Shown: in pieces, positions 1 to 64,000 of the stretch
Numbering within the stretch: position 1 is the stretch's first letter
How the letters are laid out: each line of letters opens with the position of its first letter
Origin: Paramacrobiotus metropolitanus
Taxonomy: Eukaryota > Tardigrada > Eutardigrada > Parachela > Macrobiotidae
DNA: 64,000 nucleotides
Reading direction: 5' to 3'
Assembly (NCBI RefSeq): GCF_019649055.1
Contig: NW_026570266.1
Coordinates: forward strand, 558,001-622,000
The notes under the pieces: generated by a model
Databases searched by the model: none
What the model was told of the DNA's origin: nothing
The model's input: only the letters and a program-made list of their open reading frames with translations
Program-made: the position numbers and the translations under genes

Positions 1-35
1 CACGAGCAAATCTATTTATATTCGCTCATATACGG

Positions 36-185
36 GTGCGTGCTATAAACGCCCATCCTTGTTTCGTTGCGTCGTGACCTAATTTTCGACCATATAGACG
101 GGCCACGGCTATAAACGCCTGCCCTTGTCCGTGCCCTCTGTCTCTATTGTAATCGTGTCGTCATCCAGGTGCGCCTATAAACGGT
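36..185 (+). repeat. Triplicated TATAAACG block
   Basis: Three copies of a CTATAAACG core preceded by GTGC/GCC-like context occur near 47, 110 and 172, about 63 bases apart. The unit is degenerate between the cores. The core resembles a TATA box, so this could be a repeated promoter-like block or simply a decayed minisatellite. A good donor (gacg|gtaagt) follows at about 370, so a 5' untranslated exon between 190 and 370 is possible, but I see no coding sequence attached to it. Confidence 0.4.
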
Positions 186-399
186 CCCTGTTGGTTTAAT
201 TCTTTCAATCAAGCCCTAAACATCTGACGATTTTAATGATGAATTGTTTGGAAAGTCGCGTAATTAAAAAAAAAAAACTGCTTCATGCTCAATAGCAAAC
301 TTGTGTTCCACCGGTCGAGCTCGCCTGTTGGTAGTCTACCATCATCACTGCTGCACAGTGCTTCTGACGGTAAGTATTTTGTTTATTTTAAAACGTGAA

Positions 400-1890
400 A
401 TTTGTTTTTAAAAAAAAATGTATATTTCGTGCGCATATCGCGGTATTGGAAAAATGGGTGTCCCTTCCTTAGTACGGGTATAACAAAGTTTTTGTTCTGA
501 AGTCATGCATTGTTTGTTGTTCTGATGATATTGGTTTGGACTTAACTCTGGTTAGCGAATAATTTTTTTGTAAAGCAGCAGATTACGACAGTACATTTCT
601 CGACGTGATTTAATCTTTTTGTACTTGTTTCGTTAATTTATATGTCATAGTGTAAAGGCGTAAGTACATCTTTTCAATAATTCAAGAACAGAATCTTAAC
701 AGATAGTACTGCCACTTCCGTAATATTAACAGTATGCATCTTTTGTTATTTCTTGCCACTCTTTTGTTATTTCTTATTATAATTTTATTAGCAGCCAAAC
801 ATGTGTCACATCTTGTCACCTATTTTCCTTTTTTTTAATCTTGGTTTTGCCAGTCGATTATCTTTTTTAGCCGGTCGTACTATTCTCAGCAATTCTGTAT
901 AGCCAGAACAGGGAAGATCATTGCATTCGCTGGATATTCATTTTCCATTTGGCCCGATGAAGCACCTCTTGATTTTATTAGGAAAGTAACTTTGGCCCGA
1001 TTCTCTCCCCGCTCTATCTTTTCTCTTGTACACTCACCAGTTCTCATGTATCCATACATCCCCGTCGCATCACTTCATACAAACAGAGCACAGGTTCTCT
1101 CTTGCCCCTATCATCCTGTCTGCACTGCTGATCCTCATAACTCTGTCTTGCACTCATCACTCGAATTCACCCCATTGTAATGCGCTCGCTTTACGTAGTA
1201 TTGCTCTCGTGCCTTTGTCTCTCCCCATCTCATCCGCATTGTCTTCTTATCTCGCTCCAGTCATTGTCCTTCATGCGTCATTGTCGCAATATTACGCCAT
1301 TGACCGAACTACTATATACTTCATTGACCGAAAGATTGTCGCAAGGTTTATTTTGAAGGTGGCGTTTCTGGAATATTTGATTTGTATTTGCGGCAATTTT
1401 CAACAACTGAATCGTTAAATTAAATTAGCGCGTTATCTGAAAATTATAAAAGCATTTGTAAATATAAGTAGGGTTGCGTCAATGTGCGTTCAAGTTTTTC
1501 AGAACCAGAAGTTTGTAATGATTTTCAACTGGTGTACTGACGTCGTGGACATCGATATTACACTTCCTTTCCCAAGACCATTATGAACCTCGATGTCGCA
1601 TGTCTGCATGGACTAAGTGGTCATTCTTTAACGTCGGATGGATCGTCGGACGGATACAACAATTAACGTCGTACGTGGAACCGGACGGATACAGTAACTA
1701 TCGTCCTACGTGGAACGCTTCGGAATTCGGATCATATTTGCCCTATTTACCTCTTAATTTATTACTAATGTTTTCGAACTAAATCTACGTTTGTACTCCC
1801 AAAAAATCTGATCGTGATTTCTCTAATGTTTTGCAAGCTTTGAATTTTCTTTTGTATATGTTTTTGTTTGTTGTTCCTGAAAACATTCTG
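400..1890. other. AT-rich non-coding stretch
   Basis: No ORF here has plausible exon borders or family resemblance. The open frames at 992-1418 overlap each other and look like chance. The right-hand part (1560-1900) may be the degraded 3' end of a retrotransposon, because it leads into the polypurine tract described next. Confidence 0.4.
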
Positions 1891-1901
1891 TTTTCAGTTT
1901 G

Positions 1902-2220
1902 GTAAGAGGGGAGTGTAACGGGGATTCCTGTCTCATGTATTAGTATGTACGAGTATGTGCTTGGTTGTCCCGCCTCTTGTATTTCCTGTTCCTGTACGAG
2001 CGGTTCTGTATATATAGCGTTGTATTTCCTGTGGTATCTTCAGTCGTTGGGTTAGCAATATTTCGAGCAGTATCAGCCGGTTCCGTTGCCCGTTATAGCT
2101 CATCATCTTGGGCTAAGAGGAAAGGCGAGACGCAGAAGGATGGCGCGTGTCTGGCGTTCATTACCGCGATAAGCTATCGATAAGCTATTTCTTCGCTGCT
2201 ACACACGCGGCTGCATCGGG
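1902..2220 (+). mobile_element. LTR-like fragment (3' end of LTR retrotransposon)
   Basis: A polypurine run (gtaagaggggag) is followed directly by TGTAACGG at 1914, the usual junction between internal region and 3' LTR in Ty3/Gypsy elements. A TATA-like tatatata lies near 2010, inside the proposed LTR. The right end is uncertain, possibly near the ACACA at about 2200. No matching 5' LTR, gag or pol is visible, so this would be a truncated tail. Confidence 0.4.
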
Positions 2221-2912
2221 AAAAGGTAACGTTCATGTCGTCTGGCGCGAGCGCGACGGCAGCTAAAAACGTATGCAGTCCGAGGTTGTCGGTACTGATA
2301 TTTTTGAGGCACTTAATTGTGCCATAGTTGTTGCGTTTTTCCACGGCGAGTTATCGGTACGCTGAACCTTGCTAACACTAGAAGTTTAATGAGGGCGAAG
2401 CATGCAGCGTGAATGCAAAATGTTTTGTGATCTACATACTGTAACCTTACAAGAACACTGGCCGATTGATTTATACAGTATTCAAGTACGAGTACTGCAT
2501 AAATCATACTGACGACTCGACGAGTAGTACGAGTACTGATTGATGTACTGATTTATGCAGTACTCGTATCTACTCGCACATTTACAAAAATCGTGACATT
2601 AGTTTTATGACTGTACTGTTGCAAATCCCAGTTACTAGCAAAACGTTTTGTCTTTAAACGCTGAAGTAAATCAAGACGGCTATGTTCTTACTAAGCAATC
2701 CAGAAATAATCCTGCAGTTATTATTAATTTTACAGACACGGAAGTAACGTCATCGAATGCAGATGCTTTCGCCTGAAGCCGAATAAATTCGGCTGCTCTG
2801 ACACACCGGTATTACATTGTGAAGTTAGGCGCTGTGTCAGCATATTTGGAAGGTTTAAACACAACGGTATTGAATGTTGCGGTTAACATTAGAAGAAAAC
2901 GTATGAGTCAAA

Positions 2913-3570
2913 ATGCAAAGAAACCCTCGCAAAACATCCATACTCTTTTCCCTGATACTCGTGGCAGTCTTGCCCAGAAAAACGTTCAGCTTGGATGATC
3001 CCTTTGCTCGACCAGAAGGTGAGGTGCTATAACATTTTCTTACAGAGTAAATTGCTCTAATAACTCAGAAACTAGAGTAAAAACGTCATAACTGAAACAG
3101 ATTAACCATCGTTTTTATTAGGCGGTTTTCTTTGCAAAAGTTGTAGTACAGAGTACTGACTGCTATTATTAACGAAGTAGTCTCCGTAATTATTGTACTC
3201 TTTGTAGTCTTGCTGCTTGTTGAGCGAGGAAGATGCAAAGACATACCGGAAGTGCGATAAAATCGACTGTCATGCTGAACAGACAACGGCTCTTTCCCCT
3301 GCTACCACGAAAGCTTTCCCGGATAAGCAGGCGCAGTGGGTTGATGCCGTTACGAAAACGTCCACTACAGTAGTCTCAAAATCGCGGAAACGTAAGGCTC
3401 GTTTCCCGACAACGACAACGGTGCCCACGAACACTACTGTGCCGACGTTAACACTGATAGTCCCTGTGGTCCTTCGTGGTATAATCCCAGGCAGTCAACT
3501 GCCTCCCGGCCGGTATCGTGCCAATGTTACTCTGTTTATTGATATCGACACTAGCCAATCAGCCGACTAA
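2913..3570 (+). CDS. Family A small secreted protein, copy 1
   Basis: Function unknown. Exon 1 (2913-3018) encodes a signal peptide starting MQRNPRKTSILF and ends at a gtgagg donor in phase 1. Exon 2 most likely starts at 3233 (aag|AT), which restores the frame and gives DAKTYRKC, matching the same motif in copies 2 and 3. The protein is about 147 aa, with two close cysteines, a Thr/Val-rich middle and a C-terminal YRANVTLFID stretch shared with copy 3. The acceptor at 3233 has a poor polypyrimidine tract. The tag at 3207, equivalent to the one copy 2 uses, would break the frame here, so the exon border is the weak point. An AATAAA lies at 3699. The 5' flank (acagacacggaagta near 2735) is repeated before copy 2. 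Confidence 0.55.
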
Positions 3571-3698
3571 ATTTGTCCTTATTTTTGCCTTGATCTGGTT
3601 TCTAAGAGGAGAAGTACTTTATTGGTATACACCGAGCATCACCTGGTGTCACCATCTCTTTCAAGTCATGACGAAACTCTGTGCCGAATCTGCCGATC

Positions 3699-3704
3699 AA
3701 TAAA
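3699..3704 (+). terminator. Polyadenylation signal AATAAA
   Basis: An AATAAA hexamer lies about 130 bases after the stop of family A copy 1 on the same strand. Confidence 0.5.
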
Positions 3705-4019
3705 GTACAGCGACGAAATATCTACCTACTGTAGCTAGCAAAGCAGCTTTTCAAAATCGATGATCGGTTTATTATTATATATTCAGTATCGTGCATTACA
3801 CGAAGACATTCGACAGTGATGTGGCACTCGTTACCATCTCGTCGACCTTCGAAAACCAAATCGCAAGAATAATAGTAAGAAAATTCGCCAAGTGCCTGAT
3901 ATGTTATATATTTAGCGAATTTACACGAAACTGACTGACTGCATGAAAGTCTTTTCATGGTTGACCAATAGAAGTTTTTGGCGTAGACTACAACTTACTC
4001 AAATATTTTGTACGGTACC

Positions 4020-4180
4020 GACCAGCTAAATAATCGATTTTACCATTTAAACGTGATTCGTGGTGTGGTTCCAAAGGACGGCTTCTTTGGTACCGCATAG
4101 TACCAGTCCATATCAAGACGCACTCGACTGTAAACATGGGACAAAAGCAGCTTGGTATGGACTGGCGGTGCGGCTCCATC
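4020..4180. repeat. Dispersed repeat, copy 1 of 2
   Basis: This block resembles 16575-16745. Shared blocks include an ATCGATTT/CCGATTT stretch, then taccagtccat followed about 50-70 bases on by the partly inverted tggtatggactgg. The facing accagtcc/ggactggt halves suggest a small non-autonomous DNA element. Confidence 0.5.
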
Positions 4181-5324
4181 GTGTACCCATTATGAAAAGT
4201 TAATAGCTACAGCCTTTGTACAGGTACATTTCCGCACAACGGCATAAGCACGAAATGCTTGTGAATTTCAATAAATAACTGAAGCAATCGGTAGACTGAT
4301 ATTCTATTTATGGAACTTCGCGGCACCTATTAAATCCCTTTTATGCGTCTTAAGGGATTTGGCCCGGTACATAGCACCGAATTCAGCTTACTGTAGCAGC
4401 TCACTTCATTCGCTTGTATACGGTAACGACACTTTTCTTACGAGCAGTGTCCGTTTAAATGAGACGGGCTACGGTGTAATGATCATCTTGGATCAAGCGG
4501 GAATTAGATCCTCGGGTATCCAAGCTTCCAAGTGCAGATAAACTAGCAAGTCATATGGATTCTAGCCTGAAACAGACAATCTTTGCGTGAGTTCATACGG
4601 CTCACAGTGATATCTTAGAAATAGTGTACCGCAGTTACTGCAGCTTTTCGTTATACCTTGTAACGGTTGCATGTCGTCAGCGATACTGTCAAGACTTGAA
4701 GGTGGCGGTGATACGTACTGTATCTTTAATGTTAACCCGCCACTGAGGGCGCACATATCCAACTGATTGTTGTCAACAGGACTACAAGGGCATTACAGCT
4801 ATCGCAGTTGCCATGCCAGACGGACAATTGCAACACACAGAGGTCACAGCACATAACAGATTCTCGTGGCATCATGTCCACTACACTTACTATACCACAG
4901 ATACGACGGCTGCACAACATGTCGTTACGACATGTAGATAATATAAAACTGTATATAATAAACGTCGGTATGACATGTAGGTACATGTCATGTCGAAGCC
5001 GATGACAGATGCCACAGACCCCGGCGACGAGAGGTGGGAAGATCTGTCGTACTCAAAACTACGTACAGCGTTGCAGTGCATGTTCGCCATCTTACCATGA
5101 TATGCCTGCCGTATTCAGCCTAATTCAAGTACATTTAATTCTGCTGTAATTATTGGAGTGATACACAGACACGGAAGTACCGGCATCGAATGCAGATAAA
5201 CTGCCTGAAGGCGATCCCACCAAAGCTGCTCTAACAGACGGCTGTGCGTTTTGAACGCTGCATTAATTTAACAGCAAAAGTATTGCTGCACTGCTAATAA
5301 CAAAATTGCTGACAACAATCCACG

Positions 5325-6206
5325 ATGCAAAGAGACCCTGTCAAATTATCCTTACTCTTTTCTGTGGTAGCGATATCCGTGGCATTCCTCTCACGACGAA
5401 CAGGCGGCGTCGACACAAGCTCTGTTTTCACTGCACCAGAGGGTAAGATACTCCAGTTTCATGTGTTACTCCAGACAGTGTTATTCACGAGTCACCACCA
5501 AGGGCGCCTTTTGAATAGTATTACATGCAGCAAACAAACAAATATTTTTCTTTCACTTTACAGAATCACTATTGGCCGCGTTTGTAATAAGCGCCAATTT
5601 TCTCACCTTGTCTTGTTCGGCCACCATTTCCTAATAATTAAATAAATACGCTCTGTTATTGCTTTTTCATAGACGCCCAGTTATTTTCTCTCTGGGTCTG
5701 TTTTCGTGGAACCCCTGTTTTTATGATGGCTTATTTCAGAGCTGATAATTCTGTCGGACAGACTGATATTGTTGCAGGAGCTGTCAACAAGTGCCTATTA
5801 GTTATTATTGTATTATTTTGCTATATTCGGCATTCGCTGTTATCTTCATGATTTTTTATTTGTAGTCTGGTGCTGTCTGCTGAGCCCATACGATGCGCAG
5901 ACGTACAAGTTGTGCGCTACAATCGAATGCCCTGATTCACCAAGACGGGCTCCTTTCGTAGATACTACTGAAACATTACACCAGAAGCACGCACAATCGG
6001 TTGGCGCCGATTCGGAAACGTCCACTACGGCAGCAAAATCACGAAAGCGTAGCACCCGTCGTCTTCCGCCATGACAGATACGCCCACGAGCACGGTCCCG
6101 CCAACTCTAACACTCGCAGTGCCTGTGACACTTCCGGGCGTAATCCACGCCAGTCCATATCATACCAATTTTACTCCACTTGTTAACATCGACAATCAAC
6201 CAACTA
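5325..6206 (+). pseudogene. Family A copy 2, frameshifted
   Basis: Exon 1 (5325-5442) encodes a signal peptide starting MQRDPVKLSLLF and ends at gtaaga. Exon 2 starts at 5866 (tttgtag|TC) and carries YDAQTYKLC, the family motif. The reading frame meets TGA at 6072-6074. The sequence after it still resembles copy 1 (Thr/Pro-rich, then a valine-rich tract) but in another frame, so a one-base indel near 6068 probably truncated the protein. It could also be a genuine shorter isoform or an assembly error. AATAAA follows at 6314. The 5' flank from about 5165 is homologous to that of copy 1, so a whole transcription unit was duplicated in tandem. Confidence 0.5.
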
Positions 6207-6337
6207 AAGTTATCTGCTTGTCTTGATTTGATTTTCAGTGAGGTAAACTGCGTGGCGAACGCTCATTGGGTGATTAAGCGTTAATACGTCAGAATTTCAG
6301 CGTAATCCTGAGCAATAAATTAATAAAATCCAAGTAA

Positions 6338-6455
6338 TTCAGCTTAAGATATGTACATTCAGCTTAAGATATGTAAGTATATTCGGCAAGATTTTCATAT
6401 ATGTATATAACAGTATATTCAGCTTAAGATATGGCTTTAGCTTAGATATGTACAT
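6338..6455. repeat. Short tandem repeat, TTCAGCTTAAGATATG unit
   Basis: The motif ttcagcttaagatatg occurs at least three times, followed by a degenerate version (tagcttagatatgtacat). No gene is associated with it. Confidence 0.7.
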
Positions 6456-7289
6456 TGTACACAAATCAATGGCCCACACAATTCATCGCCATTCAGTGCA
6501 ACACGGGTTAGGTTGGTGTACAACGCAGTCAAACACTGTCTTTCTCTTGGGACACTGATTGCAAAACTACAGTAAATTTTGTCAAGGCATTTAGGTATTT
6601 CTGTCAAAGACCCAGTGAGGCATTTCCTTTGCCAAAAAACTGGTTCTCGCACCTTTCCGAGTTTAAACAATTTCTAGAGTAAATGGTGTACAAGTCGTAC
6701 ATCTTTTACTTGAGTTTAAGTACAGATACTGTTCTACAGTCGTCATGGCCACCGGAAATGGCAGATGACATTTCGCGACTGGCAAGCGGTAAAATGGAAA
6801 TTTTCGAAAATGGGAAACATCTAGGAATTTTTCTGCCATCAAGAAATTTTTTAGACGAAATAGATCTCTTTGAAACTTTGCGCAGGATAAGTGGTAGTCG
6901 CACGAAATATGCGGCACGAATTGTCTGTAGTTGGCGTAACAGATTAAGACACTCCTTATGTTATCGCCAAGGAGTTTTCGTCTTGTGCCTTTGCCAAAAG
7001 AAATCTTTGGATCAAAGTCGTCTTGTCTACTATTCACTCGCGTCTTGTCTACTCACTATTACTTGTCTACTACGTCGTACGTAGCAGCATCAGAAGCTGC
7101 GGAATCTACAGCAGATGCCGCGGATACCCGATAGAGGTGTCTCTACTTATGCGGAACATAGCCGTTCTCGTAGTGATTAGTACATTCTGAATCCCTTTAC
7201 TCGTACTTGCTATTATTCCTTCTACTTTCTAGAATGTTCTCTGTTGTTTTGAGTTAAGTCTGGTTTTCTACGCGGACATGCCTTGCGCC

Positions 7290-7791
7290 TATATAAATCC
7301 GTGTGTGGCAGCATTTTTGCATCAGATCGTAAGTGTCATTCTGAGTTTTGCAGTGGTCGGAGATCGTCTGTTAAATTTATTGTCGGAGATGCATTTTCTC
7401 GTTTGCGCTGATTCGTAGACTTGGCTATGCCACATTAAGATTATTAGCTCAGCTCTGTTGTTGAGCAATAGATTATTACGGTCATTATTCCTATCGTACC
7501 GATCTCTCCGTCACTTGTAGCTCACTGATCGACACTTTTTCCGACCAGTCGCCTTGGACACTATGGGAAGTTGTGGCGGCAGTACTTATCAGTTCATTAG
7601 TGAAGTTGGCCGGACCATTACTGAACAAACAGGAAAAGCGCGCGCTACTGAATTTTTTGTGGCGGCGTATAAGTGTAAAAACCAGCGTGGGAACGCTCCT
7701 TCTGCTTTGAGAACGGTTGGGTGTTCTAGAGAACTGGAAGAATTAATCTACCTGTTCTAATCCATGGTTTCGTAAGCTCTGGGGGAATAAA
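7290..7791 (+). CDS. Putative short TATA-driven transcription unit, 68-aa ORF
   Basis: A TATATAAA box lies at 7290, an ORF of 68 aa at 7554-7760 starts MDTMGSCGGSTYQF, and an AATAAA lies at 7786, so the pieces of a small polymerase II unit are in order. The product is not recognised and has no signal peptide. The layout also fits a solo LTR or a short retroelement, because a TATA box, short ORF and AATAAA within 500 bases is typical of one. Confidence 0.3.
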
Positions 7792-7837
7792 GTTGTCTTG
7801 ACTTGTCTTGACTCGTCTTGTCTTATCTACCGGTAGG

Positions 7838-7962
7838 TTGATAAGACGGTAAAAAATGTACTCTCAAGAAGACGGTAAAAAGGTTGATAAGACGGTAAAA
7901 AATGTACTCTAAAAAATGTAAGACGGTAAAAAATCTACCGGTAAAAAATGTACTCTAGGCTC
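7838..7962. repeat. Tandem repeat of AAGACGGTAAAAAATGTACTCT
   Basis: Four to five imperfect copies of an aagacggtaaaaaatgtactct unit follow TTGAC/TCTTG-rich sequence. This is a local minisatellite without coding potential. Confidence 0.75.
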
Positions 7963-8428
7963 TAGACCACTCTAGGTATTCCCAGTCTCTTAGTCTGAGG
8001 GCGAAAATGTTGAAAACCGAAAGCAATAAGGACACACAACATTTTGTCCAAGTTTTTTGAGCATCTTGTGCAGGCAAAAACGCTGCACGGTGCGAACGAA
8101 AAACCGAGGGAAAAAATGACAGAAGAATGTGAGTATTTTATTGTGCTAGCACAATGCTAGAACGCAGTGAACCGTAGAATCTTCGTGAGAGAACTCCACA
8201 GCAAGTTAGCAACAACAAAACAGGAAATAATATGATTGAATTATTTCGGACACAAATTGTTCAACGAAAAAAAAATGGGACAAGACAATACATGCAGTTC
8301 ATTATATTAATAAACTAGTGCAGGATCTGCGATATGCTCTGCTTCAAAGTGCAGTGGAAAAAATATTCTGCTGCCGTTACATATTAGCGTCAGCTATTAA
8401 TCGCACATCCGCGCTGCGAACACCCATA

Positions 8429-9563
8429 CTAACTGTTGTTACAACTGTACAACTGGGAGAGCTTCGCAACATCTGACGGGCTGAGATTTGAGCTTTTTCC
8501 GAGTGGAGTCCGGGACAGAAGTGGAACAACGGTGGGAAACAATTTGTCGATTGCATACTCGTTGATTCCACAATGCAACACGGAAAGGTAATCATAAGGC
8601 AGTCCAAAGGTTGGACCAGCATGTTTCTCAAATTCCGATCGATGGTCTACAAAAATATTGACATTCATTGTTAGAGACATAATACGTCGACAGAGGGAGG
8701 TTTGTCTCTATCCGGTGTTGCATTTCCTTTACTCTAAAAACGGTGTGATAATTTCACTTTGTGTTTTAGCAATGCAAAATTAACCATCATCAGAAAAATT
8801 AAAACACGATTTCAGAAAAGGTATTTTCCTGGAAATAAAAATTTAGTGCATGCATACATATGTGTACTTCGACAGCAGAATTTAAATCGAACAAACTGTA
8901 GGAGCAGAATCATAGAAAAACGGCCGGTCACACAAAAACCATTAGGCCCGGCCACACAAGAAAAGCAAAAAAATATGGGCTGGGTCACTTGTAATCAATT
9001 TGAAAGTGGGCAAACGTAACCTTAATGGGCTTAACCGTAAACGTGGTTCATTATGGGGATTGCGCATTGGCGATGGCAGTATTGAGATGGGTACTCGTAA
9101 AACTTTGCAGGTGCGTATGACAATGGAAACTTTGCAAAGAAGACTATAAACAACTTGAGGCGCTCCAGCATTACATTGTACCTGGCAGTATATTGTCCGA
9201 GTTGACTACGATGTATTTATCGCGGTCCAGACGGGTGTGCTCATATGGAAGCCCCAATGTCCGAAGCAGATATCGTTGCACGCTACCACGATCTTTTAAA
9301 CATTCAGAGGTAAAAGTAATATCTTGCCGACCACCAACGCGCCCGAGTTGCGCCGAGCATCTAGTTAAGCAATCACATACATATTCGTCACAAGCGTTCC
9401 AACGGCATGTTATAACGCTGTGATCTTAACTGTTCGTCTTTGCCAAATGTGACGAAATCCTTCTCAGGCTTAACTTTTTTGCGTTCAGCGAATCGAACAC
9501 ACCCAGCAGTTAGTTCCTGTATGGCATCCATAGCCTGATGGATCTTCAGTATCTCCCATTTGT
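8429..9563 (-). CDS. Astacin-family (M12A) protein without zinc ligands, 5' incomplete
   Basis: Three minus-strand exons join in phase: 9563-9431, 9360-9182 and 8646-8429. Exon 1 gives an AMDAIQELTAGCVRF stretch, typical of the astacin N-lobe. Exon 2 gives GGRQDI and then the active-site region reading RYLLRTLGLPYEHTRLDRD. Exon 3 gives YDYLSVLHCG and LSPSDVAKLSQLYSC, the Met-turn and terminal cysteine region. In active astacins the centre is HExxHxxGxxHE. Here the three zinc histidines read as R, R and Y, the catalytic Glu as Y, and the Met of the Met-turn as L. The fold signature is kept but catalysis should be lost. Earlier exons (signal, propeptide) were not found. The 70-base intron 1 uses a weak gttaag donor. 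It is either a pseudoenzyme or a decaying gene with an accidentally open frame. Confidence 0.65.
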
Positions 9564-9758
9564 CTGATAAGACAAAAACAGGCAACGTGTAGAATATCAA
9601 ATAGCGGTATGAACAGTGTAGTCCTACATACAAGCTCAACGTGACAAGCTTTATTTACGTGTGCTCACTTTCTCGTCAGACTGGTACATAAATCATGATA
9701 AATGTGGTGAAATAGGGGCAAAACCAGACACGGTCCACAGTTCCCCAGTACTGCTGCA

Positions 9759-9861
9759 GTCACCCGGCCGGTGCTTCACGTTGTGGTTAAACATGGTGCT
9801 TATGTACCACGCCTGATGTAACCATATGTACTGCCGTAACGTTACACTCCATGCGGGTGAC
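9759..9861. repeat. Small dispersed inverted-repeat element, copy 1
   Basis: A block of about 100 bases bounded by gtcacccg and cgggtgac. A related block (gcttatgtaccacgcctgat, then tgtactgccg) occurs at 43291-43392. It looks like a short MITE-type element. Confidence 0.5.
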
Positions 9862-10177
9862 GTCAACTAGAACGGTGGACCGCGTTATTTTCGCCCCTTA
9901 TATAAAACGACCCTGGTCGCGTGTACCTTACCACAACCCTGCTAATTCCAGAATTACTTGGTTACTGATAATAATTATGTGCTGTGGTGACGTACATCTG
10001 TACGAAGCAGTCAGTATGAATACTGGCTGCCTCTACAATAAGTATTAAGTTGATGTAACAGTAAACTATACATAATACAATCCTTCACAATAATACATAC
10101 AGTGTTATCATAACACATGCAGTATTATCATAATAATTATTATGTATGTGACCTATTTGTGCCAGCCTTTTGCAGGA

Positions 10178-10241
10178 ATGGTACAATATCACCTAAAGCT
10201 CGTTTTCCTACTGGGTTGTGCAATTTGTGCCGCTGTATTGA
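10178..10241 (+). CDS. Orphan signal-peptide exon
   Basis: ATG opens 21 codons (MVQYHLKLVFLLGCAICAAVL) that form a clean signal peptide, ending at a strong gtgagt donor in phase 1. I could not identify the partner exon. An acceptor near 10500 would give only a short tail. It may be the remains of a secreted-protein gene like those nearby. Confidence 0.3.
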
Positions 10242-10720
10242 GTGAGTAACAGGATGTACTGCCTGTACAAATGCCACAATGCAACATTACAATTTATAAA
10301 CTACAAACGCTCTGAAGTTTCAAATTAAAGCGAAAATATAAAGGCATCTACAAAATAGATGCTTTAAAGCAAGTACTGCATTATTTATGCCACGATTCAC
10401 AGCGGACGCTTGCATGTGGTGAGGCTCAAAGCAGCTTTTGTAGCTGCAATAGATACCGTACGCCTGCGCCACGTTATAATACGATTATAATTTTGGACAG
10501 ATTTTTGGCATGTTGTCCCTATATCTACCGGGACTACAGTACTCGTTCGTGATATCGTTACCTACAAAATTTGATACTCACCAGTCGTCATCAGAATTTA
10601 TAGGAACGGTTTTGTTAGGCCAGAGTAATCAGCTTCTCCGACAAAAGAGCGTTTGGAGCAGTTTCTTGAGTTGCACACGGGAAGCACGTGGAGTATTTGA
10701 AATTACAAGAGGAGTCCGAA

Positions 10721-11221
10721 TCAGTTAAATCGAAACCGCCAACCCTCCTGTGGCATATTCCATAGTCGTTCTGAGGCTTTTACATTCTCACACTGCAGTC
10801 CGCTGCAACACGGTGCGTAAATGGCAGGTCCGCACTTCTGTCCAGAGGAGGTGCACATCGCTGGACCGCGTGTTGTCGGCGAGGTGACATTAACTGCAAC
10901 GGTGGTGACTGGTATACCACTGGTATTGTCCGTTTCATCGTCGTCGTCATCTGGGCCATTGCGGGGTTGCGTGCACGTCCTGAATCCATTCTCATCAAGA
11001 TCAACATAGCGCGGTACCCGGGCAGCACGGTTTCAAACCCGGTCGCATTTGTCTCATGGAAACGACATCCGTCGGCAGCATTACTATTCCGGACCTGTGA
11101 ACGGAAACAGTTGACCAATTATGAAATGTTAAGAACTTCAAACCCCCGCAAATATTACGAATGGCCCAACACTTGCCGCAAAACGTACCATGTTGAAGAG
11201 TGCCACTAAAGCAACGATCAT
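10721..11221 (-). pseudogene. Cysteine-containing secreted-type protein, probably frameshifted
   Basis: Minus-strand exon 1 (11221-11189) encodes a short hydrophobic start MIVALVALFNM and ends at gtacgt. Exon 2 starts at 11094 after a good acceptor (ccgttcacag). The downstream half reads cleanly in one frame to the stop at 10721-10723: an acidic DDDDE run, a Thr-rich linker, then CTSSGQKC followed by CC and C, a spacing like half of a cystine-knot module. The upstream part is open only in other frames. The change falls near 11003-11010, so a small indel has probably broken the gene. The product is unrecognised; cystine-knot membership is an inference from spacing only. Confidence 0.4.
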
Positions 11222-11543
11222 CCCAAGTAACGACCCGAACGTATGTACATGTCTTCCGCTCCCGTTGCACCGAGCAGTAGCCATTGACGTAAGCAATTTG
11301 TTGCCCAGGCAATCGAAATGGACAAATTATTTTCGAAAAGCACATCAAAATGTTGATCTACAGTACGTCCAGGGCAGATCAGCAACGCATTTTATAGGGC
11401 ACATTTCTCACTGATCAGCAAAGTTACTTTGTAAAATCGCATGACTGCACAGCTAAACGAGCCGGACTAAAACGCACATGGACACCAGACAAGAACTACT
11501 GTACAGTAATGCATATAACAGAATCACCGACGCCTGAAGTGGT

Positions 11544-11963
11544 TTGGAGAATTTTAAATTCTGCTTACAAGTACAACAGCAAAAGTCAGCAATACTAGGA
11601 GCTCTCGACAAGCAAAAGAATGTCAGGACTCCGTGTAAACAAAAGTGTTTACTGGGAGCACTTAATAAAATCATGCGTGGCATACTTCCCCAACATACCA
11701 CGCTGCTGGACGTCGTGTGGTTCGTCGCAAAATTCTTTGCGAGGAAGTTCAGGTATGGATACCTCAAGAAATACCTATCTATGATACTACACATGAAGAG
11801 CAAAATTACTCACAACTCACAAGTGACAAATACAGTACTATATACCAAATATAATATTTTCAGTAAAAAGAATTATGACAGGAGAAACCAACTCTACGCA
11901 AAGAAAAACTGTTTTCCAATCATTTATGTTTATAATACTTTTTTATATTCTGCACACTGTTAA
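11544..11963 (+). other. Unassigned 139-codon open frame
   Basis: An AT-rich open frame with a lysine-rich product and no recognised motif. The opposite strand is also open over much of it. No promoter, splice sites or relatives are seen. It may be a relic of a mobile element or chance. Confidence 0.2.
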
Positions 11964-12608
11964 GATAATCAGCATGTATTACCGTATAGGCTGTGAGGCG
12001 TTAGGTATATACCATTTTTGAATAAAATAGTAACAGTGGCACATGTACCTGTATTAACCCTTATACCTGTATTAACTTTTACACACAGCCGGTTTGGTTA
12101 ACAAAGGTTTGTTGAACGCATCTGATGTATCTCGTTTGTTTGTTTTTCCATCAGTTTTTTTGCTACTTTATTCTAAAGGCCTTTGTGATGTATATTCTCC
12201 TTTTACAACGGCGCCAAAATTTGTCTTACTGCCAATTAATAATAATATTTGTTTTTGATTTTCTGCCTGGATCAAGATCTTGTACGTCTGCATACCGGAA
12301 CGTTTAGTGAGACTGTAGAGAACGAAGACGTATACCTTTGCCTTTGCTTTAGGTTAGCTAAACGGGAATGATATTATTCTAGTTTTGTGACATGGATTGC
12401 TTTGGAGTTAAGTAACTGAGATGGGCACATCGTTATTCAGCGAAAACAAAGTTCAAAGTAGAAGTACTACATTAAAAAAAATATTATGAGTGCTTTGTTC
12501 TCGGCTTCTGTTCGGAACGTTTAGTGAGACTGAGAACGCACTCAGTATAATGTTTTGATTGACAGACCAATGCAATGCTCTAAGAGTACGAGAGGAATGA
12601 ATATTGGG

Positions 12609-12774
12609 TTTGCGGTGACAAACTGCATCTACTATACACGAAATCGATACATCCAAACAGTGACGTGACGTCACGGTGACGATTATTTTGCATATATAAA
12701 GCCTAATTCTGAGCGGACTCTACGTCAGTTGTTTGGATGTATCGGATTTCGTGAGAGCAGTTTGTCACCGCAAA
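12609..12774. mobile_element. Hairpin element (MITE-like) with internal TATA box
   Basis: Left arm 12609-12657 and right arm 12730-12774 are inverted repeats with few mismatches (TTTGCGGTGACAAACTGC at the tips; GATACATCCAAACA further in). Between the arms lie a palindromic TGACGTCA and a tatataaag box at about 12693. No ORF is present. It is a typical non-autonomous foldback element, unusual only in carrying a promoter-like core. Confidence 0.65.
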
Positions 12775-14467
12775 TCGACTAATGTTTTTCTGTACTCCAA
12801 CGTAGAGTTACGGCAACGGGCAGACGCTAATATACGAGGTATTTTACTCTTTTGTCGGTAATTTACCTGAAGACGATCAAATCATAGCTGATCAATTGTC
12901 AAACAGACCAGAGTCACCAGACCATACTGGGTTGTGAGTTGTCAGGTGACGCGCATTATCTGACGGCCCAGCAAATCTGTCACGACGTGAATTTTCGTAC
13001 TCTTTAATAATTCTTCAACTAAATACGTAAACGACAAGAAGCACACAAATACAACAAGTATGTAGTACGACATTGTAGTGGCATATCTTGCCATGCATCA
13101 CATCTCCCTTTGTTAAGAAAAAGTTTCTTAACAAACAAAACTGGGGATTTTGCATGCATTGAATTGCAGGGAAACAAAAATCCACATATTAGTGAGACCG
13201 GTAATTATATTTACCGTCTCTGACAAAAGTTTAATTAATCCGGTATGCAGAGTACCGCGATAAAGGTACCGCAATTCATTTAGTCTAACAAGACATAGAT
13301 ACATCCAGCGATCTGTAAAAGTAACGAAGAAATGGTATTTTACCGTTTGGCTCAACAAAAACTACCTTGCAACTGATGCGATTTCTTAAAAAAGAAACAA
13401 AAAGTTGAACAAAAAGTCATGAAGGACACTTGCACCACAGCCCAACAATACTCCTACCCTTAACTCACCATCGGTTCAGTGTGCCTGCACCAAAACCGTT
13501 GTGCAAGTTTGATACTTCGCTTACAGTAGTTCAGTACTGAAACTAAGAGTATGCATGCCACTCTAGTTGTCACTTGACTATACATGTAGTTTTCGTACAT
13601 ACCGTAATTCCGTCTCAATAAAAAGCTAAGTTTGTTCAAGATGGTATTGTTATGTTTCTCTAAACTACAGAATGCCAGTCCATGAATTGAAAACGCTTAT
13701 TACATAATTACGCAAAGCCGCTTTCTTAACCTTCGCTACGTATTTCGTTATCGTACACATTAAAAGCTGTACTAAAGTATTTCCAAAATTTTACGACGTT
13801 CATTTTCAAAATTCCGGCATTTAGGTGTGGAGATAAAGAAAAAGTTTTTCAGGGTCAAACGACAAGTGCAGTATTGTGAAAAATATTATAACACGAACAA
13901 CAAGATGTGCCTTCAAGATGTCTAAAGATTTTTCAATCTGATTTTTTTCTAAATCGTTTCTATCTTGTGTAACCGCGATCCGTCGTCTGAGGGAATGGTT
14001 GGCACGGTCGGAACCATCCTAACATTAAGCTGACTGTCAGTAACGGATGCGGCAAGGCTTAGAATGCGCGATATGCGTGATTTTAATTAATTTAGGCTTA
14101 ATGTGCGGCTAGAATAGCAGCCAACCGGTATTGTTGCGATGCGTGTACTTTCTATTGTGGTACGGTGATACAGTGTTGAATTGTGGAAGATAGTATTTTG
14201 GAATCCGGTAAAACCGATATTCGATGTTTAGACATCCATGTTCTGTCATAAGCGGCAAACGGTTAGTTTCCTTCGGCATTTATTGGCTAATTATACAATA
14301 TCTCCTCGTAGAAAGTGCAGGCGCCGAATCAAAATAGTCCCTGGGGCAAAATGCATTTTCTCTCTCTTGCAAAACTCATTAAATGCAGATGGCTCTGCGT
14401 CGGGTACGTGGTTGCACTCTACCTTCCCTTGGATTTCTATTTGAATAATTTCCGAAGTGACATCAGC

Positions 14468-15021
14468 ATGCCGCAGATCCTACGCGAGCTAATTAAGCCA
14501 TCCCATCTTGCAGTTTCAGGGTTCAGTATATTCTTACTACACATGTCCACCGCACTTTTAACTCCGCAAGGTGAGTTTATCACGAAGTAGTTCAATTACT
14601 CACGTATGTGTTTACTTTAAACCACAAAATCGTACTACTGCTGCTTCCCTGTCTGCCAGAGTATTGATGCAAAATAGATCAAAACGACGCCCGGACATAC
14701 CGGAGCTGTGACACAATTATCTGCGATGGCAGTGGCCAGTGGATACCGGCCTCGAGTGTTGTGACGACACCGACAACGACTGCTACAAACCGTCAGATCC
14801 ATCTTCGGTTTCAATGGGAAGACACCGCATCCCCGGAAGGACGAAGACGTCAAACCCACATCATCCCCACATCGCCCGTTAACATCAGCGCACTGCCGGT
14901 CAACATTCGAACATTGCTAGCTCCTCTTCCGCAGACAGGCCCAGTCTATGATGGCCGAGTATTTTCTGGAACATACCGTGCCAATGGTACCGTCGACTTT
15001 TATCTGGACAGCGCCCGATGA
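14468..15021 (+). CDS. Family A small secreted protein, copy 3
   Basis: Exon 1 (14468-14570) encodes MPQILRELIKPSHL and a hydrophobic signal peptide, ending at gtgagt in phase 1. Exon 2 starts at 14678 (aatag|AT) and runs to the stop at 15019-15021, giving 148 aa, the same length as copy 1. It carries the family motif NDARTYRSC with a second cysteine pair, a Thr-rich centre and the C-terminal TYRANGTVDFYLD stretch. An AATAAA lies at 15319. The frame is intact throughout, making this the best-preserved family member. Function is unknown; a secreted role is inferred from the signal peptide. Confidence 0.6.
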
Positions 15022-15718
15022 CCGCACGCGATACTACAGTATCTAACCATAATTTTCCACAGCTTCGTTACAGATATTGAAGTCCAAGAAATGTTTCTTT
15101 GTTAACTTCCAATTAATTCATTTGAGTACCTTGTAGTTTTCCAAACGCTATCGGTAAAAGCAAGAAAAAGTACCGAGGTAGTCGATTTCGGTACCGTGTC
15201 TTCCGACCCTCCAAGCGAGGTTTTATGGCTTATGCGGTAAAATGCATTCTCACTTTTATTGTCATTTTTCATGGCCGATGCGAGTAAGACGTTGTCAGAT
15301 AAGTAACATGAGTTTGTCAATAAAAGTTGAAACATTAAAAAATCCTAATTTCCTTGTCTAGTGTGAGCTGGTAGGTAGAACTGCAGAATCTCGTGTACGT
15401 ACATTTCGTACGTGCACTCGTACATCACGTCATCTACCCTCAGAGCAAAACCAGTGTGCACTGCAGCAAAATTCTGGCGAAAAGTACGAGGAAGCGGAGG
15501 AGCCGCCTAAAGCAAGCGACAAAACATACATTTTGCGGACACAGTAATCTGTGTGCTTTTCAGCTCTGCTGAATTTCTGGCATGCAAAAATGCTGCCGTG
15601 CAGACTGTACTCGTAAAAGCTAACCGCTACCCTAACATTTAGCGTATGCTAGCATATCCTAGCGTTTATCATTTGCCGTGACGTCCATGATTTATTAAAA
15701 CGCTTTGCGTTTTGTAAT

Positions 15719-15870
15719 TTGTGCTGTGCGTTGAATCTAACGGACCGATGCACAGACATACAGGCTGTTCGCTGTACTCCATTATCCTGGTTTACCGAGG
15801 TCGCCTCCCTTCTTAACTACTACGGAAACGTTTCCGCAAAAGCAGGCAAAAGCATGACATTGAATATGGT
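15719..15870 (+). pseudogene. Family A remnant, copy 4
   Basis: The stretch around cgatgcacagacatacag closely matches exon 2 of copy 2 (cgatgcgcagacgtacaa), and the following actactacggaaacg resembles its next segment. The frame is not maintained and no exon 1 is visible. It lies 0.7 kb after copy 3 on the same strand. Confidence 0.5.
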
Positions 15871-16574
15871 TTTCAAGTACTGTAATTTGATTTTGTACAC
15901 CGAGGACCAATTGCGACAGCGTCTCAGTAAAGCAGTAATAGGAAAACCGGTGATTTTAAACACTCGGTTGCATTGAACACCCGCGCACAATTAATGCTCG
16001 TAATGGACCCGGCACGTCTCGTACTGTAGACTGTAAAAATCGTTCTGAGGATTAAACAACCGTCTACACTGAACCATTTTTTTAGGAGCCGGTGGAGTCC
16101 AATGCGCGGTTGTTTTACTTAACTAGCAATTTTCTGCTGTTCCGATCGATGAATGTGCGCGGTGAAGTGCTGCCACGAAATACATGGCGAGCAAAATGGC
16201 TTTTAATGTCGATGATAGGATAGTTATTAGTTATTCTGCTTTCACCGCGTGCATCGCAGAAAAGCATTTCCGCGGCGATACTCGTTCGTTTCTCATTCCT
16301 TTTCGTTGACATCGAAAACTGAGTAGAAGGCAAAAAATCTTTTCTCCGTAATGAGTCTATACTGTATAACAATAAAGGTTTTCTGCATAGTAATGGATGT
16401 GCAACGGTATCATCATCGGAATACATTTATGATTGCAGTTCTATAAACCTATAATAAAAGTATCCTTCATCGCTCTAATCAGTTTATGGACTTTTCTGCT
16501 AAAAATTTTGAAAGTTTAACTTGAATGGTATAAACCTGCTTTATGCTTTTATACGGTAGCGATAAGCTAAATAC

Positions 16575-16745
16575 TAGGGTAGCAACCGATTTCGCCATTT
16601 ACAGTAAGTCAGTAACTGATGATCCCTGACGTGATTAAAAAATGCAGTTCCTTGGTATCACATAATACCAGTCCATTTCAAGTAGCGATAGTTACTATAC
16701 CCAGTGACAATAGCTGCTTGATATGGGCTGGCGATGCAGCACAAT
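16575..16745. repeat. Dispersed repeat, copy 2 of 2
   Basis: Related to 4020-4180. It has the same order of blocks, including accagtccat and, facing it, atgggctggcgatgc. Confidence 0.5.
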
Positions 16746-17143
16746 GCGGTATCCGCCACGAAGCCGTTTTAAACACACAAAATAGCAAATTAAATAACAG
16801 CTGGTGAAGGGGGCCGCGCCAGCGCTAAAAACTTGTGTAGATCCAAAAACATTTTAATGTGGTTTGCCGGGAGAATCGCTTGACGGACTGTTTATATAAT
16901 AATCGCCACGGCATCGTCTAGATCACGATTACTAGATCACAATAACCGTCTTAAGTCCACGAAAACATAATCACTTAACATTTAATCAGATTATCCTTAC
17001 AGTGGATATTTTGATCAGATATCGTTTAAATTGTTGATGCGAAATGAAGCAATCACAAAGTAAACTACTAGTACAGTTTCGCTGAGCCGCAGCAATCGTC
17101 GGTCGGCAGTGGCCGTTGAAAAACTTACACGTTCGGAGATACA

Positions 17144-17288
17144 TACTGTAGCCGCTAGATGAAATGGCACCACTTTTAGATCCGGCCGTTGCCTGCCCCG
17201 TGCCGGACAGCATACATGTCACTGCAGCGTGTGCGCTGTTTTTCGTACACCAGACTCTGTGGTGCCATTTCATCTAGCGGCTACAGTA
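17144..17288. mobile_element. MITE with perfect 30-bp terminal inverted repeats, TA-flanked
   Basis: 17144-17173 is the exact reverse complement of 17259-17288. Leaving out the outermost TA on each side, the element runs CTGTAG...CTACAG and is 141 bases long, consistent with a Tc1/mariner-type TA target duplication. The interior has no ORF. Perfect arms imply recent insertion. Confidence 0.8.
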
Positions 17289-17863
17289 CATTAATCATAT
17301 GATTAATGTATGATTGATATTTTATAGTAGCTACCATGAGCGAATAGAATTTCTTTATATTCGCGAAATGTGAACATGATAATTGTTGCGTAATGTTGAT
17401 GGCTCACGGGACTAGTACGACACGTGGCGCGTCTCATTAATGCGAGAGATGTATAAAATGATGACCAGTGGGTTTCGAAATTAAATTTGAACAACTATCT
17501 TTTGCGTAGCTCCACCAAATACGAAAGCGGTCTGAGCGCGAGCATTCAGGTTGATTCTAGATCAACAAATGGGCGTCGGTAAAGTGCACAGATAAATAAC
17601 CGGCGTCGGTAATCAGTTTACGATATTACGGGTGACAAAAACAGTGCTGCTGTTTTTACCTTTCCAAAGGTGTCGTGCATATTCAAACAAACGTCATTTA
17701 ACACCGGCAAAACCTTTTATATCGATACTGCGGGTTCTTTGGTCATGATGAAAACGTTTACCGCGACTCCACTACAAGAATGTGACAACAAAAACTCCAT
17801 CGGCTTGACGACTTCTGATCTCACAAGAATATTATTTGGTTGAATCTTTCCGTACTGCAGTTC

Positions 17864-18811
17864 TTAGGTATAACTCGATGTCCACTTTTCGAAAAACTCC
17901 ACGACCGCTGCCGTAAAATCCAACGAACGATCAGCACAGACATCTCGCTCGCTATCGGAGTTCTTTCCATTGCTACTGGGCCAGCAGTGTCCCAGTTCGT
18001 GGACCTTATAGTGCTGTACAATATTAACCATACCGCCACACGAATACGATGTCACATCATAACCGCCAAGGTCCTCCGACACGGATCCATCCACCGCCGG
18101 ATCGCAGCCATTCCGCTCCGCCCACCACCGAACCCACGTCGGGATATCGGGGACGCTGCCGCCACTGGCCGCATCGCTCCCGTGATACAGGATCGTAGTG
18201 TCCTGCTCGCCATGGGCTTCCAGGATCGCTCGTCTCTTCGGGCACCCGTTCAGTTCGTTGTCGGTGTAAAGCGCCGCTGCGGCCATGGCGAACGCCGCAA
18301 ACCGGTCGCCGTGATCGGAGCAGGCCAGGGTGTCGACGAAACCGCCTCCGTTGCTCTTGCCCGACGCGTAGATCCGGTTGGGATCGATGCAGTAGTTCGC
18401 TTCGATGTGGGCGAGGAGGTCCGTGACGAACTGCAGATCATTGACCGTTGGATCGGCGTAGGACGGACCCTGCCAGTGTTTCTTAATCCCGGTCGGGTAC
18501 ACGGCGATGTACTCGCTGCCCTTTGGGTTGTCGTAGTACATGGAGTTCTCGTACTGTTTTTGCGGGGAACCACCGCTTCCGTGAAAGTCGAAGATTAAAG
18601 GTCGCCGCTGATTCGTATCGGCGTTATAGTTGAGAGGAACATAGATGGCGTAGTAACGGTCGAGACCTCCGGAGACTACATGGTTGATGGTTCGGTCGTC
18701 GTTGAATCCGACGGGATGCGGGTTACCGCAACCAGATGGTTGGTCGGCTGATGCTGACCGCCAGCCCATCAGGAGTGGCATTAGGATGGAAACCGGAATG
18801 GTTGAGCACAT
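17864..18811 (-). CDS. Secreted CE1 feruloyl-esterase/PHB-depolymerase-like hydrolase
   Basis: An intronless gene of 315 aa. I chose the start at 18811 over the in-frame ATG at 18883 because it places a signal peptide (MCSTIPVSILMPLL) at the N-terminus. It is an alpha/beta hydrolase of the LpqC/feruloyl esterase group: oxyanion HG at 78-79, nucleophile Ser153 in GKSNG, probable acid Asp204 in HGEQD, and His275 in GHCWP. Cysteines around 140, 164, 190, 236, 258 and 276 fit a secreted, disulfide-bonded enzyme. The family cleaves ester-linked phenolics or short polyesters in plant cell walls. It is widespread in filamentous fungi and bacteria and rare in animals. Absence of introns amid intron-rich neighbours suggests horizontal acquisition. 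The neighbours look like animal DNA, so contamination is less likely. Confidence 0.85.
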   Translation of the reverse strand: MCSTIPVSILMPLLMGWRSASADQPSGCGNPHPVGFNDDRTINHVVSGGLDRYYAIYVPLNYNADTNQRRPLIFDFHGSGGSPQKQYENSMYYDNPKGSEYIAVYPTGIKKHWQGPSYADPTVNDLQFVTDLLAHIEANYCIDPNRIYASGKSNGGGFVDTLACSDHGDRFAAFAMAAAALYTDNELNGCPKRRAILEAHGEQDTTILYHGSDAASGGSVPDIPTWVRWWAERNGCDPAVDGSVSEDLGGYDVTSYSCGGMVNIVQHYKVHELGHCWPSSNGKNSDSERDVCADRSLDFTAAVVEFFEKWTSSYT

Positions 18812-19315
18812 TTTGCTGTGCAAAACCAAAGCGGTTTTACATAAATCACGAACATGTACAAATGTGGACTTCAGTAGCAACAAACTTTGCAGTCAAAATG
18901 AAGCAGATCTGTACAAATACTGAAAGTACATGTTGCTGATCTGACAGTACATAAGTTATTCTACCGAGCTATAGAAAGCTGTACATCTGGCGGATAACGC
19001 AGCTCTTAATCGCTAATGAAGCGGTGATATAGAACAATAAGCAATCTCCATTAATTAAGGCACAAACTGATACAATTAAGAATTTGTTATCGGTGACTAA
19101 CCGACTATTGTACCGATGCTGAGTCGCTGACCCGCTGCACAAAGGTGTAGCTTGCACAACCTACTATAACGCAAATCTATATATACAGTACTTTAATATA
19201 CAGATATTTAAAAAATAGTGTGATACGAAGTATACATATTTTGTTTTGTAAGCGGTTAAAGTATACGAACGCTTGTGGTAAAAAGTTGGGCGTGTCTTTT
19301 AGATCAATATGAGCG

Positions 19316-19355
19316 TATAAAAGTGACCTTATTGTAGAACTTTTTTGAGTTCAGT
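19316..19355 (+). promoter_or_regulatory. TATA box plus TCAGT initiator
   Basis: TATAAAAG at 19316 is followed 35 bases on by TCAGTC, the arthropod-type initiator, at good core-promoter spacing. A second TATAAAAG lies at 19778. Either could serve the secreted-protein gene that starts at 20123. Confidence 0.5.
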
Positions 19356-20122
19356 CACTGCAACATTTTCGCCGTATTATAGACACCGTATAAAAACCTT
19401 TACCAGAATAACGTTGAGAGTTAAATAACCTGCCAGATTCATTCTTTATGCGTATTTTTTATCGAAGTTCTGGTAAAGCCAAATTACGCGCCTGCATAAT
19501 GCAGCGGAATTTGCCGTATCGAACAATACGCGGTTGGTTACGCCGGCATTTGTCTTGTCTCGTTGCTCCATTTCAATGATTATTCACCGGGTATTTATTA
19601 TTCAAGCCGAATAATTCTCAACATTCAATTATCCGTGTGTGTTAAGAAGATTACGTAGCCACTGTATGCAGTCGGATTCAAGAAAAACACCGGTATATGC
19701 CAATGTCACACCGCCGATCTATCTCCCTCGCATCCGAGCGGCAAAAACCGGCTTTGCAGTGGTCCAAATGGACGATGTATAAAAGCGTCTTACAGCGTAC
19801 AACTGCCACCGTCTTCAAGGTGTACTTGAACTTTCAGCGATATTTCCGCTTTCGTGACAACGCTGACATACTCTCTCTGTCTCTTGAGAAATTGGCATAT
19901 TTCTTGTACATTGCAGTATTTTCTCTGTGAGATCTCTCATCAGTCTAAATTGTACTTGGGTTAAACGTCGTGGCATTGTTGATATTTTTTGCTGTATAAG
20001 ATAATTGCAGGGCTATTATCTTTAATTGCGGCGATCGACTGAATGACTGCTTGTTATCCGTAATCGCCTTTTGAACACTTTTGTTGATAAGATAATAATC
20101 TCGGTTATTAAGTGGTTTGAAG

Positions 20123-21346
20123 ATGCTGCGCCGAAGGAATTTGTTGACACTGTTTTTGGCCATTTGGGAGACGTCGTACTGTCATGCCAAGCCTTTCTTA
20201 AATATGGTACGCAAATCCAGTCTTTACATAGGAAGCACATAAAATTTCAATATTTCGTTCCCATGATCCGAATATACTTATACCGTTTATTATTTTTTTT
20301 ATATACTTATAAGTATGCTTTAGAATTGTTAGGTGACTCTTGGGCTTTGGTTGAGTATAACTTAAATAACGAAATATTTTCCACTGACAGCACCAGCTAT
20401 TTAAAAAAAACTGGATTAAACTGGTTTTGTTTTATTTATTAACCGAAAAACTGAATTTCATGCATTTTTCGATAAAGAAAGGAAGAGACAGTTTTTTATT
20501 TATGAATAAATAAAATTATATATCAAATTAAATTTAGTTAATAATAAATGTGATACAGCACTTAATTAAATTTGCGTGTTTCGTCAAGGTATGTAATACG
20601 GACAGCTTAATAAACAATTTGATAATAAAAATAAATAATAATATTGAATGATAATAATAGATAATTTATTATTTTTATTCCAGGGTGATAATATTAGCGA
20701 GAACACTACCGATCTCACAAACTCCTCCCTCCTCCTCATCCCCGCACCCGAACCCGTAATCTCCATCCCCAGCAAGGACCCTCCGGGGCCGTTGCAAGCC
20801 GTCCACCAGGACCTCCACCCGGTGCTCCTCCCTAACCCCAACACCTCCACCAACGGCTTCTCACTGGAGGCCAACCACCCCATCGCCACCGACCCGGCGA
20901 TGCAGATCGCCCTGGAGAAATCCGCGGCCCAAGCGGCAGCGGCGCCCAGCATCAACACCTCCCACCCGGTGGGCGCCAACGACACCGCCCTGGTCCATCC
21001 CAACGCCACGCACATTGACGCTCTGATGGAGGCCATCCACCAGCCCGTCCCCGACCCCGACTCCATGCACATCCAGCCCAAGGGCCCGGAGAAGGCGCCA
21101 GCCGTCGCCCAGGGACGGGACATGCTGCCGAGTATTGTCGGGGATAGTAACAAGGAGGTGTCGGGACGGCCGGTGGCCAATGGCGGGTTGAGTCCGGCGA
21201 CGGTGCAGCAGGCGGAGGGGAAGCTGCCGCCGCTAGAGATGATGCCGAACCCGTTCGGGAATGAGCCGTCGCATGTGCCGGTCGCGCCGGAAGTCAAGCC
21301 GGCGCCGGTGCCGGTTAATAATGCCCCGCCGGTGGCGATGCCGTGA
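20123..21346 (+). CDS. Secreted Pro/Ala-rich protein, two exons
   Basis: Exon 1 (20123-20206) encodes 28 residues that are a clear signal peptide (MLRRRNLLTLFLAIW) and ends at gtacgc in phase 0. Exon 2 (20684-21346) starts after a long T-rich acceptor and runs to TGA, giving 248 aa in total. The mature protein has several N-glycosylation sequons near its start (NIS, NTT, NSS), is rich in Pro, Ala and Asn, and has a C-terminal tail of PAPVP-like motifs. No domain is recognised; it looks disordered and extracellular. AATAAA lies at 21594. The exon is far more GC-rich than its surroundings, as are the EML exons. Confidence 0.7.
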
Positions 21347-21593
21347 ACTAACGGGTCTTGTGCCAAAAATTGCTAAATTTATTCCTTCATACTGGTGGAT
21401 TATTAACTGCAGCTTTTGTTATTGCATGTGACCTTTGGAAGTGGTGCAATCCAACGCGCTGTTAATTAAGGCGTTTAATTTTTTTCTGCGTTGTTATTAA
21501 GCAATTTATTGTCTTCTCTGTCAGACAGTTAAATGTATATGAATTTTTAAAAGTACGTTCTAGTACTTTGAGTAAAAACTGGTGTACGGATGA

Positions 21594-21599
21594 AATAAA
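21594..21599 (+). terminator. Polyadenylation signal AATAAA
   Basis: An AATAAA lies 250 bases after the stop of the Pro/Ala-rich secreted protein gene. Confidence 0.5.
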
Positions 21600-21699
21600 A
21601 TTCATTTACTGAATTTAATCCAAATTATTCCTCAATTTTCTGTTACACATTCGGATTATTTCCATACGGTAAATCGATCGAGCTTTACGTTTAAAAAAG

Positions 21700-23370
21700 T
21701 CTAATATTTCGACAAATGATTACATATACACAGTTTGTACTTTTCTTTGTGTAGAAGTACTTGCAAAACAAAACCATTTTGAAATTTTTCCTTATTAGAA
21801 ATATTTTTGATGCACTGCCAAATATTTATTGGATTAGAGCAATTTAAAGTGAATAATACAAAGATTATGGAGAAATTCGCAATAAACTGAAAGCGCGAAT
21901 TGCTCTCGACTCTATGGGCAACCGCCTGCGGGCGCCGAGCACATTCTTTACAACGCGTACGACGTGGAGTCGCCGTGACATCGGCATGAGTCACACAGCA
22001 ATTAACTGGGGCCACCTGTATGCACACTCACACAACAGCCGCGACTCGGTGTACTCGCCTAGTGAGTGCACGTCATCGCCGATAATTTCACGTTGACACA
22101 GGTAACGAGCGTAGACGATAAAGCACCGTCAAATTGTCACACTGTGAACTCTCTGCCTGCACGGTGTAGTGTGCCAGGTACCGTGTGTGTATGTGTTCCC
22201 AGGTTTATCGCGGTTGTTCTTGGCGTACGTTCTCCGGTGAGAATTGGATTGACTCGATGATCTCTGTTTGTGTACTTTCTTGGCCATCGGTTTCCCGTTG
22301 ATGCGGTTGGAGTAACGCCAGGATTGATCATTTTTGAGTTTTGTGCCAGCACTCTACGAAATCGGTGAGTTCTTTGCTTGAAAATTAATAGCAGTGCAGC
22401 AAGTTGTAAATAAATGATAAAAAATAAATTTGTTACAGATTTTCTGGTGTTTCATGTTTGTGTTTTGCTTCATGAAATTTCTCACAAGTCTCAGAGACAG
22501 CTGATTACAAATGCTTTGATCGTAATTTATAAACAAATTAATAATTTGTTTAGAATAAAATATTTTACCAGATAAGTAATAATTTTACTCTCCAAAGCCG
22601 CGAAAAAATCAAAGAAAAATTTTAAAACCTGAAAAAATAAAAATACTGCTGAAAAATTAACCCTAGAGAAGTAAAAGATTATGTTGGTAATATAAGTCTA
22701 AAAAAAGATAATTTCTCGTTTTCAAGAACTATTTTTTTGTGCAGTTCTTACTTTTTCCCCGGATCCAGGTTAATCAAGGATTTAGTGTTTTCTGGTGACG
22801 CTCAATTAGAATTTACTCAATTTCGGCGCCAAGGTCGTTTTGGGCTATTTTTAACAATCGACAGTAATTGCGCTAAATGCCAGGTGAACTTCAAGGTTGC
22901 CTCGCATCTTGCTGCGGGCCGAATTATATCGGTAAACAAATTTCGCGACTTTTCCTTGGCATACAAATAATTATGCCACATTATTATCGCTTTTCTAGTG
23001 ATCAGGTTGGCGATAAAATAAATGGAAATTGATATTAAATACCTTATTTATAAAAATTGTTTTACCAGGTTTCTGGAATTTCTTTTATCTTTATATTTAT
23101 TATTTCTGTTTACTCACCGTACGTTTTTATTATTATTTGCATAGCGCTGCTTATATATTTGTTTTTATTGTTTAAATTTATTTATTTCTCATCTTCATAG
23201 ACGATATCAAAAATAGAATAATTTATTTAACTTTTTAATAAAATAATTAATCATGAATTACTCGTCATAATTTGCACATTTTTATTTGACTTCGTAATCG
23301 TTTTTTTTTAGTTTTCTTCGAATTCAGCGGTGAGAAAATATCCGGATAATTGTTTGGATGCAGTAACGCC
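21700..23370. other. Non-coding interval before the EML gene
   Basis: No convincing exon is present. The right end (about 23370-23530) becomes CpG- and GC-rich around the first EML exon and is the likely promoter or 5' untranslated region. Confidence 0.35.
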
Positions 23371-23514
23371 GCAAACCGGACATTATTGGCGCAATGGCGC
23401 GCCGGCGCTGTTTCTCGCGAATTTCTTCACCGCCCGCGTGTTTGATGGCCGTTTAACGGGGAATTTAATGAGCATTTTCGGCTGACGCGGTGTCTCGGGT
23501 GTGTGAAGGAAAGC

Positions 23515-26500
23515 ATGGACGGATCATTGTATTCAGGTACGCCAGCAGAGTGTTCTCCGTGCTGTGCAGCGGAAGTGTTTATGTAAAGTGTGCGTGTTTG
23601 TTCAACAAGTGGAGCATGCTTTGAATTTCACCATTTATGTAACGAGTAACGACACAATTTGTTATCCATAATTACTCTGCATAAAAAAACACTTTATATA
23701 CCGGCAAAAAGTACGTCGTTGCCGATGTATAACGCTATATAATAATAATCATTAAATATTATTGAATTATAGATTGCACAAGACAATATAACAGTACAGA
23801 ATTTATTTAAATTTATTATTTATGTTTAGTGTTTATTCGAGTAACGGAAAAGCGTGACATCGTATTAGAATGGCTGAATGTTGAGCTTGTGAATTTTGCC
23901 TGTGATTGTGGACTGATCTTGCCGACATGCGTCGACAATTTTATGGGGAATGTTGTAGTACAGAGGCACAGCAGACTGTCGCAGATTGGAAGATTTGAAA
24001 ATGGCCAGTTGATACCAGTACAGTAAATCTCGGATCGTGAAATCATTGACTAGTTGTTATATTTTTTGGAAATTTTTAGCCAGTGACATGAATATAAGGA
24101 TAAGTGCATTTTTAAAGAGCTACATCATTTATAATTAGTTTACTGCTGTATTTTTTAAACTGGAGACCAAACGTTTTATGCAAGGTGGCCAGCATGCCGA
24201 ATTAAAAAATAATAATTCTGCAGTAAATTTAAAAAAAATGTTTCTAATTATTTCGCAGTGGTAACCATTTTTTTTGTAACCATTTTTTTTATGATACATG
24301 AGTACGTGAAATATCCTGGAACAACAAAGGTTTTTTGGACTTAGATGAAATTTTAGAAAAAAATTGTTTTAAAATCTTTTGCCATTGTGTGGTCTGACAT
24401 CCGGCCGCGGATAAATTTTACTTTTTCCCCGGATTTTTTCCGAATATTTTTCGAATAATTTTGACGACGATATGTTGGTGTTTAAAAATCACCGGGTTGG
24501 CGGAATAAATTTGTCTGGCCGGTTTTTTGCATATTCCGTCTCGAAGGGTGAGATGAAGTGGTGTGGGCAAATAATAGCGCCAGATTGTTCCGCTCTTATC
24601 GGCATCGTACTCGTATTATTGATAATCGTAACGCGGTGCAAACGCGCTCTGTGGCGTGATTAATGATCTTGATCGGGCCGGTTTTATGGCGGTATAGTTG
24701 GCGTGCGGCAACAGGTAAAAACGGGTAGAGCTGTGATTTTTGACTGGTTCCGCTCGTTGCAGACGAACATGTGTCATTGTCCGAGGGGGACAAGGATCGC
24801 TTGGACGAACTGGAACGGCGAGTCAATTCCCAAGGTGCGCAGGAGGGACATAGATTTTAAAATATAATTATTACGTATTTATTTGTGTTTTCTTTATTTT
24901 TTGAGTTACTTATGTTCATCAGTATTTACAGAACTATTTATATTTGATATTTTGTTTGTAATATTTATGTACTGTTATTTTTCTCAAACATTAAACCATG
25001 GTGGGTAGTAGGTGCTCGTTTCGAGAGATTTTTGACAGATTTCTGTGTGTTTTTTACTTACTTTTTTCCTGTGTTACAGATTTTAATTACTGCTCTAATA
25101 ATTTTGCCGTGAAAATGTGGTGACTGTGAATGTGGTAAATGTGAATGTCGTAGTGTACGGGATTCATTGGAGTACCGGCAGGGTGCGTTATAAAAGTGAA
25201 TCGAAATATCGGGAATTCATCGCTACGACAAAGAAGCTGTTTATTAGTTTTACATTAGCAACACAATTTTTTCGGCTTTAACCGTAAAATTTCGATTTTT
25301 CTCCTGTTAGTAATTTTTCTGTTAATTTTCCAGCCAGCTTTAAAATCCCATGCTGTCTACGTGTAGATTGTCACCCTAGCGGGGCCTAGCCGCATATGGG
25401 CTACCTACACTCTGACTTGAATTTAATTAAGCAAATTAAATATCTTTCCGCGTCCGACTCGATCACCTTTCTGCGCAGTAACTAATGAAATCAGATTTAT
25501 TAAATTTAATTCTTTTCTGCCATTTTAAAGCAAGAAAATATCTAGGTAATTTCTAAAGCTTTTCTGTCATTTTAACCAAAAAATATACAATTGATTTTTA
25601 AGTCTTTTCAGCCATTTTAACCGACAAATATTTAGTTAATTTTTAAATCTGTTCTGCCAGTTTAACCGAAAAATATCTACTTAATTTTTAAACCTTTTCT
25701 GTTATTTTAAACGGAAAATATCCAGTTAATTTTTACATTTTTTCTAGTGAATATTAAACTCATCATAATTATTTTGCTTGTAATTTTGATTGAGCTTATC
25801 ATAATTGAAAATTATCAATTTCAATAATGATCAGCATAATCAAAGTTCAACAATTTTAATTAAGCTGGAGCATAATTAAAATTTCCCAGTTTTAATTTTG
25901 CTTATCATAATCAAAATTGCCATAATTTTAATTTAATTAATCATAATCTTTAATTCCCAGCATAATAATTAAGAGTTTAATTATCACTAATTTTTTCCGA
26001 CATTTTAATCGGAAAATATCTAGTTAATTTTTAAATCTTTTCTGCCATTTTAATCGGAAAATATTTAGTTAATTTTTAAGTTCTCTTCTTCCAGTAATTT
26101 TAACCTTTAAATCGTTTTTCTGCAGCCGACTAGACCACCTTCCTGCGCAATAACTGATGAAATCAGATTTAGTAAAAATAATTATTTTTTAGATCTTCTC
26201 TGCCATTTTAACCGGTAAATGTTCAGTTAATTTTTAAATTTTTTTCTGCCATTTTAACCGAAAATATTTGGTTAATTTTAAATCTTTTTATTTTACTCCG
26301 AAAATATTTGGTCAACATTTGATTTTTTATGTCACTTTAATCGGAAAATATTTAGTTAATTTTTAAATTCTCTTCTTCCAATTTTAACCGTTAAATCGTT
26401 TCTCTGCAGCCGACGAGATCACCTTCCTGCGCAGTATCGTGGCCGACCTGGTCAAGCGCATCAGCGACCTCGAAGCGTCGCCGTCCCGCGGCCGCGCCAG

Positions 26501-29500
26501 CCTCCCCGCGGGCAGCAACGGCACCCTGACCCTGCCCACCAAGGCCTCCGCCAGCCGGTCCGCCTCGCGCTCCACCGCTCCGACGACCACCCCCGCCTCG
26601 GCACGCCCCAGCCACCACCTGTCGACGGAGTCCCTGCAGTCGGGCAGTCTCCCGCGGCACTCCACCGGGGGCCTGCGCACCTCCCCCTCCGTGGACCGGT
26701 TGGGGCTCAGCACCGCGGGGCAGTGCCGGGAAGGTCACCACCACCCCGGTGTCGGCGCGCACCACCCCCGCCGGCGGGACCATGCGCAAGTGGACATCCA
26801 ATTCGGATTTTCAGAACGGGTACGGAACGATGCGGATAACTGATAAGTGCTTTCGTGATTTTGAATTATATATTTAAAATAATATGAACCATTAATACGG
26901 TTCATAATATAAAAACTAATACGGAAAAATAATAATAAATAAATATGTATTACAATATTTTTTTAATAATTTGAAAAATTAATATTTTTACCGTTAAATT
27001 GAAACTTTACTGTTTTATACGTTAAAATAACCGTAGTGGATTTTTTTGGGATTTTATCTGAATGTTTTCGATCTCGTTTCGGGATTTTTCGGGAAAACCG
27101 TGTAAGAATTAGTAGGAAATTGGTTAAGCTATAACTGAACTGTAATTAATACTTTGTATTTACACCGCGATAATTTTTCCTGTTGTCGTGTTAATTTTAT
27201 ATTGACTAAGGGGATTGTTTTTTATTTGTTTAACTAAAAATTCTAGCAGAAATATCCCGGAATCTTGTGTATGTATGTATAGCAAAATCGCATCGGTCAG
27301 TGTAGAGCGTAGTAATGCCAATATTGTAGTATACTGGCTTGTGAGAGCGTTGCAATACCTTGCGATACCGATACAGCTTGCGATACCGTTGCAAATAAAG
27401 TAATAATTACTTTAATGTGAGTATTATTTAAAATTAATGAAATTTTCTGCTTTTTGCTTCGCTGAAGATCACTCTAACCGCTGAAAAGTGGCTTCTTTCG
27501 CGTTACAAATAATAATTGTACTCACTTAACCACGGCGTTATGAATACGCCGTACGCGTATTGTTCAGCTGTGGTTTATTGTTCAATAAATGGAATTAACT
27601 ATTAATAAATTATTGCTATCGATATCGCTGTCACATTATTAGTATTACAAGTATCGGTCGCGCTAGCGCGCGACCAGTTGTGTTCGAGGTATGGAAAAAT
27701 GAAAGAAATACAGTACAAAATACACTTGTACAGCAATAAAAACGAGTTTGAGAAATATTTCAAATATAAAACCCCAGCGAAGCCAGCTACGAAAATATTA
27801 TAAATATGTGAAAATGCGGACAGTTTTCAAGTTTTCCGCTTAAATTCGACCAGTTTTATAAAAACTGAAAGCCTCCGTAATTTTTCTTTTTGTTTGCCTT
27901 TTTCACGGTTCTTTTTCCCGTTTTTAATGTAACTTTATATTGTCGATTCTAACGAACTGAAAACCTGTATTTTTTGGTACGACAGATAATATTTAAACGG
28001 TGATAAAATGGATAGAGTGGGATCATTTACACGATGTCCATAAAAAACCGTTAAGCCGATATTTCAGCGCAGAATTAATGGAAACTTGTGGGAAACGATT
28101 AACGGCTGCCCAAGGTGACCTCGCAGGCTGCATGTAAGACTGCGAGATTTTCAGCCTTCAGTCAAGCTATACTAAAATAAAATAAATACATATGTTATAT
28201 TCGATTTCGAGCTTAATGAATACCCAAGCTACCGCCAGTATTACAGAGCAACGTAGGTTAGGGAATGCCCAAGCTACCACCAGAATTACAGAGCCGCTAC
28301 GTGAGTGAATACGGTAAACAGGCCGCGGGCCGGCTTTTAGATATTTAGAAATTACATATAAATTAGACAATTTGAACCGTGGGATATTGAGATACTCAGA
28401 TTTCTAGATATTTTTAAAATTTTGAAACTCTGGAGGCTCAGAAAATTAGAGGTAACGGCCCGCTGCGCGAGTCAAATATTTAGAAATTCTGGAAATGTAA
28501 AAGTTTTGGAGCCGACTTTAAATAAATTTACAGTTATTTTGAGGTACTCAAACGCATTTAAAAACATCTTAAAGGTTTCAAGAATTTAAAAAAGTAAATT
28601 TAAAAGTTTGATGTAATTGACAATTTTAAATAACTATTGTTTAGGTTGCTAAGTTGCAAAACCAGTGTTTGCTCATTCGAGACGTTTCCAGAATTTACTG
28701 GAAATTTCTATGAATTTTGAACGCTAAGTACTGAAAGTTTAAAAGGGTTTTTGAAAGCTCTCCGGAAACCAAAATTTTTTTCCAAGCAGCAGGTAGGAAG
28801 CTTTGGGAGATGCTGGATTTTATAAAACTATCAAAAGCTTCACAAACGGAATCTCGAATTAGGAGATATTTTCCAAAACCAACAACCTTTAAGTACTAAC
28901 AACCTTTAAGTACTACAACTTCTAAAAATTTTTTTAGACCTTCTCCAAAACTTAAGATTTTTTTAAATATAAAGGTAGGAACGTTTGTGCGATGCTCCAT
29001 TTTTTAAAATCATCGACTTATTGAAAAACTCAGTCTTGATTTAGGAGATAATTTCCAAAAAATAAGGACGTAAGGATATATGAATCTATTGATAGTTTAT
29101 GTATCGTGTATTGATCTATTCAGTTGTAATTTATTTTATTAATATTTAATAGCATAGGTATATTAACTTAATTATTCTTCGGTGGTATAGTTTATTTGCT
29201 GTCTCCATGGTTTAATTTCTTGTCTGAGAATTGATTTAACCTGATCGCTTTGTAATTTAATTCTATTACTGTATTTTCATAGTTCCACGTCGGTCAGCCA
29301 TTCTCACGCCCCGCCCTCCCATTCAGCCTACCACTCAGCCGCCCCACCCCCGCAACACCAACAACAACAGCCACGCAGCCGTTTCGGTTCGCAGTCGCAC
29401 TTGACGGATGTGCCGCTGCACAGTCACAGCCCGGTGGCGGCCGCCGCCTATGCCGCCTCCCCCACCGGCTTCCCCAAGACCTCCAGCGCCGCGGCGGCCC

Positions 29501-32500
29501 TCAAGGAACCCGTTTTCAATCCAGGTAAATGCCGGCTTTTCCGCTTTTTATAGTAAAATTATTTACTATTATTTCGAGTGTTATTTATTATTATGATGAT
29601 TACTGTATTTAAATACAATATTTGCAAAGATGATTTATTTTTATTATTTTAAGTACAATGAAATTTTTATTTAATTATTTAATTAATTAGTAGTATTGAA
29701 TTAATGTTATTATTTTACGTAACTGTCGTTCGAAACCTGTTTTTTTGTTGCTTCTGGAAATTTTTTTATCCGCAAAAAAAGAGAAAACTGGTCGGGCTAG
29801 TGGTCGGGAACGTCCGGTATTTTACCAAAATCACTATTATTTTACAAATTTCTTTTATCAAAAATATAAGGGTACCCTTATAGGCACCCCCTAAAATCCC
29901 CGTTTATTACAGGCACCCCTTTTCACACCCTGTTTATTATAGGCACCCTTTTTTAAATTAAAAGTAGAAATAATATTATGTGAAAGGAATATAATTCACA
30001 AAAATTAGTTTATCATTTTGTACAGTGGCTATGACCGTAAAAACTTACTTAAAAAAATGTTGTACTATTATCCGAATACGAAGTCTGTTATACATTGTAT
30101 GTACATATAATATATTAGATTAAAAAGGGTGCCTTTAATAAACGGGGTGTGAAAAGGGGTGCCTATAATAAACGGGGGTTTTAGGGGGTGCATATAACGG
30201 TTTCCAAAATATAAACATTTCTCGTTCACAAAAATTTTTGTACCGACGATTTTGCCGTTGATTTTTATGATTTTTGGAAAGGTTGGTAACTAATTTGTCT
30301 GCTTAACGGTGGCACATTACGAATCTTGAAGCGATTATCGTAGTGCAGTGGTTACGGGTCATGGTGATTGTTGGAGAATGATTCGGATATTGTTTGTAGA
30401 CCATTAATGAATCAAACAACATATAAAACATATAAAATTCAATTTTTTCAAAAACTTTCTTAGGCTTCTTTATACATCTTTTTGTGAATTGCGATATGAA
30501 CGCTTGCGTTTTTACCGAACCGATTTTTTTGTACATAAACGAACTGTATTTTTTCTTAAAAAATTATACGGCACAGACATTAGAAAAAAATATAAAGTAA
30601 AATTTTTATAAAATGAAAATATATATAAAATACGCCTTTGTTCCGTACTGTTCTGTCTTTGGATTGGAAATTACCTTAACATCGTTATTTTCCCGTTGTG
30701 TAGATGATGGTTATTTGCGCGTGAATATCCGCGGTAAGCCCATGAACTTTTACGTCCCCTCGGAGGAGTGCCTGACGCAGTCGCTGGCCAAACCCAACCC
30801 GGCGCCCACGGAACGCCTCAAACTGGAATGGGTGTACGCCCGAATTTTTCCCAATTTTTTCCCGTAAAAATTTCATTAATACTAATTTTTTATGTGTAGG
30901 TATGGTTATCGGGGACGCGATTGCCGGTCGAATCTGCATTATGTCGCCACCGGGGAGTGCGCGTATTTCATCGCCTCCGTGGTGGTGCTGGTCAACTTTC
31001 GTGAGGAATTACAACGGCATTACCTTGGCCATACGGATGATATTCGCTGGTAAAAAATTAATTTTCTTTTTGCTATGAAACGCTCCAGTAGCGTTGCTAC
31101 CATCGAATAGTTACTGTCTAATAGTTATTGAGTTTTTCTGTTTTTTAATAAATTAAATTATCGCTAAGAATGCAGTGTGACAAAATGCCTAGGGATACTG
31201 TCTGAAATTTCAGTTTCAGATTTTCAGTATCAGTTTTTTCTCCGGTTTATAATGATTGAAAAATGTTTTCAGTCAGATTATAATTTTTCTGATGGTTTCG
31301 AATATTTCCCGGTTGTGGTATAATTATAGTCTCGTATCCGGTTCGTACAGTAAATAATTTTTGCCCATTGTGGAATCCGTTCTAAAATAATAAGGTTAAT
31401 TCAGTATTTTTGCGTATCTACTCTGTAAATTCTGAATATGTGCTCATGAGGACAGTTTTTAAGAATGTTGTTCTTTCAGTATTGCGGTGCATCCGAACAA
31501 GCTGACGGTAGCGTCGGGCCAGACCGGCCATCCCGATCGCCGGCCGGTGAGTTGTTTTTGTCTTATATTCAAAGTACTCGTAATTCAATACAGTATGAAA
31601 ACTGATAAAATTTTTAAACCACAAATTTACTAAACATCGGTAAACGTTTATTTGTTAAACAGCGAATTTATTAATCAGTTCTAAAAAAATTTATCGTTTA
31701 TGTTAATCTCGTGAGCTTTTTATTACATTAACGAAACTTATTAAACAACTTAAAAAAATTTATCGTCTATGTTAATTTAGTGAGCAATTTATTATTGTAT
31801 TAATGAAATTTATTAAACAACAACAGAATTCAAACCAGTTGAAATGTTCAAATGGGAATGCTGTTGGAATGGTGTCTGTTGTCGCCGGAGCGGAAACCAA
31901 GTGTTCTGTGTGTTGTAGAAACGCGGTGCGACGTCACCCACCAACAGCATTGACGGAGAAAAAATTGTAAGTACCGGTACAGAAAGTGTGCTGCGGTTAA
32001 TTCCAACCACGGATGGTTGTACTGTAGTCACAGTGTAGTGCAGTGGCCGCTTGTCGCCAACTCGTTCACGGCTGGGATAGTAATGGACTGGTGGTCCACG
32101 CTGAAAATAAATGTTCCGTGTTTACTCTTCAAGTTTCCCTATTATTTTTTCTTGGCATCCTAATGTATTGCATATCTTGCAGTAATAAATACTGAACGGA
32201 TGGCAATAATAAACAGTATGTATTTATTAAGTATTTAGTAGAACAAATAAAAATAAAAAATAGGATTTACTAATGAATAGCATAATAAATAGTTTTTAGT
32301 AACATAAATAAGAATAATTAATAGCATTTAGTGAAACAAAGATCTTACATTAATAATCACGATGCAGGGAGCGGTTATCGTAACTGAAAATCGTAGTGCA
32401 ACGGCGACGATAGAGATGGGGCACAAGGCAGTTGTCTTAACGCTACTTTAAACCTGACACCACCGATTACTGTTGTGGATATACGGTGAATTACAGTATA

Positions 32501-35500
32501 TGTTTGTCACTTCTGTTAATCCTTTTTTTTTCTTGACTTACCGGTAGCTGTGTGCGATAGTAGACAGATGGTGGATATATATCGGTAAACACGGTTCGTC
32601 CAAGTGTTAGTGCAATACAAGTTGTTGCAAGAAACCGTTAATCCCGGCAGGTCCACGTGCGGATTTGGGACGCGGTGACGCTGAGCACGCTGCACGTGCT
32701 GGGCGTCAACGGGGAATTCGATCGGGGCTTCAGCGCGCTGGCCTTCTCCAAGATGGACGAGGGCACCCTGCTGGCCGTCATCGACGAGTCGCCGGAGCAT
32801 CTGCTCAGCTTGTGGGACTGGCAGAAGGCCGGATCCCGCGGCGATCGCATCGCCATGGTGGCTGTACGTCGCCCTTTTCTTTTGAAATTTTCCGTTTTTC
32901 TTCGACCGGTTGTCTTCGTCTAATTACTTAATTATTTGTCCTGATTTTTTATATTTTTTCGATTTGTCTCGGATTTTTTTTGTTGCTAAAGAGTGTTTCC
33001 GGTCTTCTTAATGTTTCTAATTTTTCTCGATTCCTCTTTGATTTGCTTAAATTGCTAAATAACGTTTCCTGTTTGCTCTCCGGTTTTAATCAGCTTTTCT
33101 GTTGTTTTTCTTATCTTCTGTGTTCTTATTTTTATGTGCATTTCCTTATATTCGCTCTCTTTCTCTAGTTGGTCCTTATTTTGTTTCACAGATTTCTCCA
33201 GCTTTCTTCATCTTTCCAAGTAGTTGTGCCTAATTTTTTTGCTGTATCTTTTTAAAATTTATTCTTGTTTTTCCTGATTTTCCGGATTTATTTTCCGATT
33301 GTCTCGATATTTCCGTAGCATGCTCTTAATTTTATGTAGATAAGTTTTCTGTCAAGCTTTCGCAAGATTTAATTGAGTAGTTCGTTTAGTAAAATTGATT
33401 AAATTAATTGGGTAATTGATATAATTCAGTTGAATTTAAATAAGTTTTTGTTCGCCGGTGTAGTGTGGATCGGACCCGGTGTTCGCCGGCGAATTCCACC
33501 CGTCCGTGCCCAACCTGCTGGTGACCTGCGGAAGAGTCACATTAACTTCTGGAATCTGGACGGCAGTACGCTGGCGCTCAACCGGATCGTCGGGGTTTTC
33601 GAAGTAACAGTAGAATAAAATTTCCCAGTAATTTCTGTAGAATTTGCTGCGTTATTGACCGAGGATAATGTGGTTGCAGAAGATCGAACGACCGAAATTC
33701 CTGCTGTGCCTGTGCTTTAGCGAGAACGGTGATATCCTGACGGGTGATTCCAATGGCAATATCATTTCCTGGGGACGCGGTAAATATTTGTTTACTGTTG
33801 ATTAAAAGCTGAATATTTTAATACTGATGTTTTGTGCAAGGATGCTGTTTTACTGCTGTGACGGTGAGGACGTATTCGCATTTAATCGCTTTCGCGTAGA
33901 GAATGTAGTGTAGTGCACTCAGCCACTGCTATCATTTCGAGGTTGCAAATGTTATATCCGGCAGATTTGCAACGAAAATTTATAATAATTTTTTTTCTAC
34001 ATTTTCTCCGAAAAATATCTAATTAATTAGATTTTTAATTAAAAATAATTAGATTTTTTCACAAATTGTAACATTAACTTTTCTGAATTTTGCTTATACA
34101 AACGGCACACATAGTTTTCATAAGCAATTAACTGCCGAACAGTACTGCGAAATAATAATTGCGTAATGTGAATATTTTATTTCTAAAACCGTATTTTATG
34201 TTTTCTACAATTATATTTCATTTTCCTAAAAAAATATATGCGTCTTAATAATATAGCACTGTTTACAGTAGTATTCAAACCAGAAATAGTGCACACTACC
34301 GAAACAAAAAAAATAATCACAAATAATATTGTATTTCTGAGGGTTGCGTTAATTTTTTTATTGATAAATAATGATTTATTTATGCGTAATAATAGCATTT
34401 TTTTCCTTTCTTTATTTATTGCATTAGTTGCTGGTGTTTTTGTAGCGGGCAACCGGATGCGTCACATGGTGGCCAACGCCCATCCGGGCGGCGTCTTCGT
34501 GCTGCTGTCCAGCGCGGACGGGCAGGTGGTGTCGGGCGGGAAGGACCGGCGCATCGTCGTGTGGGATCAGGGACTGCGGCGCACCGGGCAGGAAATGGAG
34601 GTTGGTAATTAAATAAATAATTTTATATAGAAAATAAGCGTAATATTGATTTTGTTAATGTAGTTGCCGGACAGTCAGGGGACGGCGCGCGCTTTATGCC
34701 GGGATGCAGACGGGGAGTTGCTGATCGGGACGAATCGCAACTGTATCCTGCAGGGCACGCTGCCCGGCGGCTTCACTGTCGCCGTACACGTACGTCCACG
34801 ATTAAAAGCCTAATTTCTATCGCAGTAATACCTCAATTAATTTTTCAGTCATAACGTGAACTATAGTGAATAATAATAATTTAGTTGTAAATAAACTCAA
34901 AAACAGTTTTGGCTTTCGGGGGGTTTATTTTTTAGAATTTTATCGCAGCAGTAAGTCGAGATACTGCTTATAATAAAAGCATTTAGTAAATTATTTCATG
35001 CGAAGATAAAACCAAAAAACTGTTTCTGTCAAATCACAATTACAAAAAGATTATAAAATAATTTGAAAAATTAAAAAAAGATTAAAAAAATACGCGGAAT
35101 TAACAAATAATAATTATTACCGATACAGTACATCATGCTTCTATCGGATTTTTACTTGGGAATTCATTACAGTTTGGATGATTTTCAGCGCAATAAAATG
35201 GATAAGTGTGAAATTTTAATCGTCGAGTTAAGTGAATAATTCTACCGCAGGGCCATTTTGACGAGGTGTGGGCGCTGGCCACCCACCCCAACCACCACCA
35301 GTTCGTCACGGCCTCCTACGACCACACCCTGACGCTGTGGAGCGCCGAGGAGAAGGTGCCCATCTGGACGACGGAGCTGCCGGTATGCGCCGGATTATTG
35401 TAGCATTTTAAAAAAATAATTTCCTAATAAATAAAGAATATTTGGCAGGATGGGATCCATGCGCTGTGCTTCCATCCCGACGGCGACCTGATCGCCATTG

Positions 35501-37537
35501 CCACCGTCTCCGGGCGCTGGTTCGTCCTGGACACCCTCTCCCGCGATGTGGTGCACACGCAGGCCGTCGCCGAGGACGGGCAGGATCTTCTATCCTGTAT
35601 CAAATATTCCCCCGGTCAGTCGGATTTAATTGTTTATCGAATAATAATTATCATGTTGACGTTTGAAAAATTCTTTATTGATGGGAATATTACTTTCTAA
35701 CTGAAGATAGTAAACAATTCTACTTTCATGGTAAGGGTTTCGGTGACAAAGTTAATAATAACGTTTGTGAAAAATAGGGTGAAGAAAATGTATGTACTAG
35801 TGTATATAGAAAATGTACTAGTACTCGTATGTTTGGTAACGGCGATGGTAAACGGCATAGTGGAAAAATAATTAAATCAACATTATCCTGATACTGCCAA
35901 AGCCAGCGTTTTGAATGTCCTTTACAAGTTTGTTAATGTTTAAAGCGGCTGGCAGAGACGAAAAGTTGGTCAGTGCCGTTATTCTACGATATCACTCTTT
36001 CTCGATTTGCATTCGGCGCACATAATAAATTCAGTCAGAATTTGCGTTGCATAATTTTAAATCATTGATTATCGGTTACTGGAATTAAATCAATATCGGT
36101 TAGTTATAGGAGCGTTGCAATTATTTTTGTGTGGCATAGATGGGCGGTTTATCGCGGTGGCGTCGGTGGACCGGGCCATCTACGTGTACCAGGTGATGGA
36201 CGGCGGCAGTAAGTGCATCAAACTGGGCAAATGCCTCGGGCACAGCAGTGCCGTGCTGTGTCTCGACTGGTCCGTGGACAGCCAGTATCTGCGCAGCAAC
36301 TCCGACAACTTCGAACTCATCTACTGTAAGTGAAAATAGAAAATAAACAAATAAATTAATGGAAACAGAAAAAAATCTTAAAAAATCAAAAACAGAACTT
36401 TTTAAAAATTAAAAATAGAAATTATTTAAGGTGTGTGATACCTTTAAATTTTCGGGAAAGTACAAATTAATGGAAAATCGACAAATGGTTTTCATAGATT
36501 ATTTTATTTGCAATTATTAAGAAAACCGAAGAAATTGATTATTCCAAAAATCTGTGCAACGATTAAATGCGACAAATTCGAATGTTGTCGCGGTTATTTT
36601 TACTTGTTGTAATGAAAAATTCCAGCTTGTATCCAGAGAGTTTTTCCAAGAATGCTGGTGAAAAAATCAACAGAATTCGTTAATAAATAATTATTGCTGG
36701 AAATATTGAGGAAAATTTGTTTGGCACATTTGAGGATCCGTTGATAGGAATATTTCTGTGATATTGCTTAGGGAATCCAGCGACATTGAAGCAGATTAAC
36801 AATCCCACTCTGTGTCGCGACGTGGAGTGGGACAGCTGCAACTGCATCCTGGAGTACGGCGTGGCCGGCGTCTGGAGCGACAGTGTGCAGGCGCTCAGCG
36901 TCGACTGCGCCCAGCGCGTGCTGGCCGTCGGGGACGACGGCGGCAAGGTTAAGCTCTTCTCCTTCCCCGCCATGTCGCAAAAGGTACGAGAAGTTTCCAT
37001 TTTTTTGCGCTAGAAATTCCCGCTTTCTAGTAACCATTTCAGTTACCTTTTTAAAATTTTTTTAAATTTTAAGAAATTTATAAAACCGAAAACAGTCTTT
37101 GATTATCTGAACGGTTATGATTTTGAATGTTGTATAAATACTTGAACTAGTTTTTAAATAAATAATTTTTTTTATTGAAAATTTAGTTTGTAATCTTTGA
37201 TCCAAAAACTTTTATCGAGTTTTTTTGTTTAGTTTTCATGTTTATTTATTTATCGTAATAATTAATAGTCCCTTTTTTAAAATGTTCGATTAATAAATGT
37301 CCAGGCGTATGTTTTCTTTATTATACAGATAATTACTATTTTGGTGACCGTTTTTTGGAATTGAATTTTTTTGTCTGTCTGCAGTCGGCATGTCACACGT
37401 ACAGCGGACACAGCAACCACGTCAGCTGTGTGCGCTTCCTGCACGACGCCAGCCGGCTGATCAGCAGCGGCGGCCGGGACGCGTCGGTGCTGCAGTGGAT
37501 CTGCGAGTCCAAGAGCGTCGATCTGGGATTCATCTGA
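23515..37537 (+). CDS. EML: EML-type microtubule-associated protein (HELP + WD40), 17 exons
   Basis: Coding exons: 23515-23536, 24763-24834, 26410-26819, 29283-29524, 30704-30833, 30900-31049, 31480-31546, 32651-32863, 33464-33603, 33680-33779, 34446-34600, 34664-34789, 35251-35382, 35449-35614, 36140-36325, 36772-36983 and 37385-37537. All junction phases agree. Total 2676 nt, about 891 residues, the usual EML size. Exons 2-3 encode the trimerising coiled coil (DRLDELERRV, DEITFLRSIVADLVKRISDL). Exons 3-4 are a Ser/Thr/Pro-rich basic linker. Exon 5 begins the HELP motif (LRVNIRGKPMNFYVPS), completed in exon 6. The remainder forms the tandem WD40 propellers (TAPE domain), ending DASVLQW. EMLs bind and organise microtubules in the cytoplasm and on spindles. 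As assembled the frame is broken twice: one base too many in exon 3 and one too few in exon 9, so no continuous protein is encoded unless these are sequencing errors. Confidence 0.9.
25440..26400. repeat. EML intron 2 tandem repeats with decayed exon-3 copies
   Basis: A unit of about 45 bases (ttttctgccattttaaccg followed by gaaaatatctagttaat) is repeated at roughly 25550-25740, 25985-26090 and 26200-26390. Interleaved at 25455 and 26121 are imperfect copies of the start of EML exon 3 (ccgac..gatcacctt.ctgcgcag), the second even with a ctgcag acceptor. Each is followed by taatgaaatcag. The middle part, 25740-25980, is palindromic AT-rich sequence (repeated cataatt/aatta words). Confidence 0.75.
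28215..28302. repeat. Two-copy tandem repeat in EML intron 3
   Basis: Two copies of a unit containing cccaagctacc(g/a)ccag(t/a)attacagagc, spaced about 50 bases. No coding content. Confidence 0.6.
29870..30205. mobile_element. MITE with about 80-bp inverted repeats in EML intron 4
   Basis: Left arm (to about 29955) and right arm (from about 30124) are inverted copies built from gtttattataggcacccc-like subunits. The element is about 335 bases and is flanked by the identical direct repeat AAAATATAA at 29861-29869 and 30206-30214, a plausible 9-bp target-site duplication. No ORF is present. Confidence 0.75.
31663..31822. repeat. Two-copy tandem repeat in EML intron 7
   Basis: Two imperfect units of about 75-80 bases, each with aaaaaaatttatcgt.tatgttaat and attaacgaaa/attaatgaaa. 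AT-rich and non-coding. Confidence 0.6.
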
Positions 37538-37902
37538 TTAATCCCCACTTTTCCCTCTATTTATTTGGCCTTCATCCTGTTGCCTGATGTTGCGGTGCTG
37601 CAGATGTTTTTAAGGAGCGTGTTTTGCAATAATCACGGCCATGACGAAGATGCAGAGATTTTTCCTGGTTTTATCGTTTTTATTGCGTTCACCTTGTTTT
37701 GTGCATGATGGTCGGGAAATTGTGTGCTGTTCGGCTTGATTTTTGTAGTCTGTCCGTTGGTGGAAAGGTCACAGGTGCCTTTTTTGATGGTTTGAATTCG
37801 GTTGACAAACAAATGTTTTATTCGTTTACACTTTATGTACACTGCTTGAGTACGGCGTGATCGCGTTGGCAGAAAATATGTTTAAAAATGTACAAAAACA
37901 GG

Positions 37903-37908
37903 AATAAA
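37903..37908 (+). terminator. Polyadenylation signal AATAAA
   Basis: AATAAA lies 366 bases after the EML stop codon; a second, AAATAAAA, lies near 37966. Confidence 0.45.
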
Positions 37909-38894
37909 ACTACTGTACCTGTACACGTTGGAAATTATAATTCAGTATGAATATTAATTGTGCAAATAAAATTTGAAAATTAAAAGTTGAACCAAGTTTT
38001 CAAGAAAATCTCGCGCCCAGAATTACATGGATTACACAGTTTACACTGCTACCATATTAAATATTAACTGCTTACTTGATTGAATAATTAATACATAATT
38101 ACATTGATTTGTAATTACCTTATTTTATATTACCATTTACTACATACTTTATTATATAAATACATAACAATGATTACATACTGTACTACATACGTTACGT
38201 TTTTATTACTTTATGTTTACGCACATTAAATTACTTTGTTTTATATTACTTATTATTTATTTTATATTAATTACTAGTGTACTACGACGTTGGTTAAGCA
38301 GGCTGATCTTGAAAGTTAGTAACACTTTCAAGATGCCCATGCACTTCACTCCTGCGTTTTTTTCCAACATTGGTGACCATTGTTTTTTTTGTATGAATTA
38401 ACGAGCAGCATATATGGGTGCCATCGACAGACATTGAGGATCATCGCTCCGGCGGCTGAAACAGTGAAACCAGTGCAAAACAAAAAACTGTTAGGTTATT
38501 AGTGTTGCGTTTTACGCTACGATACGCGCTCCTGTACGACTACAAGTAGAACACGTTACTGTAATCTCCCGGTTGGATCGAAAAGCGTCGAATTAGGCTG
38601 CAGTGTGAAAGCAACTGGTGACGGAATTAATACAGTACGTTGGCTATGTTTTCCGTACATGCGTACGATACATACACTGTATGTACTTACAAATGGCAAA
38701 CTTGGGAGTTCAGCAACCACAATGGTCCGCAAATCGCCAGCAACAAAGCGACGTAATTTTATCGGTCTTAACTTCATTCTTTGCAGTATAATTATTATTT
38801 TAGTACTTCCATTTTTACCGGTACAGAGTACATTATTACGTGCTGTAACATTCTTATTCCAATTCCTGTAATTATTAAACTTACACGTGCGATA

Positions 38895-39818
38895 ATGTTG
38901 CCGGTTACATTGAATAATGTTGTGTTCGTTTGCACTCTGCTCGCTAGTGTGTTGCACGCCGTCGTCGGCCATGTGGTGAATCGTTATCGCGATGATGTCA
39001 CCGATGACTATTACATTCGCCCCGGGATGTCGTTGGGCCGCGCCGCTCATCGCTATCCATCGTCGCCGCATCTCCGCAAAGTTCCCCAGCTGACGCCGCT
39101 TCCGCCGTTGTACGACGATAGTCCGGGGGCCGGTGACGGACCAGCGCCCTGGAAGGGTCAGCACCAGTATATACCCGACAAGGACTGCATCCAACCCAGT
39201 CCCACCAGGTGTTCCTCCACGGTGCAAACCGTTTCCGTCACCACCACCAAGAAAACCATCAAAAAGATCGACCATACAACCACCGAAAGGACTACCGAAA
39301 CAACCACCGAAAGCACCGCCTCGACAACGACGGAAAGTACCACAGTGACAACTACCGAAAGGACCACCGTGACAAGCACCTCGACAAGCACCCAGTCTGT
39401 GTGCCGGTGCGCCATGACATCCACGACTATCGTGAACACGGAGCCCTCCGTATTCTGCAGTGCCGAGCAGGTGATACTGTACGAAGCGGTTCCCGTTAGC
39501 GGCAGTCCCGGTGTCACAACGGCGAAGGCCGTCTATGCAGCTAACGCGGTAAACTGCGTGTTTGCTAATACTAAGAGCGTAAGGACCTTCTCAGCTACGG
39601 AGGCCGTCCCGGGCGATGGCTGCTGCACCATAGTGGTGACCACGACCATCGAAGATCGTTCGTCCTGCGGAGTTACGCTGGCTACAACTCTGTACGGACG
39701 GGATATAACGACCGATGCTAATCACTCTCCCACATATGTGCCCGGAGGCGGGCTGGCCACGCCGATTGGCGTATTAAGCTCCACTTCGACTTGTGTCACT
39801 GTTGGAATCACACCCTGA
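38895..39818 (+). CDS. Family B secreted mucin-like protein, intact
   Basis: A single-exon gene of 307 aa. The ATG at 38895 gives a signal peptide (MLPVTLNNVVFVCTLLASVL). The N-terminal block, RYRDD through DDYYIRPGMSLG, then GDGPAPWKGQHQY and DCIQPSPT, is shared with the gene at 49.4 kb and with the decayed copies. Residues about 117-175 are almost all Thr, Ser and Glu in TTTER/TTTEST repeats, a probable O-glycosylated mucin stretch. After CRC the C-terminal half is Val/Thr-rich with scattered cysteines. I recognise no domain. It is likely an extracellular matrix or secreted coat protein. The Thr-rich DNA is internally repetitive, which explains long spurious antisense frames. Confidence 0.7.
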   Translation: MLPVTLNNVVFVCTLLASVLHAVVGHVVNRYRDDVTDDYYIRPGMSLGRAAHRYPSSPHLRKVPQLTPLPPLYDDSPGAGDGPAPWKGQHQYIPDKDCIQPSPTRCSSTVQTVSVTTTKKTIKKIDHTTTERTTETTTESTASTTTESTTVTTTERTTVTSTSTSTQSVCRCAMTSTTIVNTEPSVFCSAEQVILYEAVPVSGSPGVTTAKAVYAANAVNCVFANTKSVRTFSATEAVPGDGCCTIVVTTTIEDRSSCGVTLATTLYGRDITTDANHSPTYVPGGGLATPIGVLSSTSTCVTVGITP

Positions 39819-40539
39819 CGCCTGCCGCAGACTGCACTATGGAAATTAAATTTCAGTCGTTTTTTCGTTGGGCTGGTCGGCACGGTGTCCCAATGGAGCT
39901 GCTGTTTCGTCGTTTCCTTGGGTTTTTTAAAGCCTGCATACACCCTCGATCTTGTCAGATGTCATTTTCGAATTAAGTGATAACCAATACGATTAAATTA
40001 AGGTGCATTTTTATCTGCGCATGGCTGTTTGCCGATTCTTACTGCGATATGTCCCAGCAATCAGAAAAAAGTACTCATTCTTGGCCTCATCACAGAGACG
40101 ATAAAAGCTTTGATGTGCAACTAAAGCAAAATCCATCTACTTTAGCAAACGTCCCGTAATCATTTTGCGTTTGCCATGCGTTTCCATTGCTTTCGCAAAT
40201 CCTCATGGTGTTGCTTATGGTTAATGAAATGGCCTGCATTTATAATTTCTGGAGTACTTCTGTGGCTTTCTTTCTGCTCTACGCATACACGGCTCGAAGC
40301 CAAGCGGTATTAATGAACTGGATTCACACGCAGTACTACCGTAGAATTCTGTGAAAGACATGTTTGGTTCTGCTCGCTCTACGGTCCCACTCACCATGGT
40401 CTGTTAGACAATTGTTCCTTCACGATCATAAAATTAATAAAAAAACAAACAAACGAATATGATGAACAAGTTACAAATTCTGTCGGTCGTTCTGCCCGAC
40501 TCCGTGACACGAGATGAATAATTATAACAAAATGATTAG

Positions 40540-40690
40540 GTATGCCAGGGCTGATCGGACCCAATCGCAGGTGCATTCTGCAGGACACGCAAGACCGGCG
40601 GCTTTGCCGTGGCCGCACACGTACGTCGCAGATCAAAGGCTGATATTTAATAATAATTTAATAATATTTAATAACAGTCAAAAACTACAG
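40540..40690 (+). pseudogene. Decayed duplicate of EML exon 12 and its donor
   Basis: The sequence gctgatcgga..caatcgcag..tg.atcctgcag-like through ggcggctt and gccg.acacgtacgt parallels 34720-34800, including the splice donor and the start of the following intron (a..aaagcctaat against caaaggctgatat). It lies 3 kb downstream of the EML stop. The reading frame is not preserved. It is a short duplicated gene fragment. Confidence 0.65.
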
Positions 40691-40699
40691 TGTCAACTA

Positions 40700-42230
40700 G
40701 GTGTTGGTAGTAGGGGTTGTTTGCGGTGGTATGACCTTATGGCTGTACAGTCTGTATAACAAATTAAGGTGACGCTAAACCCAATCAACCTTAATCACGA
40801 TGACCTTTATATAACTCATTCAAGCTAACAGTGCAACAACATCAAGGCTGAGAAGATATTCCCGAGAACACTTTCCAGACAAGATATTCCAGAGCTGCTA
40901 GCCATGCAAGATGATACTAAATCCTTCACAAGAAGTTCTTCTTCCTCAAGCACTTGACAGTGATTTCTGATACAACATCATGAAAGATGAGAGAACACGC
41001 CTTGGACTCAAAAGCACTCACAGCCAAGACAGAGACTTCATTTTATTGATTGTTTTTTGGAGGATCAAAGTCCACTTAATTGGTTGACGTTTTTCTGGCC
41101 ACTTCTTCATAGGATAATCCCGGCAAATTCGCTGTCTGCTGCCTTTCCATCGTGTACTTGTCTTATGGAAATCGATAATATGATGATGATTCATGCTGCT
41201 TTCCAACTGCTTCATAGTATGACTGTCCACACAACCTGTACTTCAACCAGTCATACCCGTGACAAAAGGCTACTAATATCGCAGTAATAAATTGCATTTT
41301 ATTTTTGAATTTAAAATTATTCGTCCCCTACCATGAACTGGATGTACAGTGCCGGGAACTACTGTATTTTTGAAAAAGAAATTTGGCTCTGGTCACTCTT
41401 GGATGGTATCCTGCTTTACAGGCATTATAATCAACGAAGCCGGTATAACGTAAGGTTTTACAAGCGTCGCTTCCGGTTGCACGGGGCGGTCTCGGAATTC
41501 AGTGCCTTGAGAAGCTTGCCTTTTCGGCCTCTCCCGTCTTTTCGGCCGTCGGCTGGCTATCACCGGCCCAACTGACCAGCGAGATAGTCGACTTCGATCG
41601 GGAAACGTACGTCGCGGTGCCATTGAAGAGCGGCAGCAAATGAGCGAAGTCAATCGGCCAACCCTCGAAACCCGAAAACAACAGTAGCCCTGCTTGGCTC
41701 CGAGTGGTACATTCTACGCTCAGAATGCGACAGAAAGCTACGGTAATATTTATGAAATTACATAATTTTGCAGATTTATTTGATTGAACGATAGTGCAGC
41801 GGCTTTGTTTTGTTTTACGTTCGAAAAGCAATTAAAGTCAATAAAGTGCATGCGATACATGCATTGACTGAAGTTGGTCGATGTTTGCTTTAGATGGTCT
41901 ATGTTTTGACAGTTTCTTCGATGTGGTCAAGAATCAGTTTTACTACTGATTTGGGGGACGTCGCAGCCAGAAGCGCGAAACATCCATGCACAGAAATTTG
42001 GTGCACCTTATGTATTGATCATTACTACTTTATTCGAGATTCTGATGATAATGTCGTATTTCCTTGAAGTCTTTGCAACACCCAAGAGAAAATGCAAGTA
42101 ACCAACGGTTATATGCAGCATTATGCTGACAAAAAGGTGACGAGTAAGATTTCCATAGCACACTCTCCGCCACAATTCCACGCTGCAGTCTTCGGGTTTC
42201 AAGGTTTATAAGTCTTACTAATTTCCGCGT
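40700..42230. other. No clear gene; overlapping short frames
   Basis: Short frames occur on both strands at 41018-41290 and 41333-41831. A plus-strand stretch ending at about 41641 (IVDFDRETYVAVPLKSGSK then TGA) has codon use that looks coding, but I cannot attach it to a start. 41900-42010 resembles 50935-51030, the flank of another family B copy, so this interval belongs to a duplicated block. Confidence 0.35.
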
Positions 42231-42239
42231 TCCGGATCG

Positions 42240-42775
42240 GTGATTGTCAAGGTGTATGTCGACGTGCTTGTCACGGTGATTGTAGACGTGCTTGTCACGG
42301 TGGTACTTTCGGTGGTTGTGGGGTGGTACTCTTGGTGGTTGTCAAGGTAGTACTTGCGGTTGTTGTTTCGGTGATCCTTTCAGTGCTGGTGTGGGTGATC
42401 TTTTTAACGGTCTTCTTGGTAGTAGTGACGAAGACGGTTTGCACCAGCGAGGGACACCTGGTGGGACTGGACTGAATAGCGCCCTTGTCGGTTACATGTT
42501 GATGCTGACCTTTCCATGGCGCTGGTCTGTCGCCGGCTCCTGGGCTGTCGTGGTAGTGTCGTACAACGGTGGAAGTGGCGTCAGTCGGGGAACCTTACGG
42601 GGATCTGATGCCGGCGGACAGCGAGGAGACTTGTGCCTCAGCCACATCCCGGGGTGAATGTAACAGTCATCGTCCGGCATCATTGCGATAACGATTCACC
42701 ACATGGCCGGCAATGGTGTGCAGCACACCCGCGAGCAGAATGCCAAAGTACACAACATCACTCCAGGATATTGCG
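42240..42775 (-). pseudogene. Family B decayed copy on minus strand
   Basis: Read on the minus strand it retains GHVVNRYRN, CYIHPGMW, RKVPRLTPLPPLYD, APWKGQH and a Thr-rich tail, in the same order as the intact gene at 38.9 kb. These lie in at least two different frames, with shifts near 42680 and 42550 and no intact start. It is oriented opposite to the intact copy, 2.4 kb away. Confidence 0.75.
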
Positions 42776-43290
42776 GTATGTGTATCAGTGTACGTACAGA
42801 TATGTAAACTGTATGCGTGATTGAAAATAGCGCCGCCTTCCCTACAAATGAGTGGGCTAATGTTTAACTAGAAACTTGGAATAAGACTGCTATCTGCACA
42901 ACAAGTAACAAAGCACTGGAGAAAATGGAATTGAAATAAGAATTATAATGCAAAGCAGAAAGTTAAGCCGGCATTAACCGATGAGTTCAGCACCGTGCTG
43001 GCAGATAACTGGCTTAGGGTTACTCCTGTCACCAGGTCGCCGTGTATCGCACATGCACGGAAACATAACTATCGCATTAATTCCACACGCTGTAACACAG
43101 TTCGACCTTTTTTCTCCGTTTAACAATCAAATTTCAGTCCAACCGGCAGATTACAGTAAGATGTTCTATTTGTAATTGTATTTGGACGCAAAGCGCGTAT
43201 CAAAGCGTACAGAAAAAGCGAATTACTTATACAGTACGTTGGGGATGACCATGGCTTTTTTTTCAGCACTCCCTGCATGTACTCGCTGCC

Positions 43291-43392
43291 GTCATCCGGC
43301 TGGTGTTTTACGTTGTGCCAAAATATGGCGCTTATGTACCGCGCCTGATTTAACCACATGTATTGCCGCAAAGTTATACTCCAGCCGGGTAT
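43291..43392. repeat. Small dispersed inverted-repeat element, copy 2
   Basis: Related to 9759-9861 over its length, with the same gcttatgtacc.cgcctgat core and tgccg..a.gtta.actcca right half. Confidence 0.5.
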
Positions 43393-44691
43393 ACAGTTTC
43401 CGACATGCATTTTCTGTTTGGTGTCAGGTTCAGCCGCCGGAGCGATAATATTCCTAGATGTCTCTCCATGACAGCGACAACTGCTCGTTTAATGCACAAA
43501 AACAGTTTGAGCGGCATTGTGAGAAAACACGCCGCGGCTCGCCACGAGTTTTGGTTTCTATGATATCCCGAAACGTGGAACTAAGAAATAGGTACAAACT
43601 CCTGAAGATTCAGGAATAAGTTGTGAGGGTACTTAGCACCGGATAATGTTAACCTACGTGTAAAACTGTCAGGTAACAACGCAAAACTCAAATGCATGCA
43701 ACTTCGTGTGTACTTTTGTACAGTAAACGGACTGCTGCATCACAGAAGCTACAAGTGGACAGAAACTGCTAGTGCTGCCTCATAGTTAGTGTGTACACTC
43801 TATTTTGTAAATCGCGACAGAATAAGAAAATCGACTTATTTTTGTTATCGAAATTGTCACCAGTATTAGCAGCTCATTCATTTAACTTTCCGTTATGCCA
43901 TCACTTAGATGTGTTATGCGTGTATACTTCTACTAGTGCAGTTAACGGTCATTCCTGTGTTCCTGTTTGTGCATCTTCTGAGCAAAGGTGTGGACATTCA
44001 CTAGAATCGCTTTGAGCTTGTGTCCAATGCTTTACTGTAAGTACCCACCAAGTTAACAAAAGTTGCAAGCGCTGGTACATTACTTACTTTACTTTAAAAA
44101 TAGTGCCAACTTGAGTCGACGATACAGTAAAGCAGTGCCTGACTACGAGTTAGCTGCAATACTTACGTCACCAGGTAGAACAGGACAGCTAGTAATATAC
44201 CGCTTTTAAACCAAGTGAATGGTTTGGTAACATTGAAGTTCGATTGCCTTGCTTAGCTGACATGTTTTGTTCAAATTTTTTGCTGGACAAACAATGAGGA
44301 GTGAATTAATCAGCGCAAGCGTTTCCCTACCAGTACACTGCTAGCATTTTATCTTTTGAGCAGTGCAAAGAAATAAATTACTTTTGGCATAAAAGTAATC
44401 CAGCACCTATTTTGCAGTATTTGTTTTAACAAATGTAAGCAAAAGTTCCATTCGACATATTTTGCTTGTATTAGTGGTGTGCTGATTGGTCAGATAACTG
44501 GTAAAACTAAGTAACAGTAGTACTAAGCAATCAATCCAGATCAACATAATTATACAAAGTAATACGAAAACCGTTTAAAAAAATTAATAATTATTGGATT
44601 AGAGTATGGCCAAGAGAAATTGTCATCGTACACTATTTTAGCTCAAAGATCACCAGTATATTAAAATTAATGTAATAGTTTTGAGAGGACA

Positions 44692-44916
44692 ATGGCAGCC
44701 AGCCAATTACGTCTAACCGAGCGAAAACAAGCCTGGTTAATGAACATACACGAGGATAGATCAAAGAGAGGTCAAAATCAAACTGCATTTCGGCTCGGTC
44801 TCGGAAACCATTGCGTGGTAGTTCAGCCGGGCGAAACCTGTATGGTCCATCGTCTTCCTTGCGCACGCGGGCATCGATGCTTTGATGATGTCGCCATACG
44901 CTGCCGTACCGTGTAG
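44692..44916 (+). CDS. Unassigned 74-aa ORF with cysteines
   Basis: An ATG-initiated frame with a basic N-terminus and a C-terminal cluster of four cysteines (GETCMVHRLPCARGHRC, then IRC). No signal peptide, splice sites or relatives are seen. It may be a small gene or chance. Confidence 0.25.
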   Translation: MAASQLRLTERKQAWLMNIHEDRSKRGQNQTAFRLGLGNHCVVVQPGETCMVHRLPCARGHRCFDDVAIRCRTV

Positions 44917-45646
44917 TTACGAGTATAACTACGGCTGTTAGCGAGCAACAAAAGTGTTCTCGCTGAAAGCTAGAAACAATACTGCCTATCTATGACTGGC
45001 AAAACAATCATTTTATTTTTTGGCATTTGGAAACAATTGTACTGCTAGGAAGATCAAAATACTAAAATCTCGAAGATCCTTAAAGAAAAACTGGAGGATA
45101 GCTAAGAAAAGCGGAAACTAAAAGCGTTTCGTAATCTCGGCGGCTTGCCGAACCCGTAAACCTTTGGTAAGATAACCCGACCGCCCAGTGGAGCGGGTAT
45201 CTTGAAAGTGCTCTATTCAGTCGCGAGCGCAAAGGTCGGTCTGCAGTTACTGGTCACGCTGTTTTTAGTTCGAACTGCAGATAGCAAACCAGTCTGAAAA
45301 GGAGACGCAGATTCACGACAAGTGCTTTTCGACTTCAGAATTTCTTATACCCGATATTAACGCAAAGTGTTCCCTTTCCCAAACGGAAAATTTCCAATTT
45401 ACCAACTCTCCAACTGGAAGAGGTATTTTCTGCGGTATGTAAGAGGTAGCTGACTCAAGCCTGACTGTAGGTTCAACCGTGAACGTTTTTCCTTAGCCGC
45501 TGCACAGTTCGCTTATGCCTCAAGTGTTCAACTCCGAAATATGTAGATCCTGAAATAAAGAAAGAACTACAGTTTACAACGGTGACGCTTTGCACGTTGT
45601 CAGTCATGGAATTTGGATTTTAAGATTACGCTACGATCGATTCAAA

Positions 45647-46736
45647 ATGAGAATCGGAGGAAGAAGTATTGGCATGCCGTGTGAGGACCACAAGCGACGG
45701 CCACCTGCCGTTGAATTACGATCGTCGCAGTCCGACAAACCGAAAGTAGCTCCTGATTACAGTTCGGTACTGTCGCCAGTAGATCCGTGGTGGGAGATAC
45801 ATGATCCCAATCCAGACATTCGTGCCTTGTTCAGGCAGTTCAATCGAGACTACTTTTGGAATACTATCGGAAATGTGGACGTGAAGTGGAGCAAAGAGCT
45901 GATATTGTAAGTTCTATCCAGCTCCACCTTTTAAGTATACCTTGATTTTGTTAGCTTCTAGAAGCAGAAGTTTGAGTTTGCCGTTTGCGTGCTTGGTTAA
46001 CATATAACTCGTGATGCTTCTAATTCAAAGTGGTTGTAGACCTGCTGGTGCTTTCCACCCACGCCCGACAGGATGCCATACCATTGAGCTGAGTGAACCG
46101 TTGCTGAAATTCCGTCCGCGCCGAGATCTGGTTCAGACACTGCTGCACGAGATGATCCATGCGTATCTCTGTGTTACCAATGGTAATCGCGATGGTGACT
46201 GGCATGGAGTGGCCTTCCACGAGCACATGTTTCGCATCAACACGCAAACGGGTGCCAGCGTAACGGTCTACCATGCTTACAACGACGAAGTCGAGCACTA
46301 TCTGCAGCACGTATGGCGATGCAGTGGTCCGTGCCGGTATGAAGCGCCGCATTTTGGGTTCATCCGGCGGCCGCGCCATCGGCCGCCCGGTCCCACCGAC
46401 GATTGGTGGGCCCGACACGCTGCCAGATGCAGCGGAGTGTTTGTTAAAGTCAAGGAGCCTGAAGGGTGCTCAAGCAGAAAACGAAAACACACCGATGGGG
46501 AGGAAAATTCTGGGTTCCGTGAGTCATGCGCGGTTCCGGGACCTCCGCCGTGTAAGCGTTCGTCAAGTGGAGCTGCGGGTGTGCTAATGCCTTCGGTTAG
46601 AGCTCCAGCACCTCCACCGGCACTTCCACAGGGAGGCTTATTCCCTGCCGCATCGCGGTGGGTTTGGAACGGTTTGACTTGGAACCTCCTGGTTGATTGG
46701 GTCGTCTGGAATAATCATCTCACCGTCTACCAGTAG
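45647..46736 (+). CDS. SPRTN: SPRTN-like DNA-protein crosslink protease
   Basis: Two exons: 45647-45906 (donor att|gtaagt, phase 2) and 46040-46736 (acceptor ttgtag), giving about 318 aa. The SprT domain follows the family closely: DIRALFRQFNRDYFW, then LSEPLLKFRPRRDLVQTLLHEMIHAYL with catalytic H123-E124-x-x-H127, and a third zinc ligand at about H142 (WHG). The Zn-binding segment with WRCSGPC and WWARHAARCSG follows. SPRTN/DVC1 degrades proteins crosslinked to DNA during replication. Vertebrate SPRTN is nearly 500 residues, with C-terminal p97- and PCNA-binding motifs and a UBZ finger. Here the tail is about 100 residues, basic then proline-rich, and I see no UBZ cysteines. The first in-frame ATG is used; upstream sequence stays open. 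Confidence 0.9.
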
Positions 46737-47662
46737 AGCTTCTTTGCCTGTCTCCTCCAGAAGCTGTAGCAAGACTGCACGGAATTCTTTATGGGAAACT
46801 TAGCCTAGGATAATGAGAGCGCTTAAAGTCGATAATGAGCTATGGAAACTGGATTGCGAGGATTTCCGTACCGCAGTCGGTATCAGTGCAAACGTGCAAA
46901 TATTGTTTAACTGCTTCTGTTAAATCTTTTATTTACACTAAGGTCGGCGGTGTACAGATATTCCGCACTTCTAAAAAATTTGAACTCCAACTTTATTGCA
47001 TGTTTAGTAAATGATGACAGGTTTTTTCTGCATTTTAAGTTTATGTTTATTACGGAATTGCCTGTGATTTCTGTTTCTGCAGAACATCTCGCATGTGCAC
47101 GCTTGTGGTCATTGCTGGGAAAAAAATGACGTGGATCGTCGAATGGCAAGTGAAATTATGGAAACAATTATGAAGTCATCTTCAGCGCAAATTTGGTCCG
47201 CTTAATAATAATAATAACGAAGTTTATTGTCCTTGCATAGGAGCGGTTGCCCCTTCTGGGCTTCAGACAGCTTAACAACATCGAGAGAACACAAATAGGA
47301 AATGATAATCACATCAGCAGTTGTAACATAAAAACATGGAGGTTATTATGACGTCGTGTAAAAAGAGAACAATAAAACAGTCAGCGCTGACACATGAAAC
47401 GGCCCGCAGAAGTGTTTGCTTAGTACTTTGTAAGGTTTCGATACGTTGATGTTGTTGTGCGGGCAATATGGGCTTTGCAGACCTCTCCACACCTGCAGAT
47501 CTAATTCCTATCAGTTTCTTGATACGTACAATACACCGGCATGCGCAATGCTTCAGCGCAGGACCGTTCCCAATACTGAACCGTTTGACGAGATGGATAA
47601 CCGTAAGACTTCGTTAAAATGACTCTCAATATGGTTACGCCTTCGGTACTCGTACACCGACA

Positions 47663-48079
47663 ATGTTTTGCGGTATAATAACCTATCAGCATCCAGTACA
47701 CGACACTCGGTATATTCACGCGCATGCCGGAACTGGCGCAAAAAGAAGTGGCCATCATGACAACCTGCTCACCTACAGTCCGCGTGCCGACTTTTCTCAC
47801 ACCCTCAACAGCCCTGACGGAAACCGTTGTGGATTCTGTGTGCTTTCTTTCAACGATAACCCATTACAAAACAACCGTCCGGGTGATCAACAGCAACCCA
47901 GTTACGGTGATGGCTGTAGGACTGGTAGCTTGTCGGTATATTCAAGTCCAGACATCCTCCCAGGTACCGGTGTTAGAATGTCCACCGACAGGAATCCCTG
48001 CTATGGTGTCACTGTCACACCCGCCGCGGTAAGCATTTACGACCTGCACCTTGGAGAAGCAAGTGACATCTTGAGGTGA
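47663..48079 (+). pseudogene. Family B C-terminal fragment, frameshifted
   Basis: One frame reads TTCSPTVRVPTFLTPSTALTET and VVDSVCF, parallel to TTCAGMVCAPTCLSLSTALPLT of the 49.4-kb gene. A second frame later reads DRNPCYGVTVTPAA, parallel to DGNPCYSITITPTV. The change of frame and missing N-terminus mark it as a remnant, 1.3 kb before the better preserved copy. Confidence 0.6.
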
Positions 48080-49382
48080 TTTCGTTGGCGCTAAGGAGAA
48101 GGGTTCTCCACCGTTGGTTGGTGAAGCACCGCAGTCTAATTTGGTTACTTCAAGCGGCACTACGTGCACATTTTAATGGGTATGGCTTTAGCCTATCTTT
48201 CCCGTTCGCAGTAACTAATCATATTCTTCGAACTTCTTTTCGTACGGCTTCGTACGAAAAACGACTGATTGATTTTTTGCGAACTGGCTTTACTCACATT
48301 ACTGATCAGCTAAAAAATAACGGGAAGTGCCTAAGTTGCGTTTTTTTTAGAAACTGGCACTACAAAAGCACTGAAAGCAATTTGGAAATACATTGTATTG
48401 CATAAGCTGTTTTGTGTTGTTTGGATGTTCAAATGAATGTTTGGTTATGGCTTTGTGCAAAAAAATGGCAGCAACCTACTGCCGCGAAAACGTTGCGCCG
48501 ATTAAATCATACTTTATTGTGTATCGAGGCAAAAAAACGGCCACATGCGCACAGTCTACTGTATATAAATACCGGCTACCCTGTAAGAGAAACAGCAGCA
48601 TTGATACTAATTTGATAGCATACGAGTAGCATATTTAGACCGTTTGCTGAGTGAGTTAAACGGCATAGCGTTATTAATGAGACTAATGACCGGAATCGCA
48701 GATCATTCTTGTCGTTATTTGCCAATGTGTCTTGTTCGCCAGTTTTGTCACTTCTCGTATTAAATTTCGGGGGAAATGTTGTCCGTTACACATGGCTTTA
48801 TTATTCTCCTTTTTATTGTCGGAATTTCTCCGGTAAGATTTCCCCAATTTTGCTTCTGTGATAGCTTGTCAAAACAAACAAATAAAATGACAATCTTTAT
48901 ATACGTTGCAGTTTTTAGTAAGTTTCTGCAGATTTTCTGTATTCAACCGCTTCAACAGTAGTCAACTTATCCTTATTATGATGCAAGTACTTTGAAGTTT
49001 GGACTAATCGTTTTCGTTGTGAAATGATTAATATGCCAGCGTATACACAAGTGCGACTTATGCGCAAACTTTGGACTTTGCTTGTATACAGTAGCGCAGA
49101 TAACCATCGCACTGCGGCGAAGCTGCATCTGTGGTTATTTCTTTTCGAAGAGATACAGTACTTCAGCATCAAATTAAGAAGCCGCATTTGGTGCGTTAGC
49201 AAAGTTACAGTACAGAATTCGCACTTTCTTAAGGTAAAATTGGCTTCAAATGATTCACAAACCTAAATAGAATACCATGAATGACAATAACGAACTTTGT
49301 AGTCTGAATTGTTTAACTGATTTATTTATTAATTTCTTTGAATTATTATTTTACTGTATAAATTATATTGTTGGCTTTGCAG

Positions 49383-50450
49383 TTGGGATTACAGGGAGCA
49401 CAAGGAAGTCTGATGGCCCGTTACAGTGACACAGCCGTGGACTATATCATCCAACCGGGAATATCGTTGAAAACCCGCCCACATTACGCTCAACAGTCAG
49501 CGAAGAACCCAGTAAAAGTTCCGCAATGGACGCCGGCAACCGCGCCCTACCACCCCGCTCCTGGATCCGGTGACGGACCCGCACCGTGGCGCGGCCAGCA
49601 CGTCTACACTCCGAAGAGCAGCTGCAACTATTGCATCCAGCCAACGCCTACCAGCGGTGCCACAGCTGCAGCGCCATCAGCCTGCCAGGCCAGCACTTTT
49701 TGGCGCAAGATCACTGAAACCGTGACAACCTGCGCCGGCATGGTCTGCGCACCAACCTGCCTGAGCTTGTCCACGGCGTTGCCGCTGACCGTCGTGGATG
49801 CCATGTGCGTTCGAACATTACAGACGACCTACACAACAAAGCTGGATGGTGAGAATCCCCAGCCTTCGTCGGTGCCGGATTCGGGGAATGGTCACACTGA
49901 CCGGCGCCGCCGAGCCCTGACGACGACGCGATCCCCGCCAGAACGGCCGGGCCAGTTGTTTGCCGGGGATGTTGTCGTTGCTCGGCGTCCCAGAGACCTG
50001 ACGGTAGAATCGTCGGTGGCCACATCGGAAAACGATGATCAGAAAGGCACCAGCGCTGTCGCCGTAAAAGAGGCAGAACGAGCATTCTCGCTTCCCGCGC
50101 CACAACCTATTGACCTGCGGGATGCCGAGGATGTAATCCTTCACCGACATCGTAGAGATGTGACGACGGTGGTGAGCTCGTCAGTGGCAACATCAGCCTG
50201 CAGAAATATTGGCATCCAGACGCCCGCATTGGGCGGCGGTGTGACGCTGTCGTCGGATGGCAATCCCTGCTACAGCATCACCATAACCCCCACCGTGCAG
50301 CAGAGCGACACCTGCACTCTGGACGTGCACGTGACCTCCTATGGCCCGTGTGTTGGAACTTCGGAAAACGGCATTCCCACTGTTAACACTGATCTTTCGG
50401 TGGCGACACTGGATCCGATTACATCCAGCGGGACAATTTGCACGTTCTAA
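49383..50450 (+). CDS. Family B secreted protein, first exon not found
   Basis: Open from the acceptor ggctttgcag|TTG to the stop at 50448-50450, 355 residues. The N-terminal block YSDTAVDYIIQPGISL, GSGDGPAPWRGQHVY and CIQPTPT match the intact gene at 38.9 kb. Instead of a Thr repeat it has a cysteine-bearing block, then two strongly basic sites, DRRRRA and HRHRRD, that look like furin-type cleavage sites, and a C-terminal domain with CRNIGIQTP and NPCYSITITP. No in-frame ATG gives a signal peptide, so a short upstream exon in phase 0 is expected, or its loss makes this copy dead. Function unknown; a processed secreted protein is inferred. Confidence 0.6.
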   Translation: MGLQGAQGSLMARYSDTAVDYIIQPGISLKTRPHYAQQSAKNPVKVPQWTPATAPYHPAPGSGDGPAPWRGQHVYTPKSSCNYCIQPTPTSGATAAAPSACQASTFWRKITETVTTCAGMVCAPTCLSLSTALPLTVVDAMCVRTLQTTYTTKLDGENPQPSSVPDSGNGHTDRRRRALTTTRSPPERPGQLFAGDVVVARRPRDLTVESSVATSENDDQKGTSAVAVKEAERAFSLPAPQPIDLRDAEDVILHRHRRDVTTVVSSSVATSACRNIGIQTPALGGGVTLSSDGNPCYSITITPTVQQSDTCTLDVHVTSYGPCVGTSENGIPTVNTDLSVATLDPITSSGTICTF

Positions 50451-51254
50451 TGACGACTCTACAGCGGATAACTTTACTGTACTTGGCTCGACATAATCCT
50501 GTTTGATAGTTTTGGATGATTCTTATCGTAAATTCGTGTTCGCCGGATACTCACGAGATCTGTGGCGCGGAATCGTGCACTATGCTACTGCGGTTTAAAT
50601 GTTTAAAGCGTTTTGTAGGAACTGTATTACTCGTATTAGCAGCAGCGATACCCGTATTGAATTGGATAGATGTTTGCTTCAGATACACATTAAAGTTTTG
50701 ATCGTTTTGGTGGTGTCTCGTGAACCCCTTTTGTCATATGTACTTCCGTTCATTGTCGCTAAAGTCCTTGCAACTTCCTGTTGTGTTACTTACTGTTCTA
50801 CTTATTCCTAAATTTACTCTAGTTGTGCTGCTGGCCAACCAGCAGCCACCGTCATGCTGTACCGTATTATTAAAGTTACTTATTATATATTATACGTACT
50901 TTTACTGAGTTTTACATACTTTGCAGTTTTGATCTAATTTTTGATGAGGTCCAGAATCAGTTTTAATGCTGCTGGATGGGACATCCTATTGTCTGCAACA
51001 AGAAGCGCGAAACAGCCATGTACGGAATAAGCTTTAATTCCCTTATTACACTAAATGAAGATTGACTAATTCGAGTTTGCACTGCATTATGTGGATCGCT
51101 CTACATTATTACTTACATGCATCACATTATCGTGTCTGGCGATCCATAAGAGTAAGTGAACTCTTTTAGAACACCCGAGTATGAGTGTGCTGACTTTATC
51201 AGTGAAAAGTAGCTAGGGAAAAGCATGATGTAACGTTTCGGTGACTCTCCGCCA

Positions 51255-51565
51255 GTGAATGCTAACGAGGCAAGTAAAGGGCGCTGCGATCGTGGAACTG
51301 CTGGTGGGCGTGGGCTGCAGGTGCTCTTCGGAGTGCACTCGTGCTGTCCGCGTCAACATGCTTGTCCGTCACCGGAACCTGTTGCGGCGTTATAGGGCGT
51401 GGTCGCTGGCGAATTTCAATGGGGTCTTTGCCAGTTAATGGGCACTGAACTGACTCAAGTAGACGTTGCCTAGCGCCATTCCTGGCTGAATACGATACTC
51501 TTCCATGTCGTCTTTGTTCCGCGGCATCAGATTGGCGCGTCCAGCAGTGAACGTCCTGGAAAACA
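51255..51565 (-). pseudogene. Family B decayed copy on minus strand
   Basis: On the minus strand MEEYRIQPGMALG, then GSGDG and RGQHECTPKSTC, are recognisable in the order of the 49.4-kb gene but are separated by stops and frame changes. Its downstream flank (50935-51030) resembles that of the other minus-strand copy (41900-42010), so both came from duplication of a larger block. Confidence 0.65.
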
Positions 51566-52144
51566 GTCGAATTTTTAACAGCAGCTTCTTGAAAGAAATC
51601 ATGGAACGACAAGCGCAAAAAACGGTTTTGTTTTGATCACTCTTTGAGCAGTTGCGAATCGCAACTTGCGATTGGGTTAAAACTAAATCAAAAAAGGCTA
51701 TCAACAAAGGTTATGGCATTGTATTTTCCGATGAGATAAACAGAGATCTTTTTAAGAGAATTATCAGTATCAGACTGAGTATACGGCGCACAGAAAAACA
51801 GCCAGAATAAAGCGCTTTCCGTTAACGACTGGCAGCATTTTAAATTTGCTTATAATAATGACGAGTACAAAGCCATTGGTTTCTACACAATGACGGAAAA
51901 CAAAATTTCCGCCGCTATACTGTATGACTCGTATGGATCATAATCACGTAAACGGGAGCAAACCGGAGAGTGGCCACGCAATGCTAAATTGCTGTGCCGC
52001 CTGCTATGCGGTGATGTGCAGTGTGCGGTGCTGGGTTGTGGTAAATGGCTATGTAACTTATAAATTACTTTACTGTTGCTTTTTTATGTTTAAATTTCAT
52101 CATCTTAATTAGTTTACAACGACAATGTCACCACTTGAGGAGGC

Positions 52145-52350
52145 GTCATAATACGTCGCCGAAAATTGGAGCGGCAAAATAGGGCGTGGCCGCTGGCGTC
52201 TATTGGGGGAATTTCAGTGGGATCTTTGCCGGTTGGTGAGGCATAGTCCAGGCGTTATCCAGTGTCGCTCCTGACTGAATGCGATACACATAGAGCCATA
52301 GTCATCCACAATGTCTTCGTGCCGGGGTAACAGATTGGCGTTACCGCCTT
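52145..52350 (-). pseudogene. Family B decayed copy, most degraded
   Basis: It aligns with 51400-51560 on the minus strand: a shared gccaatctg.tacc-like start, a tcgcattcag/tcgtattcag word, ggcaaagatccc and cagcggccacgccctat. No frame survives. Confidence 0.55.
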
Positions 52351-52959
52351 GAAAAACGTCGAATTGTTATTAAAAGCTACTCGAAGAACCGAAATCTTTG
52401 AATGCTTGAGATTGGATTAAGACTGTAGATTATTGACAAAAGGCATGGAATATTCTTATCCAGCGCGATGAGACAAACAGAGACGTTATCAAAAAAGTAA
52501 ACTATTTAATGCCTTACCAAATTTCTGATCTGCGCCGCTACGCCGCCCGAGGGTGGTTGGAAGTCAGTAGCCTTCAAGTAGCCGGGAAGTCGTGGCTGCT
52601 CCATAGCAACGCGTGCTCCTACTGTAATTTTTAATTAGGGCGCGTTTGCAAACCGTGCTGTCTGCAAATACCGGTGGCACATGAAAAATTAACAGAAAAC
52701 CAAGGTCTACAAAGCGAAAGACACATGCATGATAAAAAAGAGTAGTGTGCTCGGTAAAATCTGCGGTCAGTTAGTGGCCTCGCGTATGCGTAGTTTGGCG
52801 CACTGTGTAATTCCTGTAATTGGTGACGTGCGAAACAACGTCTACGGGGGTTGCCATTCCGGCGCAGATCAGAAATGTGCGGTCGAAACGAAAACTGCCA
52901 GCCTAAAGCGCAATCCTTTAGCAACTGGCATAGCTCTTAAACAGTGCTGTGCAATACTA

Positions 52960-53754
52960 CAGGGTGGTCGTGCCAAGTGTGGGCAGTTGCATAAAATAAG
53001 CTGAAAAATATTTCTGTAAATGGTTTTGATATTTACTTTGCATTTTTCTTGGGTAAATTGTCATTGGAAATTCAGCAATATTAAAAACAAAATCTTCTAA
53101 CGGGTTAGCAAGGGGCGGAGTCTAGCTTAAGGGGGAAGAATAGCGGTCATTTTTTGGGTGCCTATAAAGTTATACCAGCCGTTTTAAAAAAATTTCACGT
53201 GATGTTTTCTAACATACTTTTTGGAGAACTATTGAGTGATCCAAAGGATGTTCTCTGTGGGTAAGCGAAAAAATTTTTCGCCATCAGTGCCGGTGGTACG
53301 TTCGAAGGAAAATGTAACGCCCATAGACATGTATGCTAAAAAAGAACCATCTGAAGAAAGTGGTTGGTTGCCTAGATCACTGATCGCTTGGGGGCAAGAT
53401 AGCTATACTTAAAACGAAACTGCGAAGGCACTATAAAAAAACTATGTTATCTGTTGTCTGTTATTATACGCTTAATATTCTTTAAATGTTATTGGTTGAA
53501 CACGATGTTTTCTTTTTAAGCAGCCCGATTTTTGCTAAAAAACTAAAAGTAATATTTTGGATCCCGTTGCCTGCTCTTTTACTTTTTCCATATAAACTCC
53601 AGTAAGGAAGCTGCAGTATACCAGGAGGCATAGAGCTAAAAATTCAAGAAAAAATGTCATGTCATGTCATGAAAAAATTATACAAAAATTTGAGACTTCA
53701 ACTGTAACACTGGAGGAATTGTTGTCACTGCCCACACTTGGCGCGACCACCCTG
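52960..53754. mobile_element. Non-autonomous DNA element with about 30-bp inverted repeats
   Basis: CAGGGTGGTCG(T/C)GCCAAG at 52960 is matched in reverse complement at 53724-53754, with one mismatch in the 27 central bases. The 795-bp interior has no ORF. I cannot see a convincing target-site duplication (left flank gcaatacta, right flank ttctaatgg). The tips start CAGGG, as in several hAT-like elements, but the family is not certain. Confidence 0.6.
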
Positions 53755-54378
53755 TTCTAATGGTAGATCCAGGATGGATCCACAGACGGAGACAGAAACG
53801 GAATCTATCCCGTGGAGTGAGCGACACGATCTGGGTCGCGAGCTATGCGGAAACACAAAACGTCGCACCGTAATCGCTGACTTTTAATAATGTTGAAAGT
53901 CTGGAGAACAGAAATCAACAAGTGATCGGCGCAGCTCGATCGTAAAACGTGGAGCCTATTCAACAGTGTGTAACACTGTGCAGCACGTGCTATGCCGCGC
54001 CCACTAACAGAACACAAGCCAATCAGAAGCGAGACACAACACAGACCGTAATCCAAAGGCGTAGCGCCTAGCGCCACGGGCGTGAACGCTAGTGAAGCCT
54101 CGTCTCACATGCCTCTGGGGGGATGCCGAGCTCCTGTGAGGCTGGACACACTCCCGAATCCACGAAAAGACGGTCGCCGGTGTCTGTGTGCTCGAAAACA
54201 TCAAATTCTCTTATTCCATTTATCATATCACATCAATTCCATAAGGCACAATTCCATTTAACACGATGTGAATAAAGAGATCCAATTACAAAAATACTAT
54301 CATAAAACAGATCAACAGTTATAAGATCAACAAAAGTATTAATCAAATGTAGACTAGGATCCTCCATTTCTGACTCGT

Positions 54379-54863
54379 AAAGGTCACAGGTCCTGTCCAC
54401 CGTTTTCTGCACTTTGGCCCATTCCGCTCTGTTGAGCAATCCTGCGCATCCGTAATGCGACTTCATCACAATCCGCTTGAGAATCAGGTGCGTATCAAGT
54501 ACGACTTAGGAATACTGCTTCATCTTTGGAATATGGTGCGTATCAATTGTACGACTTCAAAATGAGATCCATAAAGGTCATGGAGGACGTCATGTAGACA
54601 AGCGTAGTTCGCTTCCTCCCTGGTAAAGGTCATCCCATATGAAGATGATCCGTTGAGATGTGCGACACGTTCGGGTTAATGGTCCCAAAAGGTCATGCGA
54701 CTTGGTTTTCGATGCGGTGACTCTGTTGGGCGGTAATGATCCCAAAGGTCATCCAACTCTTCAAAACTTCCATTAAAGGTCATGGAGGAACTTAGCCAAT
54801 TTTCTGCGGCTTTCAAGCACTTCGTTGCTTGCCTCCCTGGTAAGACTTTTCGGTTTGACCTTT
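54379..54863. repeat. Left arm of AAAGGTCA-rich block, with short hairpins
   Basis: Six plus-strand AAAGGTCA octamers start at 54379, 54573, 54625, 54688, 54744 and 54775. The first minus-strand copy appears at 54856. Two short hairpins, AAGCG/CGCTT at 54600-54614 and AAGCA/TGCTT at 54815-54830, are each followed by cctccctggtaa, with a compensating pair change. A tandem gaat..ggtgcgtatcaa unit lies at 54480 and 54532. No ORF is convincing here. Confidence 0.6.
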
Positions 54864-54900
54864 GCGTCGCACATCCAACTTCAACATGCCTCGAACGGCC

Positions 54901-55351
54901 AGAGTGCCGGCAAGTTTACCGTAGCATCTCCGATGGGGCCGGCTGGTTACCGCATTGAGTTTACCCCATGAAATTTCCACATTTAATCTTTAGCTCTTGT
55001 TCGCCGCTTGTGGCTAGTATTATTACGAGAAATCCGGCTCGATTACCGTAGTTTTTCTCGTTTCAATTGTAATACTGAATCGCTTAAGGAGAGTGCCGGC
55101 ACAGTTTTACCGTAACAACTCTAATGAGGCCGGCTGGTTGCCGCATTAAGTTAACTTCATCAGTATTCCACCTGTTGTCTTTCTCTTTTTCACCGCTTGT
55201 GGCCCCGTTTCGTATTCAAGAGATCCGGCTTGATTACCGTAGTTTCTCTTGTGCATTTATAACACTGAGTCGCTTAGAGGGGAGAGCCGGCTAACTGCCG
55301 TAGCAACTCCCTTGGGGCCGGCTTTATAAACCGAATCAAATTCAACCCCAA
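54901..55351. repeat. Array of eight covarying hairpins with CCGGC...ACCG loops
   Basis: Two and a half tandem units of about 190 bases contain hairpins at 54901-54929, 54931-54957, 55026-55060, 55090-55122, 55122-55148, 55217-55251, 55280-55311 and 55312-55351. Each loop carries CCGGC and, 4-9 bases later, ACCG or GCCG, which can form an inner CGG/CCG stem. Outer stems differ in sequence but stay paired: CGAGAAA/TTTCTCG becomes CAAGAGA/TCTCTTG; AGAGT/ACTCT corresponds to GGGAG/CTCCC; CGATG/CATTG to TAATG/CATTA. Such compensatory change suggests selection on RNA or single-strand structure. It lies just downstream of the minus-strand ORF cluster, as a 3' untranslated or replication element might. 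Confidence 0.7.
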
Positions 55352-55536
55352 TAGGATTCCACATGATTTCTTTAGGCAATTCTGTGCTATAAACGCTGCA
55401 AACAACAAATACACAAATACAGTTAATATTAATATGTCACATGTCGCGCCCTTTATACAACACCATTTTCATCTTTGTGACGTACCGACAAAGTGCCGTA
55501 GACGTCCTTTTAATAGTGTGATCCTAACGATCAGCA

Positions 55537-56202
55537 CTATTCCATTTCATTTGAATCGCCCTCGCCATCTCTTGGTGGACGCTTCTTAGCGCTTTCGGGT
55601 TGATTACGATCAGATGTCCGGTCAATTGGTTCCGTTGAATCAACTTCCATGACCTTTGCCGGGTCAACTTCGCGCTGGCCACGACCTTTCCCTTGGCGGC
55701 TTCGCTTGACTCTCTCAAGTTGGTGCCGTGCGTCGTTCTCCTCTAACCGCAGTCTCCGGTTATTAGGGTCAGCTGCCAGTCGCCGTTGTACGTCAGCGAG
55801 ATTATCTCGGAGTTGCTGGTTCCGTATACCGCGTCGTCCCATCTGGTTAGGAGCACGTTCTGGACGACGGTCGCTTTTCTTCACCAGGAATTCATCGATG
55901 TAGGTTTCGATGCCGTCCACCGGTTCAACATAGTCGCTTCCTAGAGAATCTTTGATCTTATTGATCCTTTCTTCGACTTGGGATGCATGACGCTGTGTCA
56001 AATTGCCCTTTTCCATCCGTGTCTTACACTTCTTCAGCGCCTTTCGAGCTGTGTGCGCTATGCTGATATGTTCCATTGGTTGTCCCAATTTAGCGACATG
56101 AGCTCGGAAAAATGGTGGAATGTCATCTCTCATGGTATTAGATACCAATTGGTTCTGCGTCTTATAATGCGCCAGTCTCGCAGCGAAGACCTTTTGCCCC
56201 AT
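55537..56202 (-). CDS. Cluster ORF 5: 221-aa helical basic protein
   Basis: Not recognised. The predicted product is charged and largely helical, with an internal coiled-coil-like stretch (NQQLRDNLADVQRRLAADP) and a basic, glycine-rich KGRGQRE segment near the C-terminus, suggesting nucleic-acid or protein-scaffold binding. Its ATG overlaps the end of the preceding ORF by 73 nt in another frame. The upstream ORF's last residues look out of character compared with this frame, so the two may be one protein reached by frameshifting or split by an indel. It lies closest to the hairpin array and is the last gene of the cluster. Confidence 0.55.
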   Translation of the reverse strand: MGQKVFAARLAHYKTQNQLVSNTMRDDIPPFFRAHVAKLGQPMEHISIAHTARKALKKCKTRMEKGNLTQRHASQVEERINKIKDSLGSDYVEPVDGIETYIDEFLVKKSDRRPERAPNQMGRRGIRNQQLRDNLADVQRRLAADPNNRRLRLEENDARHQLERVKRSRQGKGRGQREVDPAKVMEVDSTEPIDRTSDRNQPESAKKRPPRDGEGDSNEME

Positions 56203-56951
56203 TCTTTTGCGGCATAATCTGTAGGATCCACTTGTAATCCTATCGATGCTCTGGCTGCGAGCAACTTAAAGGCTGGATTCACATGTCGTAAAACAAACTG
56301 AGCCACGTATTCTTGTCGTTCGGGATAATCTGCGTAGTAGAATTGTGTCATCCCGATTGGGTCAGTTGTATCCAGCGGTACATCCAATAAACTCAAATCC
56401 ACCAAACTGTGTAGCCCATTCCGTCGGATAGGGAGATAACAGTCCCTTACCGAATCGCGGTGGATAAATAATCGACGGAAAGTTCCTTGTTCCACTCCCT
56501 GTTTAATCTCTCTCGCATAACCCGAGTCGAGTAAGAATTGGCTCAACTGTCTCAGAATTGTGCTGATTTTGTTGGCTTCAACCGAGTCCGATTCGAGTCC
56601 AAAGTATCGACAAATTTCGACCGTTTGCTCATCAATATCAGTCGTATTGTATTCCATATCGATGGTATCCGGTTGTCGGTTATCGAATCTGGAGTTCTGT
56701 CGCTGATCAGCCTGTTGACGATTATCCGGTTCACGTTGACCTTCTAGTTCACGTCGCTCTCCTGACTCAGGCTGCGACGGTTCATTACTCGCCGGTGTAG
56801 CCGGTTGAAGGTCACTATCCAAAATCACATTTCGTCGATGGGTCACGTTTTCTTGAGATGCGGTTTCCATAACTGAACTAGTCCCTTCCATCGCATCGTC
56901 CTCTTGTACGACACTCACAATTGGATCCACTACGTGAACCATTGACTCCAC
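56130..56951 (-). CDS. Cluster ORF 4: 273-aa protein
   Basis: Not recognised. The first 110 residues are acidic, Gln/Asn-rich and probably disordered. From about 110 on it looks folded, with helices around ICRYFGLES, ILRQLSQFLLDSG and a hydrophobic LVDLSLLDVPLD stretch. The ATG overlaps the end of the previous ORF by 22 nt, a tight coupling that is unusual for animal nuclear genes. No introns are needed. Confidence 0.55.
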   Translation of the reverse strand: MESMVHVVDPIVSVVQEDDAMEGTSSVMETASQENVTHRRNVILDSDLQPATPASNEPSQPESGERRELEGQREPDNRQQADQRQNSRFDNRQPDTIDMEYNTTDIDEQTVEICRYFGLESDSVEANKISTILRQLSQFLLDSGYAREIKQGVEQGTFRRLFIHRDSVRDCYLPIRRNGLHSLVDLSLLDVPLDTTDPIGMTQFYYADYPERQEYVAQFVLRHVNPAFKLLAARASIGLQVDPTDYAAKEWGKRSSLRDWRIIRRRTNWYLIP

Positions 56952-58273
56952 CCGCTGATACTTTGGGGTGAATCTTCCCGCTCTGCGCTTGATGACCTTT
57001 TGCTTGCACCCGAGTCAAAGGTCGCATAAAATGCAGCTCTCTGTTGCCAACTTTTATCCTGTGGGTCGGGCGTTCGATTCCGCGTGTGTTCGCGTCTTTT
57101 ATCCCATGACCTTTCAGGTGTTGACATTCTGACATTGCGATTCCGGAATGCAACTCCCATCGGCACCTGATGCCCTTGCTTTTCAGGTTCTGTACGGAAT
57201 GTCTCCGCACGCCGTTTTTCTTCACGTCCTCTCGTCGCCGCCAAAATCTTCGCCGTATCGATTTTCCTTTGAATACTCATTTCTGTAACTTCGTCTCCAT
57301 GGCGCACCCATCCTCTTCCGCCGCGGTAATCTCTATCGCGAGAACGTTCGCGTGACCTTTCGTTGCGGTAGTCACGTGTTCTTTCACGAGAGTGTTCGCG
57401 TGACCTTTCTCTCTGTCGTTCAGAAGTCCGCTCATGTTCTCGTGAATGTCCGCGTGACCTTTCTCTATGCGGAGGCGACCGTGGTCGTATGAAGCCTTCG
57501 TCCCGTTTGAAGCTTCTGAGTGCTTGCAGCACATCGCTTTCGGTTCGGCGAGATTTACGTAATTCATCCATACGTCTTTCCACTTCCTTCTTTATGTATG
57601 GTGCCGGCGCGAACCCGTCTTGCAGTCGTTTCTTCTCCCGCAACAGCGTTTTGAATAACTCGTCTGGCATAGCAGCTGGATCTTTCGTTAACGTTTCGAT
57701 TTGTATGATGAGGGACTGACGTGTCAGCTGCACTTCTTCTTCGTTTAGGCTGGCTGTGGGTCCGGTTGAACTCGACGTACTGGGCAACCCCTCTCGTGCA
57801 GCCTGTTCACTTGCTCTCTTATTTTCCGCATTAATCTTCGCGCGGATTTCGTCTTCCATCTGCTGAGCTCGCATCTTCGCTTGGTCTTCTTCGAACTTCT
57901 TCCGATATGCGTCTGTTTGTGGACATTTCAACGGCTCCAAGGTGTCATCCCAACCAGGTTCATTGTTCCGGATCGCTTCTCGATAACGATCTTCGAATAG
58001 CATTCGCTCTTCTACTGGGATGCTGCCGTAGTTTCTTGCGCTTATGAGATTTCGAAAAACGTCCAAGTTCCCACGTTTGGCTTCCGAGACCCCAACGAGT
58101 GAAACCATATGCGGGTCATCCAGCTTGTGAATACAAGTGTAGCAAGGAAATTTCTTATCAACCTTTTTGTTGTTCCTTCAGCAGTCCGGACACTTTGAAT
58201 TATAGCCCGTAAACTGATCGATGTCTGCCGCCATTCCCGAACGTTTAGGAGTGGCTTGACCTTTTTGTGCCAT
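56930..58273 (-). CDS. Cluster ORF 3: RS-rich protein with N-terminal zinc-ribbon-like motif and in-frame TGA
   Basis: The frame opens with ATG at 58273, just after a good acceptor-like tttataattgcag. It reads 31 codons ending CPDC, then TGA at 58180-58178. The same frame continues with FPCYTC and runs without further stops to 56930; the first ATG after the TGA is at 58108 (392 aa). The two CxxC pairs straddling the TGA form a typical zinc-ribbon spacing. Residues about 205-270 of the 392-aa part are RS/ER repeats (RERSREHSRER), as in splicing factors, preceded by a long Lys/Glu-rich helix. Either the 392-aa ORF is translated alone, the TGA is read through, or the copy is mutated. Confidence 0.6.
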
Positions 58274-58613
58274 CTTTCTTCTTCAATCTGCAATTATAAA
58301 ACAATCCGTCATATTAACCTCTCCACGTTAATCCTTTCCATTCCTATCCGTTATCAAGGCTTTCTATCATTTTTACGCCTATTCCGTTACTGAGCTGAGA
58401 CTTTCCTAGCTCCTGCTGCCTTTTCTATCACTGTAACGTGGTGACCTTTCTCACGTTATCAGCGCTCTCTGACTACTGTGACCTTTTCTATTAGTCCTAG
58501 TACTGCTTTCAGGTGACCTTTCATAACACTTTTTCTCTTTCGTTTTAAACTATTTTATGCTTTTTCTGTAATATGCAGGGTTCATTACTCGCTGCATATT
58601 ACAATCGATTAGT

Positions 58614-61600
58614 TCATTCGGATTCTTTCGTCGGTGGTTTATACGGCTTGAAATCAATTCGGCCATCTGGATTAATATGGGGCACGTTTTCTGCGATCAG
58701 GGCTTCGACGGCATTCTTAATCCACTCCTTATCGCTTTCCATGTTCAGCTCTCCCAATTCATAAGTGACGGCCATGAAGTTCGAAAGGTCATTCCGTGAC
58801 GCTCCATTGGTACCACCGATGGCGTCCAAGGCCACGTCTGTGATGGCTATCTTCCAGGCCTCCAGTTCCATTTTCAGTCTGGGTGTTCGTTCCTGACCCT
58901 GTTTCGGAAGGTAGTAGACAACTTTGTTGTCCTTGTTGTACTTACATCCCAGCTTTCCTTCTTTATATGCTCGTTTCAAGGCTCGTTCGGTCATATTAAG
59001 TGACGACCTTCCATTCGTATTCATTGCCACTTGTCTTTTCAGGTCTGTACCAAGCATTTCTTTTTCTCGAATGATCTGGAGCGCAGCCTGGACTTCGTTC
59101 CATGTACGATTATTCACGTCCAATGCTGGTCCTAGCGTGTAATCTGTAGCCTCCTTTGCTGGTGTACCGCTACTTTTCTGGGAGGATGCCGAGTCCGTTG
59201 GGTCAGCTGTCGCTGTTTCGTCAATCCTCAGCTTTGCCAATGATCCTGATGATGACCCCGCTGATTTTGGTTCGGTTATCTTCTTCTCCTCTTGCGGCAA
59301 AGTCTCTTGACCTTTTAGATCGCCAGCCGACTTCGATCGTTCCTTCTCAAAGGCCTCCTTTAATGGTATGAACAGTGATTTGTGAAACACCTGTCGCGCC
59401 GAATACGCTACAGCTTCTGCCGCTGCCTTATCCATCGGGAGCATGACCTTTTCTTTCTCCCGTTTGTCTGAAGTCTCATGACCTTTCGGTTGAACTTCTG
59501 CGGTAGTTCCAGATGTCTTTTGACCTTTCGACTGTTCGTCTTTTTCTGTCGCAGGTCCAGAAGGAGCCGTTATTGTAGTATCGTCATCACTTCCCGATTC
59601 CGAGTCCATTGGTCCTTTTTTTCTCGACACTTTCGGGGCTTGTGATTTCAGCCTCGCCGCTTCTTCTTCGGCCGTTTTCTGTGCAATCTGATTCAATATC
59701 GGAGTTGACGGGTCTCCGCTTAATGGAACTATGACCTTTTCCATATCCTGACTGTCAGACATATGACAGTGGATCTGCCTCTCCGGTGGTATCAAACCAA
59801 CTCTCGTGTATCGAATTGGGTGGCCTTTATTTGCGTTTGTTGTAGAAAGGACATTCTGTTTAATCAGTCTCGGCAGTACACGCTCAGTTGCCGTATCGAT
59901 TTCTTTTATCATTCCGTTTCCATCGTTCCAAACTGCGTTGATGTATTGGCTGATCCGGTGACTCGTTGACCCTAACGGGCTTGTCATCCCTGCGATTGCC
60001 CTTTCTACTCGCATTGGGACGGCTTCGTTCGGAGTTGTCAACGCTTTATCCGAACTGGCTGGTCTGAACAACTTGGCCTCATACGAAAAACTCGGGTGCT
60101 TCTGGATAAGTTTTCCTGCGTTCCGCGCGAATTCCAATACGACGTCGAACTTTTGTTTAGTGAAGCTACGACGCTGTTTCTTCAAATATGTCTTCAGGCC
60201 CGCTTTGAATTTCGATGTCACCGATGCTGTTCTTATCCGTGTGAAATTTTTCTCCGCTCCGTTATACGCGTTAATGATTTCATCGACCGTGGTCAAGTTA
60301 TCATTATCTGGACCGTCAAATTCTTCATCCGAGGTGAAGTCCAGCTCGCTCTCTCCATCTGGTTCAGTATAATTAACCAGCGCCAATGCATCGATTTTCG
60401 TAACTGTCTTGCCCTTTCCTTTGGTCTTAACGGGTTCGCTCTTTGCTTTTTTTCCTTTGTCCAGGGCCTCCGCTAGGCTTCTTGGTTCTGTGGTCCTTGA
60501 CCGGGTTGTCTTCGAATCCGTATGTGACCTCGCACTGACCGTCGAAGTGCTTGGGAGGCTCACTTCCGATGCTTCTGATTCACGGGACGTCTCCCGCTTC
60601 ACTTTTTCACGAATTTGTTTATCCTTGCGCTCTTTTGGCGTGGATGCCGAAATAACAATGGGGATAACTTGTTTCACCGCTATGACCTTTCCTTTGGGTT
60701 TTGGCGAGTCAGGCTCAGTGACCTTTGATGTAGCCGACTGGATAACTTTCCTTGAAGTTGTAGGTGTCGACGACCTTTCTTGAGCCTCACCAACTGATTC
60801 GTCCAGTATCTCAACATCATGAGGCGCTGGTTCATCTTTTTTCTTTAACCCTTCCTTTTTCTTCTTCCCGGTGCTTGTGCTATCGCTTTCATCACCGCTC
60901 TTTTTCTTCTTATCTTCTTCTTCCCTTCGTTTTTTCAGGAAATCACCTTTCTTAACCGTTTTTTCGCGGTTCATAGCTTCTTCCAATTTGGGTGCATCCC
61001 TCGGCTTGGCTTTTGAGGGCTTTACTTTTGAGGGCTTTTTATGCTTGTCGGCCTTTTCTTCGTCTGAGCCTTCTTCTTCCTCAGCTGAGTCCTCATCTTC
61101 CGACTCTGGTTCATCGTCACCGGGTGGATTACAATGGGCACAGTTAGGTTCATCACACTGAAGGTGATCATGACTTCCTTGGGCGATCTCAAGTACTCTT
61201 TGTAATGAACGTCTGGCGCCTCCAATTTCTTCGACTTCTGTGACTGGAGTCCCTTCCATTTCTCCGGCTCCACCTTCCTGTGCCGGGGGCTGAATTTCCA
61301 AATGCGCTGTCTCTTTCAGCTGTCCCTGTGAAGCGACCTCCCACAAAGGGTTCTTCTTAGCGTCGTAAAATACCGTTTTGTACGATCCGTCTTCCATTCG
61401 TCTTGTGAGTCGGAAATGTGCTTCGTCGATCTCCGCTCGATGCCGCATCATGCTGATCAGTGTGCTCGCTTGAACCACGGCATCTGTTCGGTCACTTTCA
61501 GGTATCAGATCCCATAGCTGCTCAATGGCTGCCTGATTCGCATTTCGTTCGCTCTCTTCTGATACATCCCATGGGGCATACGGAATCGGATCTCCTGTTA

Positions 61601-63614
61601 CTGGGTCAACTATCACTGCCGTAATAGTCTCCACTACTTCTCCGTTGCCGGCGAAAAGTCTGAGGGTAACCTTTCTGCTTGTCGCCTCTGTATATCTTGG
61701 GATCGACTCATAATCATCTGACGATCGTTTCTTAGGGTCTGGATCCGCCGTCGGTTTTGAGCGAGTTCTCTCTTTGGTCAACAATTTGCCATCCGTTGTG
61801 TATGTATATGCCAAGTGGTCCTCATTTGTGCCCACTTTAATACGGATCCATGCATCTTCTTCAGTCGCAACTTTAGATACCACGTGTTTCAGCATCTGAA
61901 TGAGAACTCTTGGGTTGTGACGTTCTTCTGGGGGAATAAATTGTAGCGCCTCGTTGACTACCGTTTTTGACTCTTCCCCAATGGCATCCTTAACTGACCT
62001 ATCCGCGAGGGGATTATACGAGTCGATCTCTTTATTCGTTTTCTTATCGACTATACGTGCCGTAACCTTTCGTTCCTTATGGTCTTCCCCAGTGTACTTG
62101 GCCGTGAAACTTCTACACTTCGGGAATCGAATCTGACCTCCTGTTCCAGCCGGTGTGGGTGGCGCACTCTTTCTACCCACTGGGAATGGGCCTTGTGGCT
62201 TTGCCGGCTCAGCTGGTGTTGCTTTACCTGACGTGGCCTTCTTCGTTCGCTGCCCTTTCTTGTCAGTTTCTTTTGGGCTTATCGTCGGTGATCGTACTCT
62301 TTTTCCACTTTTCGCTGTCCCGCTAGACGGTTCCGTAACCGAACTGGTCCGTCCTCGTGTTGATCCTGCAGTCGAGCTGGCCCGTGATCTTTCTGCTCGT
62401 TCAGTTAACTCGGCATCAATCTTTCTCTTTGTTGCCAACAGGTCCTCATCCGTCATTTCATCGACCGGGGCGTCCCTTTCCGCTATTGGTTTGGATGGTC
62501 CCGCGACGCTGGTAGTCGGCGTCTGTCTTGTTTCTGGGAACACCTTGAGATATCTAAGGATCTTTTCGACAGTCTCCGGCCACCTTCTACCTTTTATTGT
62601 CGGATGGTATTGCCACATCGATGCAACTTGGATTGCGTATTCCTTGCGCTTTGCTTCAACCTGTTTCGTCTTGTCTTTCATGGCAATGTGGCATGGTTTG
62701 ATAACAGCTTCCAAGCTGATTAACTTTCCATACCATGCGTGTTCGTCTTCAACTCGCATGTGGATTCTATAAAGGTCACGGCATTTCCGATTGAAGTCGC
62801 GAATGGCTTCTAAGTCGGCTTCCGTCAGTTTTTCCTTTTTATCCACTATTAAATTCAGGTTCGGGTCATCATCTCTCAAATCCAACGGAAGCTTCGGTGC
62901 GTATTCATGTATTGAAGGTTCACCTGGGGGCGTAAGCCGTAAACCATCTGGTCCAGTCTGATCCAAATTGGGACCCAGTGACGGTAAGATACCTCTCGGT
63001 CGCCTTCCTCCTCTGTGTGGCGAATTACGATGAGGGCGCTGCGCTCCAAGTTGCTGCGGTGTTCTCATGCGAGGCGCTCCGATGTCTGACAGTGACAAGC
63101 CTCCCGTCTCCGGAAAAGGCGGTAATATCGGAGATGACCTTTGTGACTGTACCGGAGTCGCTAGCATTCCGCCGAATCCTCCGTGTCCCGTAAATCGGCT
63201 CGGTGTAGTCTGTTGTGGTGGCGGCATCAACATTCTTGCCGGTCCCATTATCACCTGTGAGGGTCCCGCTGGTGGGGTATACGATCCCGGATACGGTTGA
63301 TAGGGAGCGCCCGTTGCTTGTCCCGGGTACTGGGTTCCGGCAGGTGAGCCGTGGTGCACCCAGTTAACCGTGTCCTGATAATTCGTCTGCTGTCCTGGAT
63401 CGTGATACACGTAATACCCTGGACTGCCGTAGTAGCCTCCTTGAACTGTTCCGGGTTCATTCTGGGCCGTTCCCACTGACGACGTCGACCCTTCACCGTA
63501 TGAGGTATCGTAACCATATTCCCCTTCCATTCTTATTGGTGTCGATGTCTTTAGTGGGTTTCCAATTATTTCCGAATCGGAATTATCGGAATTTTGCCGT
63601 CCCAATCTTTTCAT
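58614..63614 (-). CDS. Cluster ORF 2: 1666-aa protein with internal domain repeat
   Basis: Not recognised as a whole. The order is: Gly/Tyr/Pro-rich disordered N-terminus (1-250), a helical segment (about 255-375), a Ser/Thr/Lys-rich linker, two copies of a domain of about 110 residues (roughly 510-625 and 640-765; each has an (A)xIVDxxTxxxI start, an IPxxxR middle and a final strand pair), a CxxxxCxxC cluster near 820, a long acidic then lysine-rich tract (830-1000), another helical domain (about 1125-1300), a charged linker and a C-terminal region (about 1510-1650). The end (GASRNDLSNFM, WIKNAVEALIAENV, DGRIDF) resembles a linker-histone-like winged helix. It is a 5-kb single exon, unlike the intron-rich EML gene. 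Nuclear or DNA/RNA-associated function is only inferred. Confidence 0.7.
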   Translation of the reverse strand: MKRLGRQNSDNSDSEIIGNPLKTSTPIRMEGEYGYDTSYGEGSTSSVGTAQNEPGTVQGGYYGSPGYYVYHDPGQQTNYQDTVNWVHHGSPAGTQYPGQATGAPYQPYPGSYTPPAGPSQVIMGPARMLMPPPQQTTPSRFTGHGGFGGMLATPVQSQRSSPILPPFPETGGLSLSDIGAPRMRTPQQLGAQRPHRNSPHRGGRRPRGILPSLGPNLDQTGPDGLRLTPPGEPSIHEYAPKLPLDLRDDDPNLNLIVDKKEKLTEADLEAIRDFNRKCRDLYRIHMRVEDEHAWYGKLISLEAVIKPCHIAMKDKTKQVEAKRKEYAIQVASMWQYHPTIKGRRWPETVEKILRYLKVFPETRQTPTTSVAGPSKPIAERDAPVDEMTDEDLLATKRKIDAELTERAERSRASSTAGSTRGRTSSVTEPSSGTAKSGKRVRSPTISPKETDKKGQRTKKATSGKATPAEPAKPQGPFPVGRKSAPPTPAGTGGQIRFPKCRSFTAKYTGEDHKERKVTARIVDKKTNKEIDSYNPLADRSVKDAIGEESKTVVNEALQFIPPEERHNPRVLIQMLKHVVSKVATEEDAWIRIKVGTNEDHLAYTYTTDGKLLTKERTRSKPTADPDPKKRSSDDYESIPRYTEATSRKVTLRLFAGNGEVVETITAVIVDPVTGDPIPYAPWDVSEESERNANQAAIEQLWDLIPESDRTDAVVQASTLISMMRHRAEIDEAHFRLTRRMEDGSYKTVFYDAKKNPLWEVASQGQLKETAHLEIQPPAQEGGAGEMEGTPVTEVEEIGGARRSLQRVLEIAQGSHDHLQCDEPNCAHCNPPGDDEPESEDEDSAEEEEGSDEEKADKHKKPSKVKPSKAKPRDAPKLEEAMNREKTVKKGDFLKKRREEEDKKKKSGDESDSTSTGKKKKEGLKKKDEPAPHDVEILDESVGEAQERSSTPTTSRKVIQSATSKVTEPDSPKPKGKVIAVKQVIPIVISASTPKERKDKQIREKVKRETSRESEASEVSLPSTSTVSARSHTDSKTTRSRTTEPRSLAEALDKGKKAKSEPVKTKGKGKTVTKIDALALVNYTEPDGESELDFTSDEEFDGPDNDNLTTVDEIINAYNGAEKNFTRIRTASVTSKFKAGLKTYLKKQRRSFTKQKFDVVLEFARNAGKLIQKHPSFSYEAKLFRPASSDKALTTPNEAVPMRVERAIAGMTSPLGSTSHRISQYINAVWNDGNGMIKEIDTATERVLPRLIKQNVLSTTNANKGHPIRYTRVGLIPPERQIHCHMSDSQDMEKVIVPLSGDPSTPILNQIAQKTAEEEAARLKSQAPKVSRKKGPMDSESGSDDDTTITAPSGPATEKDEQSKGQKTSGTTAEVQPKGHETSDKREKEKVMLPMDKAAAEAVAYSARQVFHKSLFIPLKEAFEKERSKSAGDLKGQETLPQEEKKITEPKSAGSSSGSLAKLRIDETATADPTDSASSQKSSGTPAKEATDYTLGPALDVNNRTWNEVQAALQIIREKEMLGTDLKRQVAMNTNGRSSLNMTERALKRAYKEGKLGCKYNKDNKVVYYLPKQGQERTPRLKMELEAWKIAITDVALDAIGGTNGASRNDLSNFMAVTYELGELNMESDKEWIKNAVEALIAENVPHINPDGRIDFKPYKPPTKESE

Positions 63615-63742
63615 TAACTGTGCTTACCTTCTATAAAGTGAAACAATAAAGGTTAACTTTTTGCACGGTGATGACCTTTCTTTTACACCTTCCCAACTCC
63701 TATTTTTATTGCCGAAAATTTCCTTAATCATATTTATGTGGG

Positions 63743-64000
63743 TTATTTGTTTTCGCGTCCTTTAGTTATCCGATCAAGAAGTTCTTTTTCGGCTGCATCC
63801 TCAGGTTCGCCTTTCTGTGTTAACAGTTCCGTAGGAGTTGGTTTCTTCTTCCTCTGTTTGACCTTTCGCTCATTGATTGCTTTCGCTATATCGCGGCCCA
63901 ATTGTTCAGCTTTTGATTTGACCGCCTCTATTTCCTCTTTCCGCTTTTCTATGAGGTCATTCTCATTGCCGGTAGCAGCACGTGGTTCGAAAAAATTCGG
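63743..64000 (-). CDS. Cluster ORF 1: C-terminal part, runs off the window
   Basis: An open frame of 86 codons from the window edge to TAA at 63743-63745, with no start inside the window. The residues are strongly charged and helical (DLIEKRKEEIEAV, INERKVKQRKKK). It ends 128 bases before the ATG of the 1666-aa ORF, and an AAAGGTCA octamer lies in that gap. The spacing and composition match the rest of the cluster. Confidence 0.55.
   Translation of the reverse strand, partial: PNFFEPRAATGNENDLIEKRKEEIEAVKSKAEQLGRDIAKAINERKVKQRKKKPTPTELLTQKGEPEDAAEKELLDRITKGRENK

Follow-up and report, generated by a model that had tools for sequence, protein, structure and literature searches.

Why does one octamer, AAAGGTCA, recur so densely in the last 10 kb of the DNA analysed here (a stretch of 64 kb, called the window), and why does its orientation turn over at about 54.8 kb? 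Between 54856 and 63866 the original prediction had counted 21 copies on the minus strand and two on the plus strand, and at 54379-54782 six on the plus strand and none on the minus strand. An exact recount agrees with these numbers, except that one of the two plus copies, placed at 58774, starts at 58784. The first 53.7 kb of the window, where about one copy had been noticed, hold four (21429, 37764, 40801 and 42506). Altogether there are 33 octamers in the window compared with 2.66 expected from 100 dinucleotide shuffles, the largest of which gave 10.

The octamers lie in a long LTR retrotransposon

The octamer-bearing DNA is a 24.8-kb LTR retrotransposon of the Ty3/gypsy type, as judged by gene order and Pfam matches only. 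What had been described as a 10-kb gene cluster is octamer-saturated as claimed, but it is the 3′ 10 kb of this element (the C46 copy), which carries reversed octamer arrays at both of its non-coding ends and whose 5′ LTR lies 14.2 kb past the right end of the window. The coding strand is the minus strand, and the features are as follows.

53756..54109, minus strand: 3′ LTR, a 354-bp direct repeat 100% identical to C46:636216-636569 in the same direction
54110..55536, minus strand: 3′ non-coding region of the element, between the last ORF and the LTR
54379, 54573, 54625, 54688, 54744 and 54775 (54379..54782), plus strand: six antisense octamers, exact match
54901..55323, no strand: 191-bp tandem array of 2.2 copies (Tandem Repeats Finder) inside the 3′ non-coding region, the putative hairpin array of the original prediction
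55537..56202, minus strand: accessory open reading frame of 221 aa
56130..56951, minus strand: accessory frame of 273 aa
56930..58108, minus strand: accessory frame of 392 aa with an RS-rich stretch
58109..58613, minus strand: non-coding inter-ORF gap with four sense octamers (58257, 58442, 58479, 58514)
58614..63614, minus strand: accessory ORF of 1666 aa with a predicted winged-helix domain at about aa 1501-1572
54856..63866, minus strand: 21 sense octamers (AAAGGTCAH), exact match
58784..58791, plus strand: antisense octamer within the 1666-aa ORF, exact match
62771..62778, plus strand: antisense octamer within the 1666-aa ORF, exact match
63743..64000, minus strand: C-terminal end of the pol frame
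C46:622001-636569, beyond the window, minus strand: integrase, RNase H, RT, protease and gag-like frame
C46:634.8-635.3 kb (L006:2792-3329): leader array of 13 plus-strand octamers, none on the minus strand
L005 4942-8109 and L005 1-2574, minus strand: regions of IPVPEAxG and FFEPRSA-like repeats

Five pol domains are all over the Pfam cut-off (RVP 22.7, RVT_1 91.8, RT_RNaseH 95.8, Integrase_H2C2 72.4 and rve 46.6 bits) and stand in the order protease, RT, RNase H, integrase. The gag-like frame has no Pfam match, and we infer from its position that it is gag. Likewise no match over the Pfam cut-off was obtained with the accessory ORFs of 1666, 392, 273 and 221 aa. The sequence TGGTAGCAGAGCCGACAG, a putative primer-binding site, directly adjoins the 5′ LTR of the C46 copy, and CTGT is found at both outer flanks of the element as a short target-site duplication. 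Since its LTRs are 100% identical, the C46 insertion should be recent; the LTRs of the C9 and C37 copies are 99% identical each. A search with the RT detected at least 124 copies of 81-100% amino-acid identity in the genome, a lower bound with 1,582 candidates flagged and 124 scored. The scored copies are spread over many contigs, which rules out an assembly artefact.

Gag, pol and the accessory region of the C46 copy are split into overlapping frames (L005 2312-2574, L006 2362-2761 and window 55537-58108). In the C1 copy the accessory region is a single 776-aa frame, which by eye matches the 221-, 273- and 392-aa frames, and some other copies have open frames of about 3,000 aa or more around the RT. 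The peptides IPVPEAxG (encoded by GTACCAGAGGCA) and FFEPRSA-like repeats recur through the polyprotein of the C46 and C1 copies and are possibly cleavage or spacer motifs. Between about aa 495 and 790 of the 1666-aa protein two tandem copies of an unassigned domain (CRSFTAKY..., TSRKVTLRLF...) can be made out by eye, with counterparts in the C44 and C1 copies. Nothing useful came from comparing the four window proteins with phage families, from Rfam over the window, from a tRNA scan at seven loci or from an IMG/VR search with the RT, and three units of the telomere word TTAGGC gave no match.

Abundance and sharpness of the word

The C46 element contains 99 exact octamers, 66 sense and 33 antisense, for which a second-order model predicts 1.7 and 0.3, respectively. 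The other copies (23.5-24.4 kb) contain 90 (C9), 101 (C1) and 91 (C37), so that the density in the elements is about 4 per kb or one octamer per ~250 bp. The sites cover the leader, gag, pol, the accessory genes and the 3′ UTR. The word is sharply delimited: each octamer with one mismatch occurs 0-5 times in sense and 0-3 times in antisense orientation in the C46 element, which is background.

The original prediction had argued for a nucleic-acid signal and had proposed codon-preserving shuffles as null model. In the C46 frames of at least 150 codons 200 synonymous shuffles gave 5.2 sense and 0.34 antisense octamers (maxima 13 and 4) compared with 61 and 13 seen, and the sense sites are distributed over the codon phases 0/1/2 as 12/24/25. 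Chance or composition is ruled out by the dinucleotide and codon-preserving nulls, and a peptide repeat by the use of the three codon phases; the signal is indeed one of the nucleic acid.

Of the bases flanking the octamer the next base alone is constrained alike in both orientations. In pooled counts from four copies and three extra 4.5-kb RT regions it is G at 6 of 308 sense and 0 of 127 antisense sites, compared with a background after TCA of 24% and 20%, and C is commonest. The full word is therefore AAAGGTCAH, and because the rule against G holds in both orientations the word appears to be read on double-stranded DNA. In the whole genome of 170 Mb AAAGGTCAH occurs 38,538 times compared with 13,110 for the reversed word, a rough control, that is an about threefold excess, so the octamer is not equally dense genome-wide. 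However, AAAGGTCAG is found 4,045 times genome-wide versus 2,430 for its equally rough reversed control, which counts against a strict rule.

Strand polarity

Strand polarity had been taken as the essence of the signal. In the ORFs (frames of at least 150 codons) of four copies we find 238 sense and 52 antisense sites, that is 4.6:1, whereas the codon composition outside the sites predicts 9.2:1. Antisense sites are rarer in ORFs because one phase of TGACCTTT introduces a stop and the two others are possible only where the protein has Thr-Phe or Asp-Leu. The ORF polarity, being weaker than predicted from coding, needs no strand-specific signal, and the sense bias would be a by-product of coding constraint. 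In the C46 copy the word stands at 61 of 86 sense-compatible and 13 of 15 antisense-compatible amino-acid positions, figures which are descriptive, as an occupied position is compatible by definition.

In non-coding DNA, unlike in the ORFs, the polarity is real. Every octamer of the 5′ leader arrays is reversed (13:0 in C46, 9:0 in C9 and 8:0 in C1), the 3′ UTR is mostly reversed (six reversed and one sense in C46, five and one in C9) with reversed clusters of five or six in the C9 and C1 copies, and the inter-ORF gap has sense copies only (4:0 in C46). The ORF counts leave out two C46 sites in frames below 150 codons, at window 63859 (the pol end) and at L006:2558; the latter lies in a 111-aa frame resembling the N-terminus of gag and is not among the 13 leader sites. 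As both non-coding ends carry reversed arrays, the flip at about 54.8 kb, which is present as predicted, corresponds to the border between ORF and 3′ UTR. The second flip suspected beyond 64 kb is found in the 5′ leader. The spacings in the leader are often near 30 bp with related spacers, and the reversed end arrays probably grew by tandem duplication of units of about 30 bp.

Conservation and spacing of the sites

The word is selectively maintained in the element. The C46 and C9 copies can be aligned over 23.6 kb with 83.5% identity, and 52 of 66 sense and 25 of 33 antisense octamers of C46 are kept in C9 (50 and 25 by a stricter column count), compared with 28% of all 8-mers and likewise 28% of 8-mers of the same composition. 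The identity per position steps up at the edges of the octamer, from 0.73-0.87 in its surroundings to 0.88-0.93 within it. Between C46 and C37 51 of 63 sense and 28 of 32 antisense octamers are kept versus 45% of 8-mers, and between C46 and C1, where 6.2 kb are alignable at 75% identity, 16 of 23 versus 11.6%. Most octamers of C46 and C1 lie outside alignable DNA, yet the density is equal, so sites were probably gained as well.

Across the element the word has no fixed spacing. Gaps shorter than 20 bp number 0, 0, 3 and 0 in C46, C9, C1 and C37, compared with 5.9, 4.4, 6.2 and 5.3 after jittering; taken alone the C1 copy is not significant (0.13), and as the copies are related the tests are not independent. 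This footprint-like avoidance of short gaps is as expected of a bound protein.

Copies without the word

Pieces of 2.3 kb from the RT region of 20 sampled copies were used for a tree with midpoint rooting and without outgroup. Ten copies have 3-7 octamers in the RT region and nine have none (five copies) or one (four copies). The nine octamer-poor copies group together with a split support of 0.995, and with this rooting their clade lies within the octamer-bearing ones. The C244 copy (64% identity, no octamers) falls in neither group, and the copy at C7:60.5 kb, with 20 octamers in 4.5 kb, was left out because its start motif was unmatched. Three of nine RT-region octamer columns are common to the C46 and C1 groups, and most simply the word is therefore ancestral and was lost once, although rooting on the octamer-free clade may reverse the loss to a gain. 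Given that a nested clade with long frames dropped the word in the same host, the word is dispensable for propagation as such.

The C44 copy agrees with the others in gene order and its open frames are long, but 23.3 kb of pieces from it contain no octamer, one at L046:9201 being left out as near or beyond the expected 5′ end. Its LTRs were not found in the fetched stretch, which probably stops short of the 3′ end. None of the 45 alignable C46 octamers is kept in C44 compared with 8.7% of 8-mers, from which about four would be expected by decay. This is suggestive only of an active purging of the word rather than decay. Within C44:714501-738800 (L046, L035, L047) GAGCTGAG is weakly over-represented (10 versus 0.9 expected) and could be a degenerate replacement word; a search for such a replacement gave only weak k-mers, none comparable to the octamer. 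The identity of the accessory proteins is uninformative here, as the word is present in C1 with 29% identity and absent from C44 with 39%.

A candidate reader in the host and the word outside the element

The octamer AAAGGTCA is the NR4A response element (NBRE), to which an NR4A-type receptor binds as a monomer (PMC4777543, PMC6912296). The match to an NR4A-type monomer site, already pointed out in the original prediction, is the best one, and in the host genome three exons (C45:296815-296901, 297502-297648 and 298350-298439) encode an intact DNA-binding domain of NR4A. Judging from sequence, the nuclear-receptor set of the host looks ecdysozoan-like. This domain carries the P-box CEGCKG and the A-box RTDSLKGRRGRLP; the query sequence and both motifs are those that we take to be diagnostic of NR4A. 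CAAGGTCAH, the type of site bound by FTZ-F1, ERR and NR6A, is not enriched genome-wide (5,211 versus 6,541 for the control), which disfavours a reader of that type.

Over the first 844 kb of C1 the matches listed for the plus strand comprise 100 AAAGGTCAH, of which 76 fall in DNA other than the element at 202-219 kb. The window shuffles predict about 21 octamers per Mb and strand, and the excess on C1 may include other repeats. Two paralogous host frames with 81% DNA identity keep five of five octamers.

L016 (C1:274001-279000) 3400-3715: first host paralogue
L018 (C1:330001-333000) 1774-2080: second host paralogue

In these paralogues, which judging from their sequence likely encode a small secreted protein, three octamers (TATATAAAGGTCACC) lie at most 120 bp before the predicted start in a TATA-rich region and two lie in frame, one of them within the signal-peptide frame. 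In another stretch of C1 (L017, 299001-309000) 16 octamers are found in 10 kb of non-element DNA, surrounding a GPCR-like exon and two Ly6-like paralogous frames (named by eye), both of which have one octamer just past the stop codon. These loci (L016-L018, and also L023) were selected because they contain octamers, so they do not represent the genome at random. Of two 10-kb stretches picked blindly, L024 has none and L025 one, and the octamer excess in ordinary host DNA is small or nil.

What reads the word

We favour, at just short of an even chance, the reading that AAAGGTCAH is the binding word of a sequence-specific double-stranded DNA-binding factor, most likely the host NR4A, and is kept for expression or chromatin access. 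An NR4A-type receptor of the host, the predicted reader, would bind the nonamer along the whole body of the element, its DNA-binding domain being expected to prefer AAAGGTCAC over AAAGGTCAG and over sites with one mismatch. In cells expressing NR4A such body-wide binding could hold the chromatin of the 25-kb element open for transcription. Alternatively the many spaced sites could mark the cDNA of the element, which fits better than chromatin opening because the C46 LTR, the only LTR checked, contains no octamer. Several findings speak against the receptor: the LTR is the place where a promoter would be expected, a promoter factor alone leaves the sites across 20 kb of ORFs unexplained, and a reader blind to orientation does not require leader arrays which are all reversed. 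NR4A sites are, moreover, less sharp than the word of the element, and the loss in a nested clade and the small or absent excess in ordinary host DNA count against the receptor as well. A self-identity code, with one double-stranded word about every 250 bp serving the import, compaction, protection or recognition of cDNA or provirus and switched off in one clade, is possible though rather doubtful; its reader could be NR4A acting as a carrier or the winged-helix protein of the element.

That the element itself encodes the reader, for instance the 1666-aa winged-helix protein, which would coat or compact its own long cDNA or provirus, we consider unlikely. The proposed roles are self-recognition, nuclear import, an integration complex or anti-silencing, and the word-free clade would have changed its reader. 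Such a change on the side of the element simply explains the loss in a nested clade, and it suits a word which is digital in sharpness and covers the whole element and not a promoter; yet C1 has an excess of the word beyond the giant element as well, and the two host paralogues conserve it. The modelled winged-helix part (AlphaFold2 pLDDT 67-79) has the helix-strand order typical of the fold and appears to resemble the DNA-bound winged-helix domains of KAT6A and SAMD1 (VIA-align, Z 9.1 each). The best structural matches, however, include cullin winged-helix domains (Z up to 9.7), which are not known to bind DNA, the mean pLDDT of the whole structure models is low (43.6 and 46.7), and the core KRAYKEGK is also present in the octamer-free C44 copy. 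Foldseek found no match to the predicted structure at E ≤ 0.001. A signal at the RNA level, in which the sense AAAGGUCA of the ORFs either pairs with UGACCUUU of the leader and 3′ UTR or recruits Gag or an RNA-binding protein of the host so that the 25-kb RNA is packaged or exported, would account for the complement of the ORF word in leader and 3′ UTR and for the sense copies in the inter-ORF gap. We regard it as improbable, and an oriented packaging or RNA signal, which the original prediction had put on a par with a receptor site, is disfavoured: G is avoided after the word in both orientations, which pairing does not predict and which a protein binding single strands would be unable to enforce on the complement, G-U-compatible variants do not rise above background, the ORF polarity stays below the prediction from coding alone and 13 of the 74 ORF sites in C46 are antisense. 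Finally, the word might bring no benefit and owe its spread to gene conversion, slippage or targeted editing. The leader and 3′ UTR arrays do resemble degenerate tandem repeats, with the leader spacings often about 30 bp, but the ORF sites stand in three codon phases without common flanks except for the next base and the octamer has diverged far less than its flanks, so that such a by-product is very improbable.

Comparison with known systems

Transposons carry transcription-factor sites, usually a few and in control regions. Here a whole 25-kb element including its coding sequence is shaped around one exact 9-bp word selected at about 95 places. A survey of titles and of the beginnings of abstracts, to which most subscription papers did not contribute, yielded no such pattern for transposable elements.

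Burro of planarians and Ogre of plants are likewise gypsy-like elements of great length which contain additional coding regions; Burro exceeds 30 kb and has LTRs, and the LTRs of Ogre measure 1.9-6.5 kb (PMC6431247). At 24.8 kb the present element is shorter than Burro, and its LTRs of 354 bp are shorter than those of Ogre; Burro and Ogre as described there come without mention of a dispersed recognition word (PMC6431247). The Gag CCHC knuckles, env-like region and apoptosis or ubiquitin domains of the Burro type were not detected over the Pfam cut-off in the scanned frames of the element. How so long an animal retrotransposon stays transcribable or moves its cDNA despite silencing becomes testable with the present finding, and the genome supplies its own control in sister elements from which the word is absent or nearly so although the gene order is unchanged.

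NBRE sites have been described in promoters and distal enhancers of target genes (PMC4777543, PMC6912296). The octamer of the element is exactly the same and the host has the NR4A DNA-binding domain; the element differs in having about 95 sites over 25 kb, including the ORFs, and none in the LTR checked. It could thereby serve as a natural assay for the action of an NR4A receptor where its sites blanket a locus. The PATCs of C. elegans, periodic An/Tn clusters which are dispersed in non-coding DNA and can prevent the silencing of transgenes (PMC7725773), are likewise a dispersed DNA feature, but they consist of periodic A/T runs, whereas the word of the element is an exact 9-mer which lies in exons too and has no fixed spacing.

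The DNA uptake sequences of Neisseria and the Pasteurellaceae number hundreds to thousands, and within reading frames one orientation is the more frequent (PMC2346458). A short repeated word with an orientation bias in frames is what they have in common with the present element, a resemblance of pattern only: uptake sequences belong to whole bacterial genomes and to competence, whereas here the word belongs to one animal retrotransposon family for which no uptake process is known. If the word were indeed a self-identity code, it would be a eukaryotic counterpart of the bacterial DNA uptake sequences.

Follow-up and report, generated by a model that had tools for sequence, protein, structure and literature searches.

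A conserved array of tandem RNA hairpins downstream of the last open reading frame in a giant Ty3/gypsy-type retrotransposon of Paramacrobiotus metropolitanus

How does an LTR retrotransposon mark its own RNA? To our knowledge, such self-marking is poorly known beyond a few model organisms. The question is raised by a 64,000-nucleotide stretch of the genome of the tardigrade Paramacrobiotus metropolitanus (hereafter the window, C46:558001-622000; the genome searched comprised 169.8 Mb), in which eight tandem hairpins had been predicted from the sequence. All eight were found, at positions 54900-55351 and on the minus strand. Which element carries them, whether selection acts on their structure and what they may do for the RNA are the questions addressed here.

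The hairpins belong to a 24.8-kb element (C46:611756-636569, with an internal region of ~24.1 kb), which covers positions 53756-64000 of the window, locus L009 and positions 1-4569 of locus L010. The element boundary at position 53756 belongs to a 354-bp direct repeat whose identical second copy lies 24.8 kb away, and CTGT, the target-site duplication, is present on the outer flank of both LTRs. Pfam searches, with the pieces read as they stand, gave the minus-strand domain order aspartic protease, reverse transcriptase (RT), RNase H and integrase, a frame change separating RT from RNase H in the window's copy. The primer-binding site, TGGTAGCAGAGC, adjoins the 5' LTR and is a 12-nt match to the 3' end of a genomic tRNA-Met gene. 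On the basis of (i) the LTRs and the target duplication, (ii) the order of the domains and (iii) the tRNA-Met primer-binding site, the host element is a Ty3/gypsy-type LTR retrotransposon with a giant internal region. Judging from its identical LTRs, this insertion is recent. The element is dispersed, as all of the 40 loci scored (116 candidates) match it at 92-100% identity. Two copies, L013 (near 6810) and L016 (near 5129), carry internal deletions of 4.7 and 5.8 kb, respectively, that run through the extra open reading frames (ORFs) and retain the array. Amplified deletion derivatives were considered as proof of a cis role and rejected, the L016 junction being unique (1 of 40 loci scored, 159 candidates).

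Four extra ORFs lie between the integrase and the 3' UTR (Table 1), and Pfam returned no match above cut-off for any of these four (1666, 392, 273 and 221 aa). All 11 matches obtained for the 1666-aa ORF come from P. metropolitanus (7987 candidates scored). Its C-terminus weakly resembles a linker histone (E 0.006, under the Pfam cut-off).

As predicted, the array is located 3' of the ORF cluster: on the sense strand it follows the last ORF and precedes the 3' LTR, with ~185 nt separating the last stop codon from the first hairpin in the window's family. Because the RNA of the element corresponds to the minus strand, the hairpins have to be read on that strand, where their order is P1-Q1-R1-S-P2-Q2-R2-S-P3-Q3. 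The tandem arrangement thus stands, but the units are unequal: three hairpin types, together with a short motif S, form a unit of ~190 nt (P-Q-R plus S) that is repeated ~2.4 times. The P, Q and R outer stems have 5-7 bp, each type with its own sequence, and the four pairs of arms quoted in the original prediction are those of R2, R1, Q2 and Q1. All types share a common, almost invariant head, in which the inner stem, CGG(Y)/(G)CCG, is capped by an A-rich loop and rests on a small internal loop with mostly CUA on one side and G opposite. What had been described as a conserved loop motif is indeed conserved, but is mostly this inner stem, in which CGG pairs with CCG. P hairpins have a 5' spacer of 11-12 nt, and Q abuts P without a gap. 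When each hairpin was folded singly, the common inner stem was seen in 8 of the 8; P3 alone folds no better than chance (27/200 shuffles fold equally well). A ninth hairpin, of the Q type, is present in the 5' UTR, with the same head on an unrelated 7-bp stem (CTACTGT/ACAGTAG) and a single fold of the same form, and motif S also occurs twice in the 5' UTR (L010 4081-4094 and 3874-3887).

Table 1. Positions, within the window, of the hairpin array and of the neighbouring features of the host element
Feature	Position	Strand	Remarks
3' LTR, 354 bp	53756..54109	-	100% identical copy at C46:636216-636569
Possible polypurine tract, purine-rich/C-rich	54110..54128	-	by eye; adjoins 3' LTR
Hairpin Q3	54900..54932	-	outer stem CGGAG/CTCTG; folding z -3.6
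Hairpin P3	54933..54969	-	outer stem ATGGGG/CCCCAT; folding z -1.1
Motif S, copy 2, CCACAAGCGGCGAA	55000..55013	-	
Hairpin R2	55026..55060	-	outer stem CGAGAAA/TTTCTCG; folding z -3.3
Hairpin Q2	55090..55122	-	outer stem AGAGT/ACTCT; folding z -1.8
Hairpin P2	55123..55161	-	GATGAAG/CCTCATT, one mismatch in the window's copy; folding z -1.7
Motif S, copy 1, CCACAAGCGGTGAA	55189..55202	-	may form a small CC/GG hairpin
Hairpin R1	55217..55251	-	outer stem CAAGAGA/TCTCTTG; folding z -4.4
Hairpin Q1	55280..55311	-	outer stem GGGAG/CTCCC; folding z -2.2
Hairpin P1	55312..55351	-	outer stem TTGGGG/CCCCAA; folding z -1.9
Last ORF before the array, 221 aa	55537..56202	-	strong purifying selection
ORF, 273 aa	56130..56951	-	no Pfam match
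ORF, 392 aa, RS-rich stretch	56930..58108	-	no Pfam match
ORF, 1666 aa	58614..63614	-	homologues found in this species only

The choice of strand bears on what is selected. Folding of the whole array gave a weak excess of stability for the sense strand (z -1.71, 4/100 shuffles as good) and none for the plus strand (z -0.29, 41/100). An A-C cell on the sense strand is a G-U cell on the opposite one; the sense strand has 180 G-U cells (79 of them at a single position) versus 27 A-C cells (16 of them at the weakly paired outermost position). This preponderance of G-U over A-C, together with the folding excess seen only in the sense orientation, indicates that selection probably acts on the element's sense RNA.

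To what extent is the array constrained? In 16 copies drawn from the window's family and a sister family, the number of substitutions per column was 0.065 for the inner stems, 0.30 for the outer stems and 0.71 for the unpaired hairpin positions, with 0.78 for the linkers, 0.73 for the interval between the stop codon and the array and 0.74 for the downstream UTR. The corresponding values for the last ORF were 0.38 at first, 0.24 at second and 2.06 at third codon positions. The stems thus evolve 7 to 30 times more slowly than third codon positions and at about the rate of positions 1 and 2, which contradicts a random minisatellite without conserved stems; they are also more constrained than their own linkers (Mann-Whitney p = 6e-7). 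As the linkers and the remaining 3' UTR are constrained too (0.74-0.78 versus 2.06), the hairpins may be part of a larger element.

Pairing was compared with tree-based nulls in two data sets. The first comprised 49 arrays (40 from the window's family and 9 from the sister family), aligned without regard to structure and compared with a rate-weighted tree null (240 replicates). Paired columns had 0.32 substitutions per column versus 1.17 elsewhere; 99.1% of the cells were paired, versus 95.6% (sd 1.3) in the null (0/240), and pair-breaking changes amounted to 18.75 versus 28.0 (3/240). Double changes (0.5 versus 0.17, reached by 40/240) and pair-keeping changes (29.5 versus 27.7, 89/240) were not outstanding. 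The second comprised 111 distinct Q/R-type hairpins, a set that was chosen and aligned by the covariance model described below and hence leans towards structure; alignment A3 holds model matches only (150 of 154 with E up to 0.05), with 50 sources from fetched loci. Among these 111 hairpins, 87.9% of the cells were paired versus 65.5% (sd 5.5) in the tree null (0/600), double compensatory changes fell on 5 branches versus 0.9 (1/600), and 48 pair-keeping changes were counted versus 23 (sd 5.5; 0/600). Broken pairs (32.5 versus 38.9, 17% of replicates as low) did not differ clearly, and restored pairs equalled the null (19.8 versus 19.8). An R-scape-style G-test (our own script) on the same hairpins gave none of 13 pairs at E < 0.05, the best being E = 0.14. 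In a shuffle test, the number of pair types was not above chance (reached by 145/500 shuffles). In the nine-sequence training set, 6 of the 13 pairs had changed on both sides. For the P stems, 110 of 120 cells pair in 20 sequences when the spacer length is fitted for best pairing, with GC/AT and TA/AT/CG exchanges. Taken together, these results support selection on pairing in aggregate, as had been proposed, but not significant covariation at any single pair: the covariation test on which the proposal was to stand or fall gave a mixed answer, and classical pair-by-pair covariation is not established.

We wondered how widely the array is distributed. It is present in 40 of 40 scored copies of the window's family (116 candidates) and in 9 of the 10 fetched 3' ends of the sister family, whose 1666-aa ORF shows 75-77% identity; L059 has no array. 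Over the 49 arrays the eight positions are kept, with few losses, and some sister-family copies have a P1-like sequence at the P2 position. A covariance model and a genome search, both advised by the original prediction, extended the distribution. The model was built from Q and R hairpins, P hairpins being left out; it recovers 5 of the 8 hairpins of the window (E 4.7e-11 to 8e-9, these five or near-identical sequences having trained it) and misses the three P hairpins. The motif CTACGGYAN{2,6}GCCGG has 493 matches in the genome versus 55 for the reversed pattern. Model matches were found in 9 of the 11 loci taken from the first 100 of these 493; the other two, L076 and L077, were set aside, having no model match and resembling, by eye, the coding sequence of another element. 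All 20 further loci, chosen by DNA similarity to the new families, have at least one model match (E up to 0.05).

In these distant families the head itself is retained and its number spans 2 to 11. Counted strictly, with one regular expression and over stretches of unequal length, there are 2 heads in L073-L075 and L096-L099, 3 in L072, L086, L088-L090 and L092-L095, 3-6 in L071 and L079-L084, and 11 in L085; L087 and L091 have 1, their other heads being degenerate by eye. By eye, the distance from the last stop codon to the first hairpin is ~15-25 nt in the short arrays. The 5'-UTR head is present in families 1 and 2 (L010, L067 and L068), and the single distant-family 5' end fetched, L100, gave no model match; a 5' copy as a general rule was therefore abandoned. 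Three hairpins with a shared TTCAGCGAA tip and differing stems were noticed by eye in the 5' UTR at L010 3900-4050, with similar ones in L067 and L068; in their place, the 5' end of L100 has, by eye, a repeated CTCCTGTGGAG.

What might such an array do? Our leading reading, held tentatively and at somewhat less than even confidence, is that the array acts as a multivalent cis-acting protein-docking RNA element for the export and the particle assembly of the element's RNA, by analogy with retroviral elements. All heads would bind the same RNA-binding protein, supplied by either the host or the element, and the full-length RNA, once occupied by several molecules of that protein, would be marked for nuclear export and for assembly into a particle. 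Given its position and its repeated layout, the array would act in the manner of the Rous sarcoma virus (RSV) direct repeats or of the Mason-Pfizer monkey virus (MPMV) constitutive transport element. The head remains nearly constant while the stems change and the number of heads varies across families, and an identical repeated head on drifting stems is what is expected of a protein-binding hairpin in many copies. The position between the last ORF and the 3' LTR, the sense orientation and the changing copy number argue for a role in RNA handling. Moreover, an RNA with several ORFs downstream of pol probably needs subgenomic mRNAs, and this would entail a need to export the unspliced RNA. We rank this docked-protein role in export and assembly first, Gag packaging second and mRNA stability or translation third.

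Gag packaging, in which the heads would be high-affinity Gag sites serving encapsidation and assembly rather than export, we regard as unlikely. It would suit the ORF upstream of pol, which has CQYCMYGNHQTQGC, by eye zinc-knuckle-like (CX2CX4HX4C), and the head in the 5' UTR of families 1 and 2, but Pfam gave no Gag domain in the ORFs searched, the 5' copy is absent from the one distant family checked, and a signal in the 3' UTR would sit in spliced RNAs too. The array might instead be a stability or translation element of the last ORF's mRNA, its post-stop hairpins protecting the RNA or promoting translation. The closeness of the short arrays to the last stop codon would fit this role, which the ~185-nt interval in the window's family and the occurrence of the same head in a 5' UTR make rather improbable.

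A neutral minisatellite, for which plant Ogre elements with their hypervariable 3' UTR repeats offer a precedent (PMC7004042), would account for a ~190-nt tandem repeat whose copy number differs among families; it is very unlikely, as free variation is contradicted by stem conservation 7-30 times that of third codon positions and pairing exceeds the tree nulls. Dimerisation by kissing loops through the palindrome GCCGGC, for which kissing contacts had been suggested, has a slimmer probability still: GCCGGC is found in 64 of the 111 hairpins, but 35 carry GCCGGA, the form seen in the R hairpins, which lack the palindrome, and 12 neither, and its GCCG is paired within the inner stem, in columns that hardly ever change. 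A 3' UTR that binds the primer tRNA, as in Ty1/Ty3, can be dismissed almost entirely as an aid to reverse transcription here: the primer is known from the 12-nt match to tRNA-Met, but no word of at least 8 nt in the 3' UTR is complementary to this tRNA and the complementary 7-mers number two, versus about 5 in shuffles.

A second repeated feature of the element is an octamer, AAAGGTCA, which is enriched within it roughly 80-fold or more over the first-order expectation, with about 100 copies (window 54379-63866; L009; L010 431-3336). Sense and antisense octamers number 65 and 14 in the body, 1 and 6 in the 3' UTR, and 0 and 13 in the 5' UTR. The array had been placed at the point where this polarity flips; the flip lies slightly beyond it, as a sense octamer at 54856-54863 is still on the 3'-LTR side. 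The 41 sense octamers within the counted ORFs use all three reading frames (10, 19 and 12), which argues that the octamer is kept at the nucleotide level. Since the body carries AAAGGUCA and both UTRs mostly the complement of it, the UTR octamers could base-pair with those of the body. A general tie between octamer and array does not hold. Of the stretches fetched from other or more distant copies (29 in all, of 0.2-1 kb), 22 lack the octamer in both orientations and 7 contain it (L078, L079, L084, L085, L090, L092 and L094); it is also absent from the 8-kb 5' part of one distant element. Since most distant-family stretches have hairpins without the octamer, the hairpins are independent of it. 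We give a low probability to a two-part RNA-handling system, not described before, in which modular arrays of 2-11 identical docking heads at the end of the coding region and octamer-mediated pairing of UTRs and body would together compact and carry the ~25-kb RNA. It was also observed that the 3' UTR at 54110-54860 evolves slowly (0.74 versus 2.06 at third codon positions) and contains repeated phrases such as CCAGGGAGG.

A docking role in export and assembly has to be set against known systems. A search of the whole window against Rfam gave no match above the gathering threshold, and when 54000-55600 was searched at lax settings a single weak snoRNA match appeared, outside the array; the RNA motif is thus absent from Rfam. 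The literature search returned no paper pairing Paramacrobiotus with a retrotransposon, and the genus goes unmentioned in the main text of a paper on the curation of tardigrade repeats (PMC11071193). The statement that no such element has been described is accordingly upheld by the Rfam and literature searches for this layout, but 3' UTR tandem repeats and pre-LTR hairpin elements are known kinds. Structured cis-acting RNAs of LTR retroelements, the kind to which the array belongs, are known; the head motif and the modular copy number are new. Four points give it interest: (i) giant elements handle RNAs far above the usual length, (ii) the module is compact and testable, combining a single head with many stems and coming in a natural range of 2-11 copies within one genome, (iii) its motif adds to those in Rfam, and (iv) tandem repeats in the 3' UTR of a retrotransposon are not necessarily junk that varies freely.

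The closest parallels are viral. The RSV direct repeats, which flank src, are described as binding NXF1 and DDX5, and the MPMV transport element as binding NXF1-NXT1 (PMC3856414, PMC7551171). As far as these accounts go, the tardigrade array is, like them, a structured cis RNA close to the 3' end of its LTR element, and it has the place and orientation expected of an export element, downstream of the last ORF and upstream of the 3' LTR in the sense RNA. Unlike them, it has another sequence and another head, in 2-11 short tandem hairpins, and an export role would be ascribed to it by analogy. Among retrotransposons, the 3' UTR tandem repeats of plant Tat/Ogre elements, described as hypervariable and as a source of satellites (PMC7004042), likewise form a short tandem array downstream of a Ty3/gypsy coding region; in contrast to them, the tardigrade array is strongly conserved and structured. 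In size class and in having extra ORFs, the host element resembles the giant Ty3/gypsy elements Ogre of plants and Burro of planarians, the internal region of the latter being reported to reach 25 kb (PMC6431247), but it differs from both by its short 354-bp LTRs, its own ORFs and its RNA array. Finally, Cer1 of C. elegans, like the element described here an LTR element of an ecdysozoan, is presented as needing an export device for its unspliced genomic RNA, the CERV protein (PMC10309623); CERV, however, is a protein, whereas the tardigrade feature is an RNA.
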